Source: Blattamonas nauphoetae
Taxonomy: Eukaryota; Preaxostyla; Oxymonadida
Assembly: GCA_033064195.1 (NCBI GenBank)
Contig: JARBJD010000073.1
Span: forward strand, 62,001-126,000
Length of the DNA: 64,000 nucleotides
Direction of reading: 5' to 3'
Within the stretch, counting starts at the first letter, position 1. Each line of letters begins with the position of its first letter. Position numbers and translations under genes: made by a program. The notes under the pieces are model-generated. The model was not told the origin of the DNA. It was given only the letters and a program-made list of their open reading frames with translations, and ran no database searches. This document shows positions 1 through 64,000 of the stretch, one piece after another.

Positions 1-870
1 TCCACTTCACCACACTACTCCCTTTTTATATTTGAAAAATTTCCGTCTTTCAGTGATGTGAAGTGTTTACGAAAAAAGTGTGAAATATCATTTGTTCATA
101 AATGCAGGAAGATTTGGCCACTTACTTTTGTCCGTGACTGCATGTTGACATCAGGACACTCAGGAACTTCGTGTCGCATCAATTGTATCGACTGTTTTTC
201 TGTTCAATTTCTTGTTCTCTCCATTCAATGTTCTTGAATTCACTGGAACTGTTCTGTAGAAACTCCTTCATCATGCTGGTCTGCTCTTTCCCAATTAACT
301 TGTCAAGCATCGCAGTCTTGTGCAAAATAAACGAAGCAAACAACCAAAAATGCGGAAATCTACGTATATTTCATTGTTCAATCATGTGAAACATGATATA
401 AATCTCCACCCCTCATCTCAACAAAACATCAACCTCTCCCGTTCTTTAGTTTCGTTCATCCATCTGAAGTCACATCTACCATCATTGCGTGTCCAGATCT
501 CTTCAGATATAGTCAAGATATCATCCCAGAATCTCAAAAATCGATCAACGCAAAAACGAAGGGTCAAAAACAAATATAAGAACTGACAGCGTGAGAGAAG
601 AGAAAGATACAGATGAGAGACAAACGGAAGGTGCGTTCGAAAGATAAACCGAGCATGGATGCAAGGCAGATCCGCACCACGAATTCGACACGAATGCGCT
701 CCCGACGTGGATCCTCCCGGCCGGTCGGCAAACAAATAAAGAACGCATCCTCCAACATCAACCCAAGACGGAGATGGCTATGATTCAACCGCCCAATTCG
801 GAGTCGGAAATCCAAGGTTAGCACGAGCCACATTCTTCCTGGCGGATAAACACCGACAGTAGCTCACCTG
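1..870. other. No gene recognised
   Basis: Only short, overlapping open frames of low coding character are present here on both strands. T-rich tracts ending in CAG occur (for example near position 53), so part of an upstream intron-containing gene could run in from the left edge, but no recognisable protein sequence is visible. Confidence 0.4.
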
Positions 871-876
871 CGCCAG

Positions 877-2515
877 ATGGAATCACCGGACATTGACTAC
901 AAGATTCAGAAGCTCCATGGGAACATGAGTATGTGTGTTTTAAGCAAGGAGGAAGATGCGGTTGAACTTCGAAACCAAATGCAAGAAAAGTGGGAGTGAG
1001 AGCAGAAAGTGCGGGAACAGCGGAAACGAGAGTACTCTCCACAACAAACTTTGGGGTATTTTCATTTCGGGCGAGGCGGAGGAGGAGTATCATTGAGAGA
1101 CGAGAATGGTCGGTTCGTCCTCACAAAAGATGTCCTTTCTGGTCATCAAAACGCCATCAACAATCTTCCCACTCAAAAAAATCCAAACTGAACGCAGAGC
1201 ATGCTGACAGAACCCCCCGGCAGGATAGGCAACCTCACAAAGAGGAACCTGCCATCAGACAACGCGCTGTGCCGATGGAGGAGAGAGAAGTGGTTGCTGA
1301 TGCTGTAGAAAGCGTCACAGAGTATGTTCCAAGTGCCAGAATGAAGAAAATGGAAGAAGAACGAAAATATCAAAGTGAACTTCTTGAACAAGCAGCAGCC
1401 AGGAAAACGGATGAAGACGCAGGAGGAAGTTCGGATTCAGGAAGAAGAGCGAAGAATGGAAGAGGTAGCACTGAATTACAACCCTTGGGGACGAGAAGGG
1501 GGAGGAGCACCGCTGAAAGGACGAAACGGGAAGACAACATGATTGCTACGTGAAGGCAAGCTGAAGAGGAAGAAGCAAGAAGTGGGGAACGAGAAAGGAA
1601 ATGTGGAAGAAATGGGAGGTGTAGTGAAGGAGATAGGATGAAGAGAAAGAGGGATGGGAGAGGAGAGGGAGGGAAATATGTGGGAGAGCGGGAGGGAGTG
1701 AGTGGGTTGAGGGGGATGGGAGGGTCGAGCGAGATTCGGAAAAGACAAGCACTGGAATACAGGGAAGAGCTTCGACAGCACATTGAACAGAAGAAGAGAG
1801 AGCGAGAAGAGGAGAGGAAGAAAGCGAAACAGGACGAGGAGGCGGAAGAGAAGAGATGGAAGCGAGAACAGAGCGAATTGAAGAGGAAGCGGTTGAAGGT
1901 GAGATCTCTCATTTCTTCATCATTCCTAATTTCTTTATCTTCTATCACAGAATACCCCTCCTCACATTCAACGAGGGACGATACGAATCAACGACGAGCA
2001 GGTCCAGTCTCTCTCAGACGCCTCGAGCCAAGCCCACAATCACCGTTCTGGAACCAGTCGTGGTGGAGGATGAAGGAGAACAGACATTGAACGAAAACAC
2101 AGTCAATCTGGATGTGTCGTGTGTCTCGTAGAGATATGACAAGCTACGTCGAGCGAAACAGGCACGAGGACAGCCGAGATCGACAGAGGAAAGGAAGAAG
2201 GAACACTTCCCCTCGCGATTCTTGTTCTAGCACCTCTTCCTCCACAGACAGTGATTCGGAATGTGTCCCGTCGTGTGTCTCTTTCTGTTCCGAATGCACT
2301 CGTTGTAGTCGCACACATCAGCACAGCCGTGCACACCAATACGCTCAGAGAAGGAAGAAACTGAGAAGCAGAGACAAGTTGAACCCGCCTTTGGTGACGA
2401 ACTGACACACAAAGGATATGTGCCCACCCGACAAGCGGCGAGGGATGTAACCGACAACCAATGCTATCAGAGGGTCACGAATGAAGTGGCAGCAGAGAAG
2501 CGAACAAAGTGTTGA
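877..2515 (+). CDS. Coiled-coil protein resembling CSPP1/CCDC66 (multi-exon, model approximate)
   Basis: A plausible start at 877 gives MESPDIDYKIQKLHGNM, then a charged coiled coil. Two glycine-rich motifs, FGRGGGGVSLRDENGR (near 1063-1110) and NYNPWGREGGGAPLKGRNG (near 1477-1530), resemble the N-P-[FW]-G-R-x-G-G-G-A-P motifs of the ciliary/centrosomal proteins CSPP1 and CCDC66. They alternate with [KR]-Y-[QR]-x-E-L segments: MEEERKYQSELLEQ (near 1350) and ALEYREELRQHIEQKKRERE (near 1750). Coding frames switch several times, which fits introns; a clear one is about 1899-1950 (GTGAGATC...TATCACAG). The last frame ends in QAARDVTDNQCYQRVTNEVA and a TGA at 2513-2515. One in-frame TGA near 988-990 is unexplained (tiny intron or damage). 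A role at basal bodies or microtubules is inferred from the motif only. Exact exon borders are uncertain. Confidence 0.45.
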
Positions 2516-2823
2516 CAACTCTCCTTCAGCTAATCTGGTGTGTCTGTGATCTCACATTGATTAAAACCACATTTATCCCGTTCAAGTTGCTCTGTTTTGT
2601 TTTAAATGTGATCAGGAGAGGACATTTAGAAAGTGAAATGTTGATCGGACCTTAATGGTTTAAAATTGCCCTGATCGAACTTGGATCGTCCTTTTCGCTA
2701 CTGATTCGTCAAAAATGAACGTAAAACTGAATTTTGTGTTCAAAAATATATGCCACACATCGTCTCACATCATCTACATGCTTTTTTCATCAGAACCCTC
2801 TCATCGCCTAATTTAGCGCCAAC

Positions 2824-2852
2824 AACCCGTGTCCTATCATAGGACACGGGTT
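2824..2852. repeat. Perfect 13-bp hairpin followed by a T-tract
   Basis: Arms 2824-2836 (AACCCGTGTCCTA) and 2840-2852 are perfect reverse complements with a 3-nt loop, and a run of T follows. It sits about 20 bp upstream of a broken HF gene fragment. The form recalls an intrinsic terminator, but in a eukaryotic context it is more likely a foldback or recombination scar. Confidence 0.6.
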
Positions 2853-2870
2853 TTTGGAGGAGGACATGCC

Positions 2871-3588
2871 GACCCAAGCCAATTCTTCTCACATCCCAAT
2901 GGTCTTTCAATCACTTCTCTCGAAAGTGGAATCTGAAGACGTCCACACAATCACATTGACTCTCATGTCTGACAGAATACGAAGATGGAAGGCAGATGGA
3001 GCGAAAATGTGGCAGAGAGGGACTATTGTTACAGACACTGGAACAGGAAGGGTTCGGGGTAAAATCCGATGATCCGTGACCGTCATCAGAGTATGGGTAG
3101 AGTGACTTTTCCTAACTTGAATCAAACTGAGTTTAATAAAATGGTAGAGGTGCAAAAAATGTATAGAAGTCGTATCTTTCCAAGTTGATCCACACTTCAC
3201 TCCGATCCATTATCCCGTCGCTTTTTCACAATGTCTGGTCGTCTTCACAGCCCCCCGCTCAAGAGCAGGGGGGGCTGTGAAGACTATTAGTGAATTCTCA
3301 AAAGAAACATGGGAATAAAGGATCTTTGTGAAGTGTCGAAACAAATAAAGGTCCTTGATCTCGGCACATTGGTGACATCCCGGAAACAAACAGTCTCGAA
3401 ATTCTACTTAACACCTAAGATTTTGGTATAGAAGATAGATGACAATGAAGATGTGACGATCAAGTCATTTGGAAAATTGGTCATTCGATCAGAACCCTTA
3501 AACCGAGAGAGGTCACAGATCATCGGATCTTGCCCAATCATTTCGAATCATGAGTTTCTTCGGAATCAACGTTCCTAAGCTTTTATAG
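2871..3588 (+). pseudogene. Broken fragment of the helical (HF) gene family
   Basis: 2871-3060 encodes the C-terminal part of an HF protein (SSHIPMVFQSLLSKVESED, then RIRRWKADGAKMW). Homology stops near 3060 and resumes near 3520-3588 (FRIMSFFGINVPK, ending TAG). The intact inverted relative at 17077-18085 is continuous across this point, so about 450 bp has been inserted here. The insert holds the 44-nt hairpin at 3241-3284. No N-terminal part is present. Confidence 0.7.
3241..3284. repeat. Near-perfect 20-bp hairpin
   Basis: Left arm 3241-3260 and right arm 3263-3284 pair almost completely (GTCTTCACAGCCCCCC then GCTC), with a 2-nt loop and one small bulge. It lies inside the roughly 450-bp stretch that interrupts the HF fragment, so it may be part of an inserted element. 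Confidence 0.6.
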
Positions 3589-3846
3589 ATGATTCGTGAC
3601 ACGAAAAGGACTCTGTTACTCTCTCCACTCATGACACTCTTGAGATCTCCACCATTGAAATCTCCCTTTTCCTGCCCCCCAATCATTTTATTTCTGTATC
3701 TCTTCTTTCTTTTGACTGATCCATCTCCCAGATGATGAAATGGTCATCGTGATTAAAAAAGCTGACTGTCTCCTGATTCACAGTTGTTTTTTTTTCTGAT
3801 TTAATGTCACATGTGTTGTTGAGATGGTTGATTTTGTTCCCAACGT

Positions 3847-4932
3847 ATGAAGTGGAATCTGGATCGATATCTAGAAGTCGTCCTGATCGTCCCATGGATT
3901 GGTGATGAAAGTTCGAGCTCTCATTACTCGACGAGTGCCCTCCACACAGATGAACTCCTCACAAGGTATCCGCTTTTCCATACTTATCACCGTTTGATTC
4001 ATCCAGAATACTCTCCGTTCCTGAACTGGAGTTCGAAAGATGCAACCACGGGTGATTCTCTGTCACCAGTTTTCCTCTCTCTTGTCTCGATGGTCAGAGA
4101 TGGCTACAAGTTTGATAAGAAACTTGTCAGCAAGGCTTCGCAGTTCCTTTCTTCGGTGTACCCGACTTTAGATGGTGCTTGGAAGATCACAGCTTTTTTG
4201 ATGGCGATTGGTCAAGGCTCACCAAACCCCACTGCTGTGTTTGTGGATTCGATGGCTGTGCTCCTGTCATCGTCTCATCCACCGATATTCAGGGAAGCTC
4301 TCTCATTCATTCGAACGAGTCTGCGTTGGACTTTCCCATCAAACCGCCGAGCCATTGTCTCTTCCGAACTCGTTCCAAAAGTCCTTTCGACACCTCATCT
4401 GCGAGATCTTTCTGTGATCGATGTTCAGGACATCCTGAATAGCATTCACACCATTTTCGAAACTGTCGTCTGGCTCTCCTCACCCGACTTTCTTCAATCT
4501 TTCTCCACCACTTCCGACCCTGAATCAATTCGAGATGCGGTGCTGCATGAAGCTCTGATCCCAATGGAACCTTCTCTCGTCCAGATCAGTCGCAATCCAC
4601 GCCTTTTGTCTTGGAATGAAGAATACATGAACACATTGAAAGTACTGACCAGAATATTTGAAGTGAGTGCCTTCCACCAACCAACCCTGGATTTCATTTG
4701 CTCTTCTCACCTTCCCATGGTCTTCCAAACACTTCTCTCAAAAGTGGAAGACGAAGAAACCCATCAGTACATCATCTGGTTCCTGACTGACAATATCCGC
4801 AAATGGAAGCGCGATGGCGCGGAAACGATGCACAGAGGGAGAATATTGTTTCAGACACTGGAACAGGAAGGATTCAGAAATCATCTTGAACAAACCCCAC
4901 TTCGCAACGACTTGTCGCGTTATGGATACTAA
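3847..4932 (+). CDS. HF family protein (lineage-specific alpha-helical protein)
   Basis: An open frame of 361 codons. The family core starts at EYSPFLNW (about residue 55), followed by SLVSMVRDGYKFD, GQGSPNPTAVFVDSMAVLLSS, LRDLSVIDVQDIL, IRDAVLHEALIPMEPSLVQISRN, FHQPTLDFICSSHLPMVFQTLLSKVED and RGRILFQTLEQEGFRNHLEQT. Alternating amphipathic helices suggest a HEAT/ARM-like solenoid, which is an inference. No catalytic motif, signal peptide or membrane segment is visible. The first about 45 residues differ between family members, so the start at 3847 is tentative; an upstream exon is possible. An LRR gene follows about 230-300 bp downstream, as also happens at 49.8 kb. The function is unknown. 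The 5' part (to about 4010) is also present inverted at 16.65-16.86 kb. Confidence 0.75.
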   Translation: MKWNLDRYLEVVLIVPWIGDESSSSHYSTSALHTDELLTRYPLFHTYHRLIHPEYSPFLNWSSKDATTGDSLSPVFLSLVSMVRDGYKFDKKLVSKASQFLSSVYPTLDGAWKITAFLMAIGQGSPNPTAVFVDSMAVLLSSSHPPIFREALSFIRTSLRWTFPSNRRAIVSSELVPKVLSTPHLRDLSVIDVQDILNSIHTIFETVVWLSSPDFLQSFSTTSDPESIRDAVLHEALIPMEPSLVQISRNPRLLSWNEEYMNTLKVLTRIFEVSAFHQPTLDFICSSHLPMVFQTLLSKVEDEETHQYIIWFLTDNIRKWKRDGAETMHRGRILFQTLEQEGFRNHLEQTPLRNDLSRYGY

Positions 4933-5229
4933 CTGAGACTTTTTTCGTTCGATTTTCTGAATTATTTGGGACTGAACACTGTTTGGTCTGATTAGATGAC
5001 TCGTGACACGAAAAGGACACCGTCGCCCACGTCCCACATTTCACTCGGTGTTCAGATGACTTCTCACACTGAACCTTCAATAATTCCCACTCGCTCTGTG
5101 TTGACATTTTGGTGTGCTCCTTTCTCCATTCTTCATTCTCGTCTTTGACTGTATCTTTTGCTTCGAACTCTCCTCTTCTGTTTTCAGGGATTCAGACATT
5201 TGTGTCTTCATCTCTGCCCTTCATTCATC

Positions 5230-6509
5230 CTCTTTTGTTCAGATTTGTTTGCGTGGCCGTCTCGAATGAAGAGCGTATCACTGAAATACAACCTCGTTTC
5301 GTCGCATCAGAAAACCCTGTTAAAATCCACCATTCAGGACATCCCGCTTGCTTACAATTTACTAACCGATCTTTTAGATGGATTGTTCACGCTTCCAAAC
5401 TTGCAGACATTGTATGTTTCGTTCAACCCGATTGCGATCATTCAGCCCTCGATCTCGCAGCTGACATCGCTTGTGAAAGTGAATTTTGGATTCAACAAGA
5501 TTAAAGAAGTTCCAAATGAGCTGTTCCGTCTCCCCACTCTGACTCACCTGATCCTGTCACACAACAAATTGACGTCGCTCCCATCTGATCCGGCGATGTC
5601 CCCAAAAGTTGAGTTGTCTCTTGGATTCGTGGATCCTCTGAGCAATTCGATGATATATGAGAAAACTGAGACTGGGACGCATCCTGGAGCGGTTCTCTGT
5701 GCTCTGGAGCGTCTGTTGCTTGTGTCGAACCAACTGACCTCTGTGCCCCCTCTTGTGTCACGATTTCGGAATTTCCTCACACTTTCGCTGGCTGGGAACG
5801 GGATTTCTGAGCTTCCGCGTCATTTCTTCCGCTCACTGCCGAACTTGAGTCGTCTCGATTTGTCGATCGGCGAACTGACGCATCTGCCCGAATCGATAGG
5901 TTCGGGGAGCACAAAACGGATCTCGCTGGATGTCTCGTTCAACAAATTGACGTCACTGCCGCACTTTCTTGTTGATACGAACAATTTGCTTCACTCGTCG
6001 CAGTTGCTGTCTCTCCGCCAGCGATTCTTCGGAACATGCACTCCACACACACACCAACCTCATCGACACTGGCCTCTCCCATCGCACTGTCGCTGGTCGG
6101 GTCTGGGAGTCGTCCGTATGGATTCAGGCGAGGAATGGAGTCGCCGAGGTGGCAGTTTGGGCATCTGAACGTGTCGCTGAACGAGTTGGGAGAGTGTGTG
6201 GGTGGAGTGGATAGTGGGATGGAGAGCATCGTGTCGAGTGTGCTGAGCGAGTGGGAGGAAGAGATGTCGGAGCCGTTCGCGCTGAACCTCCCCCACCCTT
6301 CGGATGTGGCGACTGAGCCGTTCCTGCTTCCTCTGCTTTGGAAGAATCGGGTGTACCGCTCGCTGATGTTTCTGTCGACGTGCGGGTCTCTTGGGATGGA
6401 CGTGGAGTGGGAGGGAAGGATGGAGACGGGACTAAATCGGCCTCCGTGGAGTCAGCACACGACCCTGCGTGTGTTCGACGCCGAATTCATTCGATGCTTG
6501 CTGGGATGA
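5230..6509 (+). CDS. Leucine-rich repeat protein, N-terminal part
   Basis: LRR units of about 22-23 residues run from 5260 to about 6000: LPNLQTLYVSFNPIAIIQPSI, LTSLVKVNFGFNKIKEVPNELF, LPTLTHLILSHNKLTSLPS, LERLLLVSNQLTSVPPLV and LPNLSRLDLSIGELTHLPESI. An intron may end at TGTTCAG near 5243, since paralogues align from just before this point. Near 6035, in a CA-rich run, the frame shifts by one base relative to the paralogue at 51.5 kb; beyond it the frame reads PTSSTLASPIALSLVGSGSRPYGFRRGMESPRWQFG up to a TGA at 6507-6509. LRR folds typically bind proteins; no signal peptide or membrane anchor is seen. The shift and stop may mean decay, an assembly error or an unseen intron. Confidence 0.65.
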
Positions 6510-8087
6510 TTGGGGAAGGACAAGAAAGAAGAGAAAGAGGAGAAAGAGAAGGAAGAGTGGGAGGAGATGGTGAGAGTGAGCGAGGCCGAGCACAAACGAC
6601 AGATTGTTCATGTTGGCAACCACATCCGCGCTTTCCTGCGAAGCTTGTCAGACGAAAGAACCGACCAGAACACAAAGAAAGAGGGAAAACCAGAACAAGG
6701 AAATGACGGAGAAGCGAGAACGCCATCTCACCAGCACTCCCCGTCGCCCCACTCGTCGATGGTGGGTGGGAGTGAATGCAACGACAGGCGCTTCTCGGGG
6801 TCAGTGCTGTTCAGCGACGGGCTGAGTCGAGACGAGCAGATGGAGAGTCTGCGGCGAGTGGGAAGGACAGCGACAGTTGCTCAAGTCAGCTCGACCGAAC
6901 TGGAACAGACGCTTCTGTCGATGGAGACCGAATCGCAGCGGATGATGTGGTCAGCAGAGTTCGTCAATCCAGTGTTCGCAACGAACGACTTCGTCCCGAT
7001 TGAAATTGAGTTTGTGGGGGAGAATGAAGGGGAAGAGGCTGTCTGCGAAGAATGCTTCCCAAACGATCCTCACGCGGTGTCGATGTGTCCTCCCGTGATA
7101 CCCGACGACACACCAACATCGTCGTCCCTGCCGACGAGATCGTCTGACCTGCCTCCGTCGCTGCTGACTGCGGAAGAAGAAGGAAGGGAAGAGGAGGAAG
7201 CGAGGAAGAACGAGGAAGAGTTCGCTGTTCCAACCATTCGAAGAAAAACAGAGATTGGGTCGGTTGGAAAGAGGAAGACGAGCAAGGACGATTTGGATCT
7301 GATTCTGAAGCGACGGAAGAGCAGAAATGGGATCCAGTCGCAGCATCCATTGATCACCCACCCGATCACTTCATCGGCAGAAGCGATGGAGAGTTGGGAA
7401 GTGGATCTGTCGATGGAGGAGACGCTGGGAGAGGTGTCGGAAGTGTCGATGGATGGGCAGCTGGTGGATGGGAAGAGGAGAACCGAGTGGTCGGAAGAGG
7501 AGGCTGTGTTGGGGTGGGGCAAGTGGTCGGATGGCGTCGGGATGGATCCGAGTCTTCTCCGCCCATCGACGCACCTGTCGACAGAAGCCACAAAAGCGAT
7601 TGTCAGCAAAGTCAGCACAGAAGACACTGTGGAGAAGGAAGAGCCAGCGAAGTCAGACTCGCCGATTCCTGTGCTTTCGCGGAAGATGGTGTTTGTAAAC
7701 AACGCGGCGGGACAGCGAAGGAGACAAGACTCGCCTGATCGGAGAAACACGAAGCTGTTCAAAGAGCCGTCGACACCTGTGTATTCCAGTTTGGTGTGGA
7801 AGAAGAAGTGGCTGGACGAGACACGAGGGATGGGAGGAGAGAGGGAGGGAAGAGGGAAGGAGAGAGGAGGAGATGAGGACGAGAAGGGGATGGGCGGGAG
7901 TGGAGTGGATCCGACAAAAATGTTCTTAGGGATGTCGTCGAAGGATGTTGAGTTGTATGAACTCGCTGATGTCGACGCGGCTCTCACTCAACTCAACATA
8001 ACCAATGGTGAAGCAGTTCTGATTTCACGAACCATCAAAATGAAAGTCCAGATAACACAAATAATGTTGGTTAAACATGAGAGTTAA
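6510..8087 (+). CDS. Acidic low-complexity protein, probable C-terminal part of the LRR gene
   Basis: A 525-codon frame that continues directly, in the same frame, from the LRR reading after the TGA at 6507-6509. It starts with a Lys/Glu-rich coil (KDKKEEKEEKEKEEWEEM) and then carries long Ser/Glu-rich, probably disordered stretches with EGREEEEARKNEEEF and a basic patch (KRKTSKDDLDLILKRRKSRN). No known domain was recognised. It is probably the tail of the LRR protein, cut by a stop; it could instead be a separate gene with a start after 6510. An HF gene follows 114 bp downstream. Confidence 0.5.
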   Translation: MGKDKKEEKEEKEKEEWEEMVRVSEAEHKRQIVHVGNHIRAFLRSLSDERTDQNTKKEGKPEQGNDGEARTPSHQHSPSPHSSMVGGSECNDRRFSGSVLFSDGLSRDEQMESLRRVGRTATVAQVSSTELEQTLLSMETESQRMMWSAEFVNPVFATNDFVPIEIEFVGENEGEEAVCEECFPNDPHAVSMCPPVIPDDTPTSSSLPTRSSDLPPSLLTAEEEGREEEEARKNEEEFAVPTIRRKTEIGSVGKRKTSKDDLDLILKRRKSRNGIQSQHPLITHPITSSAEAMESWEVDLSMEETLGEVSEVSMDGQLVDGKRRTEWSEEEAVLGWGKWSDGVGMDPSLLRPSTHLSTEATKAIVSKVSTEDTVEKEEPAKSDSPIPVLSRKMVFVNNAAGQRRRQDSPDRRNTKLFKEPSTPVYSSLVWKKKWLDETRGMGGEREGRGKERGGDEDEKGMGGSGVDPTKMFLGMSSKDVELYELADVDAALTQLNITNGEAVLISRTIKMKVQITQIMLVKHES

Positions 8088-8200
8088 ATCAAGAAAAAGG
8101 ATGACTGGTGATTATAATGGTCATTCTAAAAGAGCGTCATATTGATCATTCCCCATAATAAAAAATTTACTTCAACAACCATCTCTTCAGAGAGAATCCC

Positions 8201-9229
8201 TTGTATTATCGTCTATATCGTATGACTGATCCAGAATACTCACCCTTCCTGAAATGGACTCCGACAGCTCCAATCACAATTGATTCTGTTGCACAAGTTT
8301 TCAATTCTCTTGTGTCCATGGTCCGAGATGACTCCACATTTGATCAGGAACTCTTATCAAAAGTTTCCAGCTTTTTGAGGACCATCAACCAGAACATCAG
8401 TCACAGACTCTTTGTCGATGATGTGTTGAAGAAGATTGGACAAAAATCCCCAAACCCCACTGCAGAGTTTGTGGATTCGATCGTTGGGCTCCTGTCTTCA
8501 CCCCATCCATCGATTGTCAGGGATACTCTATCATTCATCTCTCGATGTCAAAGATTGAGTTCTTTCCCGAAACAGCTGACCCTTATCTTCTCCAAACTCA
8601 TTCCAAGAGTCCTATCGATACCTTACTTGCGAGATCTTTCAGTGATCGATGATAGGAACATCCTGAGGGATATTCTGCTGATTCTTTCAACTTGCATCCA
8701 GATCTCCTCCCCAGACACTCTTCGATCTCTTTCCACCACTCTCCACGCTGACCCTGACTCAATCCGAGATGTGGTGCTGTATGAAGTGCTGATCCCAATG
8801 GAACCATCTCTCGTCCAGATCAGTCGCAATATTCTCCTCCTGTTGTGGCAACCTGAATGCGAACAGACGTTGCTATTTATGTCCAATATCTTTGACAAAT
8901 GTGCCTTCCACCAACCAACACTGGATTTCATTTGTTCATCTCGCATCCCAATGGCCTTCCAATCACTTCTCTCAAAAGTGGAATACGAATACACCCATCA
9001 CGTCATCTACTTGTTCATGTCCAACCATATCGACGAATGGAAGAAGCATGGAACCAAAACCATGCGGAGAGGGAGGATATTGTTGCAGACACTGGAACAG
9101 GAAGGGTTCAGAAATCATCTCGAAAAAACACTGCTACACGACAAATCATCGGAAGATGGACAGTGTGTGAAGTACTCCTCATTTAACCTCATGAAACGGT
9201 TGGGAATGAACTCTCCTCAACCTCAATAA
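8201..9229 (+). CDS. HF family protein
   Basis: 342 codons, intact. It begins YYRLYRMTDPEYSPFLKWTPT, close to the RYPL...LIDPEYSPF start region of its relatives, and keeps all core blocks: SLVSMVRDDSTFD, PNPTAEFVDSIVGLLSS, LRDLSVIDDRNIL, IRDVVLYEVLIPMEPSLVQISRN, FHQPTLDFICSSRIPMAFQSLLSKVE and RGRILLQTLEQEGFRNHLEKT. It ends TAA. About 250 bp of its 3' flank (to about 9470) is similar to the flank of the copy at 15301-16308, so gene and flank duplicated together. Function unknown. Confidence 0.8.
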   Translation: MYYRLYRMTDPEYSPFLKWTPTAPITIDSVAQVFNSLVSMVRDDSTFDQELLSKVSSFLRTINQNISHRLFVDDVLKKIGQKSPNPTAEFVDSIVGLLSSPHPSIVRDTLSFISRCQRLSSFPKQLTLIFSKLIPRVLSIPYLRDLSVIDDRNILRDILLILSTCIQISSPDTLRSLSTTLHADPDSIRDVVLYEVLIPMEPSLVQISRNILLLLWQPECEQTLLFMSNIFDKCAFHQPTLDFICSSRIPMAFQSLLSKVEYEYTHHVIYLFMSNHIDEWKKHGTKTMRRGRILLQTLEQEGFRNHLEKTLLHDKSSEDGQCVKYSSFNLMKRLGMNSPQPQ

Positions 9230-10065
9230 AGGCGTCCTGAGATCACAACTGGCATTCGCGCGGTCCACCTCTGATTTCATCCCAGTTGCTCCAATGATAG
9301 TTAACACTGATTGTGCAAGCCATCATTCTTCATTTCATGCACAGACAGGTGTGTTCGTCGCTCATTTTCATTCTTCACTTCATCGTTGTTTTCTTTTTCC
9401 TTGTCATTGATGTGTGATTTATGTGTTCAGTCGCACCTGATTGTGCGTTCCCTTCTTTTCAGCCGATTCATGGATCATCGTGCTCCACACCGCGTTGTTG
9501 ATGGGAATGGCGTCTTCGAGTGGCTGCGCATCTCCTCCTGTGGATGAGTACGAACAGCTCGACCTGCATCTCGTTTGGAAACATCAAAACCGTCAGCACC
9601 TCGTTGAACCTATTAAACCAACGCAATTACCACTTCTGTCGCGAATTGGCCGACCACACTTCCGCCGCGATTTGGCTCGGAATACGATGTGAATGGACAG
9701 AAATGAGGACTCGGATGAGATGGTCATTCGATGAGCCTGATCCTTTGGCAGTCGTTTGACTTTCTGTTGTCATGTTCAATACGCCTCATTCGACATCACA
9801 ACGAACTTTCGTCACCAAATAACAATGTCACAACTGGCGATCTTCACAACTCTGTTCATTTCGGTGCATCGGATGAGATTTGTGGGATTCATGCGGAAGG
9901 GGACGGGACAAGGGACCGAAACAGATCTGAGTTTTCAGTCTTTTGTTGGATTTGTTGCAGTTGGGGTGCCCTCGTCATAATTTTGGAATCTCATGTCACC
10001 TGTCCATGCGCTGTTCGTTCTCTCATATCTTTCCTTCATCGAAATTGAGAACACCTGACGCAAAC
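9230..10065 (+). other. 3' flank shared between HF copies, then unassigned sequence
   Basis: 9230-9470 matches the sequence after the HF gene at 15301-16308 (both contain CACCTCTGATTTCATCC, then a T-rich tract). Beyond it, the open frames between about 9470 and 10065 are short and overlap, and I recognise no protein family. It may be remnants of the degraded receptor that follows. Confidence 0.45.
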
Positions 10066-11217
10066 AATGGGGTCATTTTTCCTTGTCATAATTTTCATCG
10101 TTTATCGAGGTCCGTTCAGTTTCGAATGGTCATAATGGTCACTCTATTACAATTGGTTCACTCGTTGGATGATGTTTGCAGGTTTTTCAAAAGCGTGTTC
10201 GAAGACCAATCGAACCGAAACTCGATTGACTCCGACTCTCACCCAACGGTGATTGTGGTTGATTCAGGATGGTTTTCGGCCGATTCATTTCCGATTGTAT
10301 CTGCTTGGATGGTATTACGTGGAAATATTACCCAACTATCTCACTCCCAGTCATCGACAAAAACACGAATCCCACCAGTCAATGAAAACGCAGTACATGA
10401 TCACAATATGTCCAGACATGCCAAGTTCTGGTTGATCTATGGTCAGAACAGCACACTGTGCATGACCTCAAGGTATCTAGACGCGGGAAAGCCAGGTTGC
10501 TATGTGTGTCTCGTGTCATCGTCGGATTTGACAATATCGTGAAGCGAGATCGTTTCGAACATGGAATGTTCGGCATTTGTTGTGACTGGAGTTGTGGATG
10601 GACACAACAGCGAAATTCAGATTATCAGAAGCTCTCACAAATCGAAGTGGGAAGTGGTGCTTCAGCTTGTGGACACGTCTGACAATCAACAGAAGTGGGG
10701 AGACGGGATGGAAACGAAGAATACTGACAAACCTGACAGCGAATCATTTGGAATTGTTTCGATTTTTGGAGTTGGACTTCGGATGCTCTCGCAGCACTTT
10801 GCACTTGGAACTGGCCCTCTCTTCTCGTTCGGCATGACTGAGCATGACACTTCTTTTGCTTCGTCTCGTTTTGGAGTGCGGACGGAGTCGAGTCTGGTGG
10901 GAAGCACTCTTGTGAACATGACCTGCTCATCTCGGATGTCACTTGGGACGCGGCTGTTTGGGAGTGAAGTTCGTCAGCTGGTGGTTGGGAGTAGTGTTGC
11001 TGAGAGCACGAACCACGACAGCGGGACAGGAATGATGTCGCCTCACTTGGGAGGGAATGTGATGTGTCTGAACACCTCCTTCTCGTCCTGCATCCGAACA
11101 GGGAACAACGACACCAACTTGGAATTCTCGTTCGAAAACCGAACCCAGTCCGTTCTCCTTCAAATCCTGCGAATCAACCAAATTTGGTTGAACAACAGGC
11201 CTTCGCGGGGAGCTTGA
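10066..11217 (+). pseudogene. Broken N-terminal copy of the beta-helix receptor
   Basis: An ATG near 10066 gives MGSFFLVIIFIV, resembling the signal peptide of the receptor at 18352 (MSSFLVIITVFL). From about 10780 the protein GTGPLFSFGMTEHD ... FGVRTESSLVGSTLVNMT ... SEVRQLVVG ... ESTNHDSGTGMM is nearly identical to 19080-19390 of that gene. Homology stops after GNNDTNLEF, near 11125, and the frame ends at 11217. Frames change several times between 10066 and 10560. It is a truncated, decaying paralogue that keeps only the first part of the ectodomain; it runs tail-to-tail with the TMEM62-like gene. Confidence 0.7.
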
Positions 11218-11333
11218 TGATTTTGGGAAGTTGAAAAAAGGGCGAAAATGAGGAAAGAAACAGTGAAGTATAGTGACAAGATTTGTATGGCAGGGTGTGT
11301 GTGATTGAACAGAAACAGTGCGAAACAGAGAAA

Positions 11334-14300
11334 CTAATGGCATCTGCCTTGTTTTGAATGAACGAGACTGCAGAGCGAGAGAAACAGAAACGTGATGGCT
11401 GCGATCATCGCGGGAATCGCAATTGGCGACCACACAAAGCCATCTCCAAGTGGAGACAGCACAATAAGATTCACACCACACACCACGATGGGAAGAATCG
11501 AACACAGCGCCAGAATAGGCGCTGGAGCAGCTGATCGTGTGTTGTGTGGAGGGATGAGCTGGTTCTGGCCAAAGAGCAGCGTGAGGAAGCAAACATGCCA
11601 CGACCCGCATTTTGGAGTGAGTTTCGGGCGAGTGGCAGTTTGGGAGTGACGATCGGAGTGATGTTGGGTTGGCGGTGGAGGGAAGGGTGGAGGAAGATGG
11701 ATTCCTGTCGTCTGCGATTGAGGGGACGACAGATCCAGTGTGAGTGGAGGGGAAGAATGGGAGGTGGAGAGAGTTGAACAGGACAGCACTGTGGGAGGGA
11801 CAAGCGACAGAACACTCGAGAGCAATGTTGGACAGTTGCTCGAAGTTGACGAAGCGAGTGATGGTGTTTCGATTTGTGAAGAAGCCAGTGAATCCACAGA
11901 CTTGGTCAGTGATGGAACAGTCGTGGATGGTTGGTGAGACTGAGGGAGGGTGGGTTCGAGTTTAAGAGGTGATTCTGACGACATTGCGATCATTGCAGAA
12001 AAAGAAGCGGAAAGAGAGACTGGCTGTTCCACACACAGGAATGCGGATTGCAGTCCTTCATCTTTCCCCTTCCTCCCTCCTCGCCCCGACCACACATGTG
12101 CACACACAAACAGCAGAGGCACACAATACCCGAACACGAACAGCGTCCACAGAGCTTGTCCCGTGTCGAACGCGTCGTGTGACACTCCTCCTTGCTCGTT
12201 CCGGTTGAAGTGCACGCGAACACTGAGCTGCGGGTCAGGCGGCTTGCCGACGATGATTGGCTGTGTGTGGAGCACAATGCAGGCGACGACGATGCAGAGG
12301 TGGGCGAGGGGAGGGAGGTGTGAATACGGGTACACCAACCGGACGAGTGTTTGGATGATGCGTGTGATGAAGGAGTGGCTTGGGAAGGAGAGGGACAGCG
12401 TGTGGGGGTTGGAGGAGAGGAGCTGAAATTGGCGCATCGATTCCTCCTCACTTTCTGTTCCGTCCCACACTTCCCTCCCACCACCCTTCTCTGCCCTCCT
12501 CATCCTTCTCATCATTCGCAGTGCCTCTGCCTTCCTTCTCACTCTGTCCATCTTCACCACAATCCGAAGTGGAAGCAGGTTCGTGATGAACGGAGCAAGC
12601 CGATCCAAGTGCCACTTCGACACGAACCTGAGCAGCGGTGAGCAGTGCCTTGCAATGTCAGCTCGACTGCGGAAGTCTTCGTCGCTGAGAAGTGGCGTGG
12701 GGTTGGAGACAGTCTCGTTGATAGCGCTGATGGCATTCTGATAAAGTGTGGCCAGAGCTGATGGTTTCTTGCGATCGGATCCCGTCGACGACGATTCTTG
12801 ATTGCTCTCGTTGCCAACTCGCTTTCTCGACAGACAGCAGCCGAAACACGGCATCATCCAGCTCAGAACAAGAACACTGAGCAGAATGGTCTCCCCCGCC
12901 CAGACAGCACAACGAGTAATCTTGGCAACGTTCAAGTTCGCTCCGAATTGTGAGAGTGGACGAAATGGAAGTTGGGTGTATCCCTGCACGGAAAAGAAGC
13001 GAGGTGTGGACACGTGGACTGGCTGGGACGAAGAATTGGACGTGTTGACAACAACGACCAAAGTGTACTGCTCGACGGCAGTGAAGTCGTTGGGGTTCCA
13101 CGGCGAGATGAACAGTGGAAGGTGGTTGGGGTTGGAGCCAGTTGCTCGTTGCAGGGCGAAGAATGTGGCGGTCGGGAGAGCGTCGGAAAGGGAGTTTGGG
13201 GAGGGTTCTCGGGCAGATCGGGAATTTTGGAGAATCGACGTGTCTGCACATGCGTTCTGCACTCGACTGTCGGCATCGCTCACCTTCCCTTCCAGAATCA
13301 CGACAAATGCGTCGTGTGGTCGTTCCTTCGAAAAGATCAGAACTCGCAGATGTGTCGAATTCTGGACCAACGACCATCCGCTTCGAGAAGTCATTTGCTG
13401 CGAGCTAGGCGGGTTCAGGACAGACACCAAAGTGTTTGGCGAAGACGTTCTTTCGCCAGTCTCAGCGTCGGTGGACATCGCCCAACGAAATTCGTCCCGT
13501 CCCACCATTCCATGATCGACCGTGAACAGTCGGAATCCACGCGAACTCCCAAAGTCCACTGCATTCAGCTCAGACCCTCCCAACGTGCCTCTTTCCGAGT
13601 TGACGAAATGGCGGTCGAAGGAGGCGTGCTGATGGCCGTTCAGAAGAGTGATGATTGTGGGATATTCTGAGATGAGGAGAGAAGACCCGAAATGAGAGAG
13701 AATGAAGCAGATGAGGAGAGAAGACCCGAAATGAGAGAGAATGAAGCAGATGAGGAGAGAAGACCCAAAATGAGAGAGAATGAAGCAGATGAGGAGAGAA
13801 GACCCAAAATGAGAGAGAATGAAGCAGATGAGGATGATATTGGAAGAAAGGGACAACGAATGGTCGAGTGAGATGGATGTGAGGAGAATGTCGAGGAAGA
13901 ACACACTCTCGTCATCTGTCGACAGCAGCTCAATCAAATCGGAGCGGAGTGGGTCGTTCATGTACATCGTCGGTGTGTGAGTCATCAGAAACACTCCTCC
14001 CGACTTCTTCTCCTTCAGCTTCTCCAGTTCTGCCGCAATTGCTGTCTGCATCTTCTGCGTCCCCGACTGTCCAACACCAGACTGCGGGTATCCAGAGAAG
14101 CATCCGAACGGCTGAGTGAGAGCTGCAGTGAGGATGGAAAGGCGGGGATGAAGAAGCGAGGAAATGATGAAAGTGAAGAGACAGTCGCAAACAAGGTTCG
14201 AGAATGTCGTCGATCACAAGAAAGTCGAAATGTGCTTCTTCGGCGTGTTCCTCCTTCATCAGCGAGTCGGATGGGATGGTCAGTGTTGACGTGTACACTC

Positions 14301-15013
14301 GACTTTTGAGGTGGCCGCACGACGAATGGTTCACAAATCGGTCTTCTGAACCGAATGGCAGGACAACGCCAACAGCTGACAAGAGAAGAACGAGGAGAGA
14401 TGAGGAGGGAACAAAGAAGAGCAGAGGGAATCTGAGAAATTATCAAGTTGGAGAAGAAGGAGAAGGAATGAGACACACAGTCGTGGTTTCCGCGTTGGTC
14501 AACCCAAAACGAGCAGTTGTCCCATCCGCGTGCCGAAAGAGGACGGAAATAGTCAGCCCACTCCGAATCAATCAAACGCGTCGTTTGATGGTTCCTGCGA
14601 GTCGAGACGACGAGAAAGGTCGGACGATTCATCAAAAATGACGAAAAGACACACGCTGCCATGTTGTGAACCAAATCGCCCGTGACAATCACTTTTCCTG
14701 GTTTGATCAAGTCGTCCACAATTTCAGAGATGAAAAACCTGAGAGATGGACGGATCACTCCACAACACAAAAGAGCACACTCCCAGTCTTCCCCGTCCAA
14801 ATATGTGTCCCCCATGTGCATATCTGTCACTTGCACAAAAGTACCGACGCCTGTTGCTTGGTCCCCAAGAACTGCTTCTTGAGACGTCAAATGTCGAGTG
14901 TTCTGCAATGGATCAAGTTGTGGAACGTCATTCACAAAGAGGGAGGAGAGAATCGTCACACCACATGACTGCAGAACGACAAAGAGAAATAAAGAGATCG
15001 TGGAGCACAGCAT
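11334..15013 (-). CDS. TMEM62-like membrane metallophosphoesterase (multi-exon)
   Basis: Read on the minus strand, it opens with a signal/anchor (MLCSTISLFLFVVLQSCGVTI). The calcineurin-type phosphoesterase motifs follow in order: VTDMHMG (D-x-H), VIVTGDLVHN (GD), FWVDQRGNHDC (GNHD) and LLNGHQHASFDRHF (GHxH). Introns are visible after GNHDC (GTGTGTCTCATTCC...), after DDILEPC (GTTTGCGACTG...CTGCAG) and at 13667-13906. The second half is a multi-pass membrane region (WAGETILLSVLVLSWMMP, LAHLCIVVACIVLH, LWTLFVFGYCVPLLFVCAHVW, IAIPAMIAAITFLFLSLCS) with Ser/Pro-rich loops. This order, phosphoesterase head then several membrane helices, matches TMEM62. The substrate is unknown. It ends TAG at 11334-11336. 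Confidence 0.75.
13667..13906 (-). repeat. 240-nt intron with a 39-bp minisatellite (four units)
   Basis: On the minus strand it runs from GTGTGTTCTTCC to CCTCATCTCAG. The 39-bp units lie at 13671-13709, 13710-13748, 13749-13787 and 13788-13826, with part of a fifth. Each unit repeats the CTTCTCTCCTCATCT tract that forms the 3' splice site. Removing it joins LLSTDDE to YPTIITLLNGHQH, as expected for the phosphoesterase fold. Its length is a multiple of three with no stop, so unspliced RNA would still translate, as ICFILSHFGSSLL repeats. Confidence 0.65.
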
Positions 15014-15300
15014 TCATGTATTCCCGAGATCGGGTCTGACCCCATAACTTTGGTAATTTTTCCAGATTGTCAGATCACTGAAATAATGGGCAGTTTGAAA
15101 CATCTCCCCCTTTGTCATTGTGTCACATTTGTTGGAATTCTGAGTCTTGGCGAATCAACAGGTCTGATGGACTTAAACCGGTGTTCCTTTGAATGGTTCT
15201 TCGATCAACTGATAACTGTCGCCCATAATCGAAAAAACTTAATTAAACAATATGGCCTTCTCAGACGGTATCCCCTTCTTCTCCTCATCGTCATTGTCGC

Positions 15301-16308
15301 ATGATTCCTCCAGAATACTCTCCATTCTTGAGCTGGAATCCACATTATCGCCTCACAGCAGATTCTGTTCCACCAGTCTTCATTTCTCTTGTCTCGATGG
15401 TCAGAAATGGCTTCGTTTTTGATGAGAAGCTGGTCGACAAAGTATCAACATTCTTTTCTTCAATCAGACTGAACATCGACATCTCTCATATCTCCGATAT
15501 TTTGTTCAACCCAATTGGATCCGGCTCCCCAAGCCCCACTGGACAGTTCGTGGATTCGATGGCTGTTCTCTTGTCTTCCTACCATCCATCGATATTCAGA
15601 CAAACTGTGTTATTCATTCGCGAATGTCTGCGATGGAGTTCAGCACCCACCCGCCTGGCCCTCGTCTCCGCCAAACTCTTTCCCAGAATCCTTCCAACAT
15701 CTTACTTGCGAGATCTTTCTGTGATCGATGAAAAAGAGATCATGAAAGACGTCGTGAGGATTCTCCAAGAAGGCATCGAGCTCACAACCACCTACGCTCT
15801 TCGATCCATTTCCGTCACTCTCAACACTGACCCTGAATCAGTCCGATATGTTGTGTTGCATGAAGCGGTGATCCCAATCGAACCATCTCTCATCCAGATC
15901 AGTCGCAATCGTCTCCACTCACGATTTAAGGGTGATCACCAAAGAATATTGAGATTATTCATCATTCTTCTTGACATGAGTGCCTTCCACCACCCCACGC
16001 TGGATTTCATCAATTCTTCTCACATCCCAATGGCCCTCACATCACTTCTCGCTGAAGTGGACGATAATGACATGAATCGACACGTCTTGTTGTCCATCTC
16101 CGACAATATCCGCAGATGGAAGAAAGATGGAGTGAAAACTGATTCGAGATGGAGAATATTTCTGCAGACTCTGGAACAGGAAGGTTTGCTTGATGAACTC
16201 GACCAAATTCGATTTCATTACTACGAAAAGAAATTCGATGATTATGTGAAACTCCACTCATTCAGAACCATGAATTATTTGGGAATTAACACTCCTCCAC
16301 CTCCATAA
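15301..16308 (+). CDS. HF family protein
   Basis: 335 codons, intact, ending TAA. It starts MIPPEYSPFLSWNPHYRLTADS. The core blocks SLVSMVRNGFVFD, SPTGQFVDSMAVLLSS, LRDLSVIDEKEIM, VRYVVLHEAVIPIEPSLIQISRN, FHHPTLDFINSSHIPMALTSLLAEVD and WRIFLQTLEQEGLLDELDQI are all present. The sequence just upstream (CGGTATCCCCTTCTTCTCC, near 15270) recurs at 51.98 kb before another member, so this 5' flank belongs to the duplicated unit and may hold a first exon. No known function. Confidence 0.8.
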   Translation: MIPPEYSPFLSWNPHYRLTADSVPPVFISLVSMVRNGFVFDEKLVDKVSTFFSSIRLNIDISHISDILFNPIGSGSPSPTGQFVDSMAVLLSSYHPSIFRQTVLFIRECLRWSSAPTRLALVSAKLFPRILPTSYLRDLSVIDEKEIMKDVVRILQEGIELTTTYALRSISVTLNTDPESVRYVVLHEAVIPIEPSLIQISRNRLHSRFKGDHQRILRLFIILLDMSAFHHPTLDFINSSHIPMALTSLLAEVDDNDMNRHVLLSISDNIRRWKKDGVKTDSRWRIFLQTLEQEGLLDELDQIRFHYYEKKFDDYVKLHSFRTMNYLGINTPPPP

Positions 16309-16639
16309 AGGCTTCCTGAGAACTCAACTGTGATTCGCACTGTCCACCTCTGATTTCATCCCCAGATGCACCAACGAAAGTTAAAGCTACATTTCATGCC
16401 GTCTTTCTTCTTTTTTGGCGCAGAAAAGTGTGCTCCTCGCTCATTTTTATTTATCACTTCAAAGTCTTTCTCTCATTCCATTTTTTTGAGGTGGAATGTA
16501 TTTCTCCATGTAAACTCTCCATTCAGACTTCGTCATCTGCTCCAGTTCACGAAACCGCTCTGGATTAGCTCCTTTCGATAGCTTGAGATCATCCCCTGCA
16601 CCGTTCTTGATCTTGTAACTCGATACATGAGTGGTGCCG

Positions 16640-17076
16640 TCGTCAAGAAAAGGGAGAGTATTCTGGATCCATCAAACGGTGAGAAGTATGGAAAAGCGGA
16701 TACCTTGTGAGGAGTTCATCTGTCTGGGGGGCACTCGTCGAATAACGAGATCTCGAGCTTTCATCACCAATCCATGGGACGATCAGTACGACTTTAAGAA
16801 ATCGATCCAGATTCCTTTTCATACGTTGGGAAAAAAATTAAGCATCTCAAAAACACTCCCAACATGAAATCAGGAAAGAATAACAGTGAATCAGGAGACA
16901 GTCAGCTTTTTTACTCACGATGACCATTTCATCATCTGGGAGATGGATCAGTCAAAAGAAAGAAGAGATACAGAAATAAAATGATTGGGGGGCAGGAAAA
17001 GGGAGATTTCAATGGTGGAGATCTCACGAGTGTCATGAGTGGAGAGAGCAACAGTCCTTTTCGTGTCTCGAATCAT
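16640..17076 (-). repeat. Inverted copy of the 3553-4020 segment
   Basis: Read on the minus strand, this stretch repeats the sequence at about 3553-4020 in order: the end of an HF gene, GATTCGTGACACGAAAAGGA, the CCCCCCAATCATTTTATTTC tract, TGATCCATCTCCCAGATGATGAAATGG and the start region of the next HF gene (AGGTATCCGCTTTTCCATACTT). It marks one arm of an inverted duplication whose arms are about 13 kb apart. Confidence 0.75.
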
Positions 17077-18085
17077 CTATAAAAGCTTAGGAACGTTGAT
17101 TCCGAAGAAACTCATGATTCGAAATGATTGGATCCTCACTACCATTCCAAGATCGGATGATTTGTCGTGAAGCAGTGATTGCTCGATTTCATCTCCGAAC
17201 CCTTCCTGTTCCAGTATCTGTAACACTGTTCTCCCTCTGTGCCAAATTTTCGCTCCATCTGCCTTCCATCTTCGTATTCTGTCTGACATGAGAGTCAATG
17301 TGATTTTGTGGACGTCTTCGTCTTCCACTTTTGAGAGAAGTGACTGGAAGACCATTGGGATGTGAGAAGAACAAATGAAATCCAGTGATTGTTGATGGAA
17401 GGCACTAACTTCAAAGATATAGGACAGTAATCCCAATGTGATTTGGTATTCAGAATTCCATGACAGAAGGTGAGGATTGCGACTGATCTGAACGAGAGAT
17501 GGTTCCATTGGGATCAGCACTTCATTCAACACCACATCTCGGACGGATTGAGGGTCAGTGTCGGATTTGGCGGAAAGGGATCGAACACAGTCAGTGGAGG
17601 AAAGGTGGACTGCAGTGTGAGTGATCCAGATCACGTCGTTCAGAATGTGTCTATCCTCAACCAAAGAGAGATTTCTGAGATGAGATGTCGGAATGATTCT
17701 GGAAAAGAGTTTGGAGGTGAGAATGGCAAGGCGGTTTGACGCTGAACAGGAAGCGAAAAAATTGCGAATGAGTGACAGAGTATTCTTGAATATCGATGAA
17801 TGAAGCGAAGACAAGAGAATCAATATCGAATCCACAAACACCTCTGCGGCGTTTGGAGAGTCTTGCGCAATGCTCTTCAACAGATCGTTCGCAAGATTGT
17901 ACGAGCGACCAAAAGTCCGGTCCACCGAAGAAAGAAACGTTGAAACTTTGTTAACAAGCTCCTCATCAAACTTGTAGCCATCTGTGACCATTGAAACAAG
18001 AGAGAGTAAAACTGATGACAGAGAATCACCCGTGACTGGATCTTCCGGATTCCACTTCAGGAATGGAGAGTATTCTGGAACAAGA
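17077..18085 (-). CDS. HF family protein
   Basis: The Met at 17991 gives 304 codons, but the same frame stays open upstream through VPEYSPFLKWNPEDPVTGDS to about 18085, so the real gene is longer and its start is uncertain. Blocks seen: SLVSMVTDGYKFDEELVNKVSTFLSS, SPNAAEVFVDSILILLSS, LRNLSLVEDRHIL, VRDVVLNEVLIPMEPSLVQISRN, FHQQSLDFICSSHIPMVFQSLLSKVED and GRTVLQILEQEGF. It ends TAG. It faces the member at 15301-16308 (tail to tail) and is the intact relative of the broken fragment at 2871-3588. Confidence 0.75.
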
Positions 18086-18351
18086 ACGAGATAATGAGAA
18101 GAAGATGGACACTTTCCGAAGACATCATTGTTGTGTTTGTCATCCTGATCAATAAAGATTTGGAGGGAGTGAGTTCACCAATCAATGGGAAGATCAACAA
18201 TCTCCATGAAGTGCCATCCAATAGTATTCATGTGACTCCCAGTGATCTCCACCTGATCATCGGATCTTCAGAGTGAATTCACTGCTCTCTTATCCTCAAA
18301 TAAACAATAAAAAGTGGGCATGTGGGATCAATCATCACTCAAAACGTGCCA

Positions 18352-21300
18352 ATGAGCAGTTTTCTCGTCATTATCACCGTCTTCCTCTCCACCCAATCGC
18401 AATTCACCAATTCACCAAACTCGCTTCTATCACTTCTAAGCGCCAACAATGAAAGAAGAAAAGATGCTGTTTTCCACAAATCAAACATATTGAGACTCGC
18501 CGAAGATGTTGTCATCTCATCCAGCATCCAGATCCGATCGGAAGAGATCATGCTGATTGGCAATAGTTCCAAACTGATCTTCCAACGCGACAACCAACCA
18601 AGTTCCGAACAGTCTTCATGGTCTCCAAATGAAGCATCAACAAAAGTCGAAAAGAAAAACACCCCAAAAGTGGGTTGTGACGGACTTTCTGCCACATCAT
18701 TCATGTTTGAGGTGGTTAACAGCACCTTATCGATGAGCGATGTTCACGCCGTCATGATCTCTGAACGAAATGGAATCTGTTCCATCGCTGGCTCGACAGT
18801 CCGCTTCTCGTCAAGTTCGATCACATCAAATGGTGATTTGTCTCCCTTCATGATCACAACGTCAGAAAATGAAGGACCGACTTTTGGCTCAACCATCATC
18901 CTGGCAGACGTGGCGCACCATTCGATGTCGGGTCATGTTGCACCATTTGTTGGTGTGACCCAACCACAACATCCGCTGGTCTCTCCTCACGCCGTGAAAA
19001 GGGGAGATAGCGAGACAAGCCAAGCTGAATGGATCACGATTGTTGGGACTGGTCTGTGGCTGAACTCTCAGAATTTGATTGGCGGAACTGGCCCTCTGTT
19101 CTCGTTCGGCGTGTCGGAACAAGGATCGTCTTTAGGAGCATCTGCTTGTGGATTGCGGACGGAGTCGAGTCTGGTGGGAAGCACTCTTGTGAACATGACA
19201 AGCTCATCTCGGATGTCACTCGACCATCAGCTGTTTGGGAGTGAAGTTCGTCAGCTGGTGGTTGGGCGTTGTGTTGCTGAGAGCACGAACCACGACAGCG
19301 GGACAGGAATGATGTCGCCTCACTTGGGAGGGAATGTGATGTGTCTGAACACCTCCTTCTCGTCCTGCATCCGAACAGGGAACAACGACACAGACTTCCA
19401 AAACAAGAATTTCACCCAAACCGATCTCGGTCGATACGCGTTAGACTCCACATCAGAAATCACTTCCGTCACCTTCACCATTTGCACATTCAAAGACATG
19501 ACTGTCACTGGATATGATTCCAGTGGATCAGCGATCTTCCTCTCCGACTCATCGTCATCTCTCTCGATCAACACGTGCTTCTTCCACAACTGCACATGCA
19601 TGAGGATTGACGACACTGGAGGAGCCATCCGCTTTAACTGTGTTACATCTCGTAAGCGCCCGTTCACATTGACTCACTCGTCTTTCTCTAACTGCTCCGC
19701 TGGAGATAAGGGTGGAAGTCTTTATCTCTTCAATCCGTCCTCTATATCGATCGACCATTGCTTCTTTGATAATTCCACGGCCCTTGCGGATGGCGCTGCT
19801 CTTCTGGACTCCGAAGTCGTCACAGTATCCAACACTGCCTTTGTCAATTGCTCTTCGGAATGGCGTGGTGGAGCCATCACATTTGTCGATACGCCAACAC
19901 TGTCACTCACGTTCTGTCAGTTCAGAAACTGTTCTACAACGAGTGAGCCACAAGGAAGAGATATCTTTTATGAACAATCGACGACAGCATTATCTTCAGA
20001 TACGATCAAATTCTGTGACTCCACTTCGGGGCTCCAAATCTTTATGTTTTCTGGGAGGGACGAGCGGACGACACTCTTGTGCCACAGATCAACTCCACAC
20101 TAACTGTGAAAGATGTGACGGTCACGATCGACAACAATGAGGCGACAGTTGTTGTCGAGACTGAAGAAGAGATCAGTGGAACGATGAGCATTCTGTTGGA
20201 CGGATCGAATGTTCCTCGACTCGTCCATGTCGTGTTCGGCGACTCCAAAACGGCTTCACAACTCGGAACTGCTGTTGTCACGTCCGGCGAGAATGGGATT
20301 CTTCACAACGCGCCATACACACATCGAGCATCGACACTCGCTCATGTCCCACCGCCAACAGTTCGAATTGTTGAATCTGAGCTAAAAGATTGGAACACGA
20401 CAGAGATTGTTGTGAAAGGAGTCAGCTTCGGGGAAGGGAATTATTGGATGGAGGTTGAGAAAGAAGGGAAGACATGGAACATCACACTCTCTCGCTCAAA
20501 CCCAGCGACTCTGACAGGAACAGCGCCTCTTTATCCATCGACAGCAACAGGAAGACTGGAATGGGAGACCGAATACAACGTGACAAAAGTGATGTGGCTC
20601 ACGGAAGATGGGCAGACGGAGGAAGAAGTCAATCTCTCTGATGCCATCACGTTCACAACTCCCATCGAGTCACCTCGCATTGAGAAGGTTGCAAATCGAA
20701 TACTGAATGCAGCTCGCACAGAATTGGTGGTGTCTCTGGAAGGGAGGAAGCTTCAAGCGAATCTTGGTTTCCTCAGCCTCTCTGCAGAATCTGGGAGCTG
20801 GACGTCGATTGGAGGAATCGAGGAAGATGATGACACACACTGCACCGTTCGTTTTCTGACAGGTGATGCTGAAAACACCACTCACATCAAATTTGGGAAG
20901 GAATACACTCTGATGACAGTCTCGACTGATGAGAACAACTTTGTGGTGAACGATGGAATCAAAATCACAGTTCCTTCTCCTCCAAAAATCACAAAAATGG
21001 AGTTCTCATTCTCGAACGCTCTTCACACAGGATGTTTTGTTGTTCTGACTGGAACAAACCTGTTTGTTGGGAACTCTCTGAAGATCACTCTAAACGACTC
21101 ACTCTCCTTCATCGCCACAATCACATCAGAAACAGAAGCGAGATCAGCAGAGCTGCAAATTGGATGGCCCACAACTCTCCAACACAACTCGAAATACCAA
21201 CTCACATTGATTGAAGCGATGAACGAAGCAGACGGGAGCACTTTGTTCGATACATCCATCTCAAACACAACTGGTTCACTTCCAGACGACATTGTCATTT

Positions 21301-23416
21301 TTGTCGATTCTGATTCAACTTCAGAATCGAGTTTGTTTTGTGGAGATCGAGTACGACCATGCACTTCGATTGAGGATGGATGGAAGATTGTGGAAGGGGT
21401 TGAGATTACGACATTCTCGATTTCGATTCTCCACACTACAACGCAAACCGAGCAAGTGAAGATCTTGTCTCAACATGAAGTTGTGATTGAATCAGGACCT
21501 TCGACAAAACCAGAACTATTTGTGTCTCCATCGTTGTCGTTGTCGAAGTTGGACGGAGAGGGAATGGTTGATGTTTGTGGAGGTCGCCTTTGGATTCATC
21601 AAGTTGACATTGCTCTCTCCGACTCTGCTTGGCTGATCTTCATTCGAATGGTTGGAGGTGACTTGACGATCGAGCTGTGTTCACTCGTTGGACCAAAAGG
21701 AACACCAACAATCAACAACATTGAATCAAGCACTGATTTGTGTGAATGGGGTACTGGCGTTCTCAACCTAGTAAACTCGACCACAACAATCACATCAACC
21801 CAACTGACCCATCTGTCGCTGGGAGCGATCAACATGAAGGGAGGGAACCTGACCATCCGCTCGTCGTCTTTTGATTCAAACAATCCACACTCCTCTTCAT
21901 TCCCGTCTCTTCGCCACAACATTCGGTGCTCAGAAGAGGGAGAGATTGAGATTGGGAGTCTGAATGGAGGAGATGGAATGGAGACGCCGTCAGCGTGGAT
22001 CTCAGCGAGTGATTGTTCACTCACAGCGAAAGAAGCGATTTCTCGATCGCCGTTCTTCATCCCAACGCTCTCGTCATCGTCGACGAGTAAGCTGAACAAG
22101 AAGGAAAAGGCATTCATTGTGACGATCGAAGGAACAACACTGATTCCTTGCTCACTGATTCTGGAAGTGTTTGAGAAGAAGAAGGATGGAACTGATGGAG
22201 AACGAAAACCGTTTCCGCTCACTGAGGATTCGACCACGTCGTTCAACGACACATCAATGATCGTTTCTCTTGCTCTCTCGTCGCTCTCATTGTTGGACGA
22301 TTCTTTGGAATGGCGTGCTCGTCTGGGATTTGGGAAAAACGAGATTTCATCGACGTCTTTTTTGATTCAGGAGAATGCGTTGGAGAGAAGATCGCAAGCA
22401 GTGAAGGAGAACATGAAGTGGTGGCTTCCTCTCGTGATCTCTCTCTGCGTCTTGTTTGTGTTTGTGATTGTGTCATTGTCTGTTGTCGACGCCGAAGACT
22501 TCAGAAGAATGAACAGAAAGAAACTGAAATGACTGATTCAGTTCCACTTGCGATGGAAGACGAGAAAGTGGAGATTGTGACAGACAACCGAATCGGAGTG
22601 AATTCTGTCCAACCCTTTTCGTCATCTGAGTCGAACAAGGTAACTGAAAAGAAAGAAAAACTCGAACAGTCTGATGATGAGATTGGCTTTCAGAATGTGG
22701 AAGAAGTGTTGGTGTGCAGTGGAGATCTGAAGAAGACAGCAATTGTGTCGAAAAATCGAACACTGTTCAACGCTCTTCACTCGGAGAAGAAATGGGATGT
22801 TCGTGTTCGACAGGCTCAACAGCAACTTGTTTCGGGATTGAAGGGAGTGTTGAAGAAAGACAGAGAAGCCGCGATCCTTCGAGCACTGACTGCTCACAAC
22901 ATTCTGTTCGATTCGAATGAGAATGTGTGCTTGAAACTGAATCTCGACGTCGCACCTCACATGCCTCTTTCTGCCTACACTCAGAATCCAACTGAAGGCA
23001 ACCAAGCTCAACAAGAACAGGAACCAACTGTGGAAACGAACGAGTCGAAACAGAATGGACCTCAATTGGCCGAGCCAGTGAACGAGGGAGTGCGTTGGTT
23101 TGCACCCGAAGTGATCTCGAACAAGTCGAACGTCAATTCAGTCCACGGGGCAGTTTTTAGTCTTGGCCTGATCTTGTGGGAAATGGAGACTGGTTGTGTG
23201 CCGTTCGCTGAGCACGATGCTGTGAATGCGTCTCGTCAGATTGTGACAGGAGTTCAGCCGAAGCTGGATCTTGTTTCAAACAAAGAGATGCGCGAACTGA
23301 TCTCGCAGTGTCTGTGTCTGGAACCAGTTGACCGACCTGACTTAGACACCATCGAAAGCACACTCGCATTCATTCCTACTGACAATTCAGTCGAGCCCAC
23401 AGCTCTCATTCGGTGA
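18352..23416 (+). CDS. Receptor-like protein: beta-helix ectodomain, membrane helix, kinase-like tail
   Basis: The start at 18352 gives a signal peptide (MSSFLVIITVFLSTQSQ). To about 20060 the ectodomain is rich in short Ser/Asn/Cys repeats (TFTICTFKDMTV, FFHNCTCM, HSSFSNCSAGDKGGSLYL, FVNCSSEWRGGAITFV), typical of right-handed parallel beta-helix, pectate-lyase-like folds. From 20080 to 22400 follow all-beta, IPT/Ig-like units. A membrane helix (WWLPLVISLCVLFVFVIV, near 22420) precedes a basic stop (CCRRRRLQKN). The tail resembles a kinase C-lobe: RWFAPEVI, VFSLGLILWEMETGCVPFAE and CLCLEPVDRPDLDTI. I see no HRD or DFG, so it is probably a pseudokinase. Two one-base frame changes interrupt the reading, near 20035 (a GGGG run) and near 22475; they may be decay or assembly errors. 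It ends TGA-TGA. Confidence 0.75.
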
Positions 23417-24187
23417 TGATTCTTATGACTCCACTCCGCTACATCCACTCCTTCGCTCACCATCATCTTTCATGCCATCTTTTCTTCATTCAACTCCAAA
23501 TCAGCACCAACCATCCTTCTCATCAGACTCCAATCCCATCAACACGTCACAACTTCCTTCTCGACGAGGACAACACTCCAGCTGGATCTCTCATCATTCT
23601 CTTTGAGAGTTCCTCGACACATCTGCACGACACCCTCTCTTCATTCGTCACTGCACACAAGTGCTTGTCGTCTACATCTTAAGTTGAGTCTTCATCAATA
23701 TTCTCGTTTCTGCCGTTCACGTCGTGCGGAACCGAGAATTACAGTTTCTTTTGTTGGCAATTCTGTTTTGCACGCCATCCGACACAATTTCGTCTGTCTT
23801 TGCTTCTCGCCTGCTTCTGACAGGAATATTGAACCAGTCTTTTCATTTTCTCCCTCTGTTCTGTTGTGTGATTTGTTACTCATCGCATTTTTAGGTTGTT
23901 CACTTCATGCACATCTAATCCGATTTTTGGTTTGCTTTCACATCTCTCATCTCCTTCCCACATTTATTCGTTGTTCATGAAAAGAAGAAAGAGAGCTTAC
24001 TCGAATCGCGTGAACTGTCAGAACGTTTGGTGACTAATCAAGGGAAACCATAAATGCAATCACGTAAGGCTGTTCTGAGGAGATTGATGAAGAAAGAAAG
24101 AGAGGTTCGTATTCACTGTTGTTCGAAGTTTGATCCGAGCAAAATGGAGATTGAATAACAACAGTTCACAATTGCCGCATTAAAAAG
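23417..24187. other. Intergenic, no gene recognised
   Basis: Between the receptor and the minus-strand HF gene there are only short T/C-rich open frames without recognisable protein. TTTTAG/TTCAG tracts occur, so part could be UTR or an unseen exon. Confidence 0.4.
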
Positions 24188-25222
24188 TCAGTCTTCATCG
24201 TGCTTTACCATCTGTTCGGTGGTATCTTCGAATCCTTCCGAAAACAGAGCTTGCATCATCCGGTCCCAAGATTGGATCGCTTCTGGGCCGAGTGCCTTCC
24301 AATCTCTGAACAATAAGTCGCTGTCGTAGAATATGCTCCAAAGAAGATGAGTGTTTTCGACGATTGAGAAACAGCCTGAGAAAGACGTTGTAATCGGAGA
24401 TGTGAGGACAAATTCCAACGTTGGGAGGTGAAACGGACCTATTCGAAGGAGCGCACTCAAAAGAGTCATCAAGGAACCGAATAATACTTCCTCGAGGATG
24501 TGCCGATTCGAGATCAGAAAAGAGATGAAATGAGAGGAAGGAAGAAGGACCTTCTGAAAGACCATTTCACGATGGTTGAATGGGTCGACTACTTTTGTGA
24601 TGCTGATGTCGTTCTGAAATGCAGGCAAGGCGAGATTCACGCCTTGTGTGATGGTTTCGATTAATCGCTTGAATATCGTCTCATTTCCAGAAATCTGAAG
24701 GAAACGAGGTTGGACAGTCGCAAAGACAGCGGCGATGAGATCTGATTCCACGAGACGAAGTCGAACTGCAGGTGGTGAACAGACGAGAATGGAAGTTAGG
24801 AATGACAGCACAGCTTCAATTACGGTTGAGTGGAGAGATGACAGAAGAGTGAGAATGGACTCTATAAATCCAGAAGACGATCCGGCTGAAGAGGAAACGA
24901 GGTCAGTCACGAGTCTGGCAGCAAGATCTTGCTCGCCCCACTCTGGTTCGAGGCTCGTCAAAAAGTGGGTGGCTCTGTCCTGAAGGGTATTGTCAAATGG
25001 ATATCCCAACTTCATGAGAAGAACAAGTGAATTGTAGACGGCCGATTTGTCTTCGAAAGTCAAAGTTGTGTTCACATCAAAATTCAGGAAGGGCTCACAT
25101 TCTGGGATGATTATCCGATCGGTATTGGAGGTGTAAGACGGAAGAGATTTCTGTGAGATCCACTGATGAGGGTGATTCATTTGCATTTCTGATGCCATTT
25201 CGATCATGCCCATTGATAACAC
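24188..25222 (-). CDS. Divergent HF family protein
   Basis: 344 codons, uninterrupted. Sequence similarity to the main HF set is low, but the order of blocks is kept: PECEPFLNFDVNTTLTFEDKS for PEYSPFLNW, NSLVLLMKLGYPFD for SLVSMVRDGYKFD, SGFIESILTLLSS for FVDSMAVLLSS, HREMVFQKVLLPSSHFISFLISNRH for IRDVVLHEVLIPMEPSLVQISRN, FHLPTLEFVLTSPI for FHQPTLDFICSSHI, and MMQALFSEGFEDTTEQMVKHDED at the end. It is therefore an old member and not a recent local copy. Function unknown. Confidence 0.75.
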   Translation of the reverse strand: MLSMGMIEMASEMQMNHPHQWISQKSLPSYTSNTDRIIIPECEPFLNFDVNTTLTFEDKSAVYNSLVLLMKLGYPFDNTLQDRATHFLTSLEPEWGEQDLAARLVTDLVSSSAGSSSGFIESILTLLSSLHSTVIEAVLSFLTSILVCSPPAVRLRLVESDLIAAVFATVQPRFLQISGNETIFKRLIETITQGVNLALPAFQNDISITKVVDPFNHREMVFQKVLLPSSHFISFLISNRHILEEVLFGSLMTLLSALLRIGPFHLPTLEFVLTSPITTSFSGCFSIVENTHLLWSIFYDSDLLFRDWKALGPEAIQSWDRMMQALFSEGFEDTTEQMVKHDED

Positions 25223-25234
25223 TTCTCCCTTCTG

Positions 25235-25500
25235 TCGTTCATCGTCCCATCCGTCGATTGTCAGGGATGCTCTAACATTCGTTCGCGATCATCTCTGTTT
25301 TTGTTCAACTTCAGACAGGCTGACCGTTGTCTCCTCCAAAGTCATTTGCAGAATCCTTTCAACACCACATCTGTAACACAATTGGATCTGTTACCATCGC
25401 TTACGACACTGATCCTCAATCTCCCCGGGATGTAGTGCTGCAAGAAGTGTTGATCCCAATCGAACCATCTGTCGTGCCGTTGTCCAATCAAACGACACCC
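25235..25500 (+). pseudogene. Internal fragment of an HF gene
   Basis: Only the middle of the family is left: SSHRPIRRLSGML-like sequence, then LTVVSSKVICRILSTP, then TDPQSPRDVVLQEVLIPIEPSVV. The N-terminal and C-terminal blocks are missing. An LRR fragment follows at once, as in the complete HF-LRR pairs elsewhere in the window. Confidence 0.6.
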
Positions 25501-25520
25501 AACTGCACTTCTCCACCATT

Positions 25521-26720
25521 TTGACTTTTCACACGATTACTCGGTCCACATCCCACCATGATCATATTGGAGGGAAGAGAGTGACGCTGAAAGACGACCT
25601 GATTTCGTCGCTTCCGAAAACACTGTGCACATCCACCATTCAGGACATCCCGCTTGCGCACAATTTGCTCACCAATCTCCCGGATGGATTATTCACGCTT
25701 TCAAACTTGCAGACGTTGGATGTTTCGTTCAACTCGATTGCGATCATTCCGCCCTCGATCTCGCAGCTGGCATCGCTTGTGAAAGTGAATTTTGGATTCA
25801 ACAAAATCGAGGAAGTTCCAAATGAGCTGTTCCGTCTCCCCACTCTGACACACCTGATGCTGTCACACAACAAATTGACGTCGCTCCCATCAGATCCGGC
25901 GATGTCCCCAAAAGTTGAGTTGTCTCTTGGATTCGTGGATCCACTGAGCAATTCGATGATATATGACAAAACTTGGACAGGGACGCATCATGGAGCGGTT
26001 CTCTGTCCTCTGGAGCGTCTGTTGCTTGCGTCGAACCAGCTGACCTCTGTGCCCCCGCTTGTATCACAATTTCGGAAGCAAAACACACTCTCGCTTGCTG
26101 GGAACGGGATTTCTGAGCTTCAGCGTCATTTCTTCCGCTCGCTGCCGAATTTGAATCGTCTGAACGAAGTTCACATGAGGCTCACCTCCACTGACACTTT
26201 TCGATCCCTCTCCACCACTCCCCAAAGCAACACTGAATCAATTCGAGATGTTGTTCTCCATGAGGTGGTGATTCTGATAGAACCAGTTCTCGTCAAGCTT
26301 CGTCGAAAGCATTGCCATCTGTCATGGCAACCTGAATGAGAACAGATATAGCTATTTCTGACCAGAATCTTGAAACAAAGTGCCTTCCACCAACAATCTC
26401 TGGATTTCACTTGTTCTTCTCGCATCCCAATCGTCTTCCAATCACTTCTCTCAAAAGTGGAAGATATGGACACCCATCAGTTCATCATCTGGAAAATGAA
26501 CGAAAATATCCGCAGATGGAAGACCAACGGAACCGAAACCATGCGGAGGGAGATTATTGTTCCATACACAGGAACAAGAAGGGTTTCATAAAAGGGTCGA
26601 TCAAACGCTTCTTCGCAACGAATTGTCGCAATATGGAGGGTTTGTGAGGTGGCATTCGTTCAAAATCATGAACAGCTTGGGCATGAACTCGTCTCCACCC
26701 AAAGGCCGTCTCCCATTCTT
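25521..26720 (+). pseudogene. Chimera: LRR fragment joined to an HF C-terminal fragment
   Basis: 25580-26165 is an LRR block nearly identical to 5270-5860 (LLTNLPDGLFTLSNLQTLDVSF, LVKVNFGFNKIEEVPNELF). At about 26165 it changes, in frame, into an HF C-terminal part: STDTFRSLSTTPQSNTESIRDVVLHEVVILIEPVLVKL, a TGA near 26337, then FHQQSLDFTCSSRIPIVFQSLLSKVED and a final stretch to about 26720 in other frames. It looks like a recombination product between an LRR gene and an HF gene rather than a working fusion. Confidence 0.65.
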
Positions 26721-26748
26721 CACTTTTATGAAATGGACAAATTGTGTT

Positions 26749-29700
26749 ATGTTATGGGCTGATCAAAAATCACTCACGATGGATCATTCATCTCAGAATT
26801 CATCCTCTCCCAGCCAACCCCGATTGACTGAAGAGGATCCCACTGTAGTTTCCAGCCTGGTTCCGTCTCAGATACAGTCGATTCCATCAATTTTAGATAT
26901 CGAAGTTGTTCAGCTCCCTTCTTCCTCAAAGTCGCCGTTATCATCTTCCTCTCCCTCACATCAACAAGCATCGTCAACAGAAGCCAACCCACCGATTGTA
27001 AAAACGAAACGGCAGAGGGCTGAAAGTGGAAGTGAATTGTCAAGAAGGGATGGAAACACCTCGTCATCCAAAACAGAAAATGACAACCGACGACGACAAC
27101 GAAAATTGAATCGAAAGCGAAGAAAGGAAGAACATTCTTCACGGAGTTCAGCCAATCTCCACCATCGAAATGGTTCTGAACGAAGCCATGAAAATGAAGA
27201 AAGTAACTCTCGAGATTCGTCAAGTACATCTGCCAGTCGATCCAGACATCGTCGAGGTCGGAAGTTGAATAAAACCCACGCAAGGCAGCACAACTCTCAT
27301 TCAACATCTTCAAACTCGTCTGTATCCCAAAAACGACACAGACGAAACCGCCGTCGACGCAGACATTCAAGTCCAGAGGAGGGATCTGACCGAATGCGAG
27401 ATGGCCTGAACATGCAGCAAGAACTTGAGAATGATGAAATCAGTCATTCAGAACAACCAAACCTCGATTCGGAAGAAATGATGGCGAAGGACACGACGAT
27501 TGAAGAGTTGGAAGAAGGAGTGGAAAGACTGAAGGAACATGAGAAGGCAGCTGAAATTGCTCGAAGAGAAGCTGAAACAAGAATCCACCATCTTCAGGTT
27601 GAAAAACATGACGCCGAGAACTATCTGAAGGAATCGAGAGAACGAAAGAAGAGGGCAGAGGAGATGAAGATAAAGGCAAATCGGGACAGAAAGAAAGCAG
27701 AAGCGGAGCGAGAGATGATGGAAGAAGAAAGCAGAAAGGCAGAAGAGACGATTCGAAAAGTGGAAGAAGAGCTGCGGATGGCTGAGGACGAACAAAAACA
27801 AGCTGAGGAACAAAAAGTCCAGACGCAACACGAAAGAGAGATGATGTCAACTGAAGTAAAGAGACTGAGAGAGGAACTTGAACAAGCAATGTTTGAGGAG
27901 AAGAATACTCTGCAATCAGAAAACGACGATTTGAAGCTTCAAATTGCCGATGTCCCGATTTGGGTTGGAACTGAAGCTCTCCAAACACTCGACGGAACTG
28001 TTCACACACTCACTCCAACCACTCTCACCCAAATTATCAAACTCGAAAAGAATAGTAAGAGAACAGCTTTCACTTTTCCGATCGACGAGGGAGAATGGGA
28101 ACTGAAAATCAGAGCAAGTGACAACACATTCAAGAATGTGAGTGTGTTCTTCTCTTTTCTTATCTGTTCAGTGCTTGGCTACATCAAGTATCCTCTTCCA
28201 GAAAACGCCACACAAAGAAGTTGTGGATCACATGACATTGGGATTGGTGGACATTTCAACCTTTGGATTGGAAGGATGTGGAAAGGAGGAGAATTCAAGC
28301 CAGAAGGAACAAACAAGAAATGCAATCGAGTTGGACAGACAGCAGCGATTCGAGTGAACATGACGACGCGAGAAGCTCGACTGTTTGTGGACGATGAGGA
28401 ACAGCCTGGGATCTTCACCGACATCCCTTCTCCTCTCTGCCTCGGAATCTCAACACAAAATGAGAATCAATCAGTTGAACTGCTGTGGCTGAAACGATTT
28501 CGAGGAAATGATGAACTCGAGCGAGTAGCGCTTGAAGAGAGGATAACTCAGAAATCTGAATTCGGTAAATTGAAACTGCAGCAGGTCGATCTTCCGATTT
28601 GGGTTGGAACTGAATCTCTCCAAACACTCGACAGAACTGCTCACACACTCACTCCAACCACTCTCACCCAAATCATCAAACTCGAAAAGGATTGGAGAAC
28701 AGCTTTCACTATTCCGATCGACGAGGGGGAATGGGAACTGAAAATCAGAGCAAGTGAAAACGATTTCGTGCCTGTGAGTGTGTTCTTGTCTCTTTTCATC
28801 TTTTCAGTGCTTGGCTTCCTCAGACATCCTCTTCCTGAAGATGCTCCACAAAAATATTGTGGATCCTATCACAGTGGGATTGGTGGTGATTTCATTCTTT
28901 GGGATGGAAGAATGTGGCAAGGAGGGAAAGAATTCAAACCAGTTGGAACAAACAAGAAGTGTGATCGAATTGGACAGACAGCAACGATTCGAGTGAACAT
29001 GTCGACTCGAGAAGCTCGACTGTTTGTGGACGATGAGGAACAATCTGGGATCTTCACCGACATCCCTTCTCCTCTCTGCCTCGGAATTTCAACGCACAAT
29101 GAGAATCACTCTGTTGAAGTGCTGTGGCTCAAACGACTCCGAGGAAACAATGAACTTGAACAATCAGCGCTTGAAGAGAGGAGAACACGTAAATTGGAAA
29201 CCGAGAACTGGAAATTGCAACTGGCTGGTCTTCCGATTTGGGTTGGAACTGAATCACTCCAAACACTCGACAGAACTGTTCACTCGCTCACTCCAACCAC
29301 TCTCACGCAAATCAACAAACATGAACTCGGATGTTGGAGAACAACATTCACTCTTCCGATCAACGAGGGAGAGTGGGAGCTCAAAATCAGTGGACAAGAT
29401 ACAAGTTGGCAAGTGAGTGTGATTTTCTCTCTTTTCATCTTTTAAGTGCTTGGGTTCGTCAGATATCCACTTCCAGAAAACGCCACACAAAGAAGTTGTG
29501 GATTGTATTCTGGTGGGATTGGTGGTGATTTCGTTGTTTGGAGTGGAAGCATGTGGCGAAGAGGAGAATTCAAGCCAAAGGGAATAAACAAGAAGTGTGA
29601 TCGAGTTGGACAGACAGCAGCGATTCGAGTGAACATGACGACGCGAGAAGCTCGACTGTTTGTGGACGATGAGGAACAGCCTGGGATCTTCACCGACATC

Positions 29701-31081
29701 CCTTCTCCTCTCTGCCTTGGAATCTCAACTGAATTCCATGATGTCAATCTCTCAGTTGAAGTGTTGTGGCTGAAACGACTCCGAGGAAACGATGAACTGG
29801 AACGATCAGCGCTTGAAGAGAGGAGAACTCAGAAGTTGGAATCCGAGAAATGGAAATTGCAACTGGCTGGTCTACCGATTTGGGTTGGAACTGAATCTCT
29901 CCAAACACTCGACCGAACTGCTCACGCTCTCACTCCAACCACTCTCACACAAATCATGACACTTGAACCTGGGGGAAATTGGAGAACATCATTCACTTTT
30001 CCGATCGACGAGGGTGAGTGGGAACTCAAACTCAGAAAATCAGAACGGGCCAGATCGTCGGTTAGTGTGTTCTTCTCTCTTCTCATCTTTTCAGTGCTTG
30101 GCTTCCTCAGACATCCACTTCCTGACAATGCAACACAAAACCAGTGTGGATCCTATCGCAGTGGGATTGGTGGTGATTTCATTCTTTGGGATGGACGAAT
30201 TTGGAGAGAAGGGAAAGAATTCAAGCCAGCGGGAACAAACAAGAAATGCGATCAAGCTGGGCAGACAGCAGCAATTCGAGTGAACATGTCGACTCGAGAA
30301 GCTCGACTGTTTGTGGACGATGAGGAACAGCCTGGGATCTTCACCGACATCCCTTCTCCTCTCTGCCTCGGAATTTCAACGCACAATGAGAATCACTCTG
30401 TTGAAGTGTCGTGGCTGAAACGACTCCGAGGAAACGACGAACTGGAACAATCAGCGCTTGAAGAGAGGAGAACTCAGAAGTTGGAAAGCGAACAATTGAA
30501 ATTGCAACTGGCTGGTCTTCCGATTTGGGTTGGAACTGAATCACTCCAAACACTCGACAGCACAGCTCACAGACTCACTCCAACCACTCTCACACAACTC
30601 ATCGAGACTTCAAACGACGATCCATGGAGAACCGCATTCACTTTTCCGATCAACGAGGGTGAGTGGGAACTCAAATTAAGATCATGTGAGGACGACTTCT
30701 TGAATGTGCGTGTGTTCTTCTTTCTTCTTCACCATTTCAGTGCTTGGCTTCCTCAGGCATCCACTTCCTGAAAATGCCACACAAAACGGTTGTGGATGCT
30801 ATGGATTTGGAATTGGTGGACATTTCATTCTTTGGAAAGGAGGCATGTGGAAAGAAGGGAAAGAATTCAAGCCAGAAGGAACAAACAAGAAATGCAATCG
30901 AATTGGACAGATAGCAGCGATTCGAGTGAACATGTCGACTCGAGAAGCTCGACTGTTTGTGGACGATGAGGAACAGCCTGGGATCTTCACCGACATCCCT
31001 TCTCCTCTCTGCCTCGGAATCTCGACAGGTGGGCAGACGCAACATCTTGAAGTTCTCTGGCTGAAGCGACTCCGATCCTAA
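26749..31081 (+). CDS. Coiled-coil protein with five tandem SPRY-like repeats
   Basis: The start (26749, or the Met at 26779) follows the inverted paralogue at 64000. Residues 1-240 are Ser/Arg/Lys-rich and probably disordered (RRRQRKLNRKRRKEEHSSR). About 246-400 is a long coiled coil (TIEELEEGVERLKEHEKAAE onward). Then come five repeats of about 190 residues, starting near 27940, 28580, 29220, 29860 and 30510. Each reads PIWVGTESLQTLDRTAHTLTP, TFPIDEGEWELKI, a tiny intron, LGFLRHPLPENAT, GIGGHFILWKGGMW, VNMSTREARLFVDDEEQPGI and DIPSPLCLGIS, and ends with a linker helix, LKRLRGNDELEQSALEERR. The V-N-M-x-x-R-x-A-x-x-F-V-D-D strand recalls SPRY/B30.2 folds. Introns are 30, 30, 30, 30 and 31 nt. 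A scaffold or ligand-binding role is inferred. Confidence 0.8.
29417..29446 (+). other. 30-nt intron containing an in-frame stop
   Basis: GTGTGATT...TTTTAAG in the third SPRY-like repeat. The in-frame TAA at 29443-29445 ends the unspliced frame; removing exactly these 30 nt joins the reading to LGFVRYPLPENAT in frame. The equivalent introns lie at 28142-28171, 28778-28807 and 30065-30094, all 30 nt. Confidence 0.8.
30710..30740 (+). other. 31-nt intron that restores the frame
   Basis: GTGTGTTC...CATTTCAG in the fifth repeat. It is the only 31-nt member of the set. The upstream frame runs into a stop at 30769-30771 if unspliced, and the downstream part of the repeat is in another frame; removal gives NVLLGFLRHPLP. 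This length difference is direct evidence of splicing. Confidence 0.85.
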
Positions 31082-31084
31082 CGA

Positions 31085-31316
31085 TTCTAGCCAGTTCCAG
31101 ACTGATCATATTGATTCTGCGATATGTTACGAAACAATGAAATTGATCTCGATGTCATCCGATTCTGTTCTCAATAACTCGCTTTTTCATTTCGTTCTTT
31201 GGGACGATGCAAACACACAGCACAATCCTCTGAAATGCTTTTATTGGAAAGGAGGGATGACGAATTCGATGAAGATGTTAACGAAGTGTGAAAAACAAGA
31301 GAGAGTTATCGCGTAA
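31085..31316 (+). pseudogene. Degenerate sixth SPRY-like repeat
   Basis: After the stop of the five-repeat gene the frame SDSVLNNSLFHFVLWDD ... FYWKGGMTNSMKMLTKCEK resembles the GIGGHFILWKGGMW ... TNKKC part of a repeat. The same remnant, inverted, follows the paralogue (57340-57520). The decay therefore predates the duplication. Confidence 0.55.
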
Positions 31317-31339
31317 AAGTGTCCTGGGGAGGCGACAGT

Positions 31340-34300
31340 CTAGAGGATCCGACACGAACAATGAGATGAAGAAGGTTCGTCCCAGTGGGACGATTCTGCG
31401 ATTGAATCAATTCGAATAGAAGTTCCTGGGCCAGCAAGAGAAAATCCAATCGTCGGCTTGGAGAGTGAGTGAGAAACTTTACCCAACAGTAACTTCCCGT
31501 TCATATTGAAGCGAACTTTGCCACCAAAACGATCCGTTTTCACCTCCAACACGACTTGGTCACCAACTTGGAGTGGAGGGTGATGAGGTTTGTCGAGCCA
31601 GATCAAATCTGGTGAATATAACACTCCATCCAATGAACAGAGAGCGAAGGAGCCTGAGATGAGAAAATCGAAAGAGAAATGAGATCAGGCAGCGAGAATA
31701 TCGAGACAAACAAGTGTCACCATTCTTCCCAAATCCGAGTCCTTTTGGGCTTTTGGGAACGTGTTTTTCTCCCCAAAGGCCACCAAGCATGACAACTCTA
31801 CGTGAATCTGAAGGAAATCACGAAAAGAGGAGCACACTCTCAGTTCGAGGAAGAGCGAGGATGGTGATGGCAACACACATGATCTTGTCATCAAACACTT
31901 CATCAATCACCACGGTGCTGAACGGTGAGGTCAGTCCATTGAAGCCGAATGTCGTGCGAGTGATCACGTTTCCCTCAATCTTGAAGTGTTTTGAATTTCT
32001 GCAGAGGAGAGCGGGCATCGATCCTTCTGCTTCCCTCCGAATCGGTGAGTAAGGTTTTTCTTTCCTTGCTTCGAGCGATTGTTCCGTGTCTGTCCATTTG
32101 ATCTCTATCATCTTGGCTGCCAGAGGAGTGGGTTGGGTGGAGTGGGCAATGTTTGTGATTTGGACTGAGGTTCCCATCACATCAGCTGAGAACTGAACGA
32201 GTCAGAAACGAAAGAAAGAGAGGACAAACACCAATTCTCACTGATTCTGGAATCTCACTCAAATAACGTTCGATTACCTTTCCGTTGACGAAGAATTGGA
32301 CTGTGCGTGGATTCGAGTCCATGTTCACTTCCATCACAACGCGAGCCTTCTTCGAGAAATTAAAATGGTCTTTGTCTTTCAGTTTGATCTGACTGAAAAG
32401 AAAGAGTTCTCGACTTGATGTCGAGAGGCCAAAGGAATCTGGAGAGTAAGAGAGAGTTGGAATGGAAATCATTTATTGAACAGCACACTTTTCACATCCT
32501 TCCCCAAAACTTGGCCAAGCTGAGGAACAGCAATCGAAGAATCGAGAAGACCAAAATTGACGAACCCCTCCTGGTCTGCAGAGAATGATGAGGGAGATGA
32601 GACAAACCCATGGAATCGACGATGTTCAGGACAACGAAAGTGACAGAGACGACACCCTTCGTGATCGACTCCGAGAGGAGAACATTGCTTGGTCTGGTTC
32701 TTCCGTTCTCATCTGTCCCTTTCTCTGTTCGAGTCAGAATGTTGTTTCGAATCGCGAAGTGTGACTTGTGTGTGAAGAGCAGTTCGGGAAGCTTCATCGC
32801 TAGCAGTTGTCTTTTCTTCTTCTCGACATCTGTCTCTTCATCCACTTTGTCCCCTTCAGTTTTGGAGTTAGTAATCCCTTCATCAGTGTCTGGCTCTTGG
32901 GATGGTCTTGTTCTTGACCACTCAACGACTTTCATCTGATCTGTGAATGGAGTCCCTCGGTTGAGGTTGGTGATTCTGTCAAACCGAACATGTGCTTCTC
33001 GGTCCCATGTGGAGAACTGAGACAGAGAGGGGAGACAGAAGAGAAGACGAATGAATGAGGAGTACAGGAGAGAAGGGAAATGCGAATGAGGGAATAGGAA
33101 TACAGCACACTCCAACTCGAACAGATTCCGGAAGATCAACAACGACTGCATTGGCCGACTGTCCGTCGACGAAGAACTGGGCAGTGCGAGGAGTCGAGTC
33201 CATGTTGATTTCGATGACGATGTGATCGCCGTTTTCGAAAAAGGAAGAAAGATCGATCTGTTGTGGTGTTTTTGTCGTCAAGAAATGAAGCTTACGCTCT
33301 TGAGAGAGAGAAATTGTGTCTGAAATTGTGAGAGGAAGATGAGATGGCAGAAAAGTGACAACAGTGTGTCGATGGAAAACAGTAAAAAGGAGAGAGACAG
33401 AACAAACTGTTGAGCTCAACAAGTGTTTGCCCTCTTCCAGGAATCGGTGCCGATCCATCCATCAGCCCGAAGAAGGATGAACTTACATCATTGTGGACGA
33501 GATATGTGAACGAGATTGCCACAATTCCTTCCGTAAAGAGTTCGGAGAAGAAGAAGGAACTCCACTTGTGTTTGAGGAATGAATGTGTTTCTTCTGAGTA
33601 TGGACAAATAGATGCAATGATGTTGTCTTCCACTCTGAAGAGGTGAGGATCAGTGAAGACGAGCGAGGGCATCTGTGTTTGATTTGTCAGAACGCTCGAT
33701 CGCATTCCATTCATGTACATGTCCTCACTATCACTCAGGTCTTCGGGATTCCATTTGATCTCATTCACTCTTGGGAGTGGTGTTGCTTTCTTCAGACGAG
33801 TCAGTCCATCAAATCGAACGGAAACTCCATCCTTCTTCATCGACAACTGAGAAGAAGCCAAAATGATGAGGGCGATGAATGACACACTCCAAATCGGATC
33901 GAGGGAGGGAGACCAGACACAAACGTGAGAGACACTGTTTCGTTGACGATGAACACAGCTGTGCGGGGTCTCGCATTCATGTCCACCTCCAACACCACTC
34001 TGTCGCCCTCACTCAAACGATGAGAGATGACGGCTTTCTTCGCTTCTTGTTTGGTTGATGGCAGTTTCATGCGAAGTTTTCACCTCACTGCAGATATGGC
34101 GAAAGAACCTGATGAGATGAGAATAAAAGAGAATTGAAGGACGAGAACACACTTGGAACGGTCCACCCAAGCTGTTGACGATAAAGGGAATCCTGTGATA
34201 AAGCATCGATGAGTCCAAACATCAGTACTGTCCCTGAATCCGAACGCTTTCTGAATAAGAGAAATAAACTCGTTGGTTCCACCATAGCGAGAAGTGTGAT

Positions 34301-35872
34301 GGCAACAGACACCACTCCTTCTGAGATTGGTTCTTCGATAAGTTCTGTGAGCCATTGTCCATGCACAAGATCGGAATCATCTTCTCGAGTGAGTGTACGC
34401 CCAGAAACAGATAAGCTTGTCCGGCTGGATGAGAAGTTCGTCATTTCAGGGAATTGCGTGTTCTTTGAGAGAATATTGTCTTCAGGGTTGATCGAGATTG
34501 GTGTAGGTTGAGTGGTGAGGTGCTGTTGAAGTCGTTCTTGTTCCTCTTCCTTCTCCAACTCGAGATTTCGGTAATAAGTCCGTTTAAGCGTCATCTGAAG
34601 CGATCTCGGTTTGGATTCGAGTTCTTTCGTATCGTTCAACAGTTTCTGCTTCTCCATCTCCAATTCCATCGTCTTCTCTTTCAATGTCGAATCACTCAAC
34701 GATTCCTTGATCTCGTTCCCTCGAGTCGCAAGCTGAATGGTCTTCATTTTCGATCGAGCGTTTCAGCGCCAAGCATTCGCTCCAAAAGACCACCTTCGAA
34801 AAGTGTCGTCGTTGTTGCTCGAAGCGCCACATTCTGACAGAATCAGTTCAAATGAACAACAAGTGGAAATAAAGAATGAATGGTGAAGAAAGAGAAGAAC
34901 AGACTGGTTCTAACATCTTCAGAAGGACTTCTCTCACGGAAGGATCAATCGAGAGTGGGATCTTCGATTCATTGAACTGGCTCAGCGCCACACTCAACTG
35001 GAGAAGATGTAATCCCTCAAACAGCGACTTCCCAGTCACCATTCGATACGCCAGAACTCCAAGCGACCAAACATCACTCGCTGGCGTGGCTGTTCCTTTG
35101 CTGTCCATCACTCGCTCGGGTGAGTTGTATTCGAATGTCCCCATTTCTCCAATCGTCGACGTCAGTTGCTGATCCAAAGGAGCTGAACCACCAAGATCAC
35201 CTGAAACCAGAAAGATGACATGTGAAAAGAAAAAATGAACCAAACACAGAAATGCTCGACAGTTCGGGCGAAGAAGAACATTTTCAGGCTTCAGATCTCC
35301 ATGAGCCGTCGATCCCGACGAGTGAGTGTGCATCCACAAAAGTCCCTCGCAAATGTCAATCAGAATCATCACTGTCAGCTGAAACACATCCACAATAAAA
35401 AAGTAATAAAAACAAGCAGATGTCCAACAAATTGTTCAAGAATCAAAAAAGGAGAATCGAAGAGAAGACAAACAGGAAGAGGAATCAATTCTTTGCGGTT
35501 GTCATATTCCGAGATCAGATCTTTCAAACTCCGATCTCCAAGCTCCATCACAATCGCTTGGTGTCCTCCCATGTCAATCGACTCATGAAGACCCACAATC
35601 CGAGCATGAGCAAAACGAGTCAACATCTCAACTTCACGACTCACTCGCTCCTTGTCTCCCTCTTTCAGCATCGGCAGCACCTTCACCGCATATGAAACTC
35701 CACTCCGCTCATGTTCAACTTGAAGAACTTGCCCAAACGCTCCTTCACTGATCCTTTTCGCGTTTGTGTCTGAATCACAAAGAAGAGTGAGACGCAATTA
35801 GAAAAAAATCAGAGATCATCACTGAAAGGACACACATCCGGGAGGGGTGACATCGTCGAGTTTTGATGTCAT
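31340..35872 (-). CDS. Protein kinase with four C-terminal SPRY-like units (multi-exon)
   Basis: Exon 1 starts at 35872 (MTSKLDDVTPPG) and is spliced over 35770-35835. N-lobe: ISEGAFGQVLQVEHERSGVSYAVKVL with the ATP-site lysine, a helix-C glutamate in SREVEMLTRF, and hinge IVMELGDRSLKDLI. C-lobe: AHGDLKPENVLL (HGD in place of HRD), CDLGGSAPL (DLG in place of DFG), a shifted APE (SPERV) and SDVWSLGVLAYRMVTG. After a coil (LEMEKQKLLNDTKELE) come four SPRY-like units, with VVLEVDMNARPRTAVFIVN, IVIEINMDSTPRTAQFFVDG, VVMEVNMDSNPRTVQFFVNG and VVLEVKTDRFGGKVRFNMNG. The catalytic Asp, Lys and DxG Asp are kept, so it may be active. Introns of 30 to about 100 nt separate the exons. It is convergent with the SPRY-like gene at 26749. 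Confidence 0.8.
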
Positions 35873-36260
35873 TTTGGAGGATCAGAACTGACTCGCCCTT
35901 TCTTTGTACCAATGGATTATTGTCACCCATAGTTTGAAATCTCTGTTTGAAACGATCTTTTCAGGGTTTTTAGTGATATCCTCGACCCACACGATCGGTA
36001 GTAGAATTCATCCTTCTCCACTTGTTCACGTCTCAAGATCTTCATTGGAGATTGGATAGATATTCCTCGAATCCAAATTACAAGCCCATTGTATGATGGC
36101 TCGGTAATGACAACCATTTAATTGATTTCACTGATACGATCAATCCTACATAGTCGGCGTTTGATTCTGAATCTCTCCATCAAAACACTGTACCAGTCTC
36201 CTTTCAATCGCTTGTCAGAATCAATGGGTAGATCGGCAAAATAAGAGAAGTCACTGATTT
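35873..36260. other. Intergenic, no gene recognised
   Basis: This is the upstream region of the kinase-SPRY gene, up to the 859-bp element. No conserved protein is seen; the single 64-codon minus-strand frame (35923-36117) has no recognised relatives. It presumably holds the kinase promoter. Confidence 0.4.
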
Positions 36261-37118
36261 GGGCGATTCTAAATCAAAACTTGCATGCGTCTCCCTTTCG
36301 TCTTGAAGTTGAAGATCTCCCAGAAATCCTCCCAGTTCACAGGTCCAGCCACTATCGACATCATAAAGGTTTGATATTCAACTTTTCTTCATTCTCGCGT
36401 GATATCTTTCCGATTCAAAGTTCAGGCTCCTTCTCACCATCCAACTTTATTTGATTATGAATCTAGATGATCCGACCCGTCTCAACCAGCGTATTGGATG
36501 TAGATCAGACTGTATGTATTGTTTTTTGTTCTCATGTGCTGAAACTCAGCACTTTTTTGTCTCGTCGCAAATCAAATCTCAGGAGCCATAAGGATCTCTC
36601 AAGAATCGCATGATTGAACGTTTTGGACTGTTTTCGCTCTATTTCTCCTTTTGTTTCAGCAATTTCTCGTTGTAAACCGTCAAATTCGATTCACTCTTTT
36701 CGATCTTCCTCCCACTGCTACAGTTCCTCTCATGCTCGTTTTTCCTTCACAATTTATCACAAACCGCATCGTCCGGATACTTTCTGAAATTTCCAAGACT
36801 AATCTTATCAAGTCTGTTGAATATGTCTCCTCGAACAGTTTGTGACTTTTTCTCCAATAGATGACCTTGTGTTGGTTCTTTCACACAGAATGAGCTTTGT
36901 CCTTCGTTTTCCATCATTTATCTCTTTTTGAACTTGTTCTGTGATAAAAAGTGTGCACAATTGTCTTCAACAAAAAATGACGATATCGAACGCGATCGAA
37001 CTTTAATTCCACTAATTTTCCTGTTTTCTGTCTATTACACAGGTGAACGGTAATTGGGCAAAAAATAATTTTTGGTGACGCACATTAGTGTAAAACAAGT
37101 TTTCATTCAGAATCGCCC
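36261..37118. mobile_element. 858-bp TIR element, copy A (MITE-like, 4-bp target duplication)
   Basis: It begins GGGCGATTCTAAATCAAAAC and ends ...TTTCATTCAGAATCGCCC, so the terminal inverted repeats share GGGCGATTCT. It is flanked by ATTT on both sides (36257-36260 and 37119-37122). A sister copy in the opposite orientation lies at 38189-39047 with similar internal sequence (TTTTTATCACAGAACAAGTT in both). No transposase-sized frame is present, so it is non-autonomous. The 4-bp duplication and G-rich end do not settle a superfamily. Confidence 0.85.
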
Positions 37119-37261
37119 ATTTGTGAACTTCCACATGTGTTCATTTTCACCAGATGATTCATAAAAGTCGGTCAGCACAACGAAGGAGAGATGAAGTGAA
37201 ATGCTTAGAAATCCAAACCCAATCTCGACCTTTCATCACGTGACTTCAACATATTCATCAG

Positions 37262-38188
37262 CTAAATCGGATCAGAGAGGTTGATTCCCAACCAAGACAC
37301 GATTTCCAAGGAATACGATCTCAGATTCTTTCCAATCTCGGATGTGTTGTTGTGAAGCAGTGTTTGTTCGAGATGATCTCTGAACCCTTCCTGTTCCAGC
37401 GTCTGCAGCAATCTTCGCCCTCTGCGCCAACACTCAACTCCACAGCGCTTCCACATGCTGATGTTGCCGGGCATCGTCCAGAACATGTATCGCTGCACTG
37501 CTTCGACTTCGGAGTCGGAGGGAAGTGACAGGAAGACTTTTGGGAGGCGAGAGGAACAGACGAAATCCAGGGTTGGCTGGTGGAAGGCACTCACTTTGAT
37601 GATATCGGAGAGAAACAGGAATGTATCTCTGAATTCATTGTCCCACGACGGAAGATGACGATTGCGAGTGATCTGGACGAGAGATGGTTCGACTGGGATC
37701 AACATTTCATGCAACACCACATTTCGGAGTTGGTCAAAGTCATAATTCTTGCTCGCCCCGATGATGTACAGTTTGTCGGTGGGGAAGAGATAGATGCCCT
37801 GTTTAAGAATCTCCAGGAATCCCGTCACAATCCCTTGATCCGCCACCAAAGCAAGGTCGCGCAGATGAGGCGATGAAAGGGCTCCGGGAATGATTTTGGT
37901 GGTCAGGAACGTCAGGCTGTCGGAAACCCTCAATGAGACACATAGTCGAACAAAGACGAGGGTTTCTTTCACAACTGCTGGCGACGGCAACGACAACAAA
38001 AGTACGATCGAATCCGCAATGATTGGGACGGGTTCGGGGGATCCTTGTCCAACCGTTCTCAAGAATTCATCCATATCGGCCGAACGGTTCAAAGTCGGCT
38101 TGATCGATGAAAGGAACGCTGATGCTTTCTGAAGAAGATCCTGATCAAACGGGACGCTATCTTTGACCATCGATGCAAGAGAGACATG
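37262..38188 (-). pseudogene. HF gene interrupted by two mobile elements (3' part)
   Basis: It codes for nearly all of an HF protein: SLASMVKDSVPFDQDLLQKASAFLSSIKPTLNR, LRDLALVADQGIV, LRNVVLHEMLIPVEPSLVQITRN, FHQPTLDFVCSSRLPKVF and RGRRLLQTLEQEGFRDHLEQT, ending TAG. The N-terminal part is missing here and continues beyond the 859-bp element, at 39048-39122 (EYSPFLNWNPTDPGTAESVGRAYV), which in turn continues beyond the 3.1-kb element at 42248-42290 (GGTATCC... start region). Taking out copy B plus one ACAT joins GRAYV to SLASMVKD in frame. The gene was otherwise intact, so at least insertion B looks young. Confidence 0.85.
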
Positions 38189-39047
38189 GGCGATTCTCTT
38201 TGAAAGGTCGCAAAACACTATGGTGCGTCCCAAAAAATCATTTTTTGCACAATTACCGTTCATCTGTTTAGTCGACAGAAAAAGAGTGAATTACTGGATT
38301 TCAAGTAGGATCGCGTTCGATAAAGCCATTTTTTGATCCGGACACTTTTGCACACTTTTTATCACAGAACAAGTTGAAAAATGGAGAAATGATGTAAAAC
38401 AACGTAAAAACCCTATTCTGTGTGAGAGAACCAATACAAATACATCTATTGAAGAAAAAGACGTGAAAAGTGCGGATCGGAAGATTCGACAAGATTGATG
38501 AATTTAGACTTAAGAATTGGAGAGACATATCCAATTAAGGTGGTTTGAGATATAAAGTGAAGGGAAATTGAGATTGATCTGAATTAGAGGACAAGGAGGA
38601 CGATCAACAAGTCCGTGTCAGTTTGTGATCTATAAGATGAGAAATTCATGACAAAAGATACATGATCGAGTGAAAACAGGAGAAAGCATCAGATAGGTGA
38701 ACAGGCCAGATTGTTTTCTGCCTGTTAGACACGATCCGTCTCACCTGAAAAAAGTGCTGAGTGTCTGTCAATGTGAACGAAATAAATGACACAAACCAAA
38801 AGAATCGCATGCAATACACGGTATAAGGTCGGTTCAATCATCGATCTGACCGATTAAAGTTGTTTGATGGAGAATGAGTCACCTGATCTTTGAATTTGTA
38901 GAAAAGTGAGTGAAAATGAAAAAAAGAGATAATATAAACCTTCAAGATGGAGATTTTGATTGTTCCTGGGAGATGAATAGCTTTCTCAACGATCTTTCAA
39001 ATGTTGACGGAGTTGTAACGCACGCGTCCTTTCATTCAGAATCGCCC
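38189..39047. mobile_element. 859-bp TIR element, copy B, inside an HF gene
   Basis: It runs from GGGCGATTCTCTTTGAAAGG to CCTTTCATTCAGAATCGCCC, flanked by ACAT on both sides (38185-38188 and 39048-39051). It is the inverted sister of the 858-bp copy A. It splits the HF reading frame between GRAYV and SLASM. No long coding frame; non-autonomous. Confidence 0.9.
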
Positions 39048-39122
39048 ACATAGGCACGTCCAACAGATTCAGCTGTACCTGGATCTGTCGGATTCCAGTT
39101 CAGGAATGGAGAGTACTCTAGG
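39048..39122 (-). pseudogene. N-terminal exon piece of the interrupted HF gene
   Basis: On the minus strand it reads EYSPFLNWNPTDPGTAESVGRAYV, the canonical HF start block. It is bounded on the right by the 13-bp repeat AGAGTACTCTAGG (39110-39122), whose second copy at 42248-42260 marks the far side of the 3.1-kb insertion. Confidence 0.8.
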
Positions 39123-39193
39123 CATGGGCAGTGGTCGGTCTGAAAAGGTTGAGTCCAGTCCCTAAAAATAAAAGGGTCGGCGACTTTTTTGAA

Positions 39194-39266
39194 GTGCCTT
39201 TTAGTCGAGCGGTAGCACGGCAGCTTTTTGCTCCCCGGACCCGGGATCGAATCCCGCCAGAGTCAC
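39194..39266 (+). tRNA. tRNA-like segment (degenerate or tRNA-derived)
   Basis: 73 nt with a full Pol III A box (TAGTCGAGCGG) and a B box with one mismatch (GGATCGAATCC). The ends pair GTGCCTT with GAGTCAC (6 of 7 including a wobble). The loop CTTTTTG would give anticodon UUU. The T-arm spacing is 1-2 nt off and the anticodon stem has a mismatch. It is probably a tRNA relic or the head of a tRNA-derived short element; a working tRNA is less likely. Confidence 0.3.
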
Positions 39267-39684
39267 TTTATTTCTCTCTTTTTCTCATTTTTGATTCACA
39301 ACATCTCTATCATTCGTTCATCACATTTTTCACAAAATTAATGTGTAAGAGGTCGTGGTTCAAGAGTCCCTGAGTCGGTCTATCCTTCCCCAACATCGGA
39401 CAAAAAGTCGGCCTGACAGACCGACTCCGACTCTTCAACCTTGTTATGACAGCATCTCCACGAATCCAAACAATTGCAAAACGGTATTCTTTTTCTTCTC
39501 AGTACTTACTTCTCGTTTTCACTCAAGATCTCCTCCGCGAAACCAGTTGTCCCACTCCACAGTCAATTCGATCCTTGATCCTCAGTCTAATCAAGAATTT
39601 TTCATGTATCTAATGCGAAGTGTGTTTTCATTTCTTTTATGATATTATTCCTCTTGTCAGGATTCTTGAACCACTTTACCACAG

Positions 39685-41990
39685 ATGAACACTATTTTCT
39701 CCTCCATCGATTTTCTATCACCTGATATGCCTCCAAAAGAAGCGTCCCTGCATCCACAGTTGCATTCAGGGAGCTCACGAGGTTTGTTCACATTTTTTCT
39801 TCATTACTTCCCGCAATTCATCCAACTCTGCCTCCGCCCTCTGTGATCCCAATATTATCTTCATCCAGCTCTCCTCTTCCCTCAAATCATCCCCGTCGAT
39901 CAGTTCTTCCCCGTACGATGGGATGTGTTTCACACTATACCATCTCTACTCGAACCAATGCGACCAAAAATCGGACGCCCAAAAGAAGACAGAAGACGAC
40001 CCAAAAACTGAAAATGAACACGAACTGGAACAAACCAAAACTGAGAAAGAGAAAGACGAAGAAAGAGCCATTTGCAATGCTAAATGCTTCGACGAGAAGA
40101 TGGAATGTGTCCTACGCTGTCCCTTTCTCTCAAACGAGGTCTGACGCACTCCTCTCCCTTTTTATTCCATTTTTTCATCATCATTCAACCATATTCGCCT
40201 CATTTCTCCCCACTTTCATTTTCTCCATTTTTTCCGACCAACGACTTGCGCTCTCTCCAAACTCTCATCGACACTCGTCGCTCGTGTTTCTCGCTTTGCC
40301 AACCATCGTTCTTTTCATCCTCACCGTAAACACTCGATCCACCCTCACTCGCGCCATGTGTTGCAGCATTCGATTCATGTCTGTCAGTTTGCGACGAAGA
40401 GAATCGTGCATTGCTCGCTCCATCCTCTCCTCACTGTCTTTCTGCCAACAGAATTGCCGCTCATCGCTTCTCAACTGCGTCGAACTCTGCTCATCCCAAC
40501 AGACACCTCTCCTAAAACTCTCCAAACACTCGCCCGTCGTTCTCCATGCACAACACTGAGCGGTGTGTGGATCAGTGTTATCAGAAAAGCGAAGGATGTG
40601 TGTTGGAGTGCGGGAAGAGCGATATGACAGAATGCGAGCGAACCTGCATAACGAAACTGACGCAATGCACAGCGGGAGATAGTGGAGAAGACAACGAGAA
40701 AAACGGAGAGAAGAAGGAGGAAAAGAGAGGAGATGGGATGTCAATCATGTTTTCGCAGTTCAAAATTGGACACGAAGCGAAAGCGACGAAGGGATGTGTT
40801 TTGCCAGCAGGCGTGTTTGATGTGCAGTCAACGACGAATGGGCATTTCTCTCTCGCTGCATCTGCAACGGCACAGTCCCAGCCAATCAAACTCAAACCCC
40901 ACCAAACACTAATTCTTCCTCTTCTTCTCCCTCAACCACTCCATCCACCTCACCTCCCGACACAAACGACACCACTGCTGTCTCCACATCAACACCAGAC
41001 GAGCTGGCATCACTGCCATGCAAAGACCGCTGCGAGCGCCTCTTCGAAATCCAAGTTGCAGAATGTGGAGAAGACAGAGAATGTCAAATGCGACATCGAA
41101 AACGTCGCTTCGACTGCGTGAACGAGTGCTCACTGGACACTCCCACACCCTCACAAGCTGACACTGAACCATCCCGAAACTCCACTGGACACACTTTCCA
41201 GATGTCTTTATGAATCCAGTTCAAGCCAACGGGCGTGTGTGGAACCGACAAGAACAACAAGACTGGCGCAGGCGAGAAAGCGTGTCTGATGCAATGCCGT
41301 GCTGACCGAAGTGACTGTCGATCTATGTGCTCGAACTCAGAAAAAAGAGGAAGAGAACGGACTGTGCGGTGAATGCGAAGCGTCGTGTGAGACTGATCAT
41401 GAAATCTGCGTCGAAAACTGCAAAAGGAACGAGAATTGCATCGAAATGTGTCGAACACAAAGGAAGGACTGCAAAGAGGATTGCCACAGCCCCAACTCTG
41501 ACTACGCTGAACGAAAGAAAGCCGAAGAGCTCGCGAAAGAGGAGGAGCGCCTAATCGGGCACCTTGGAATCCACTCGAAATGTGAGGAAGAATGCGATGG
41601 GCGTTCTTGGCGTGGGAGGACAAGCGCGAGAACTTCCAACCGTGCGAGTAATCGTAGTCGAAGCTGGTCTCTCCCTCCCTCACCAGCAGCCGCTCCATCT
41701 CACCCCCCTCCTTCACACCCACGTTCTGCGCAGTGTACGACGGGATGCAAGCCGACGGGTGGTTCGCGTTGAAGAAGATGCTGCGGAAGACGAATGTGAG
41801 TCTATTTGGGCAATTGAAGCTGCGAGTGAGAAGGAAGAAAACCGACGAGAAGAAAGAAGATGGGGATGGAGGAATGGGAGGGGTGAATGCATAGAGGAGG
41901 GAGTGAATGGAGACAGAAGAATCAGACACACACAGCGGAGAGCAGTTTGGGAGGGAGAAATACGTTCGCCACAGTGGAACGAGAAGAAAA
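39685..41990 (+). CDS. Cysteine-rich protein, multi-exon (model approximate)
   Basis: Exons in changing frames share paired C-x3-C spacing: CNAKCFDEKMECVLRC (40070), CVDQCYQKSEGCVLECG (40570), CERTCITKLTQC, CKDRCERLF ... CVNEC (41020), CLMQCRADRSDC (41290) and CGECEASCETDHEICVENC (41370). One 32-nt intron (GTGTTTTGCC...GTGCAG, about 40796-40827) joins KATKG to FNDEWAFLSRCICNGTV in frame; another (GTAATCG...CACCAGCAG, about 41647-41688) joins ENFQPC to RSISPPSFTPTFCAVYDGM. The motif YDGM occurs near both ends (39920, 41740). An in-frame TGA near 41211 and a one-base shift near 41340 are unexplained. The spacing resembles small disulfide or metal-binding repeats. The gene lies wholly inside the 3.1-kb insertion. 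Its function and status as a working gene are unknown. Confidence 0.45.
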
Positions 41991-42269
41991 GAGTGAGATA
42001 ATGCGGGCAGTTTCACAGTTCACTCCACTCTCTATCATTTGTGTTTGTTCTGTTTCAGTCCAATATCTTTCAACAACATGATCATCACTATTTCACAAAA
42101 ATTCAATTAGAAACAAAGGAAATTGATGAAAAGCGTGAAAAAACTATCTCAGTGACTTCATCATCGATTTTGCCGGAAATGGGCACGATCGCGATAAAAA
42201 GCAGTCGGTCGGTCGACGAGCAGTCGGACCGACCGCTGCCCATCTCTAGAGTACTCTAGGTTAACGAGT

Positions 42270-44465
42270 GGATACTGACGAGAAAAAGAGGATACCTTCG
42301 GAAGAGATCATCGACTGATTTCAACTATTTTGTATTAAGGGGATCAAATCAATCGATCACTCAAAATCAATCACCAAAATAAATACTGAAGTGCGATCCA
42401 GGTTGCATTATCTCGTCACTGTCCCGTTCACCTCTCTAAATCCGTAGTGAAAGAGTATGAAACTTCGATTGACGATCAGCTCTCATTGAGCAAAAAGTGA
42501 CGTAGACGTCGATGTTGGCATCAACATTCGATGTATCACTATCTCCTGTCGGCAGAAACACTCAAACTTTCGCGCAATTCGTCGTCATATGCTCTGAATC
42601 AGAGATCTGCAGTGTTTACGGGAGCATTCCATTTCAAGCCGTTTTTCATTCAATAATCTGGCTGCAAGACCGTTAAGAGTTCGTGGAGAGGAGTCAGAGT
42701 GGATGAAAGTGTCTGAAAACCATCCCAGGGCGGTTTTCTTGGATGGTGTCGTTGTTCATTTCTGGTCTCCTGCAACAAATAACCAAAAGATGGAGGACGA
42801 AAAAGATGTAAAATTGCAAATAATGACAAACCAATCCACAAACATAATCCGGTCAGCATTTGCCACAGTCCTGGCCACGTGTTTTGGTGAGCGAGCTCAC
42901 CAGCGGCGAATAGTCGCAAAATTGCACCCAAACTTGAGGCCCATCGTCCGCGGCCGTTGCACTCCTTGAAACACGCCCCATCGGAAGTACTTCACTTGCA
43001 GCAGCATCTCTTCCAGCGAGTCCATCAAGCCCTCCGACCACAGCATTCCAACCATCTCCTTCCACCGCGTTGACACCTCTTTCGTCGTCCGAACCGCCAG
43101 ATCCGCCGTTTGCCCAAGTTTCATGAACAGCTTGTCGTTCATATACACCGTTACACGCTCCGAAAGAACACTCCCCACAACCACCCCAACTCGCAGCGAC
43201 AACACCAATCCCAGTGTTCCCTCATGCAAAGTCCCGATGTTCACCAGGCTGTGAAGAAGCGACGAGAAGCCTGCCAGCTCTCCCGCCTCGTCGGTCACCA
43301 TTCTCCACAAACTCACAATCCGACGCAGATACGGCTCTGCTCGTTCAAGCACCGTCCCAAAGAACACTTCCCTGAATTCCGCGTCCGATTCAGCGTCGAA
43401 TCCCGGCGGCTGGGCGTAATACTGTCGCCGCAGATGATTGTGACAGAGCCGTCGCAACACTTTCAACAATCCTGTGTGGACCTGTTCGTGTCCAATCACA
43501 GGCAACGACCGAAGTCCGTCAGACTGGAGAAAGGGGGCGAGGGGCTGGCACTTCACAATGAGCAGCTTGGTCGGCAATTCGGTGTGACGAAGAAGTTTGT
43601 TGAAAAGCGTCAGTCCCGCAACCACAACAGACTCGTATCGCGACATCGTCAACACATTCAGCGCATCCACGAACCCTTGGAACGGTCTGTCGGGCGATGG
43701 CACCAGGTTCGTCAACACGTCGTCACTTCGGAGGTTGAACTGGTCATACGGCTGCAGATACATCACAAACGACACCGCATTCTGCTCCAGACACGTGTCC
43801 AGAACAAGATCATCTGAAATCACTTTCACAAGCGATTTGAATATAAGCGACAGGCGCTTCAGCTTCGGCCGAGTTGTGATGTCGAACGACGTGAAGTCTT
43901 TGTATTCTGCCCCAACTCGCGACGACTGCGTGATAACATTCGACGTCGTGGAGGACGACACACGTGAACGAGTCACTCTTGTTGTCATTCCACCAACAGA
44001 GAAGATCAGACCACAATCACTCGTCCAAACCACCCTTCCACTCTCAAACTCGTCATTTCCGAGCAAACAGCAACGATAATAATAGACTGATTGATATCTG
44101 AGAAGAATTCAAAATTAGCCCTTGATCTTGAACACATGCCCAACACAACTCCACATTCGCTGCGAGATCAGTTCCGATTTGTCGTCCACGAACTTCTCGT
44201 ACCACGTGAAGTACTCGTCCCCGAACCCTCCCATCTCCCACATCACAATCGCAAAGTACCGCAGCACCTCGTGCTTGCTCTCCCCCAGACGCACACACAG
44301 CGCGTGAGCTGGTCGGAACTGCGCGTGTCCTTTCGCACGCTGCTCGTCAAACGACGGAATCTGTCTGTCCCACCGAAGCGGGCACACCTTCGTCCAGTTC
44401 TCCTGCTGCTTCAGAAGCGGCATCACGTCGTTCAGCGCGGTCGGGCTAAGGCGGCCTTCCTCTGC
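42270..44465 (-). repeat. Arm 1 of an inverted duplication (partner 54565-57100)
   Basis: This segment holds the last about 110 codons of the 1404-codon gene, the 363-codon divergent HF gene and about 600 bp of 3' flank. The same content in the same order lies on the opposite strand at 54565-57100. The 363-residue protein is identical in both copies, while flanks have drifted. Arm 2 also contains the 381-bp foldback insertion. Confidence 0.85.
42897..43988 (-). CDS. Divergent HF-like protein, copy 1
   Basis: The start at 43988 (MTTRVTRSRVSSS) is shared with the second copy; the frame also opens further upstream. 363 residues. It keeps the HF block order with low identity: LSLIFKSLVKVISDDLVLD for FLSLVSMVRDGYKFD, FQGFVDALNVLTMSRYESVV, LRSLPVIGHEQVHTGLLKVL for LRDLSVIDDQNIL, FREVFFGTVLERAEPYLRRIVS for IRDVVLHEVLIPMEPSLVQIS, TLHEGTLGLVLSLRVGVVVGSVLS for FHQPTLDFICSSHIPMVFQSLLS, and MLWSEGLMDSLEEMLLQ at the end. 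It ends TGG-TGA. It lies about 125 bp downstream of the large gene on the same strand. Function unknown. Confidence 0.75.
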   Translation of the reverse strand: MTTRVTRSRVSSSTTSNVITQSSRVGAEYKDFTSFDITTRPKLKRLSLIFKSLVKVISDDLVLDTCLEQNAVSFVMYLQPYDQFNLRSDDVLTNLVPSPDRPFQGFVDALNVLTMSRYESVVVAGLTLFNKLLRHTELPTKLLIVKCQPLAPFLQSDGLRSLPVIGHEQVHTGLLKVLRRLCHNHLRRQYYAQPPGFDAESDAEFREVFFGTVLERAEPYLRRIVSLWRMVTDEAGELAGFSSLLHSLVNIGTLHEGTLGLVLSLRVGVVVGSVLSERVTVYMNDKLFMKLGQTADLAVRTTKEVSTRWKEMVGMLWSEGLMDSLEEMLLQVKYFRWGVFQGVQRPRTMGLKFGCNFATIRRW

Positions 44466-47400
44466 CTGCTTCTCCAATCTCGCAAACAGCTCGTCGTCGG
44501 CAGAAAACAGAATGAACAGCAGAAGCACGACCAGACTGTCCATCTTCCGTCGCGCTCCCACCCACTCCAGCAGCGCTGTGCGCAGAGTCACGTGGTTCTC
44601 CGAGTTCTCTGATTTCGCAATCGTCTCGCTCATCTCAACCAGCATCGTCCGAACAATAAACATTCCGTAGCGTTCCCCGTCGAAGTGATCCACAATTCGG
44701 AAGAAGTCTGTTCGGTCTGCCTCTTCGCATTTCCCCAGCACCTTCACTGATACCTCCGCCAACTTCTTCCTGTCCACCACGTGCGACACTGGCTCCAAAA
44801 GCAGTGTCACGATCTTCGACGTCAGTCGGCGACTCCCATCCTCCAGCTGACCCCCAAAACTGTCCAGGCAGTCGTCCAGCGACGACAGCAGCTTCTTCTG
44901 ACGAATCGCTGGCGTCTTGTCCAGAAGTGTCAGGAACGCGGAGAGCAGCGCGTCTCGCACAGTTCGCTCGCTCTCCACAAACACTCCCTCCTTCTCCTCT
45001 TTCAGCTTCAAGCGAAGATCGCTCGCTTTCAAACTCGAAAAGTCAATCACAGTTTTGAACAGCTCGTCCTCGTCCGACGTCGACGCCACTCTCTCCAACA
45101 GAGCCCACGTCCCAGCGAACGACACGTAAAGTTCTCGAAGCGCCGAAATAAGCGTCCGAAGAGCATCGCGAGGCAGCGTCTTCTCGCTCAGCGCCATCAT
45201 CGCGGAGAACACCGCGTCGGAGGGCGGCAGAATGCAGAACAGGCGGATCTGGCCCTTGATCTCCCCAGGCGTTGTCGAGCGCAGACCAACAATCGTTGAA
45301 ATCGCTTGCTCGCTCGGCATCGAGGCAATCGTCGAGCGGAACAGGTCAACCGCGATCTTCCCAACTGCCTCGTCTGTCAGCAGCGACGAAATCACGTCCT
45401 GTCCGCGCACGTCGTCCATTCGGCTCAGAAGCGTCACTCCACGATGCACAATCTTCTCCCTCTCGTCCACCGACACCATCTTCCAGAACCAGTCCGCGTT
45501 CACACACGCCAGCTTGCTCAGCCTCTTCTCCATCCCAACCGCCAGCGACAGCCCTTCCGTCTTCTCCTCCCGCAGAACTCGCAACAGCTCTTCTCGATAC
45601 AACTCCTGCTGCTTCGCCGATCCTTCCACGAACCGCCCCACAACCCCCACCAGCACACCCTCATTCTCGTTCTCCTTTCGGTCGAAGTCGTCGTGCTCCA
45701 TTCGACGCAGCGACGGCGTCAGCAGGTCCTGTCGGCTCTTCTGCAGAAACAGAGCTACTTTCGCTTGTGACGCAATTGATGGGCGGGTGGATAGCTGCGA
45801 AGGGAGGATTGAGCGAAGGAATGTTACGCCGTCTGCAAACACGACCAGCCGATCCTCGCTCATCGTCGCCTTTCCTGTTTCCTCAAACTCCTTCTTCATC
45901 TCCAACAGCTTCGCCCGACTCTCCTTCCTTCCCTTCCCAACCAGCCTTCCTTCGCACAGCACTGAGAACAGCTGCCAATACACCCACCGCTTGCGTGTGT
46001 TCTTCATCAGCGAGAGTACAAACATATTCAGTGCTGGCGTCTGTACCCACTCCTTCGCAAACGAGAGACCATCAGCGAGTATGTCAGCGTTCCCATCTTC
46101 AATCATCTTTGGCGCTCGCTTTGTCATCGCTGCCAAACCCGTCTCTGTCTCTTCAATCGACTGGAATCGATATTGAAAGTCGGCTGTTGGACGGTATTTC
46201 TTCGCGTCCTGCTCTTCCAGCCACGCCTGCGTCTCCAACTCCCACTTTCGATTCATCCGCCCAAACAGGAACAGACTCTGCTTGATCACGTTGTGGGTCA
46301 GGTCGGAGGTGTTCACAAGTTGGATCCATTCTTCGAAGAGTGCCCGGACTTTGGCAAGGAATGTGGTTTCTGTTCCTTTCTTCAGTTTCCGTCCTTGCCA
46401 ATTGAACATGATCTGAGACAGCGCATTCGTTCTCACCTCTTCCGCGTCGTTCTTCATCTCAATCAGCGCCGAAATAAGCGCCTCGGACGGCTTTCTGTGG
46501 ACCTCTGCATAATGCCCGAACATTCCCCCAACACACTCGCGCTCGTTCATGTTGGGAAGATGGCGAGCTCGGCCAACAAACACTATAAACTCGTCCCAAG
46601 GCAGGCAGCCCACCACTCGTAAGTTGAGAATGGAGAAGGGGAGATTGCTGGCGGTTGTGAATGGTGTTGTGTCTTTCTCTGTCTTGAAGTCTTCAGGTTT
46701 CTTCTGTCCTGTTTTGATGAGATGCTGCTGTTCCTTCGCATGGAGATACGCTCGTGTTTCGATCGTTCGTCGCTCTGGCGGCAGATAGCACAGAACTGAC
46801 TCTTTCAAGATTCCGTTTCCATCTGCAAACACTTCTGTTGGCTGGTCCACAATCCATTCCACGTCGGTGGCCTTCATCTTTCGCATGTCCAGGTCGACGT
46901 AGTGATCCATTTGTCCCTTCTCCTTCGTCAGCATCGCCAGAAATCGAAAGACAGCCTCTTTCTCCACCAAATGGCCACATCCTCCGAGTTTGTGTGAGAA
47001 GGAGTGGAGTCTGCGGACGATGGTGTTGTATTCATGAAGGTATGTGTTTCCATTTTTCTTCAATTCCTCTTCGAAACGGAGAGTTCGCTCGACATAAGCA
47101 GTGATCGTGTCCATTCCTCCAGTCGCCCAGAATTCGCGCGAATAATCATCGTCCAACTCGAATGTGATTCCGAACTGTGACAGTGACAGCACAACACCCT
47201 TCACTCGCTCCTTCTGCTTCTCTCCAAATCCTTTCGTGTATCCAGCTGCCTTCAGAAATGCATGAACTGCAAGTGAATACTCCTCACGTTGGTCCTCGGT
47301 CCCCAACGTCCCTTTCCTTCGGCCGTGTGTGCCCCGCGTGCGGCGACGGCGACGACCTCCCCCGCGTGATCTGCCGCGTGAGCCACGCCCGCGTGAAGTT

Positions 47401-48329
47401 GGATCACGTTGGGAGAAGCGCGTGGCCTTCTTGTTTTTCTTGGCTTCGAAAGAACGGCGATGGACGGTTTCGATGGGGTATTCGAGGGAAGACATGTTCC
47501 AAAGGCCGTCGTTCTTGTTTTGGAGCAGTTTTTCGCTCCATAGTTCGAGAAGACGCATCGACACCAGCGGGTTCACGTGGGACAGTAACCACCAATCTTT
47601 GGTCTTCGCTTTCTCCCAAAACAGCTCACAATGCGAGAGAATCACCGATTCCGAGCAGAAACATAAAATACGCATGTTTCGAGCAATCGACGGGTTGTTC
47701 CATTCGGAGATGATTTTGTCGGCTAAGCACTGATATTGTGCATCTTCTTGTTTTGCTGCATTACCCCGTCTCCGTTTCCGCTCCCAAAGAAGCACCGAAA
47801 TCTGTTCTTTTGGAGGGAGGGAAGTGATTATTGGGATCAGTGAGTTCGATTTTTCTGATTGCCCTTTTCTCTCGTTCAAGGAGAAAAGAGATCCAATCAT
47901 CCGTTGTGCTTGCCCTCGGATTGTTTTGGAGTTGTCTGAGAGGCATTTCGCAATGTAGGATAGATCATTCGACCCGTGACAGCCTTTCAGCGCCAAGAAA
48001 CGCTCGTTGAAATTGTCGCTTTTCTTCATTTCCGCAATAATACTTTGAAGTGTTCCACGAGATCCTTCGTTTTCGAGTGTGATCGTGACTCCGTTGATAC
48101 ATTTGCGCATTGGGTTTTGATCGGGGGTTGATGAACACAGTGAATTACATGCAATCAACGCTTTCACTCGGTTTTGATGATTTGTTTGTTCAAGATGTTC
48201 CATGAATTCGGATTTTGTTGAGGTCTTCTTCACCACAATCTGAACACGAGGGGCAAAGAGGGAGTTCGCAAAATCAGCAAGTTGTCCTTTATCATCATCC
48301 GTTAACGGCAACGATTGAGAGGGAATCAT
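44115..48329 (-). CDS. Large 1404-residue helical-repeat protein with an Arg/Gly-rich block
   Basis: A single open frame of 1404 codons without visible introns, unusual beside its intron-bearing neighbours. Helices of HEAT-like character run along the whole length (for example DALRTLISALRELYVSFAGTWALLERV). Near residues 310-345 is a basic block of RGRGSRGRSRGGGRRRRR type, which in other proteins binds RNA or is methylated (known of such blocks, not shown here). The C-terminus is ELISQRMWSCVGHVFKIKG. No catalytic motif, signal peptide or membrane segment is recognised. I do not know the family. Its last 110 codons are also present at 54571-54903. Start at 48329: MIPSQSLPLTDDDKGQLADF. Confidence 0.7.
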   Translation of the reverse strand: MIPSQSLPLTDDDKGQLADFANSLFAPRVQIVVKKTSTKSEFMEHLEQTNHQNRVKALIACNSLCSSTPDQNPMRKCINGVTITLENEGSRGTLQSIIAEMKKSDNFNERFLALKGCHGSNDLSYIAKCLSDNSKTIRGQAQRMIGSLFSLNERKGQSEKSNSLIPIITSLPPKEQISVLLWERKRRRGNAAKQEDAQYQCLADKIISEWNNPSIARNMRILCFCSESVILSHCELFWEKAKTKDWWLLSHVNPLVSMRLLELWSEKLLQNKNDGLWNMSSLEYPIETVHRRSFEAKKNKKATRFSQRDPTSRGRGSRGRSRGGGRRRRRTRGTHGRRKGTLGTEDQREEYSLAVHAFLKAAGYTKGFGEKQKERVKGVVLSLSQFGITFELDDDYSREFWATGGMDTITAYVERTLRFEEELKKNGNTYLHEYNTIVRRLHSFSHKLGGCGHLVEKEAVFRFLAMLTKEKGQMDHYVDLDMRKMKATDVEWIVDQPTEVFADGNGILKESVLCYLPPERRTIETRAYLHAKEQQHLIKTGQKKPEDFKTEKDTTPFTTASNLPFSILNLRVVGCLPWDEFIVFVGRARHLPNMNERECVGGMFGHYAEVHRKPSEALISALIEMKNDAEEVRTNALSQIMFNWQGRKLKKGTETTFLAKVRALFEEWIQLVNTSDLTHNVIKQSLFLFGRMNRKWELETQAWLEEQDAKKYRPTADFQYRFQSIEETETGLAAMTKRAPKMIEDGNADILADGLSFAKEWVQTPALNMFVLSLMKNTRKRWVYWQLFSVLCEGRLVGKGRKESRAKLLEMKKEFEETGKATMSEDRLVVFADGVTFLRSILPSQLSTRPSIASQAKVALFLQKSRQDLLTPSLRRMEHDDFDRKENENEGVLVGVVGRFVEGSAKQQELYREELLRVLREEKTEGLSLAVGMEKRLSKLACVNADWFWKMVSVDEREKIVHRGVTLLSRMDDVRGQDVISSLLTDEAVGKIAVDLFRSTIASMPSEQAISTIVGLRSTTPGEIKGQIRLFCILPPSDAVFSAMMALSEKTLPRDALRTLISALRELYVSFAGTWALLERVASTSDEDELFKTVIDFSSLKASDLRLKLKEEKEGVFVESERTVRDALLSAFLTLLDKTPAIRQKKLLSSLDDCLDSFGGQLEDGSRRLTSKIVTLLLEPVSHVVDRKKLAEVSVKVLGKCEEADRTDFFRIVDHFDGERYGMFIVRTMLVEMSETIAKSENSENHVTLRTALLEWVGARRKMDSLVVLLLFILFSADDELFARLEKQAEEGRLSPTALNDVMPLLKQQENWTKVCPLRWDRQIPSFDEQRAKGHAQFRPAHALCVRLGESKHEVLRYFAIVMWEMGGFGDEYFTWYEKFVDDKSELISQRMWSCVGHVFKIKG

Positions 48330-48681
48330 ATCCTATAAATACTAAAGAACGAAAAAGGAACACACAATGTGACTTGAAGTGATTAGTGACAATCGTTGTT
48401 GATCAAGCCCAGAATGAAAGAAGAGTTGGATGTCAACAGTTTTACAGAGTTATATTCCACAGAATGCATCAAACTTCATTAAATGATTGTCAAAAATCCG
48501 GATTCTTCAGACAATGAATCTATCGAGCGCGATCTTGCCTGAATTCAATGGAAGATTCTTTCTCATCTTTTCTCTTTCGTGATTCACAATTGTTCTTTAA
48601 TGATTTCATGAAATTCATGGTTCTTCAACATAGTGTTTTGTTTCGCAATACGATGGGTTCCAAATTGCTCAGATTTCAGGG

Positions 48682-49794
48682 TTGATCTTGATTGGACCAT
48701 CACAGTATTTTTTCTGTTCGGGATACATTGGAACGAAGACAAGACATATCGATGACATCCTCAGATGGTATCAATCTTTGTTTCCTCATTTTCAAAATAT
48801 TACTAAAGAATACTCTCCATTTCTGAAGTGGAGTCCGACTGAACGACGCACAGCTGATTCTGTTGCTCCACCCTTCGCCTCTCTTGTTTCGATGGTCAGA
48901 GATGGCTTCCAATTTGATGTGACGCTTCTCCGCAAAACATCAACGCTTTTCTCTTCGATTCGTCAGTTATTCAAGAAATCAGATGTCATCGACGATGTTA
49001 TGAAAGCCAATGGACAAGGCTCTCCAAATCCCGCTGCAGTGTTTGTGGATTCGATCACAATATTTTTATTGTCGTCGTATTCATCGATTGTCGAGGATAC
49101 TCTGTCATTCACTCGCGATTCTCTCTATTGGTGTTCACCATCTAACCGACTGACCGTTATCTCCTCCAAACTCTTCCACAGAATCCTTTCCACCCCTCAC
49201 TTGCGTGATCTTTCTGTGATTGGGGATCAGGACATCCTAAAGGTCATTCTGGCGATTTTCAGATCGAGCGTCTGGATCTCCTCACCAGACACTCTTCACT
49301 CCCTCTCCGCCACTCTCCGCGCAGACCCTGATTCAATCCGAGATTTGGTGCTGCATGAAGTTTTCACCCCAATCGAACCATCTCTCGTCCAGATCAGTCG
49401 CAATCATCACATTTTGTCGTGGATGGATGCATGTCAGACAACATTGGATATTCTGGTCGATATCTTTGACGCGAGTGTATTCCACCAACCAACACTGGAT
49501 TTCATTTGTTCTTCTCGCATCCCAATGGTCTTCCAATCACTTCTCTCAAAAGTGGAAAATGATTGCACCAACTCCTTCATCATCTCGTTGATGTACGAAA
49601 ATATCAACGAATGGAACTGGTCTGGACCCGAAATTGTGGGCAGAGGGAGAATATTGCTGCAGACACTGGAACAGGAAGGGTTTCACGAAACCCTCGAACA
49701 AACACTGCTTCACGACAAATCATCTGCAGATGGTCATAATGCGAAGATGTACACCTTCATGATTATGAACGATTTGGGAATGAACGGCCGTTAA
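48682..49794 (+). CDS. HF family protein
   Basis: 370 codons, ending TAA. The N-terminal 45 residues (MILIGPSQYFFCSGY ...) are not shared and may be non-coding or another exon. The core runs from KEYSPFLKWSPTERRTADS through SLVSMVRDGFQFDVTLLRK, PNPAAVFVDSITIFLLS, LRDLSVIGDQDIL, IRDLVLHEVFTPIEPSLVQISRN, FHQPTLDFICSSRIPMVFQSLLSKVE and GRILLQTLEQEGFHETLEQT. An LRR gene starts about 70 bp downstream, the same arrangement as at 3.8-6.5 kb. Confidence 0.8.
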   Translation: MILIGPSQYFFCSGYIGTKTRHIDDILRWYQSLFPHFQNITKEYSPFLKWSPTERRTADSVAPPFASLVSMVRDGFQFDVTLLRKTSTLFSSIRQLFKKSDVIDDVMKANGQGSPNPAAVFVDSITIFLLSSYSSIVEDTLSFTRDSLYWCSPSNRLTVISSKLFHRILSTPHLRDLSVIGDQDILKVILAIFRSSVWISSPDTLHSLSATLRADPDSIRDLVLHEVFTPIEPSLVQISRNHHILSWMDACQTTLDILVDIFDASVFHQPTLDFICSSRIPMVFQSLLSKVENDCTNSFIISLMYENINEWNWSGPEIVGRGRILLQTLEQEGFHETLEQTLLHDKSSADGHNAKMYTFMIMNDLGMNGR

Positions 49795-49862
49795 CCTTAT
49801 TAGATGACGTGTGAGACGAAAGAAAACTATCGCCCAAATCCAACACTTCCCTTGATGTTCAG

Positions 49863-51702
49863 ATGACAATTAGTCTGTTTCTCGTGTTCTCCCCTTCTCT
49901 TCATTTAGGATTTGTCGTTCAACAAGATCAGCACCATCGAACACTCTGTTTTCTCAACCCTTCTCGAACTGCGCTTGACCCGCAATCAACTCCGCTCATT
50001 TCCACACAACATCAACATCCTCTTTCCTGTTCTTCATTCCCTTTCACTCACTCCAAATCGGTTTGTTATTCGAATTGTGATGGTTTTCAGAATCAAGAAA
50101 TGTGCGCTCCTTGACCATTCCACTCTGACAGTGCTGGATCTGAGCCGAAACAACATTTCGTCGATCGACAAGCCTCTTGTTGTCCCGACGCTGACATCTC
50201 TTTCGCTGGCACTGAACAGGCTGACGTCGTTCGTTCTGCCGAATGGCTCGCAGCTGCCCTGCCTCCAAATATTGGACCTCCGAATGAACTATTTGGAGAC
50301 ACTGAACGAACAAGTGTGTTTCTCTCCTTTTCACACTTTTCAGGCATTTGAATCACTTCCGACGATCAAATCACTTTATCTGACATCGAACGAACTGGAG
50401 TCTCTCCCCGACAGACTCGGTGACATTCTGCCGAACCTTTCGACGGTGTGGGTTGGATCGAACCGATTGAAGACGCTTCCGAGTTCGTATAGTGACTTGA
50501 TAGTGTGTTCTTTTTCGTTGTTCTTGTTTTCAGAATCCAATTGACATTTTCGGTGGGACGAACGAACTTGTGAGTTGCCCAGCTTTTTTGATGAGGTCGA
50601 CGGGGGACCTTCGCGTGGACATCCCAAACAATCGTCTTCGGACGCTTCCTCGGCTGAGTTGTGATGTTGTTGTTTTCTCTGCGGATTCGAGCCGGATCTC
50701 TGAAATTGGGGAAGGTGTGGAACGTCTTGTTTGTGATTATAGTTCAGATGTGTTTGCATGGCCGTCTCGAATGAAAAGGGTATCGCTGAAAGACAACCTG
50801 ATTTCGTCGCTTCCGAAAACGCTGGTCACACTCCCCCTGACGTGCATCTTGCTTGCAGACAATTTGCTGACCGATCTCCTAGATGGATTGTTTACGCTTC
50901 CAATCTTGCAGACGTTGGATGTTTCGTTCAACTCGCTCGCGATCATTCCGCCCTCGATCTCTCAACTGACATCGCTTGTGAAAGTGAATTTTGGATTCAA
51001 ACAAATCAACGCTGTTCCAAATGAGCTGTTTCATATCCCCACTCTGACACACCTGATCCTGTCACACAACAAATTGACGTCGCTCCCAACTGATCCGGCG
51101 ATGTCCCCAAAAGTTGAGTTGTCTCTTGGATTCGTGGATCCACTGAGCAATTCGATGATATATAAGAAAACCGGGACAGGGGCGCATCCTGGAGCGGTTC
51201 TCTGTCGTCTGGAGCGTCTGTTGTTTGCGTCGATCCTTCTGACCTCTGTGCCCCCGCTTGTGTCACGATTTCGGACTTTCCACACACTTTCGCTGGCTGC
51301 GAACGGGATTTCTGAGCTTCTGCGAGATTTCTTCCGCTCACTGCCAAACTTGAGTCGTCTGGACTTATCGTTCACCGGACTCACCCATCCGCAAGAATCG
51401 ACTGGTTCGGGAACACGAAACGGATCTCGCTGGATGTGTCGTTCAACAACTTGACGTCGCTGCCGCACTTTCTTGTTGATTCGAACAGTTTGCTGCACCA
51501 ATCGCAGTTGCTGTCTCTCTGCCAGCGATTCTTCGGAACATGCACTCCACACACCCCAGCCACACCGACACTGACGTCTCCCGTCACACTGCTGCTGGAC
51601 TGGTCTGGGAGTCGTCAGTATGAGTTCAGGCGACAAATGGAGACGCCGAGGTGCCAGTTTGGGCTTCTGAACGTGTGGCTAAACTTCCTCCCATTCGACT
51701 GA
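49863..51702 (+). CDS. Leucine-rich repeat protein with tiny introns
   Basis: Four small introns can be placed: 49884-49908 (25 nt), 50061-50090 (30), 50314-50343 (30) and 50503-50533 (31). Splicing gives a continuous run of LRRs: DLSFNKISTIEHSVF, LTVLDLSRNNISSIDK, LTSLSLALNRLTSFVLP, LQILDLRMNYLETLNEQ, IKSLYLTSNELESLPDRL, LSTVWVGSNRLKTLPSS, LPILQTLDVSFNSLAIIPPSI and LTHLILSHNKLTSLPT. Near 51405 one base is missing relative to the 5.9-kb paralogue; beyond it the reading resumes as LDVSFNNLTSLPHFLVDSNS up to 51702. The acidic tail of the other LRR gene is absent. The shift may mean decay or an assembly error. The likely role is protein binding, without visible membrane or secretion signals. Confidence 0.7.
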
Positions 51703-52017
51703 TTGGACTGACCGCTTCAGACCACTTTCCACGCAAAGTGGCTCGAAACGTCAACAACGCCTGACAGTGTCCTGAACGACGAAGGAATTTCTGGCTAATC
51801 TGATCCTCATTATTCATTGATATCATCTCACTCTTGTCTACGTGATGAATGGTCTTGTTTATCCACATCATCAGTACAACCGATGAGGATTTCTACTGGT
51901 CCCAAGATCGGCCCTTCTTTGTGATTTGATTGGGATCAGATATCGAAAACACTGAATTGAAAACCATGGCCTTCTCAGACGGTATCCCCTTCGTCTCCTC
52001 ATCGTCATTGTCATCTG

Positions 52018-53022
52018 ATTGATCCAGAATACTCTCCATTCCTGAACTGGACTCCGACAGCTCCTATCACAGCTGATTCTGTTCTACCAGTTTTCATTTC
52101 TCTTGTCTCGATGGTCAGAGATGGCTTCCAATTTGATGTGACGCTTCTCCGCAAAGTATCAACATTGTTTTCTTCAATCATGGTGAACATGGATATCTCA
52201 CATATCTCCGATGTTTTGTGCAACCCACTTGGATCCAGCTCCCCAAACCACACTGGACAGTTTGTGGATTCGATGGCTGTGCTCATGTCTTCACCCCATC
52301 CATTGATATTCGGGAAGACTCTCAGATTGATTTACAAATGTCTTCTTTGTTGTTCTCCATCCAACCGCCTGGCCCTTGTCTCCTCCGAACTCCTTCCCAG
52401 AATCCTTTCGACACCTCACTTACGAGATCTTTCTGGAATCGATGATCAGAATGTGATGACCGATATACTTGAAATCTTTGACAACGGCGTCTGGCTCTCC
52501 TCCCCCGACTCTGTCCGATCTCTTTCCAACACTCTCCACAATGACCCTGAATCAATCCGAAATGTGGTGCTTCATGAAGTGTTTATCCCAATCGAACCAT
52601 CTCTCGTCCAGATCAGTCGAAATCCACACATCTTATCGTGGGGATATGAATTCGAACGAACATTGCGATTACTATGCACTATCTTTGAAGTGAGTGCCTT
52701 CCACCAACAATCAGTGGATTTTGTGTGTTCCTCTTGCATCCCAATTGCCCTCCAATCGTTTATTTCAGCAGTTGAACACGAACACTCCCAATACGATGTC
52801 CTCCAGTCACTCTTCAATAACCTCAACAAATGGAAGATGTATGGAGTGGAAACAATGCACAGAGGGAGAATATTGTTGCAGACACTGGAACGAGAAGGTT
52901 TCAGAAATCATCTTGAACAAACACTGCTTCACGACAAGCCATCTCTTTTTGGAGGGTATGTAGGATCCTATTCATTCCGGATTCTTCTTACTTTGGGAAT
53001 GAACACTCCTGAACCTCGGTAA
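52018..53022 (+). CDS. HF family protein
   Basis: The first internal Met is at 52111, but the frame is open upstream through HLIDPEYSPFLNWTPTAPITADS (from about 52005), so the gene begins before it, possibly with an exon in the conserved GGTATCCCCTTCGTCTCC region at 51980. Core: SLVSMVRDGFQFDVTLLRKVS, NHTGQFVDSMAVLMSS, LRDLSGIDDQNVM, IRNVVLHEVFIPIEPSLVQISRN, FHQQSVDFVCSSCIPIALQSFISAVEH and GRILLQTLEREGFRNHLEQT. It ends TAA. Confidence 0.75.
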   Translation: MDPEYSPFLNWTPTAPITADSVLPVFISLVSMVRDGFQFDVTLLRKVSTLFSSIMVNMDISHISDVLCNPLGSSSPNHTGQFVDSMAVLMSSPHPLIFGKTLRLIYKCLLCCSPSNRLALVSSELLPRILSTPHLRDLSGIDDQNVMTDILEIFDNGVWLSSPDSVRSLSNTLHNDPESIRNVVLHEVFIPIEPSLVQISRNPHILSWGYEFERTLRLLCTIFEVSAFHQQSVDFVCSSCIPIALQSFISAVEHEHSQYDVLQSLFNNLNKWKMYGVETMHRGRILLQTLEREGFRNHLEQTLLHDKPSLFGGYVGSYSFRILLTLGMNTPEPR

Positions 53023-53039
53023 CTGTTTGCTGAAGGCCA

Positions 53040-54560
53040 ACATGAAGACTCGATCTCTCAGATCCAACTATTCCATGGCCATCCTCGATGAGACTCTTGC
53101 GAACAGAGATTGATTCAAGATCTGCCCCTGTCTCCAATTCCCTCGGATTCTGTCCTCACAACATGATTGATCAGTCTGGCTTGCTGTCTCACCACCATCG
53201 ATGTGATCTCGCCTGCTCACAACAGTAAATGACGTTCTGTTCCACTTTTATCCCATAAAATGCTCATTTCTGTCGAAATTCCGCAGTTTCTCGGGAATTG
53301 GATTGCGTTAGTATGGTGAAAGTGCCATCGACTCAATCGAAACCGCCGATTGCTTCGAAACCACTCTCCGGGACTTGGATTGGGGTCCAGCTGTCTCATT
53401 CGGTTGGGGCACTCCGACACACGGTGCTTACATACCACAGCATCGGGGTTGACTTCTTTGGCGGAACTGAACTTTGAACGCGTGCCTGTCCGCAGCAGCA
53501 AATCTTCTCGACGCCTCAATCGCATCCGCGTTTGCCCTTCTCGTCTCTGAGCATCTGGTGGAGTTCAATCCCCAAACAACTTCCAAAATGAGTGATACGG
53601 AAACGGACTATCGCGTCTTTTCTGATCCATCACCGAACTCACTTCCTTCATGTCTCACAAGACTCCAAACACATCCCTGCCATCACTCCCATCACATCCT
53701 CCCACAGCTACTTCATCGAAATGAGGGAGGACACTTCACAGCCCGTGTGTGGTGTGGGAAGTGCCCATGGTGACTTGTGCTGGTGTCTGGTGACGATGAC
53801 GAAGTTGGGATGGGAAGACTTCGGATGGGATGAAGGGTCGGGCTGGGCACTCGTCGTGGCGTCGACCTTCTCTGCTGCGTCACCCTCCATCACGGCCGAT
53901 TGCGCTTGTGCGATCGCTGTCCATCCATCCATCACTCACTCCTCCTTCACGCCTTGTGTGGGAATGTCGATTTTGGAGTGAACGATGCTGTGTCCGACAA
54001 GTCGTGGAGCTGACCATCGACGTCCCCGCGTCTTCGAAAGTGCTGATGGGAGATTGGGTCTTCACCAGGATGGAATGTTTGCTGAGAGTGGTGTCTGGGA
54101 TGAACAGGAGCTGTTGTTGAGAGCTGTCTCTTCCGATCTCTCTCTCAGACAAACGAGACGTGTCAGCCACGCTCGCCTCTAATCCCACTTCGTCACTCTC
54201 GATCAACACCTCGTCCCGCGTTGTCCTTCAGCTGGATGGAGTTGGGCAGTTCTTCGCACACAGATCGACACCTTGGAGGTTGTAAACTCTGCCATCGCGT
54301 CATTTTTCAGGAATTCCGGCAGCGATGATATTGTCGCTCCCGCCGTCCATCTGCCAGCGATGGTTGTGGATGGACTCGCCGTGCCCATCTCGAATCTCTC
54401 GTCGCTCATTGTTGTGGATTCCCCTAACAACTCACTCCAGTTCGACTCCAGCCACAGTTATGCCGATCCTTCGCCTGTATCAAACCATCGAACAGCTCCA
54501 CACCTCCCAATCAATTGGTTCAACTTTCGTTGAAAATGCCGATGAACTCTCGACAGTCCC
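53040..54560. other. Unassigned, probably degraded coding sequence
   Basis: Several open frames of 60-130 codons overlap on both strands, with base composition like coding DNA (for example ITPITSSHSYFIEMRED on plus near 53690 and LYQTIEQLHTSQSIG near 54475). No frame is long enough or conserved enough to name. It joins the duplicated tail of the 1404-codon gene at about 54571, so it may hold the remains of another gene at the duplication border. Confidence 0.35.
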
Positions 54561-54570
54561 GTTCCGACTG

Positions 54571-54903
54571 AGCCCGACCGCGCTGAACGACGTGATGCCG
54601 CTTCTGAAGCAGCAGGAGAACTGGACGAAGGTGTGCCCGCTTCGGTGGGACAGACAGATTCCGTCGTTTGACGAGCAGCGCCCGAAAGGACACGCGCAGT
54701 TCAGACCAGCTCACGCGCTGTGTGTGCGACTGGGGGAGAGCAAGCACGAGGTGCTGCGGTACTTTGCGTTTGTGATGTGGGAGATGGGAGGGTTCGGGGA
54801 CGAGTACTTCACGTGGTACGAGAAGTTCGTGGACGACAAATCGGAACTGATCTCGCAGCGAATGTGGAGTCGTGTTGGGCATGTGTTCAAGATCAAGGGA
54901 TAA
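54571..54903 (+). pseudogene. C-terminal fragment of the 1404-residue gene
   Basis: From LSPTALNDVMPLLKQQENW to HVFKIKG it matches the last about 110 residues of the gene at 44115-48329 with only a few changes (for example PKGHAQF for AKGHAQF). The rest of the gene is absent; homology begins near 54571, the end of the inverted duplication. Sequence upstream in the same frame belongs to other DNA. Confidence 0.85.
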
Positions 54904-54981
54904 TTTTGAATTCTTCTCAGATATCAATCAGTCTATAATTATTGTTGCTGTTTGCTCGGAAACGACGAGTTTGAGAGCGGA

Positions 54982-55362
54982 ATCAGTTGGTTTCGATGGG
55001 TCGGCAAATTAAAATGAACACGAAGAAAGGGGAGATCATCATTCCACCAAGTATTTTATCCACAGTATGCTCTATTTCCTTCTCAGATTACTCATATTAT
55101 CCCAACTTCATCAGAAAAGCATAGCAATTAGTGAAGTGATTCACCTTTCCCGGAAACTGAAAACAGACAGAAACTGGAGGATCAGAATTCTCTTCTCCAA
55201 AGTGTCACTTCACTTGTTGCTATGCTTTTCTGATGAAGTTGGGATAATATGAGTAATCTGAGAAGGAAATAGAGCATACTGTGGATAAAATACTTGGTGG
55301 AATGATGATCTCCCCTTTCTTCGTGTTCATTTTAATTTGCCGACCCATCGAAACCAACTGAT
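54982..55362. mobile_element. 381-bp foldback (hairpin) element
   Basis: Arms of about 160 bp (54982-55143 and 55202-55362) are near-perfect reverse complements, starting ATCAGTTGGTTTCGATGGGT and ending with its complement, around a loop of about 60 nt. The inverted duplicate at 44.0 kb lacks it: there GAGAGTGGA runs directly into GGGTGGTTT, which shows the empty site. No clear target-site duplication is visible. It is non-coding. Confidence 0.9.
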
Positions 55363-55408
55363 GGTGGTTTTGATGAATGATTGTGGTCTGATCTTTTCTG
55401 TTGGTGGA

Positions 55409-56500
55409 ATGACAACAAGAGTGACTCGTTCACGTGTGTCGTCCTCCACGACGTCGAATGTTATCACGCAGTCGTCGCGAGTTGGGGCAGAATACAAAGA
55501 CTTCACGTCGTTCGACATCACAACTCGGCCGAAGCTGAAGCGCCTGTCGCTTATATTCAAATCGCTTGTGAAAGTGATTTCAGATGATCTTGTTCTGGAC
55601 ACGTGTCTGGAGCAGAATGCGGTGTCGTTTGTGATGTATCTGCAGCCGTATGACCAGTTCAACCTCCGAAGTGACGACGTGTTGACGAACCTGGTGCCAT
55701 CGCCCGACAGACCGTTCCAAGGGTTCGTGGATGCGCTGAATGTGTTGACGATGTCGCGATACGAGTCTGTTGTGGTTGCGGGACTGACGCTTTTCAACAA
55801 ACTTCTTCGTCACACCGAATTGCCGACCAAGCTGCTCATTGTGAAGTGCCAGCCCCTCGCCCCCTTTCTCCAGTCTGACGGACTTCGGTCGTTGCCTGTG
55901 ATTGGACACGAACAGGTCCACACAGGATTGTTGAAAGTGTTGCGACGGCTCTGTCACAATCATCTGCGGCGACAGTATTACGCCCAGCCGCCGGGATTCG
56001 ACGCTGAATCGGACGCGGAATTCAGGGAAGTGTTCTTTGGGACGGTGCTTGAACGAGCAGAGCCGTATCTGCGTCGGATTGTGAGTTTGTGGAGAATGGT
56101 GACCGACGAGGCGGGAGAGCTGGCAGGCTTCTCGTCGCTTCTTCACAGCCTGGTGAACATCGGGACTTTGCATGAGGGAACACTGGGATTGGTGTTGTCG
56201 CTGCGAGTTGGGGTGGTTGTGGGGAGTGTTCTTTCGGAGCGTGTAACGGTGTATATGAACGACAAGCTGTTCATGAAACTTGGGCAAACGGCGGATCTGG
56301 CGGTTCGGACGACGAAAGAGGTGTCAACGCGGTGGAAGGAGATGGTTGGAATGCTGTGGTCGGAGGGCTTGATGGACTCGCTGGAAGAGATGCTGCTGCA
56401 AGTGAAGTACTTCCGATGGGGCGTGTTTCAAGGAGTGCAACGGCCGCGGACGATGGGCCTCAAGTTTGGGTGCAATTTTGCGACTATTCGCCGCTGGTGA
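55409..56500 (+). CDS. Divergent HF-like protein, copy 2
   Basis: 363 residues, identical in translation to 42897-43988 from MTTRVTRSRVSSS to FATIRRW. Its 5' flank carries the foldback element, 47 bp before the start, so its promoter may differ from that of copy 1. Perfect protein identity points to a very recent duplication, gene conversion or selection. Function unknown; see copy 1 for the HF block order. Confidence 0.8.
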   Translation: MTTRVTRSRVSSSTTSNVITQSSRVGAEYKDFTSFDITTRPKLKRLSLIFKSLVKVISDDLVLDTCLEQNAVSFVMYLQPYDQFNLRSDDVLTNLVPSPDRPFQGFVDALNVLTMSRYESVVVAGLTLFNKLLRHTELPTKLLIVKCQPLAPFLQSDGLRSLPVIGHEQVHTGLLKVLRRLCHNHLRRQYYAQPPGFDAESDAEFREVFFGTVLERAEPYLRRIVSLWRMVTDEAGELAGFSSLLHSLVNIGTLHEGTLGLVLSLRVGVVVGSVLSERVTVYMNDKLFMKLGQTADLAVRTTKEVSTRWKEMVGMLWSEGLMDSLEEMLLQVKYFRWGVFQGVQRPRTMGLKFGCNFATIRRW

Positions 56501-57339
56501 GCTCGCTCACCAAAACACGTGGCCAGGACTGTGGCAAATGCTGACCGGATTATGTTTGTGGATTGGTTTGTCATTATTCGCAATTTTACTTCTTTTTCAT
56601 TTCCCATCTTTTGATTATTTGTTGCAGAAGACCAGAAATGAACAACGACACCATCCCCGAAATCCGCCCTGGGATGGTTTTCAGACACTTTCATCCACTC
56701 CGACGACTCCCCAAGAACTCCCCACGGTCTTACAGCCAGATTATTGGATGAAAAACGGCTTGAAATGGAATGCTCCCGAAAACACTGCAGATCTCCGATT
56801 GAGTGCATATGGCGACGAATTGCGCGAAAGTTTGAGTGTCTCTGCCGACTGCAGACAGTGATACATCGTAGGTTGACACCAACATCGACACATTCATCAC
56901 TCTTCTCGCAATGAGTGCTGATCGTCAGTCGAAGTTTCATACTCTTTCACGACGGATTTAGGGAGGGAACGAGACAGTGACGAGATAATGCAATCTTGAT
57001 TCCACTTCAGTGTTTCTTTTGGTGATTGATTTCGAGTGATCGATCTGATCCCTTAATATAAAATAGTCAAAACCGTGGATGAACTCTTCCGAAGGCATCG
57101 TCATTATCTCGTTGTGTCGTTTCGTGTGACCCAGTGAAGTCGGCAAAACTGCACTTGACGGGCTGGAAAATCTGCGCGACCTTTCGTTGGTGGTGGATCG
57201 AGGGATTGTTGCCGAAAAGCAGACAGAAACTTTCCCAAAGTTCCAAATGGACTCGGATTTGGGAAGAAATGTGTGTTTTTCTTCTTCTCAACAATTTCAT
57301 CACTTCTTGGACTCCTTCGCACTCACATCTCCATCGAAT
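56501..57339. other. Duplicated 3' flank, no further gene recognised
   Basis: Up to about 57100 this is the inverted copy of 42270-42896. A possible intron (GTGAGCTC at 56499 to TTGTTGCAG at about 56628) could add a downstream exon to the HF-like gene, but splicing there appears to create a TGA at once, so I end the gene at 56500. 57100-57340 shows no gene. Confidence 0.45.
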
Positions 57340-57520
57340 TCGTCGTCCCTCCTTTCCAACAAAAGCATTTCAGATGATTGTGTTGTGTGGTTGGATTGAC
57401 ACAAAGAACGAAATGAAAAAGCGAGTTATTGAGTACAAAACTGTATGATGGGAGAGACCAATTTGAGTGTTTGGTCAAACATCGCAGAATCAATGTGGTT
57501 AGTCCGGATCTTGCTAGAAT
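57340..57520 (-). pseudogene. Degenerate SPRY-like repeat remnant (inverted copy)
   Basis: The minus-strand sequence (ACTCAATAACTCGCTTTTTC then CATTTCGTTCTTTG) matches 31168-31260, the decayed sixth repeat after the plus-strand paralogue. It confirms that the duplication included the 3' flank. Confidence 0.55.
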
Positions 57521-57522
57521 CG

Positions 57523-60500
57523 TTAGGATCGGAGTCGCTTCAGCCAGAGAACTTCAAGATGTTGCGTCTGCCCACCTGTCGAGATTCCGAGGCAGAGAGG
57601 AGAAGGGATGTCGGTGAAGATCCCAGGCTGTTCCTCATCGTCCACAAACAGTCGAGCTTCTCGCGTCGACATGTTCACTCGAATCGCTGCTGTCTGTCCA
57701 ACACGAACGCATTTCTTGTTTGTTCCTTCTGGCTTGAATTCTTGCCCGTCTTTCCACATGCCTCCTGTCCAAAGAATGAAATGTCCACCAATCCCATTTA
57801 TCCAATATCCACAATCGTGTTGTGTGGCATCTTCAGGAAGTGGATGTCTGATGAAGCCAGGTTCTGAGAAGGTGAGAAGAGAGAAGAACACACTCACATT
57901 CAAGAAACTGTTTTCACTGGCTCTGATTCTGAGTTCCCACTCGCCTTCGTCGATCGGAAAAGTGAATGCGGTTCTCCATGGATCGTCGTTGGTAGTCACG
58001 ATGAGTTGTGTGAGAGTGGTTGGAGTGAGTCTGTGAGCTGTGCTGTCGAGTGTTTGGAGTGATTCTGTTCCAACCCAAATCGGAAGACCAGCCAGCTGCA
58101 ATTTCAATTGTTCGCTTTCCAATTTCTGTGTTCTCCTCTCCTCAAGCGCCGATTGTTCCAGTTCATTGGCCTGTTAAGCTGTGTCCAGTCGAGGTGGGAT
58201 TGTCCAGTCCAATGTCCAGTCTCCTATTTGGGCGATGAGAGATCTGACCCATGATATTGGTTATTTGGCTCCGAACATATTTTCTCCGCAGGGATTGTTA
58301 AATGAACGATTTGTCGTTGTGTACATGAAATGCACCCCAAATAAAACCAATTGAAAGAAAAAGATATTTCAGTTTACAACTTTGCGAGGATCTGTACTGT
58401 TGATGTGAGATCTCGTATTCTTGCTGATATCTTGTTAGTTGGGCCGATATGTTCCTTTCCTCCCATGAATATAAAAACGCCGCTGCAGTTTATTCATTCT
58501 TATCTTTGTTGTGAACGACGTGCTGGGCAGCCACAATCGTAACATGTGCAATGAGGAGTGATGCAGATAACCAACACGGGGAAAGAACTGGAATGAGAGA
58601 GAAGAAAATGAATGAGGCATGCGGAATGACAAACAAGAGAAATGTGGACATCCGGAGGTGTCAACAACAATCTCGTTCAAAAAGACATACTGACCCGACC
58701 ATCAACCACAGAGGTGAAGAGAATCATCATCGACACTGAGTTTCCCGAAGTTAGAAGAGTTGTGCCGCAGTAACCCAACTCCTTGGAGAAATAGTTCGAT
58801 GAGTCATAGACAGCCTTTTTGATTCCGCCAAGACAGTTACGCGGTACTTCTCTGATGAATTGGTTCGAGCACACACAGCGTTGATACTTGTGGAGATGAG
58901 GGCTTGGGTGTGGTTGAGAGTGGACCTAAACATGATACCAAGAATCATCACAATTGCTGTGAATATCCGTCAAGGTATCCAGAATACAAATTCTTGCATT
59001 TGACTGCAATTCTTTGGAAATATGCGGATGATTCCAAACAGGAGCAGAGGCGTGTCCAGAACACAATCAATGGTGATCGAGCAGGTCAGCGCTCACCAAT
59101 GCGTTTGGACAAATATATCTGGAAGATGAGGAAAAACATGAAAGAGAACATACTGTAGAGGATGAATCTGTGCATACGAGCAGTAGAGATTCATATTCCA
59201 ATGAAAAAGAACTCATTCCCCCACATTGTGAGGAGTCATCATGCAATGAATCTCAGTTGCTATGAGAAGAGAAGAATTGAAAGAATGAGCAGAAGAAGCA
59301 AACAAACATTGATTAAGACAACAGGGAAGATATAAATGATCACACAGATCATCCCAACGATTGACATAGCCGCAGAAGCGACCTGAATACAGAGAATATC
59401 GGATTCCACATCATAAATTGAAGAAACTCAAGAAAGTTGATCTCACCAGTGAAAAAGTCACGTATCATCGAGGCAGAACTTTGAGGAAAGGATGCGAAAC
59501 GAAGGCTGGAACAGAAAGGAATAAAAGAAGAATTTAGAATGAGAAATTCACACATTTGAGTTCAAGCATAGAGATTCGATGGTGATATCAATCGTGGGGT
59601 GAGAGATGTTGTGTCTGGGGAAGAATGAATGAATTCTAGATCTGTTGACTTTGCGTCGCGATTTATGACCCCACGGTATTTCAAAACCGAGACGAAGTCG
59701 CCTAGTATTCAAAAAAAGTGAGAGAGACATGTGAACATCAAACCGTAATTGAGATGAGGATGTAACTCAATCCCTTAATAGGTGTCGATTGGACAGTCCA
59801 GGACTGGACAGTCCATTGGACTGTCCAATTTTGCCGACTCGTCAAAACCTCAATAAACGGGATGCACTAATTGTGTAGACTTCAGAAAAAAAATTTCAGC
59901 GAAATGTCCAGTCACGTCCAATGACGTCCAATGGTGGGTGGATCAAGTCGAGATTCACACTTGGCTAAATATGATCAAATTATCTCCATTTCGCTATTTC
60001 TTAAGTGATTATTGTCATTTCTTTGTGAAAATGATTGAATGAGTGAATTGAGGATGAGAGAAGCAAGTCTAAAAATGAATGTCCAATAGAGGTCGATTGT
60101 CCAGTCCAACATTGGCAACGTCCAATCCAATTAACATGCCAACCAGTTCATCGTTTCCTCGAAATCGTTTCAGCCACAAGACTTCAACTGATAGATTCTC
60201 AGAACGGAATCCAGTTGTGATTCCGAAGCAGAGAGGAGAAGGGATGTCGGTGAAGATCCCAGGCTGTTCCTCCTCGTCCACAAACAGTCGAGCTTCTCTC
60301 GTCCTCATGTTCACTCGAATCGCTGCTGTCTGCCCAGCTCGATCGCATTTCTTATTTGTTCCTGCTGGTTTGAATTCTTTCCCTGCATGCCACATCCCTC
60401 CCTTCCACAGAGAGAAGTCACCTCCAATCCCACTTCCATAGTATCCACACTGGAATTGTGAGGCATTGTCAGGAAGTGGATGTCTGAGAAAGCCAAGCAC

Positions 60501-63500
60501 TGAAAAGATGAGAAGTGAGAAGAACACACTAACCAACAAGCTGGCCTGTACTGATCCTCTGATTTTGAGTTCCCACTCTCCCTCGTCGATCGGAAAAGTG
60601 AATGCGGTTCTCCATGAATCGTCGTCTGAAGTCACGATGAGTTGTGTGAGTGTTGTTGGAGTAAGTGAGTGAACAGTTCTGTCGAGTGTTTGGAGTGATT
60701 CGGTTCCAACCCAAATCGGAAGACCAGTCAGTTGTAGTTTCCATTTCGAGGATTCCAGCTTCTGAGTTCTCCTCTCTTCAAGCGTTGATTGTTCCAGTTC
60801 ATCGTTTCCTCGGAGTCGTTTCAGCCACAGCACTTCAACCAGGGTTCAAAATTTCCACAGTCGACCGATCATGTCACAATACCTTTTGAATCATCTTTTT
60901 TTCGTATGAAAGTTGTGGCGAAGCTCAACCGAGACTTTATTTGTGAAATCAGCATTTGAATATGATGAAAATGCATCCATCTTTCCAACACGACATTCCC
61001 GTCCAAAATATCAATCAAAGAATGAGAAAAATAAAAATGCATACATTTTTCGGAGGAGAAATGACGATGATCGAGCATGAGTCGTGACGACGGGATTCTG
61101 AGATGAGTTTTGCCAACAGGAACAATTCATGGACTTTAACAGGCAGAATGTCATCCAGGTTCAGAGAACACTGACAAGATCGTTGAAAAAGGGAAAATAA
61201 TCATAAATATCAGTGATTCACTTCATGAATAAAACAAAAATCAAGGAACAAATCTTCAGGCGTGATCTGAGGTGTATCCCGGGCTCCAAGATACTGTCAA
61301 TGGAGATGAGATCTCACAGAAGGATAGAATGAGGATTTTGACTGGAAAAGGTGGCAAATCGTAATCTTTCCGAAGATCACTGGAACAACCCATAAACAGT
61401 GCGTTTTCGGAAGAAGTGCAAAAAGACAATAATGAAAAATGGTTCAATGAGATGAAGAACAAGTGGAGAACACGTTTTGAAATGATATGTACCGATTCAA
61501 ACCGTCGGTGTATACGAACTCGATCCCTTCAAGTCATTTCCAAGTCAGTTTCCAAGGGGCCAAGGCAGTCTCCACAGGGGTCCCCTTGGAAAAAGACCCG
61601 CCTTGGCAAGTTTCGAACCCTGACTTCAACTGATCGATTCTCACTGTGTGTTGAGATTCCGATGCAGAGAGGAGAAGGGATGTCGGTGAAGGTCCCAGGC
61701 TGTTCCACATCGTCCACAAACAGTCGAGCTTCTCGCGTCGACATGTTCACTCGAATCGCTGCTGTCTGTCCAACTCGATCCCACTTCTTGTTTGTTCCTT
61801 CTGGTTTGAATTCTCCTCCTTTCCACATTCCTCCATCCCAAAGAGTGAAATCACCTCCAATCCCACTGTGATAGGAGCCACAATGTTTTTGTGTGGCATC
61901 TTCAGGTAGTGGATGTCTGAGAAAGCCAAGCACAGAAAAGATGAGAAAAAAGATGAACAAACTCACATTCCAAAGTGGGTCATTTCCTCTGATTTTGAGT
62001 TCCCACTCACCCTCGTCGATCGGAAAAGAGAATGCGGTTCTCCACTCCTTGTTCTTTTCGAATTTGACAATTTGGGTGAGAGTGGTTGGAGTGAGTCTGT
62101 GAGCTTTTCCGTCGAGTGTTCGGAGGGATTCAGTTCCAATCCAGATTGGAAGATCGACCAGCTTCAGTTTCAATTCGTCGTTCTGCGATTTCAGGGTTTT
62201 TTTCTCCTCAAGCGCGGCTCTTTCGAGTTCATCATTTCGTCGTCGTTTGAGCCACAGTACTTCCACAGGGGAATCAGTCATTGATATCCCAGTTGAGATA
62301 CCGAGGCAGAGAGGAGAAGGGATGTCGGTGAAGATCCCAGGCTGTTCCTCATCGTCCACAAACAGTCGGGCTTCTCTGGTCGACATGTTCACTCGAATCG
62401 CTGCTGTCTGCCCAGCTCGATCGCATTTCTTGTTTGTCCCTTCTGGCTTGAATTCTTTCCCAGAATGCCACATGTCTCCCTCCCAGAGACCGAAGTCACC
62501 ACCAATCCCACTTTGATAGGCTCCACAATGACCTCGTGTCGCACTGTCAAGAAGAGGAGGTCTGATGTAGCCAAGTGCTCAAAGGATGAGAAGAGAGAAG
62601 AACATACTCACATGCCAATTTGTGTCGTTTCCTCTGATTTTGAGTTCCCACTCTCCCTCCTCGACCGGAAAAGTGAACACCGCTCTCCAATCGGTGTCCT
62701 TTTCGAGATCGACAATTTGGGTGAGAGTGGTTGGAGTGAGTTTGTAAGCAGTTCGGTCGAATGTCTGAAGTGATTCTGTTCCAACCCAAATCGGGACATC
62801 GGCAATTTGAAGCTTCAAATCGTCGTTTTCTGATTGCAGAGTATTCTTCTCCTCAAACATTGCTTGTTCAAGTTCCTCTCTCAGTCTCTTTACTTCAGTT
62901 GACATCATCTCTCTTTCGTGTTGCGTCTGGACTTTTTGTTCCTCAGCTTGTTTTTGTTCGTCCTCAGCCATCCGCAGCTCTTCTTCCACTTTTCGAATCG
63001 TCTCTTCTGCCTTTCTGCTTTCTTCTTCCATCATCTCTCGCTCCGCTTCTGCTTTCTTTCTGTCCCGATTTGCCTTTATCTTCATCTCCTCTGCCCTCTT
63101 CTTTCGTTCTCTCGATTCCTTCAGATAGTTCTCGGCGTCATGTTTTTCAACCTGAAGATGGTGGATTCTTGTTTCAGCTTCTCTTCGAGCAATTTCAGCT
63201 GCCTTCTCCTGCTCCTTCAGTCTTTCCACTCCTTCTTCCAACTCTTCAATCGTCGTGTCCTTAACCATCACTTCTTCCGAATCGAGGTTTGGTTGTTCTG
63301 AATGACTGATTTCATCATTCTCAAGTTCTTGCTGCATGTTCAGGCCATCTCGCATTCGGTCAGATCCCTCCTCTGGACTTGAATGTCTGCGTCGACGGCG
63401 GTTTCGTCTGTGTCGTTTTTGGGATACAGACGAGTTTGAAGATGTTGAATGAGAGTTGTGCTGCCTTGCGTGGGTTTTATTCAACTTCCGACCTCGACGA

Positions 63501-64000
63501 TGTCTGGATCGACTGGCAGATGTACTTGACGAATCTCGAGAGTTACTTTCTTCATTTTCATGGCTTCGATCAGAACCATTTCGATGGTGGAGATTGGCTG
63601 AACTCCGTGAAGAATGTTCTTCCTTTCTTCGCTTTCGATTCAATTTTCGTTGTCGTCGTCGGTTGTCATTTTCTGTTTTGGATGACGAGGTGTTTCCATC
63701 CCTTCTTGACAATTCACTTCCACTTTCAGCCCTCTGCCGTTTCGTTTTTACAATCGGTGGGTTGGCTTCTGTTGACGATGTTTGTTGATGTGAGGGAGAG
63801 GAAGATGATAACGGCGACTTTGAAGAAGAAGGGAGCTGAACAATTTGATCATCCGAAAGTGATGGAATCGAATGTATCTGAGACGGAACCAGGCTGGAAA
63901 CTACAGTGGGATCCTCTTCAGTCAATCGGGGTTGGCTGGGAGAGGATGAATTCTGAGATGAATGATCCATCGTGAGTGATCTTTGATCAGCCCATAACAT
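57523..64000 (-). CDS. Coiled-coil SPRY-like repeat protein, interrupted by two transposons; 5' end at the window edge
   Basis: Paralogue of 26749-31081 in opposite orientation. The N-terminus (MLWADQRSLTMDHSSQ), the basic disordered region and the coiled coil are nearly identical to it; then SPRY-like repeats follow, with PIWVGTESLQT blocks near 62790, 62150, 60720 and 58080. An intron with an in-frame stop is seen at about 62577-62606 (GTATGTTC...CTTTGAG). The reading is cut by a hAT-like insertion (60840-61622) between SVEV and LWLKRLRG, and by a Mutator-like insertion (58167-60142) inside GNDEL. Without each insertion and one target copy, the frame continues exactly. The protein is therefore probably inactivated recently, unless the inserts are spliced out. 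It ends at 57523 with LKRLRS. Confidence 0.8.
58167..60142. mobile_element. 2.0-kb Mutator-like non-autonomous element (9-bp target duplication)
   Basis: The ends read TGGCCTGTTAAG and, inward from the right, TTGGCATGTTAA. A 9-bp direct repeat, CCAGTTCAT, flanks it (58158-58166 and 60143-60151), the duplication length usual for Mutator-like elements. Subterminal TGTCCAGTCCAATG motifs recur in both orientations at both ends (58190-58230; 59780-59830; 59900-59930; 60090-60130). The interior is AT-rich, and its short frames (for example 58904-59158) show no transposase. Confidence 0.75.
60840..61622. mobile_element. 783-bp hAT-like non-autonomous element (8-bp target duplication)
   Basis: It begins CAGGGTTCAAAATTTCC and ends ...GGCAAGTTTCGAACCCTG; the CAGGGTTCRAAA ends are typical of hAT elements. 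A perfect 8-bp duplication, ACTTCAAC, flanks it (60832-60839 and 61623-61630). There is no transposase frame. The paralogue at 26.7-31.1 kb lacks it, and excision of element plus one target copy restores SVEVLWLKRLRGNDEL. It is probably young. Confidence 0.9.

Follow-up and report, generated by a model that had tools for sequence, protein, structure and literature searches.

Thirty-nucleotide introns at one site of a multiplied SPRY-fold domain in the oxymonad Blattamonas nauphoetae

We found that the gene BLNAU_10171 of Blattamonas nauphoetae carries one stretch of 30 or 31 nt in each of its five SPRY-like domains, and that these stretches are almost certainly near-minimum-length U2-type spliceosomal introns, inherited at one site of a multiplied SPRY-fold domain. 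B. nauphoetae is an oxymonad, a flagellate of the cockroach gut, and the gene lies in a window of 64,000 nt, which is the whole stretch of DNA that was analysed. As spliceosomal introns with exact ends, the five stretches are well supported by the deposited gene model, by paralogous copies of the site, by pairing of the donor with U1 and by restoration of the reading frame. The SPRY-fold domain would have multiplied in B. nauphoetae while carrying the intron at one position.

Five introns in BLNAU_10171

The gene, its domain array and its short introns are located in the window as follows.

27170..31081, + strand: gene BLNAU_10171, 1215 aa, five SPRY-like domains (deposited model, fold from a paralogous domain; start uncertain)
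27949..31078, + strand: array of five SPRY-like domains with one intron per domain (from the sequence and the repeat spacing; start approximate)
28138..28143, + strand: decoy GTGAGT, 4 nt before the intron's own donor (a 34-nt intron from here would break the frame; weaker U1 pairing)
28142..28171, + strand: intron 1, 30 nt, phase 1, no in-frame stop (excised exactly in deposited BLNAU_10171)
28778..28807, + strand: intron 2, 30 nt, phase 1 (excised in deposited BLNAU_10171)
29417..29446, + strand: intron 3, 30 nt, phase 1, in-frame TAA at 29443-29445, acceptor TTTTAAG (deposited BLNAU_10171)
30065..30094, + strand: intron 4, 30 nt, phase 1 (excised in deposited BLNAU_10171)
30710..30740, + strand: intron 5, 31 nt, phase 1, removal required by the frame (deposited BLNAU_10171 and frame reading)

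A preliminary description had proposed these five stretches as introns from the DNA letters, and each of them is excised exactly in the deposited BLNAU_10171. The deposited protein (P0073) agrees with the window letter for letter once the five stretches and 113 nt near the N-terminus are removed. The TAA that had been reported in the third stretch was present, and the claim that the 31-nt stretch must be removed to keep the frame was confirmed by the frame shift that it causes. The five copies of the array are spaced 636-651 nt apart, and each carries one similar intron, as had been described. The shared ending TTTTCAG that had been given for all of them proved looser, with copy 1 ending in CTGTTCAG, copy 3 reading GTGTGATT...TTTTAAG and copy 5 ending in CATTTCAG. 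An open reading frame scan followed an open frame from 26500 to a stop at 29445, inside intron 3; intron 1 has no in-frame stop, so such a scan cannot see it. The stop codon and the frame change had been offered as proof of splicing. Alone they fall short of it, since pseudogene damage in a single gene could give both, and it is the family-wide data below that argue against damage.

The B. nauphoetae gene models come from Augustus, which according to the methods of the genome paper used RNA-seq intron hints and had its training on curated models with transcript support (PMC10703272). As the BLNAU_10171 model already excises all five introns, the finding is implicit in the public annotation. 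The same model also excises a 113-nt intron at 27264-27376 (+), whose donor GTTGAA departs from the GTNTG rule. Since the genomic frame stays open from 26500 even if this stretch is kept, the N-terminus of the deposited protein may be wrong.

The domain was assigned by fold. A Pfam-A profile search of the proteins supplied gave no SPRY match, and neither did a search of the PDB by sequence (best E 0.086). We modelled the spliced domain of P0049 from a 16-sequence alignment (mean pLDDT 78.4, pTM 0.59), and a fold search with this model gave the SPRY domain of TRIM9 as the best PDB match (E 3.1e-7, TM 0.60 by target length). The best matches were the SPRY/B30.2 domains of TRIM9, TRIM67 and RanBP10, and 48 of the 50 fold matches listed were SPRY domains or complexes containing one; the other two were beta-sandwich entries. 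In the P0049 model, the intron junction falls where the strand predicted for residues 141-147 begins.

The intron site across the domain family

We surveyed the site in an assembly of 88.3 Mb in 837 contigs; the published genome is given as 88.5 Mb in 879 contigs (PMC10703272). Sites were extracted from an upstream exon anchor (100 listed of 201 genome matches) and from matches to the intron pattern, which yielded 132 rows; filtering the anchors more strictly and dropping duplicates left 116. Copies whose upstream exon or intron is conserved were more likely to be caught by this sampling. An AG acceptor and an in-phase GTNTG donor were found in 108 of the 116 rows, all at the same phase-1 site, and a recount found no site entered twice among them. 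The eight excluded rows comprised two false anchors (L048), one weak match (L047), two loci lacking a frame-compatible donor (L035 and L067), an intronless fragment (L051), the minus-strand window copy without AG and one row with its profile out of place (L097). The spliceosomal reading is weakened by L035 and L067, in which no GTNTG donor fits the frame, and by the copy without AG. The lengths at the common site (n = 108) were 30 nt in 96 copies, 31 nt in five, 32 nt in three, and 39, 67, 135 and 151 nt in one each. In all ten copies whose length is not a multiple of three, excision gives a SPRY frame without stops throughout the part displayed, while the unspliced sequence departs from the SPRY frame.

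The same position is occupied in sister gene BLNAU_10181 and a further domain copy of the window.

57864..57893, - strand: 30-nt intron-like stretch at the same position, further domain copy (sequence, site extraction)
60500..60529, - strand: 30-nt intron at the same position in BLNAU_10181 (deposited model)
61933..61962, - strand: same intron position with the acceptor lost, TTTTCTG (sequence, site extraction)
62578..62607, - strand: 30-nt intron at the same position in BLNAU_10181, with an in-frame TGA (deposited model)

At the copy with the lost acceptor, the BLNAU_10181 model uses an odd 129-nt intron instead (62045-61917). Deposited proteins resembling the window repeats came from B. nauphoetae in 72 of 72 matches, and in 40 of 40 in a second search. 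Searches of the whole window with Rfam at the gathering threshold and with ARAGORN in its bacterial setting gave no match.

The intron-like pattern matched seven times in the window and not once in any of 100 dinucleotide shuffles; genome-wide it gave 86 matches, at least four of which belong to another intron (three on contig C46 and one at window position 50503), against none for the reversed pattern. Once 30 nt are taken out, 53 distinct paralogous site sequences fit deposited proteins exactly on either side, although near-identical paralogs may give some cross-matches, and paralogous copies are not independent tests. In six rows the deposited models excise 34 or 36 nt, starting from another GTNTG that lies a few nt farther upstream. 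Scored across the deposited proteins, 122 sites in 91 proteins comprised 105 that were spliced and eight that keep the 30 nt; inspection of the remaining nine by eye gave one that keeps them (P0075), three spliced and five that could not be classed.

A one-domain fragment lacking exactly 30 nt at the intron site was found at nine places in the genome (L121 1461-1835 and eight others), eight of them identical and one at 97%, which we count as one event. The fragment is decayed, being truncated and carrying a stop, and the flanks of one copy showed no further match to the domain loci collected here among the 40 best matches listed. Its simplest reading, from the sequence, would be a retro-copy of a spliced mRNA; a plain deletion is a possible origin as well.

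Introner-like mobile introns are similar introns at many unrelated sites. The copies extracted here all lie at one site of one domain, which follows from the design of the search. The intron differs from its consensus at a fraction of 0.04-0.09, and the 30 nt before it at 0.31-0.37, a flank figure partly inflated by indels. Most bases of the 30 nt belong to splice signals, which would help explain why the intron varies less than the flanking exons. Counts of synonymous and non-synonymous differences from the consensus were set aside because indels misalign the variable exon parts, and the exon variability figures call for the same caution. The roughly nine codons before each intron (28112-28141, for example) form a variable stretch adjoining the highly conserved intron, possibly a sign of a binding surface under diversifying selection.

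An unrelated leucine-rich-repeat gene in the window also becomes one frame after removal of three short stretches, at 50061-50090 (30 nt), 50314-50343 (30 nt) and 50503-50533 (31 nt), whose sequences are unlike the SPRY-site introns. Only the removal of 50503-50533 is forced by the frame; the other two, on the + strand, are intron-like, stop-free and a multiple of three in length. Among the Blattamonas leucine-rich-repeat proteins that were mapped (11 of 12 found), none fits this gene letter for letter.

Splice signals and competing readings

Three U1 candidates (L111-L113) scored 67.6 bits, just below the Rfam gathering threshold of 69.5, and begin ..AACATACCTTG, with a 5′ end that reads ACAUACC. 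This end would pair with the donor GUGUGU, and does so better than with the decoy GTGAGT. The copies of 30 nt number 97, with 62 distinct intron sequences and one lost AG among them; their proposed donor had no mismatch to U1 in 86 and one mismatch in 11. Genome searches also returned U2 (153.2 bits), U6 (88.1 bits) and an SF1-HH domain (54.9 bits), and a UPF1 zinc-binding domain is encoded (119.1 bits).

The preliminary description held that introns of this size leave little room for a branch site. Room exists: 95 of the 97 copies have an adenosine at position 21, nine nt from the intron end. In 87 of 97 the last adenosine ahead of the final AG is the one nine nt from the end, and in 58 of 97 just one adenosine stands between positions 5 and 28. 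L050, one of the two copies without A21, lacks any interior adenosine. The context CUCAU fits the branch motif yUnAy, and A21 is the likely branch point, which would be recognised by SF1 and the U2 snRNP, with a pyrimidine tract and CAG after it serving as the acceptor. The leucine-rich-repeat intron at 50503-50533 (+) has no adenosine outside its final AG, and this A-less version also occurs twice on contig C46; it would have either a non-A branch point or be a dead intron.

GTGAGT is a good donor in animals, and its presence 4 nt upstream in 68 of the 97 copies could suggest introns of 34 or 35 nt. That reading is next to impossible: the upstream donor leads into a stop-containing frame in BLNAU_10171 and is unused in the deposited model, and the GT found at that place in 88 of 97 copies has at least one U1 mismatch in 86 of the 88. 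It was rejected on frame and U1 pairing. The stretch could instead be a translated hydrophobic insertion, with the stop and the 31-nt copy arising from pseudogene damage or sequencing error. Most copies do read through, and ultra-short, stop-depleted Tetrahymena introns with lengths divisible by three were judged probable annotation artefacts in one survey (PMC5014332). Such an insertion is nonetheless extremely improbable given the agreement of donor and U1, the exact absence of the 30 nt in one fragment and deposited models made with RNA-seq hints (PMC10703272), and it was rejected on the lengths of 31, 32, 39, 67, 135 and 151 nt that occur at the same site with intact flanks.

Splicing could also be facultative, with the 30 nt left in part of the mRNAs. 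With 96 of 108 copies exactly 30 nt long and 92 of the 97 copies of 30 nt free of in-frame stops, retention would be silent. An exitron is a facultative exonic intron whose length is a multiple of three and which has no stop; most copies answer to this, whereas the family does not, as ten of 108 have other lengths and five of 97 carry stops. Read in this way, the kept form would carry some ten extra residues, hydrophobic for the most part (VFFSLLIFSV), next to a SPRY strand and act as a switch of a binding domain. The many stop-free copies, the nine deposited sites that keep the 30 nt (one of them judged by eye) and the junction at the start of the predicted strand favour it. On the other side, the five copies with stops match a shuffle mean of 4.4, so that the 30-nt copies show no selection for readability, nor any that favours or disfavours stops. 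The stretch has no excess of variation at third positions (0.108, 0.050 and 0.085 at codon positions 1, 2 and 3), of which the exons have little either, and the deposited kept forms may be plain annotation gaps. We regard exitron-like use as highly improbable. It is likewise very unlikely that the introns keep lengths divisible by three and few stops because retention is tolerated or regulated, such that unspliced mRNA of the large SPRY family would escape nonsense-mediated decay and yield domains with a ten-residue hydrophobic insert beside a variable loop. Since the 30-nt copies probably go back to a small number of ancestors, the excess of lengths divisible by three may be inheritance alone. 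Excision of these introns in the cell would follow a mechanism that is ordinary as far as it is visible.

Other introns in the deposited models of the SPRY genes are mostly 44-130 nt long, which places the 30-nt class at the short end. Genome-wide, the pattern GTATGTTN{7,37}TTTCAG matched 404 times and its reversed form 69 times. Among the 100 matches listed of the 404, 12 were shorter than 30 nt and 88 were 30-50 nt, many of them near-identical; at 80% similarity 39 were left, three of them shorter than 30 nt. This suggests, short of proof, that few true introns below 30 nt exist in the genome and that the edge lies near 30 nt, which is probably close to the minimum for the B. nauphoetae spliceosome.

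Comparison with known short introns

The copies form a natural series of some hundred near-minimal introns, all paralogous and at a single site, in an oxymonad rather than a ciliate. The series would allow a test of whether ultra-short introns must avoid lengths divisible by three and carry stops, as ciliates suggest, and the nine deposited sites show that introns of this kind can end up annotated as coding. The new part is modest: a class of short introns of about 30 nt in an oxymonad, mostly a multiple of three in length and not enriched in stops, unlike most ciliate classes. Among the papers listed in our literature searches on Blattamonas, on oxymonad introns and on Preaxostyla or intron length, none was seen to report 30-nt B. 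nauphoetae introns, and the main text of the genome paper has the word "intron" once in its methods and once in the title of a reference (PMC10703272).

These introns are short without setting a record, and the lower limit known for intron length stands. Their nearness to the lower limit of spliceosomes was overstated in the preliminary description, as introns of 15-16 nt in Stentor, 18-20 nt in nucleomorphs and 23 nt in the metamonad Trichomonas have been published. The 15- and 16-nt introns of Stentor, about half as long as those of B. nauphoetae, have a branch adenosine nearly always at one position (PMC9505925), and a study of ciliates gives 18-20 bp for nucleomorph introns and about 25 bp for Paramecium (PMC5014332). 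Trichomonas vaginalis, with introns down to 23 nt, resembles B. nauphoetae in having very short introns and differs in that its branch motif is fused with the 3′ splice site motif (PMC12316389), whereas the candidate motif of B. nauphoetae is CUCAU-like with the adenosine nine nt before the end.

The reported Streblomastix introns share a T-rich 3′ end and, as yeast GUAUGU does, conserve A, U and G at +3 to +5 (PMC1501061). The ACAUACC end of the candidate U1 pairs with GUAUGU-type donors, in line with this conservation. The Streblomastix introns are longer, however, at 46-229 bp with an average of 85 in a sample of 21 (PMC1501061), and the mean reported for Monocercomonoides exilis is 119-124 bp (PMC8767320). 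The ciliates Paramecium, Nyctotherus, Oxytricha and Stentor are alike in their very short introns and narrow length classes. In most ciliate classes, as surveyed, introns with lengths divisible by three are under-represented and enriched in stops (PMC5014332), whereas in B. nauphoetae 98 of 108 copies are a multiple of three and stops occur at the level of chance.
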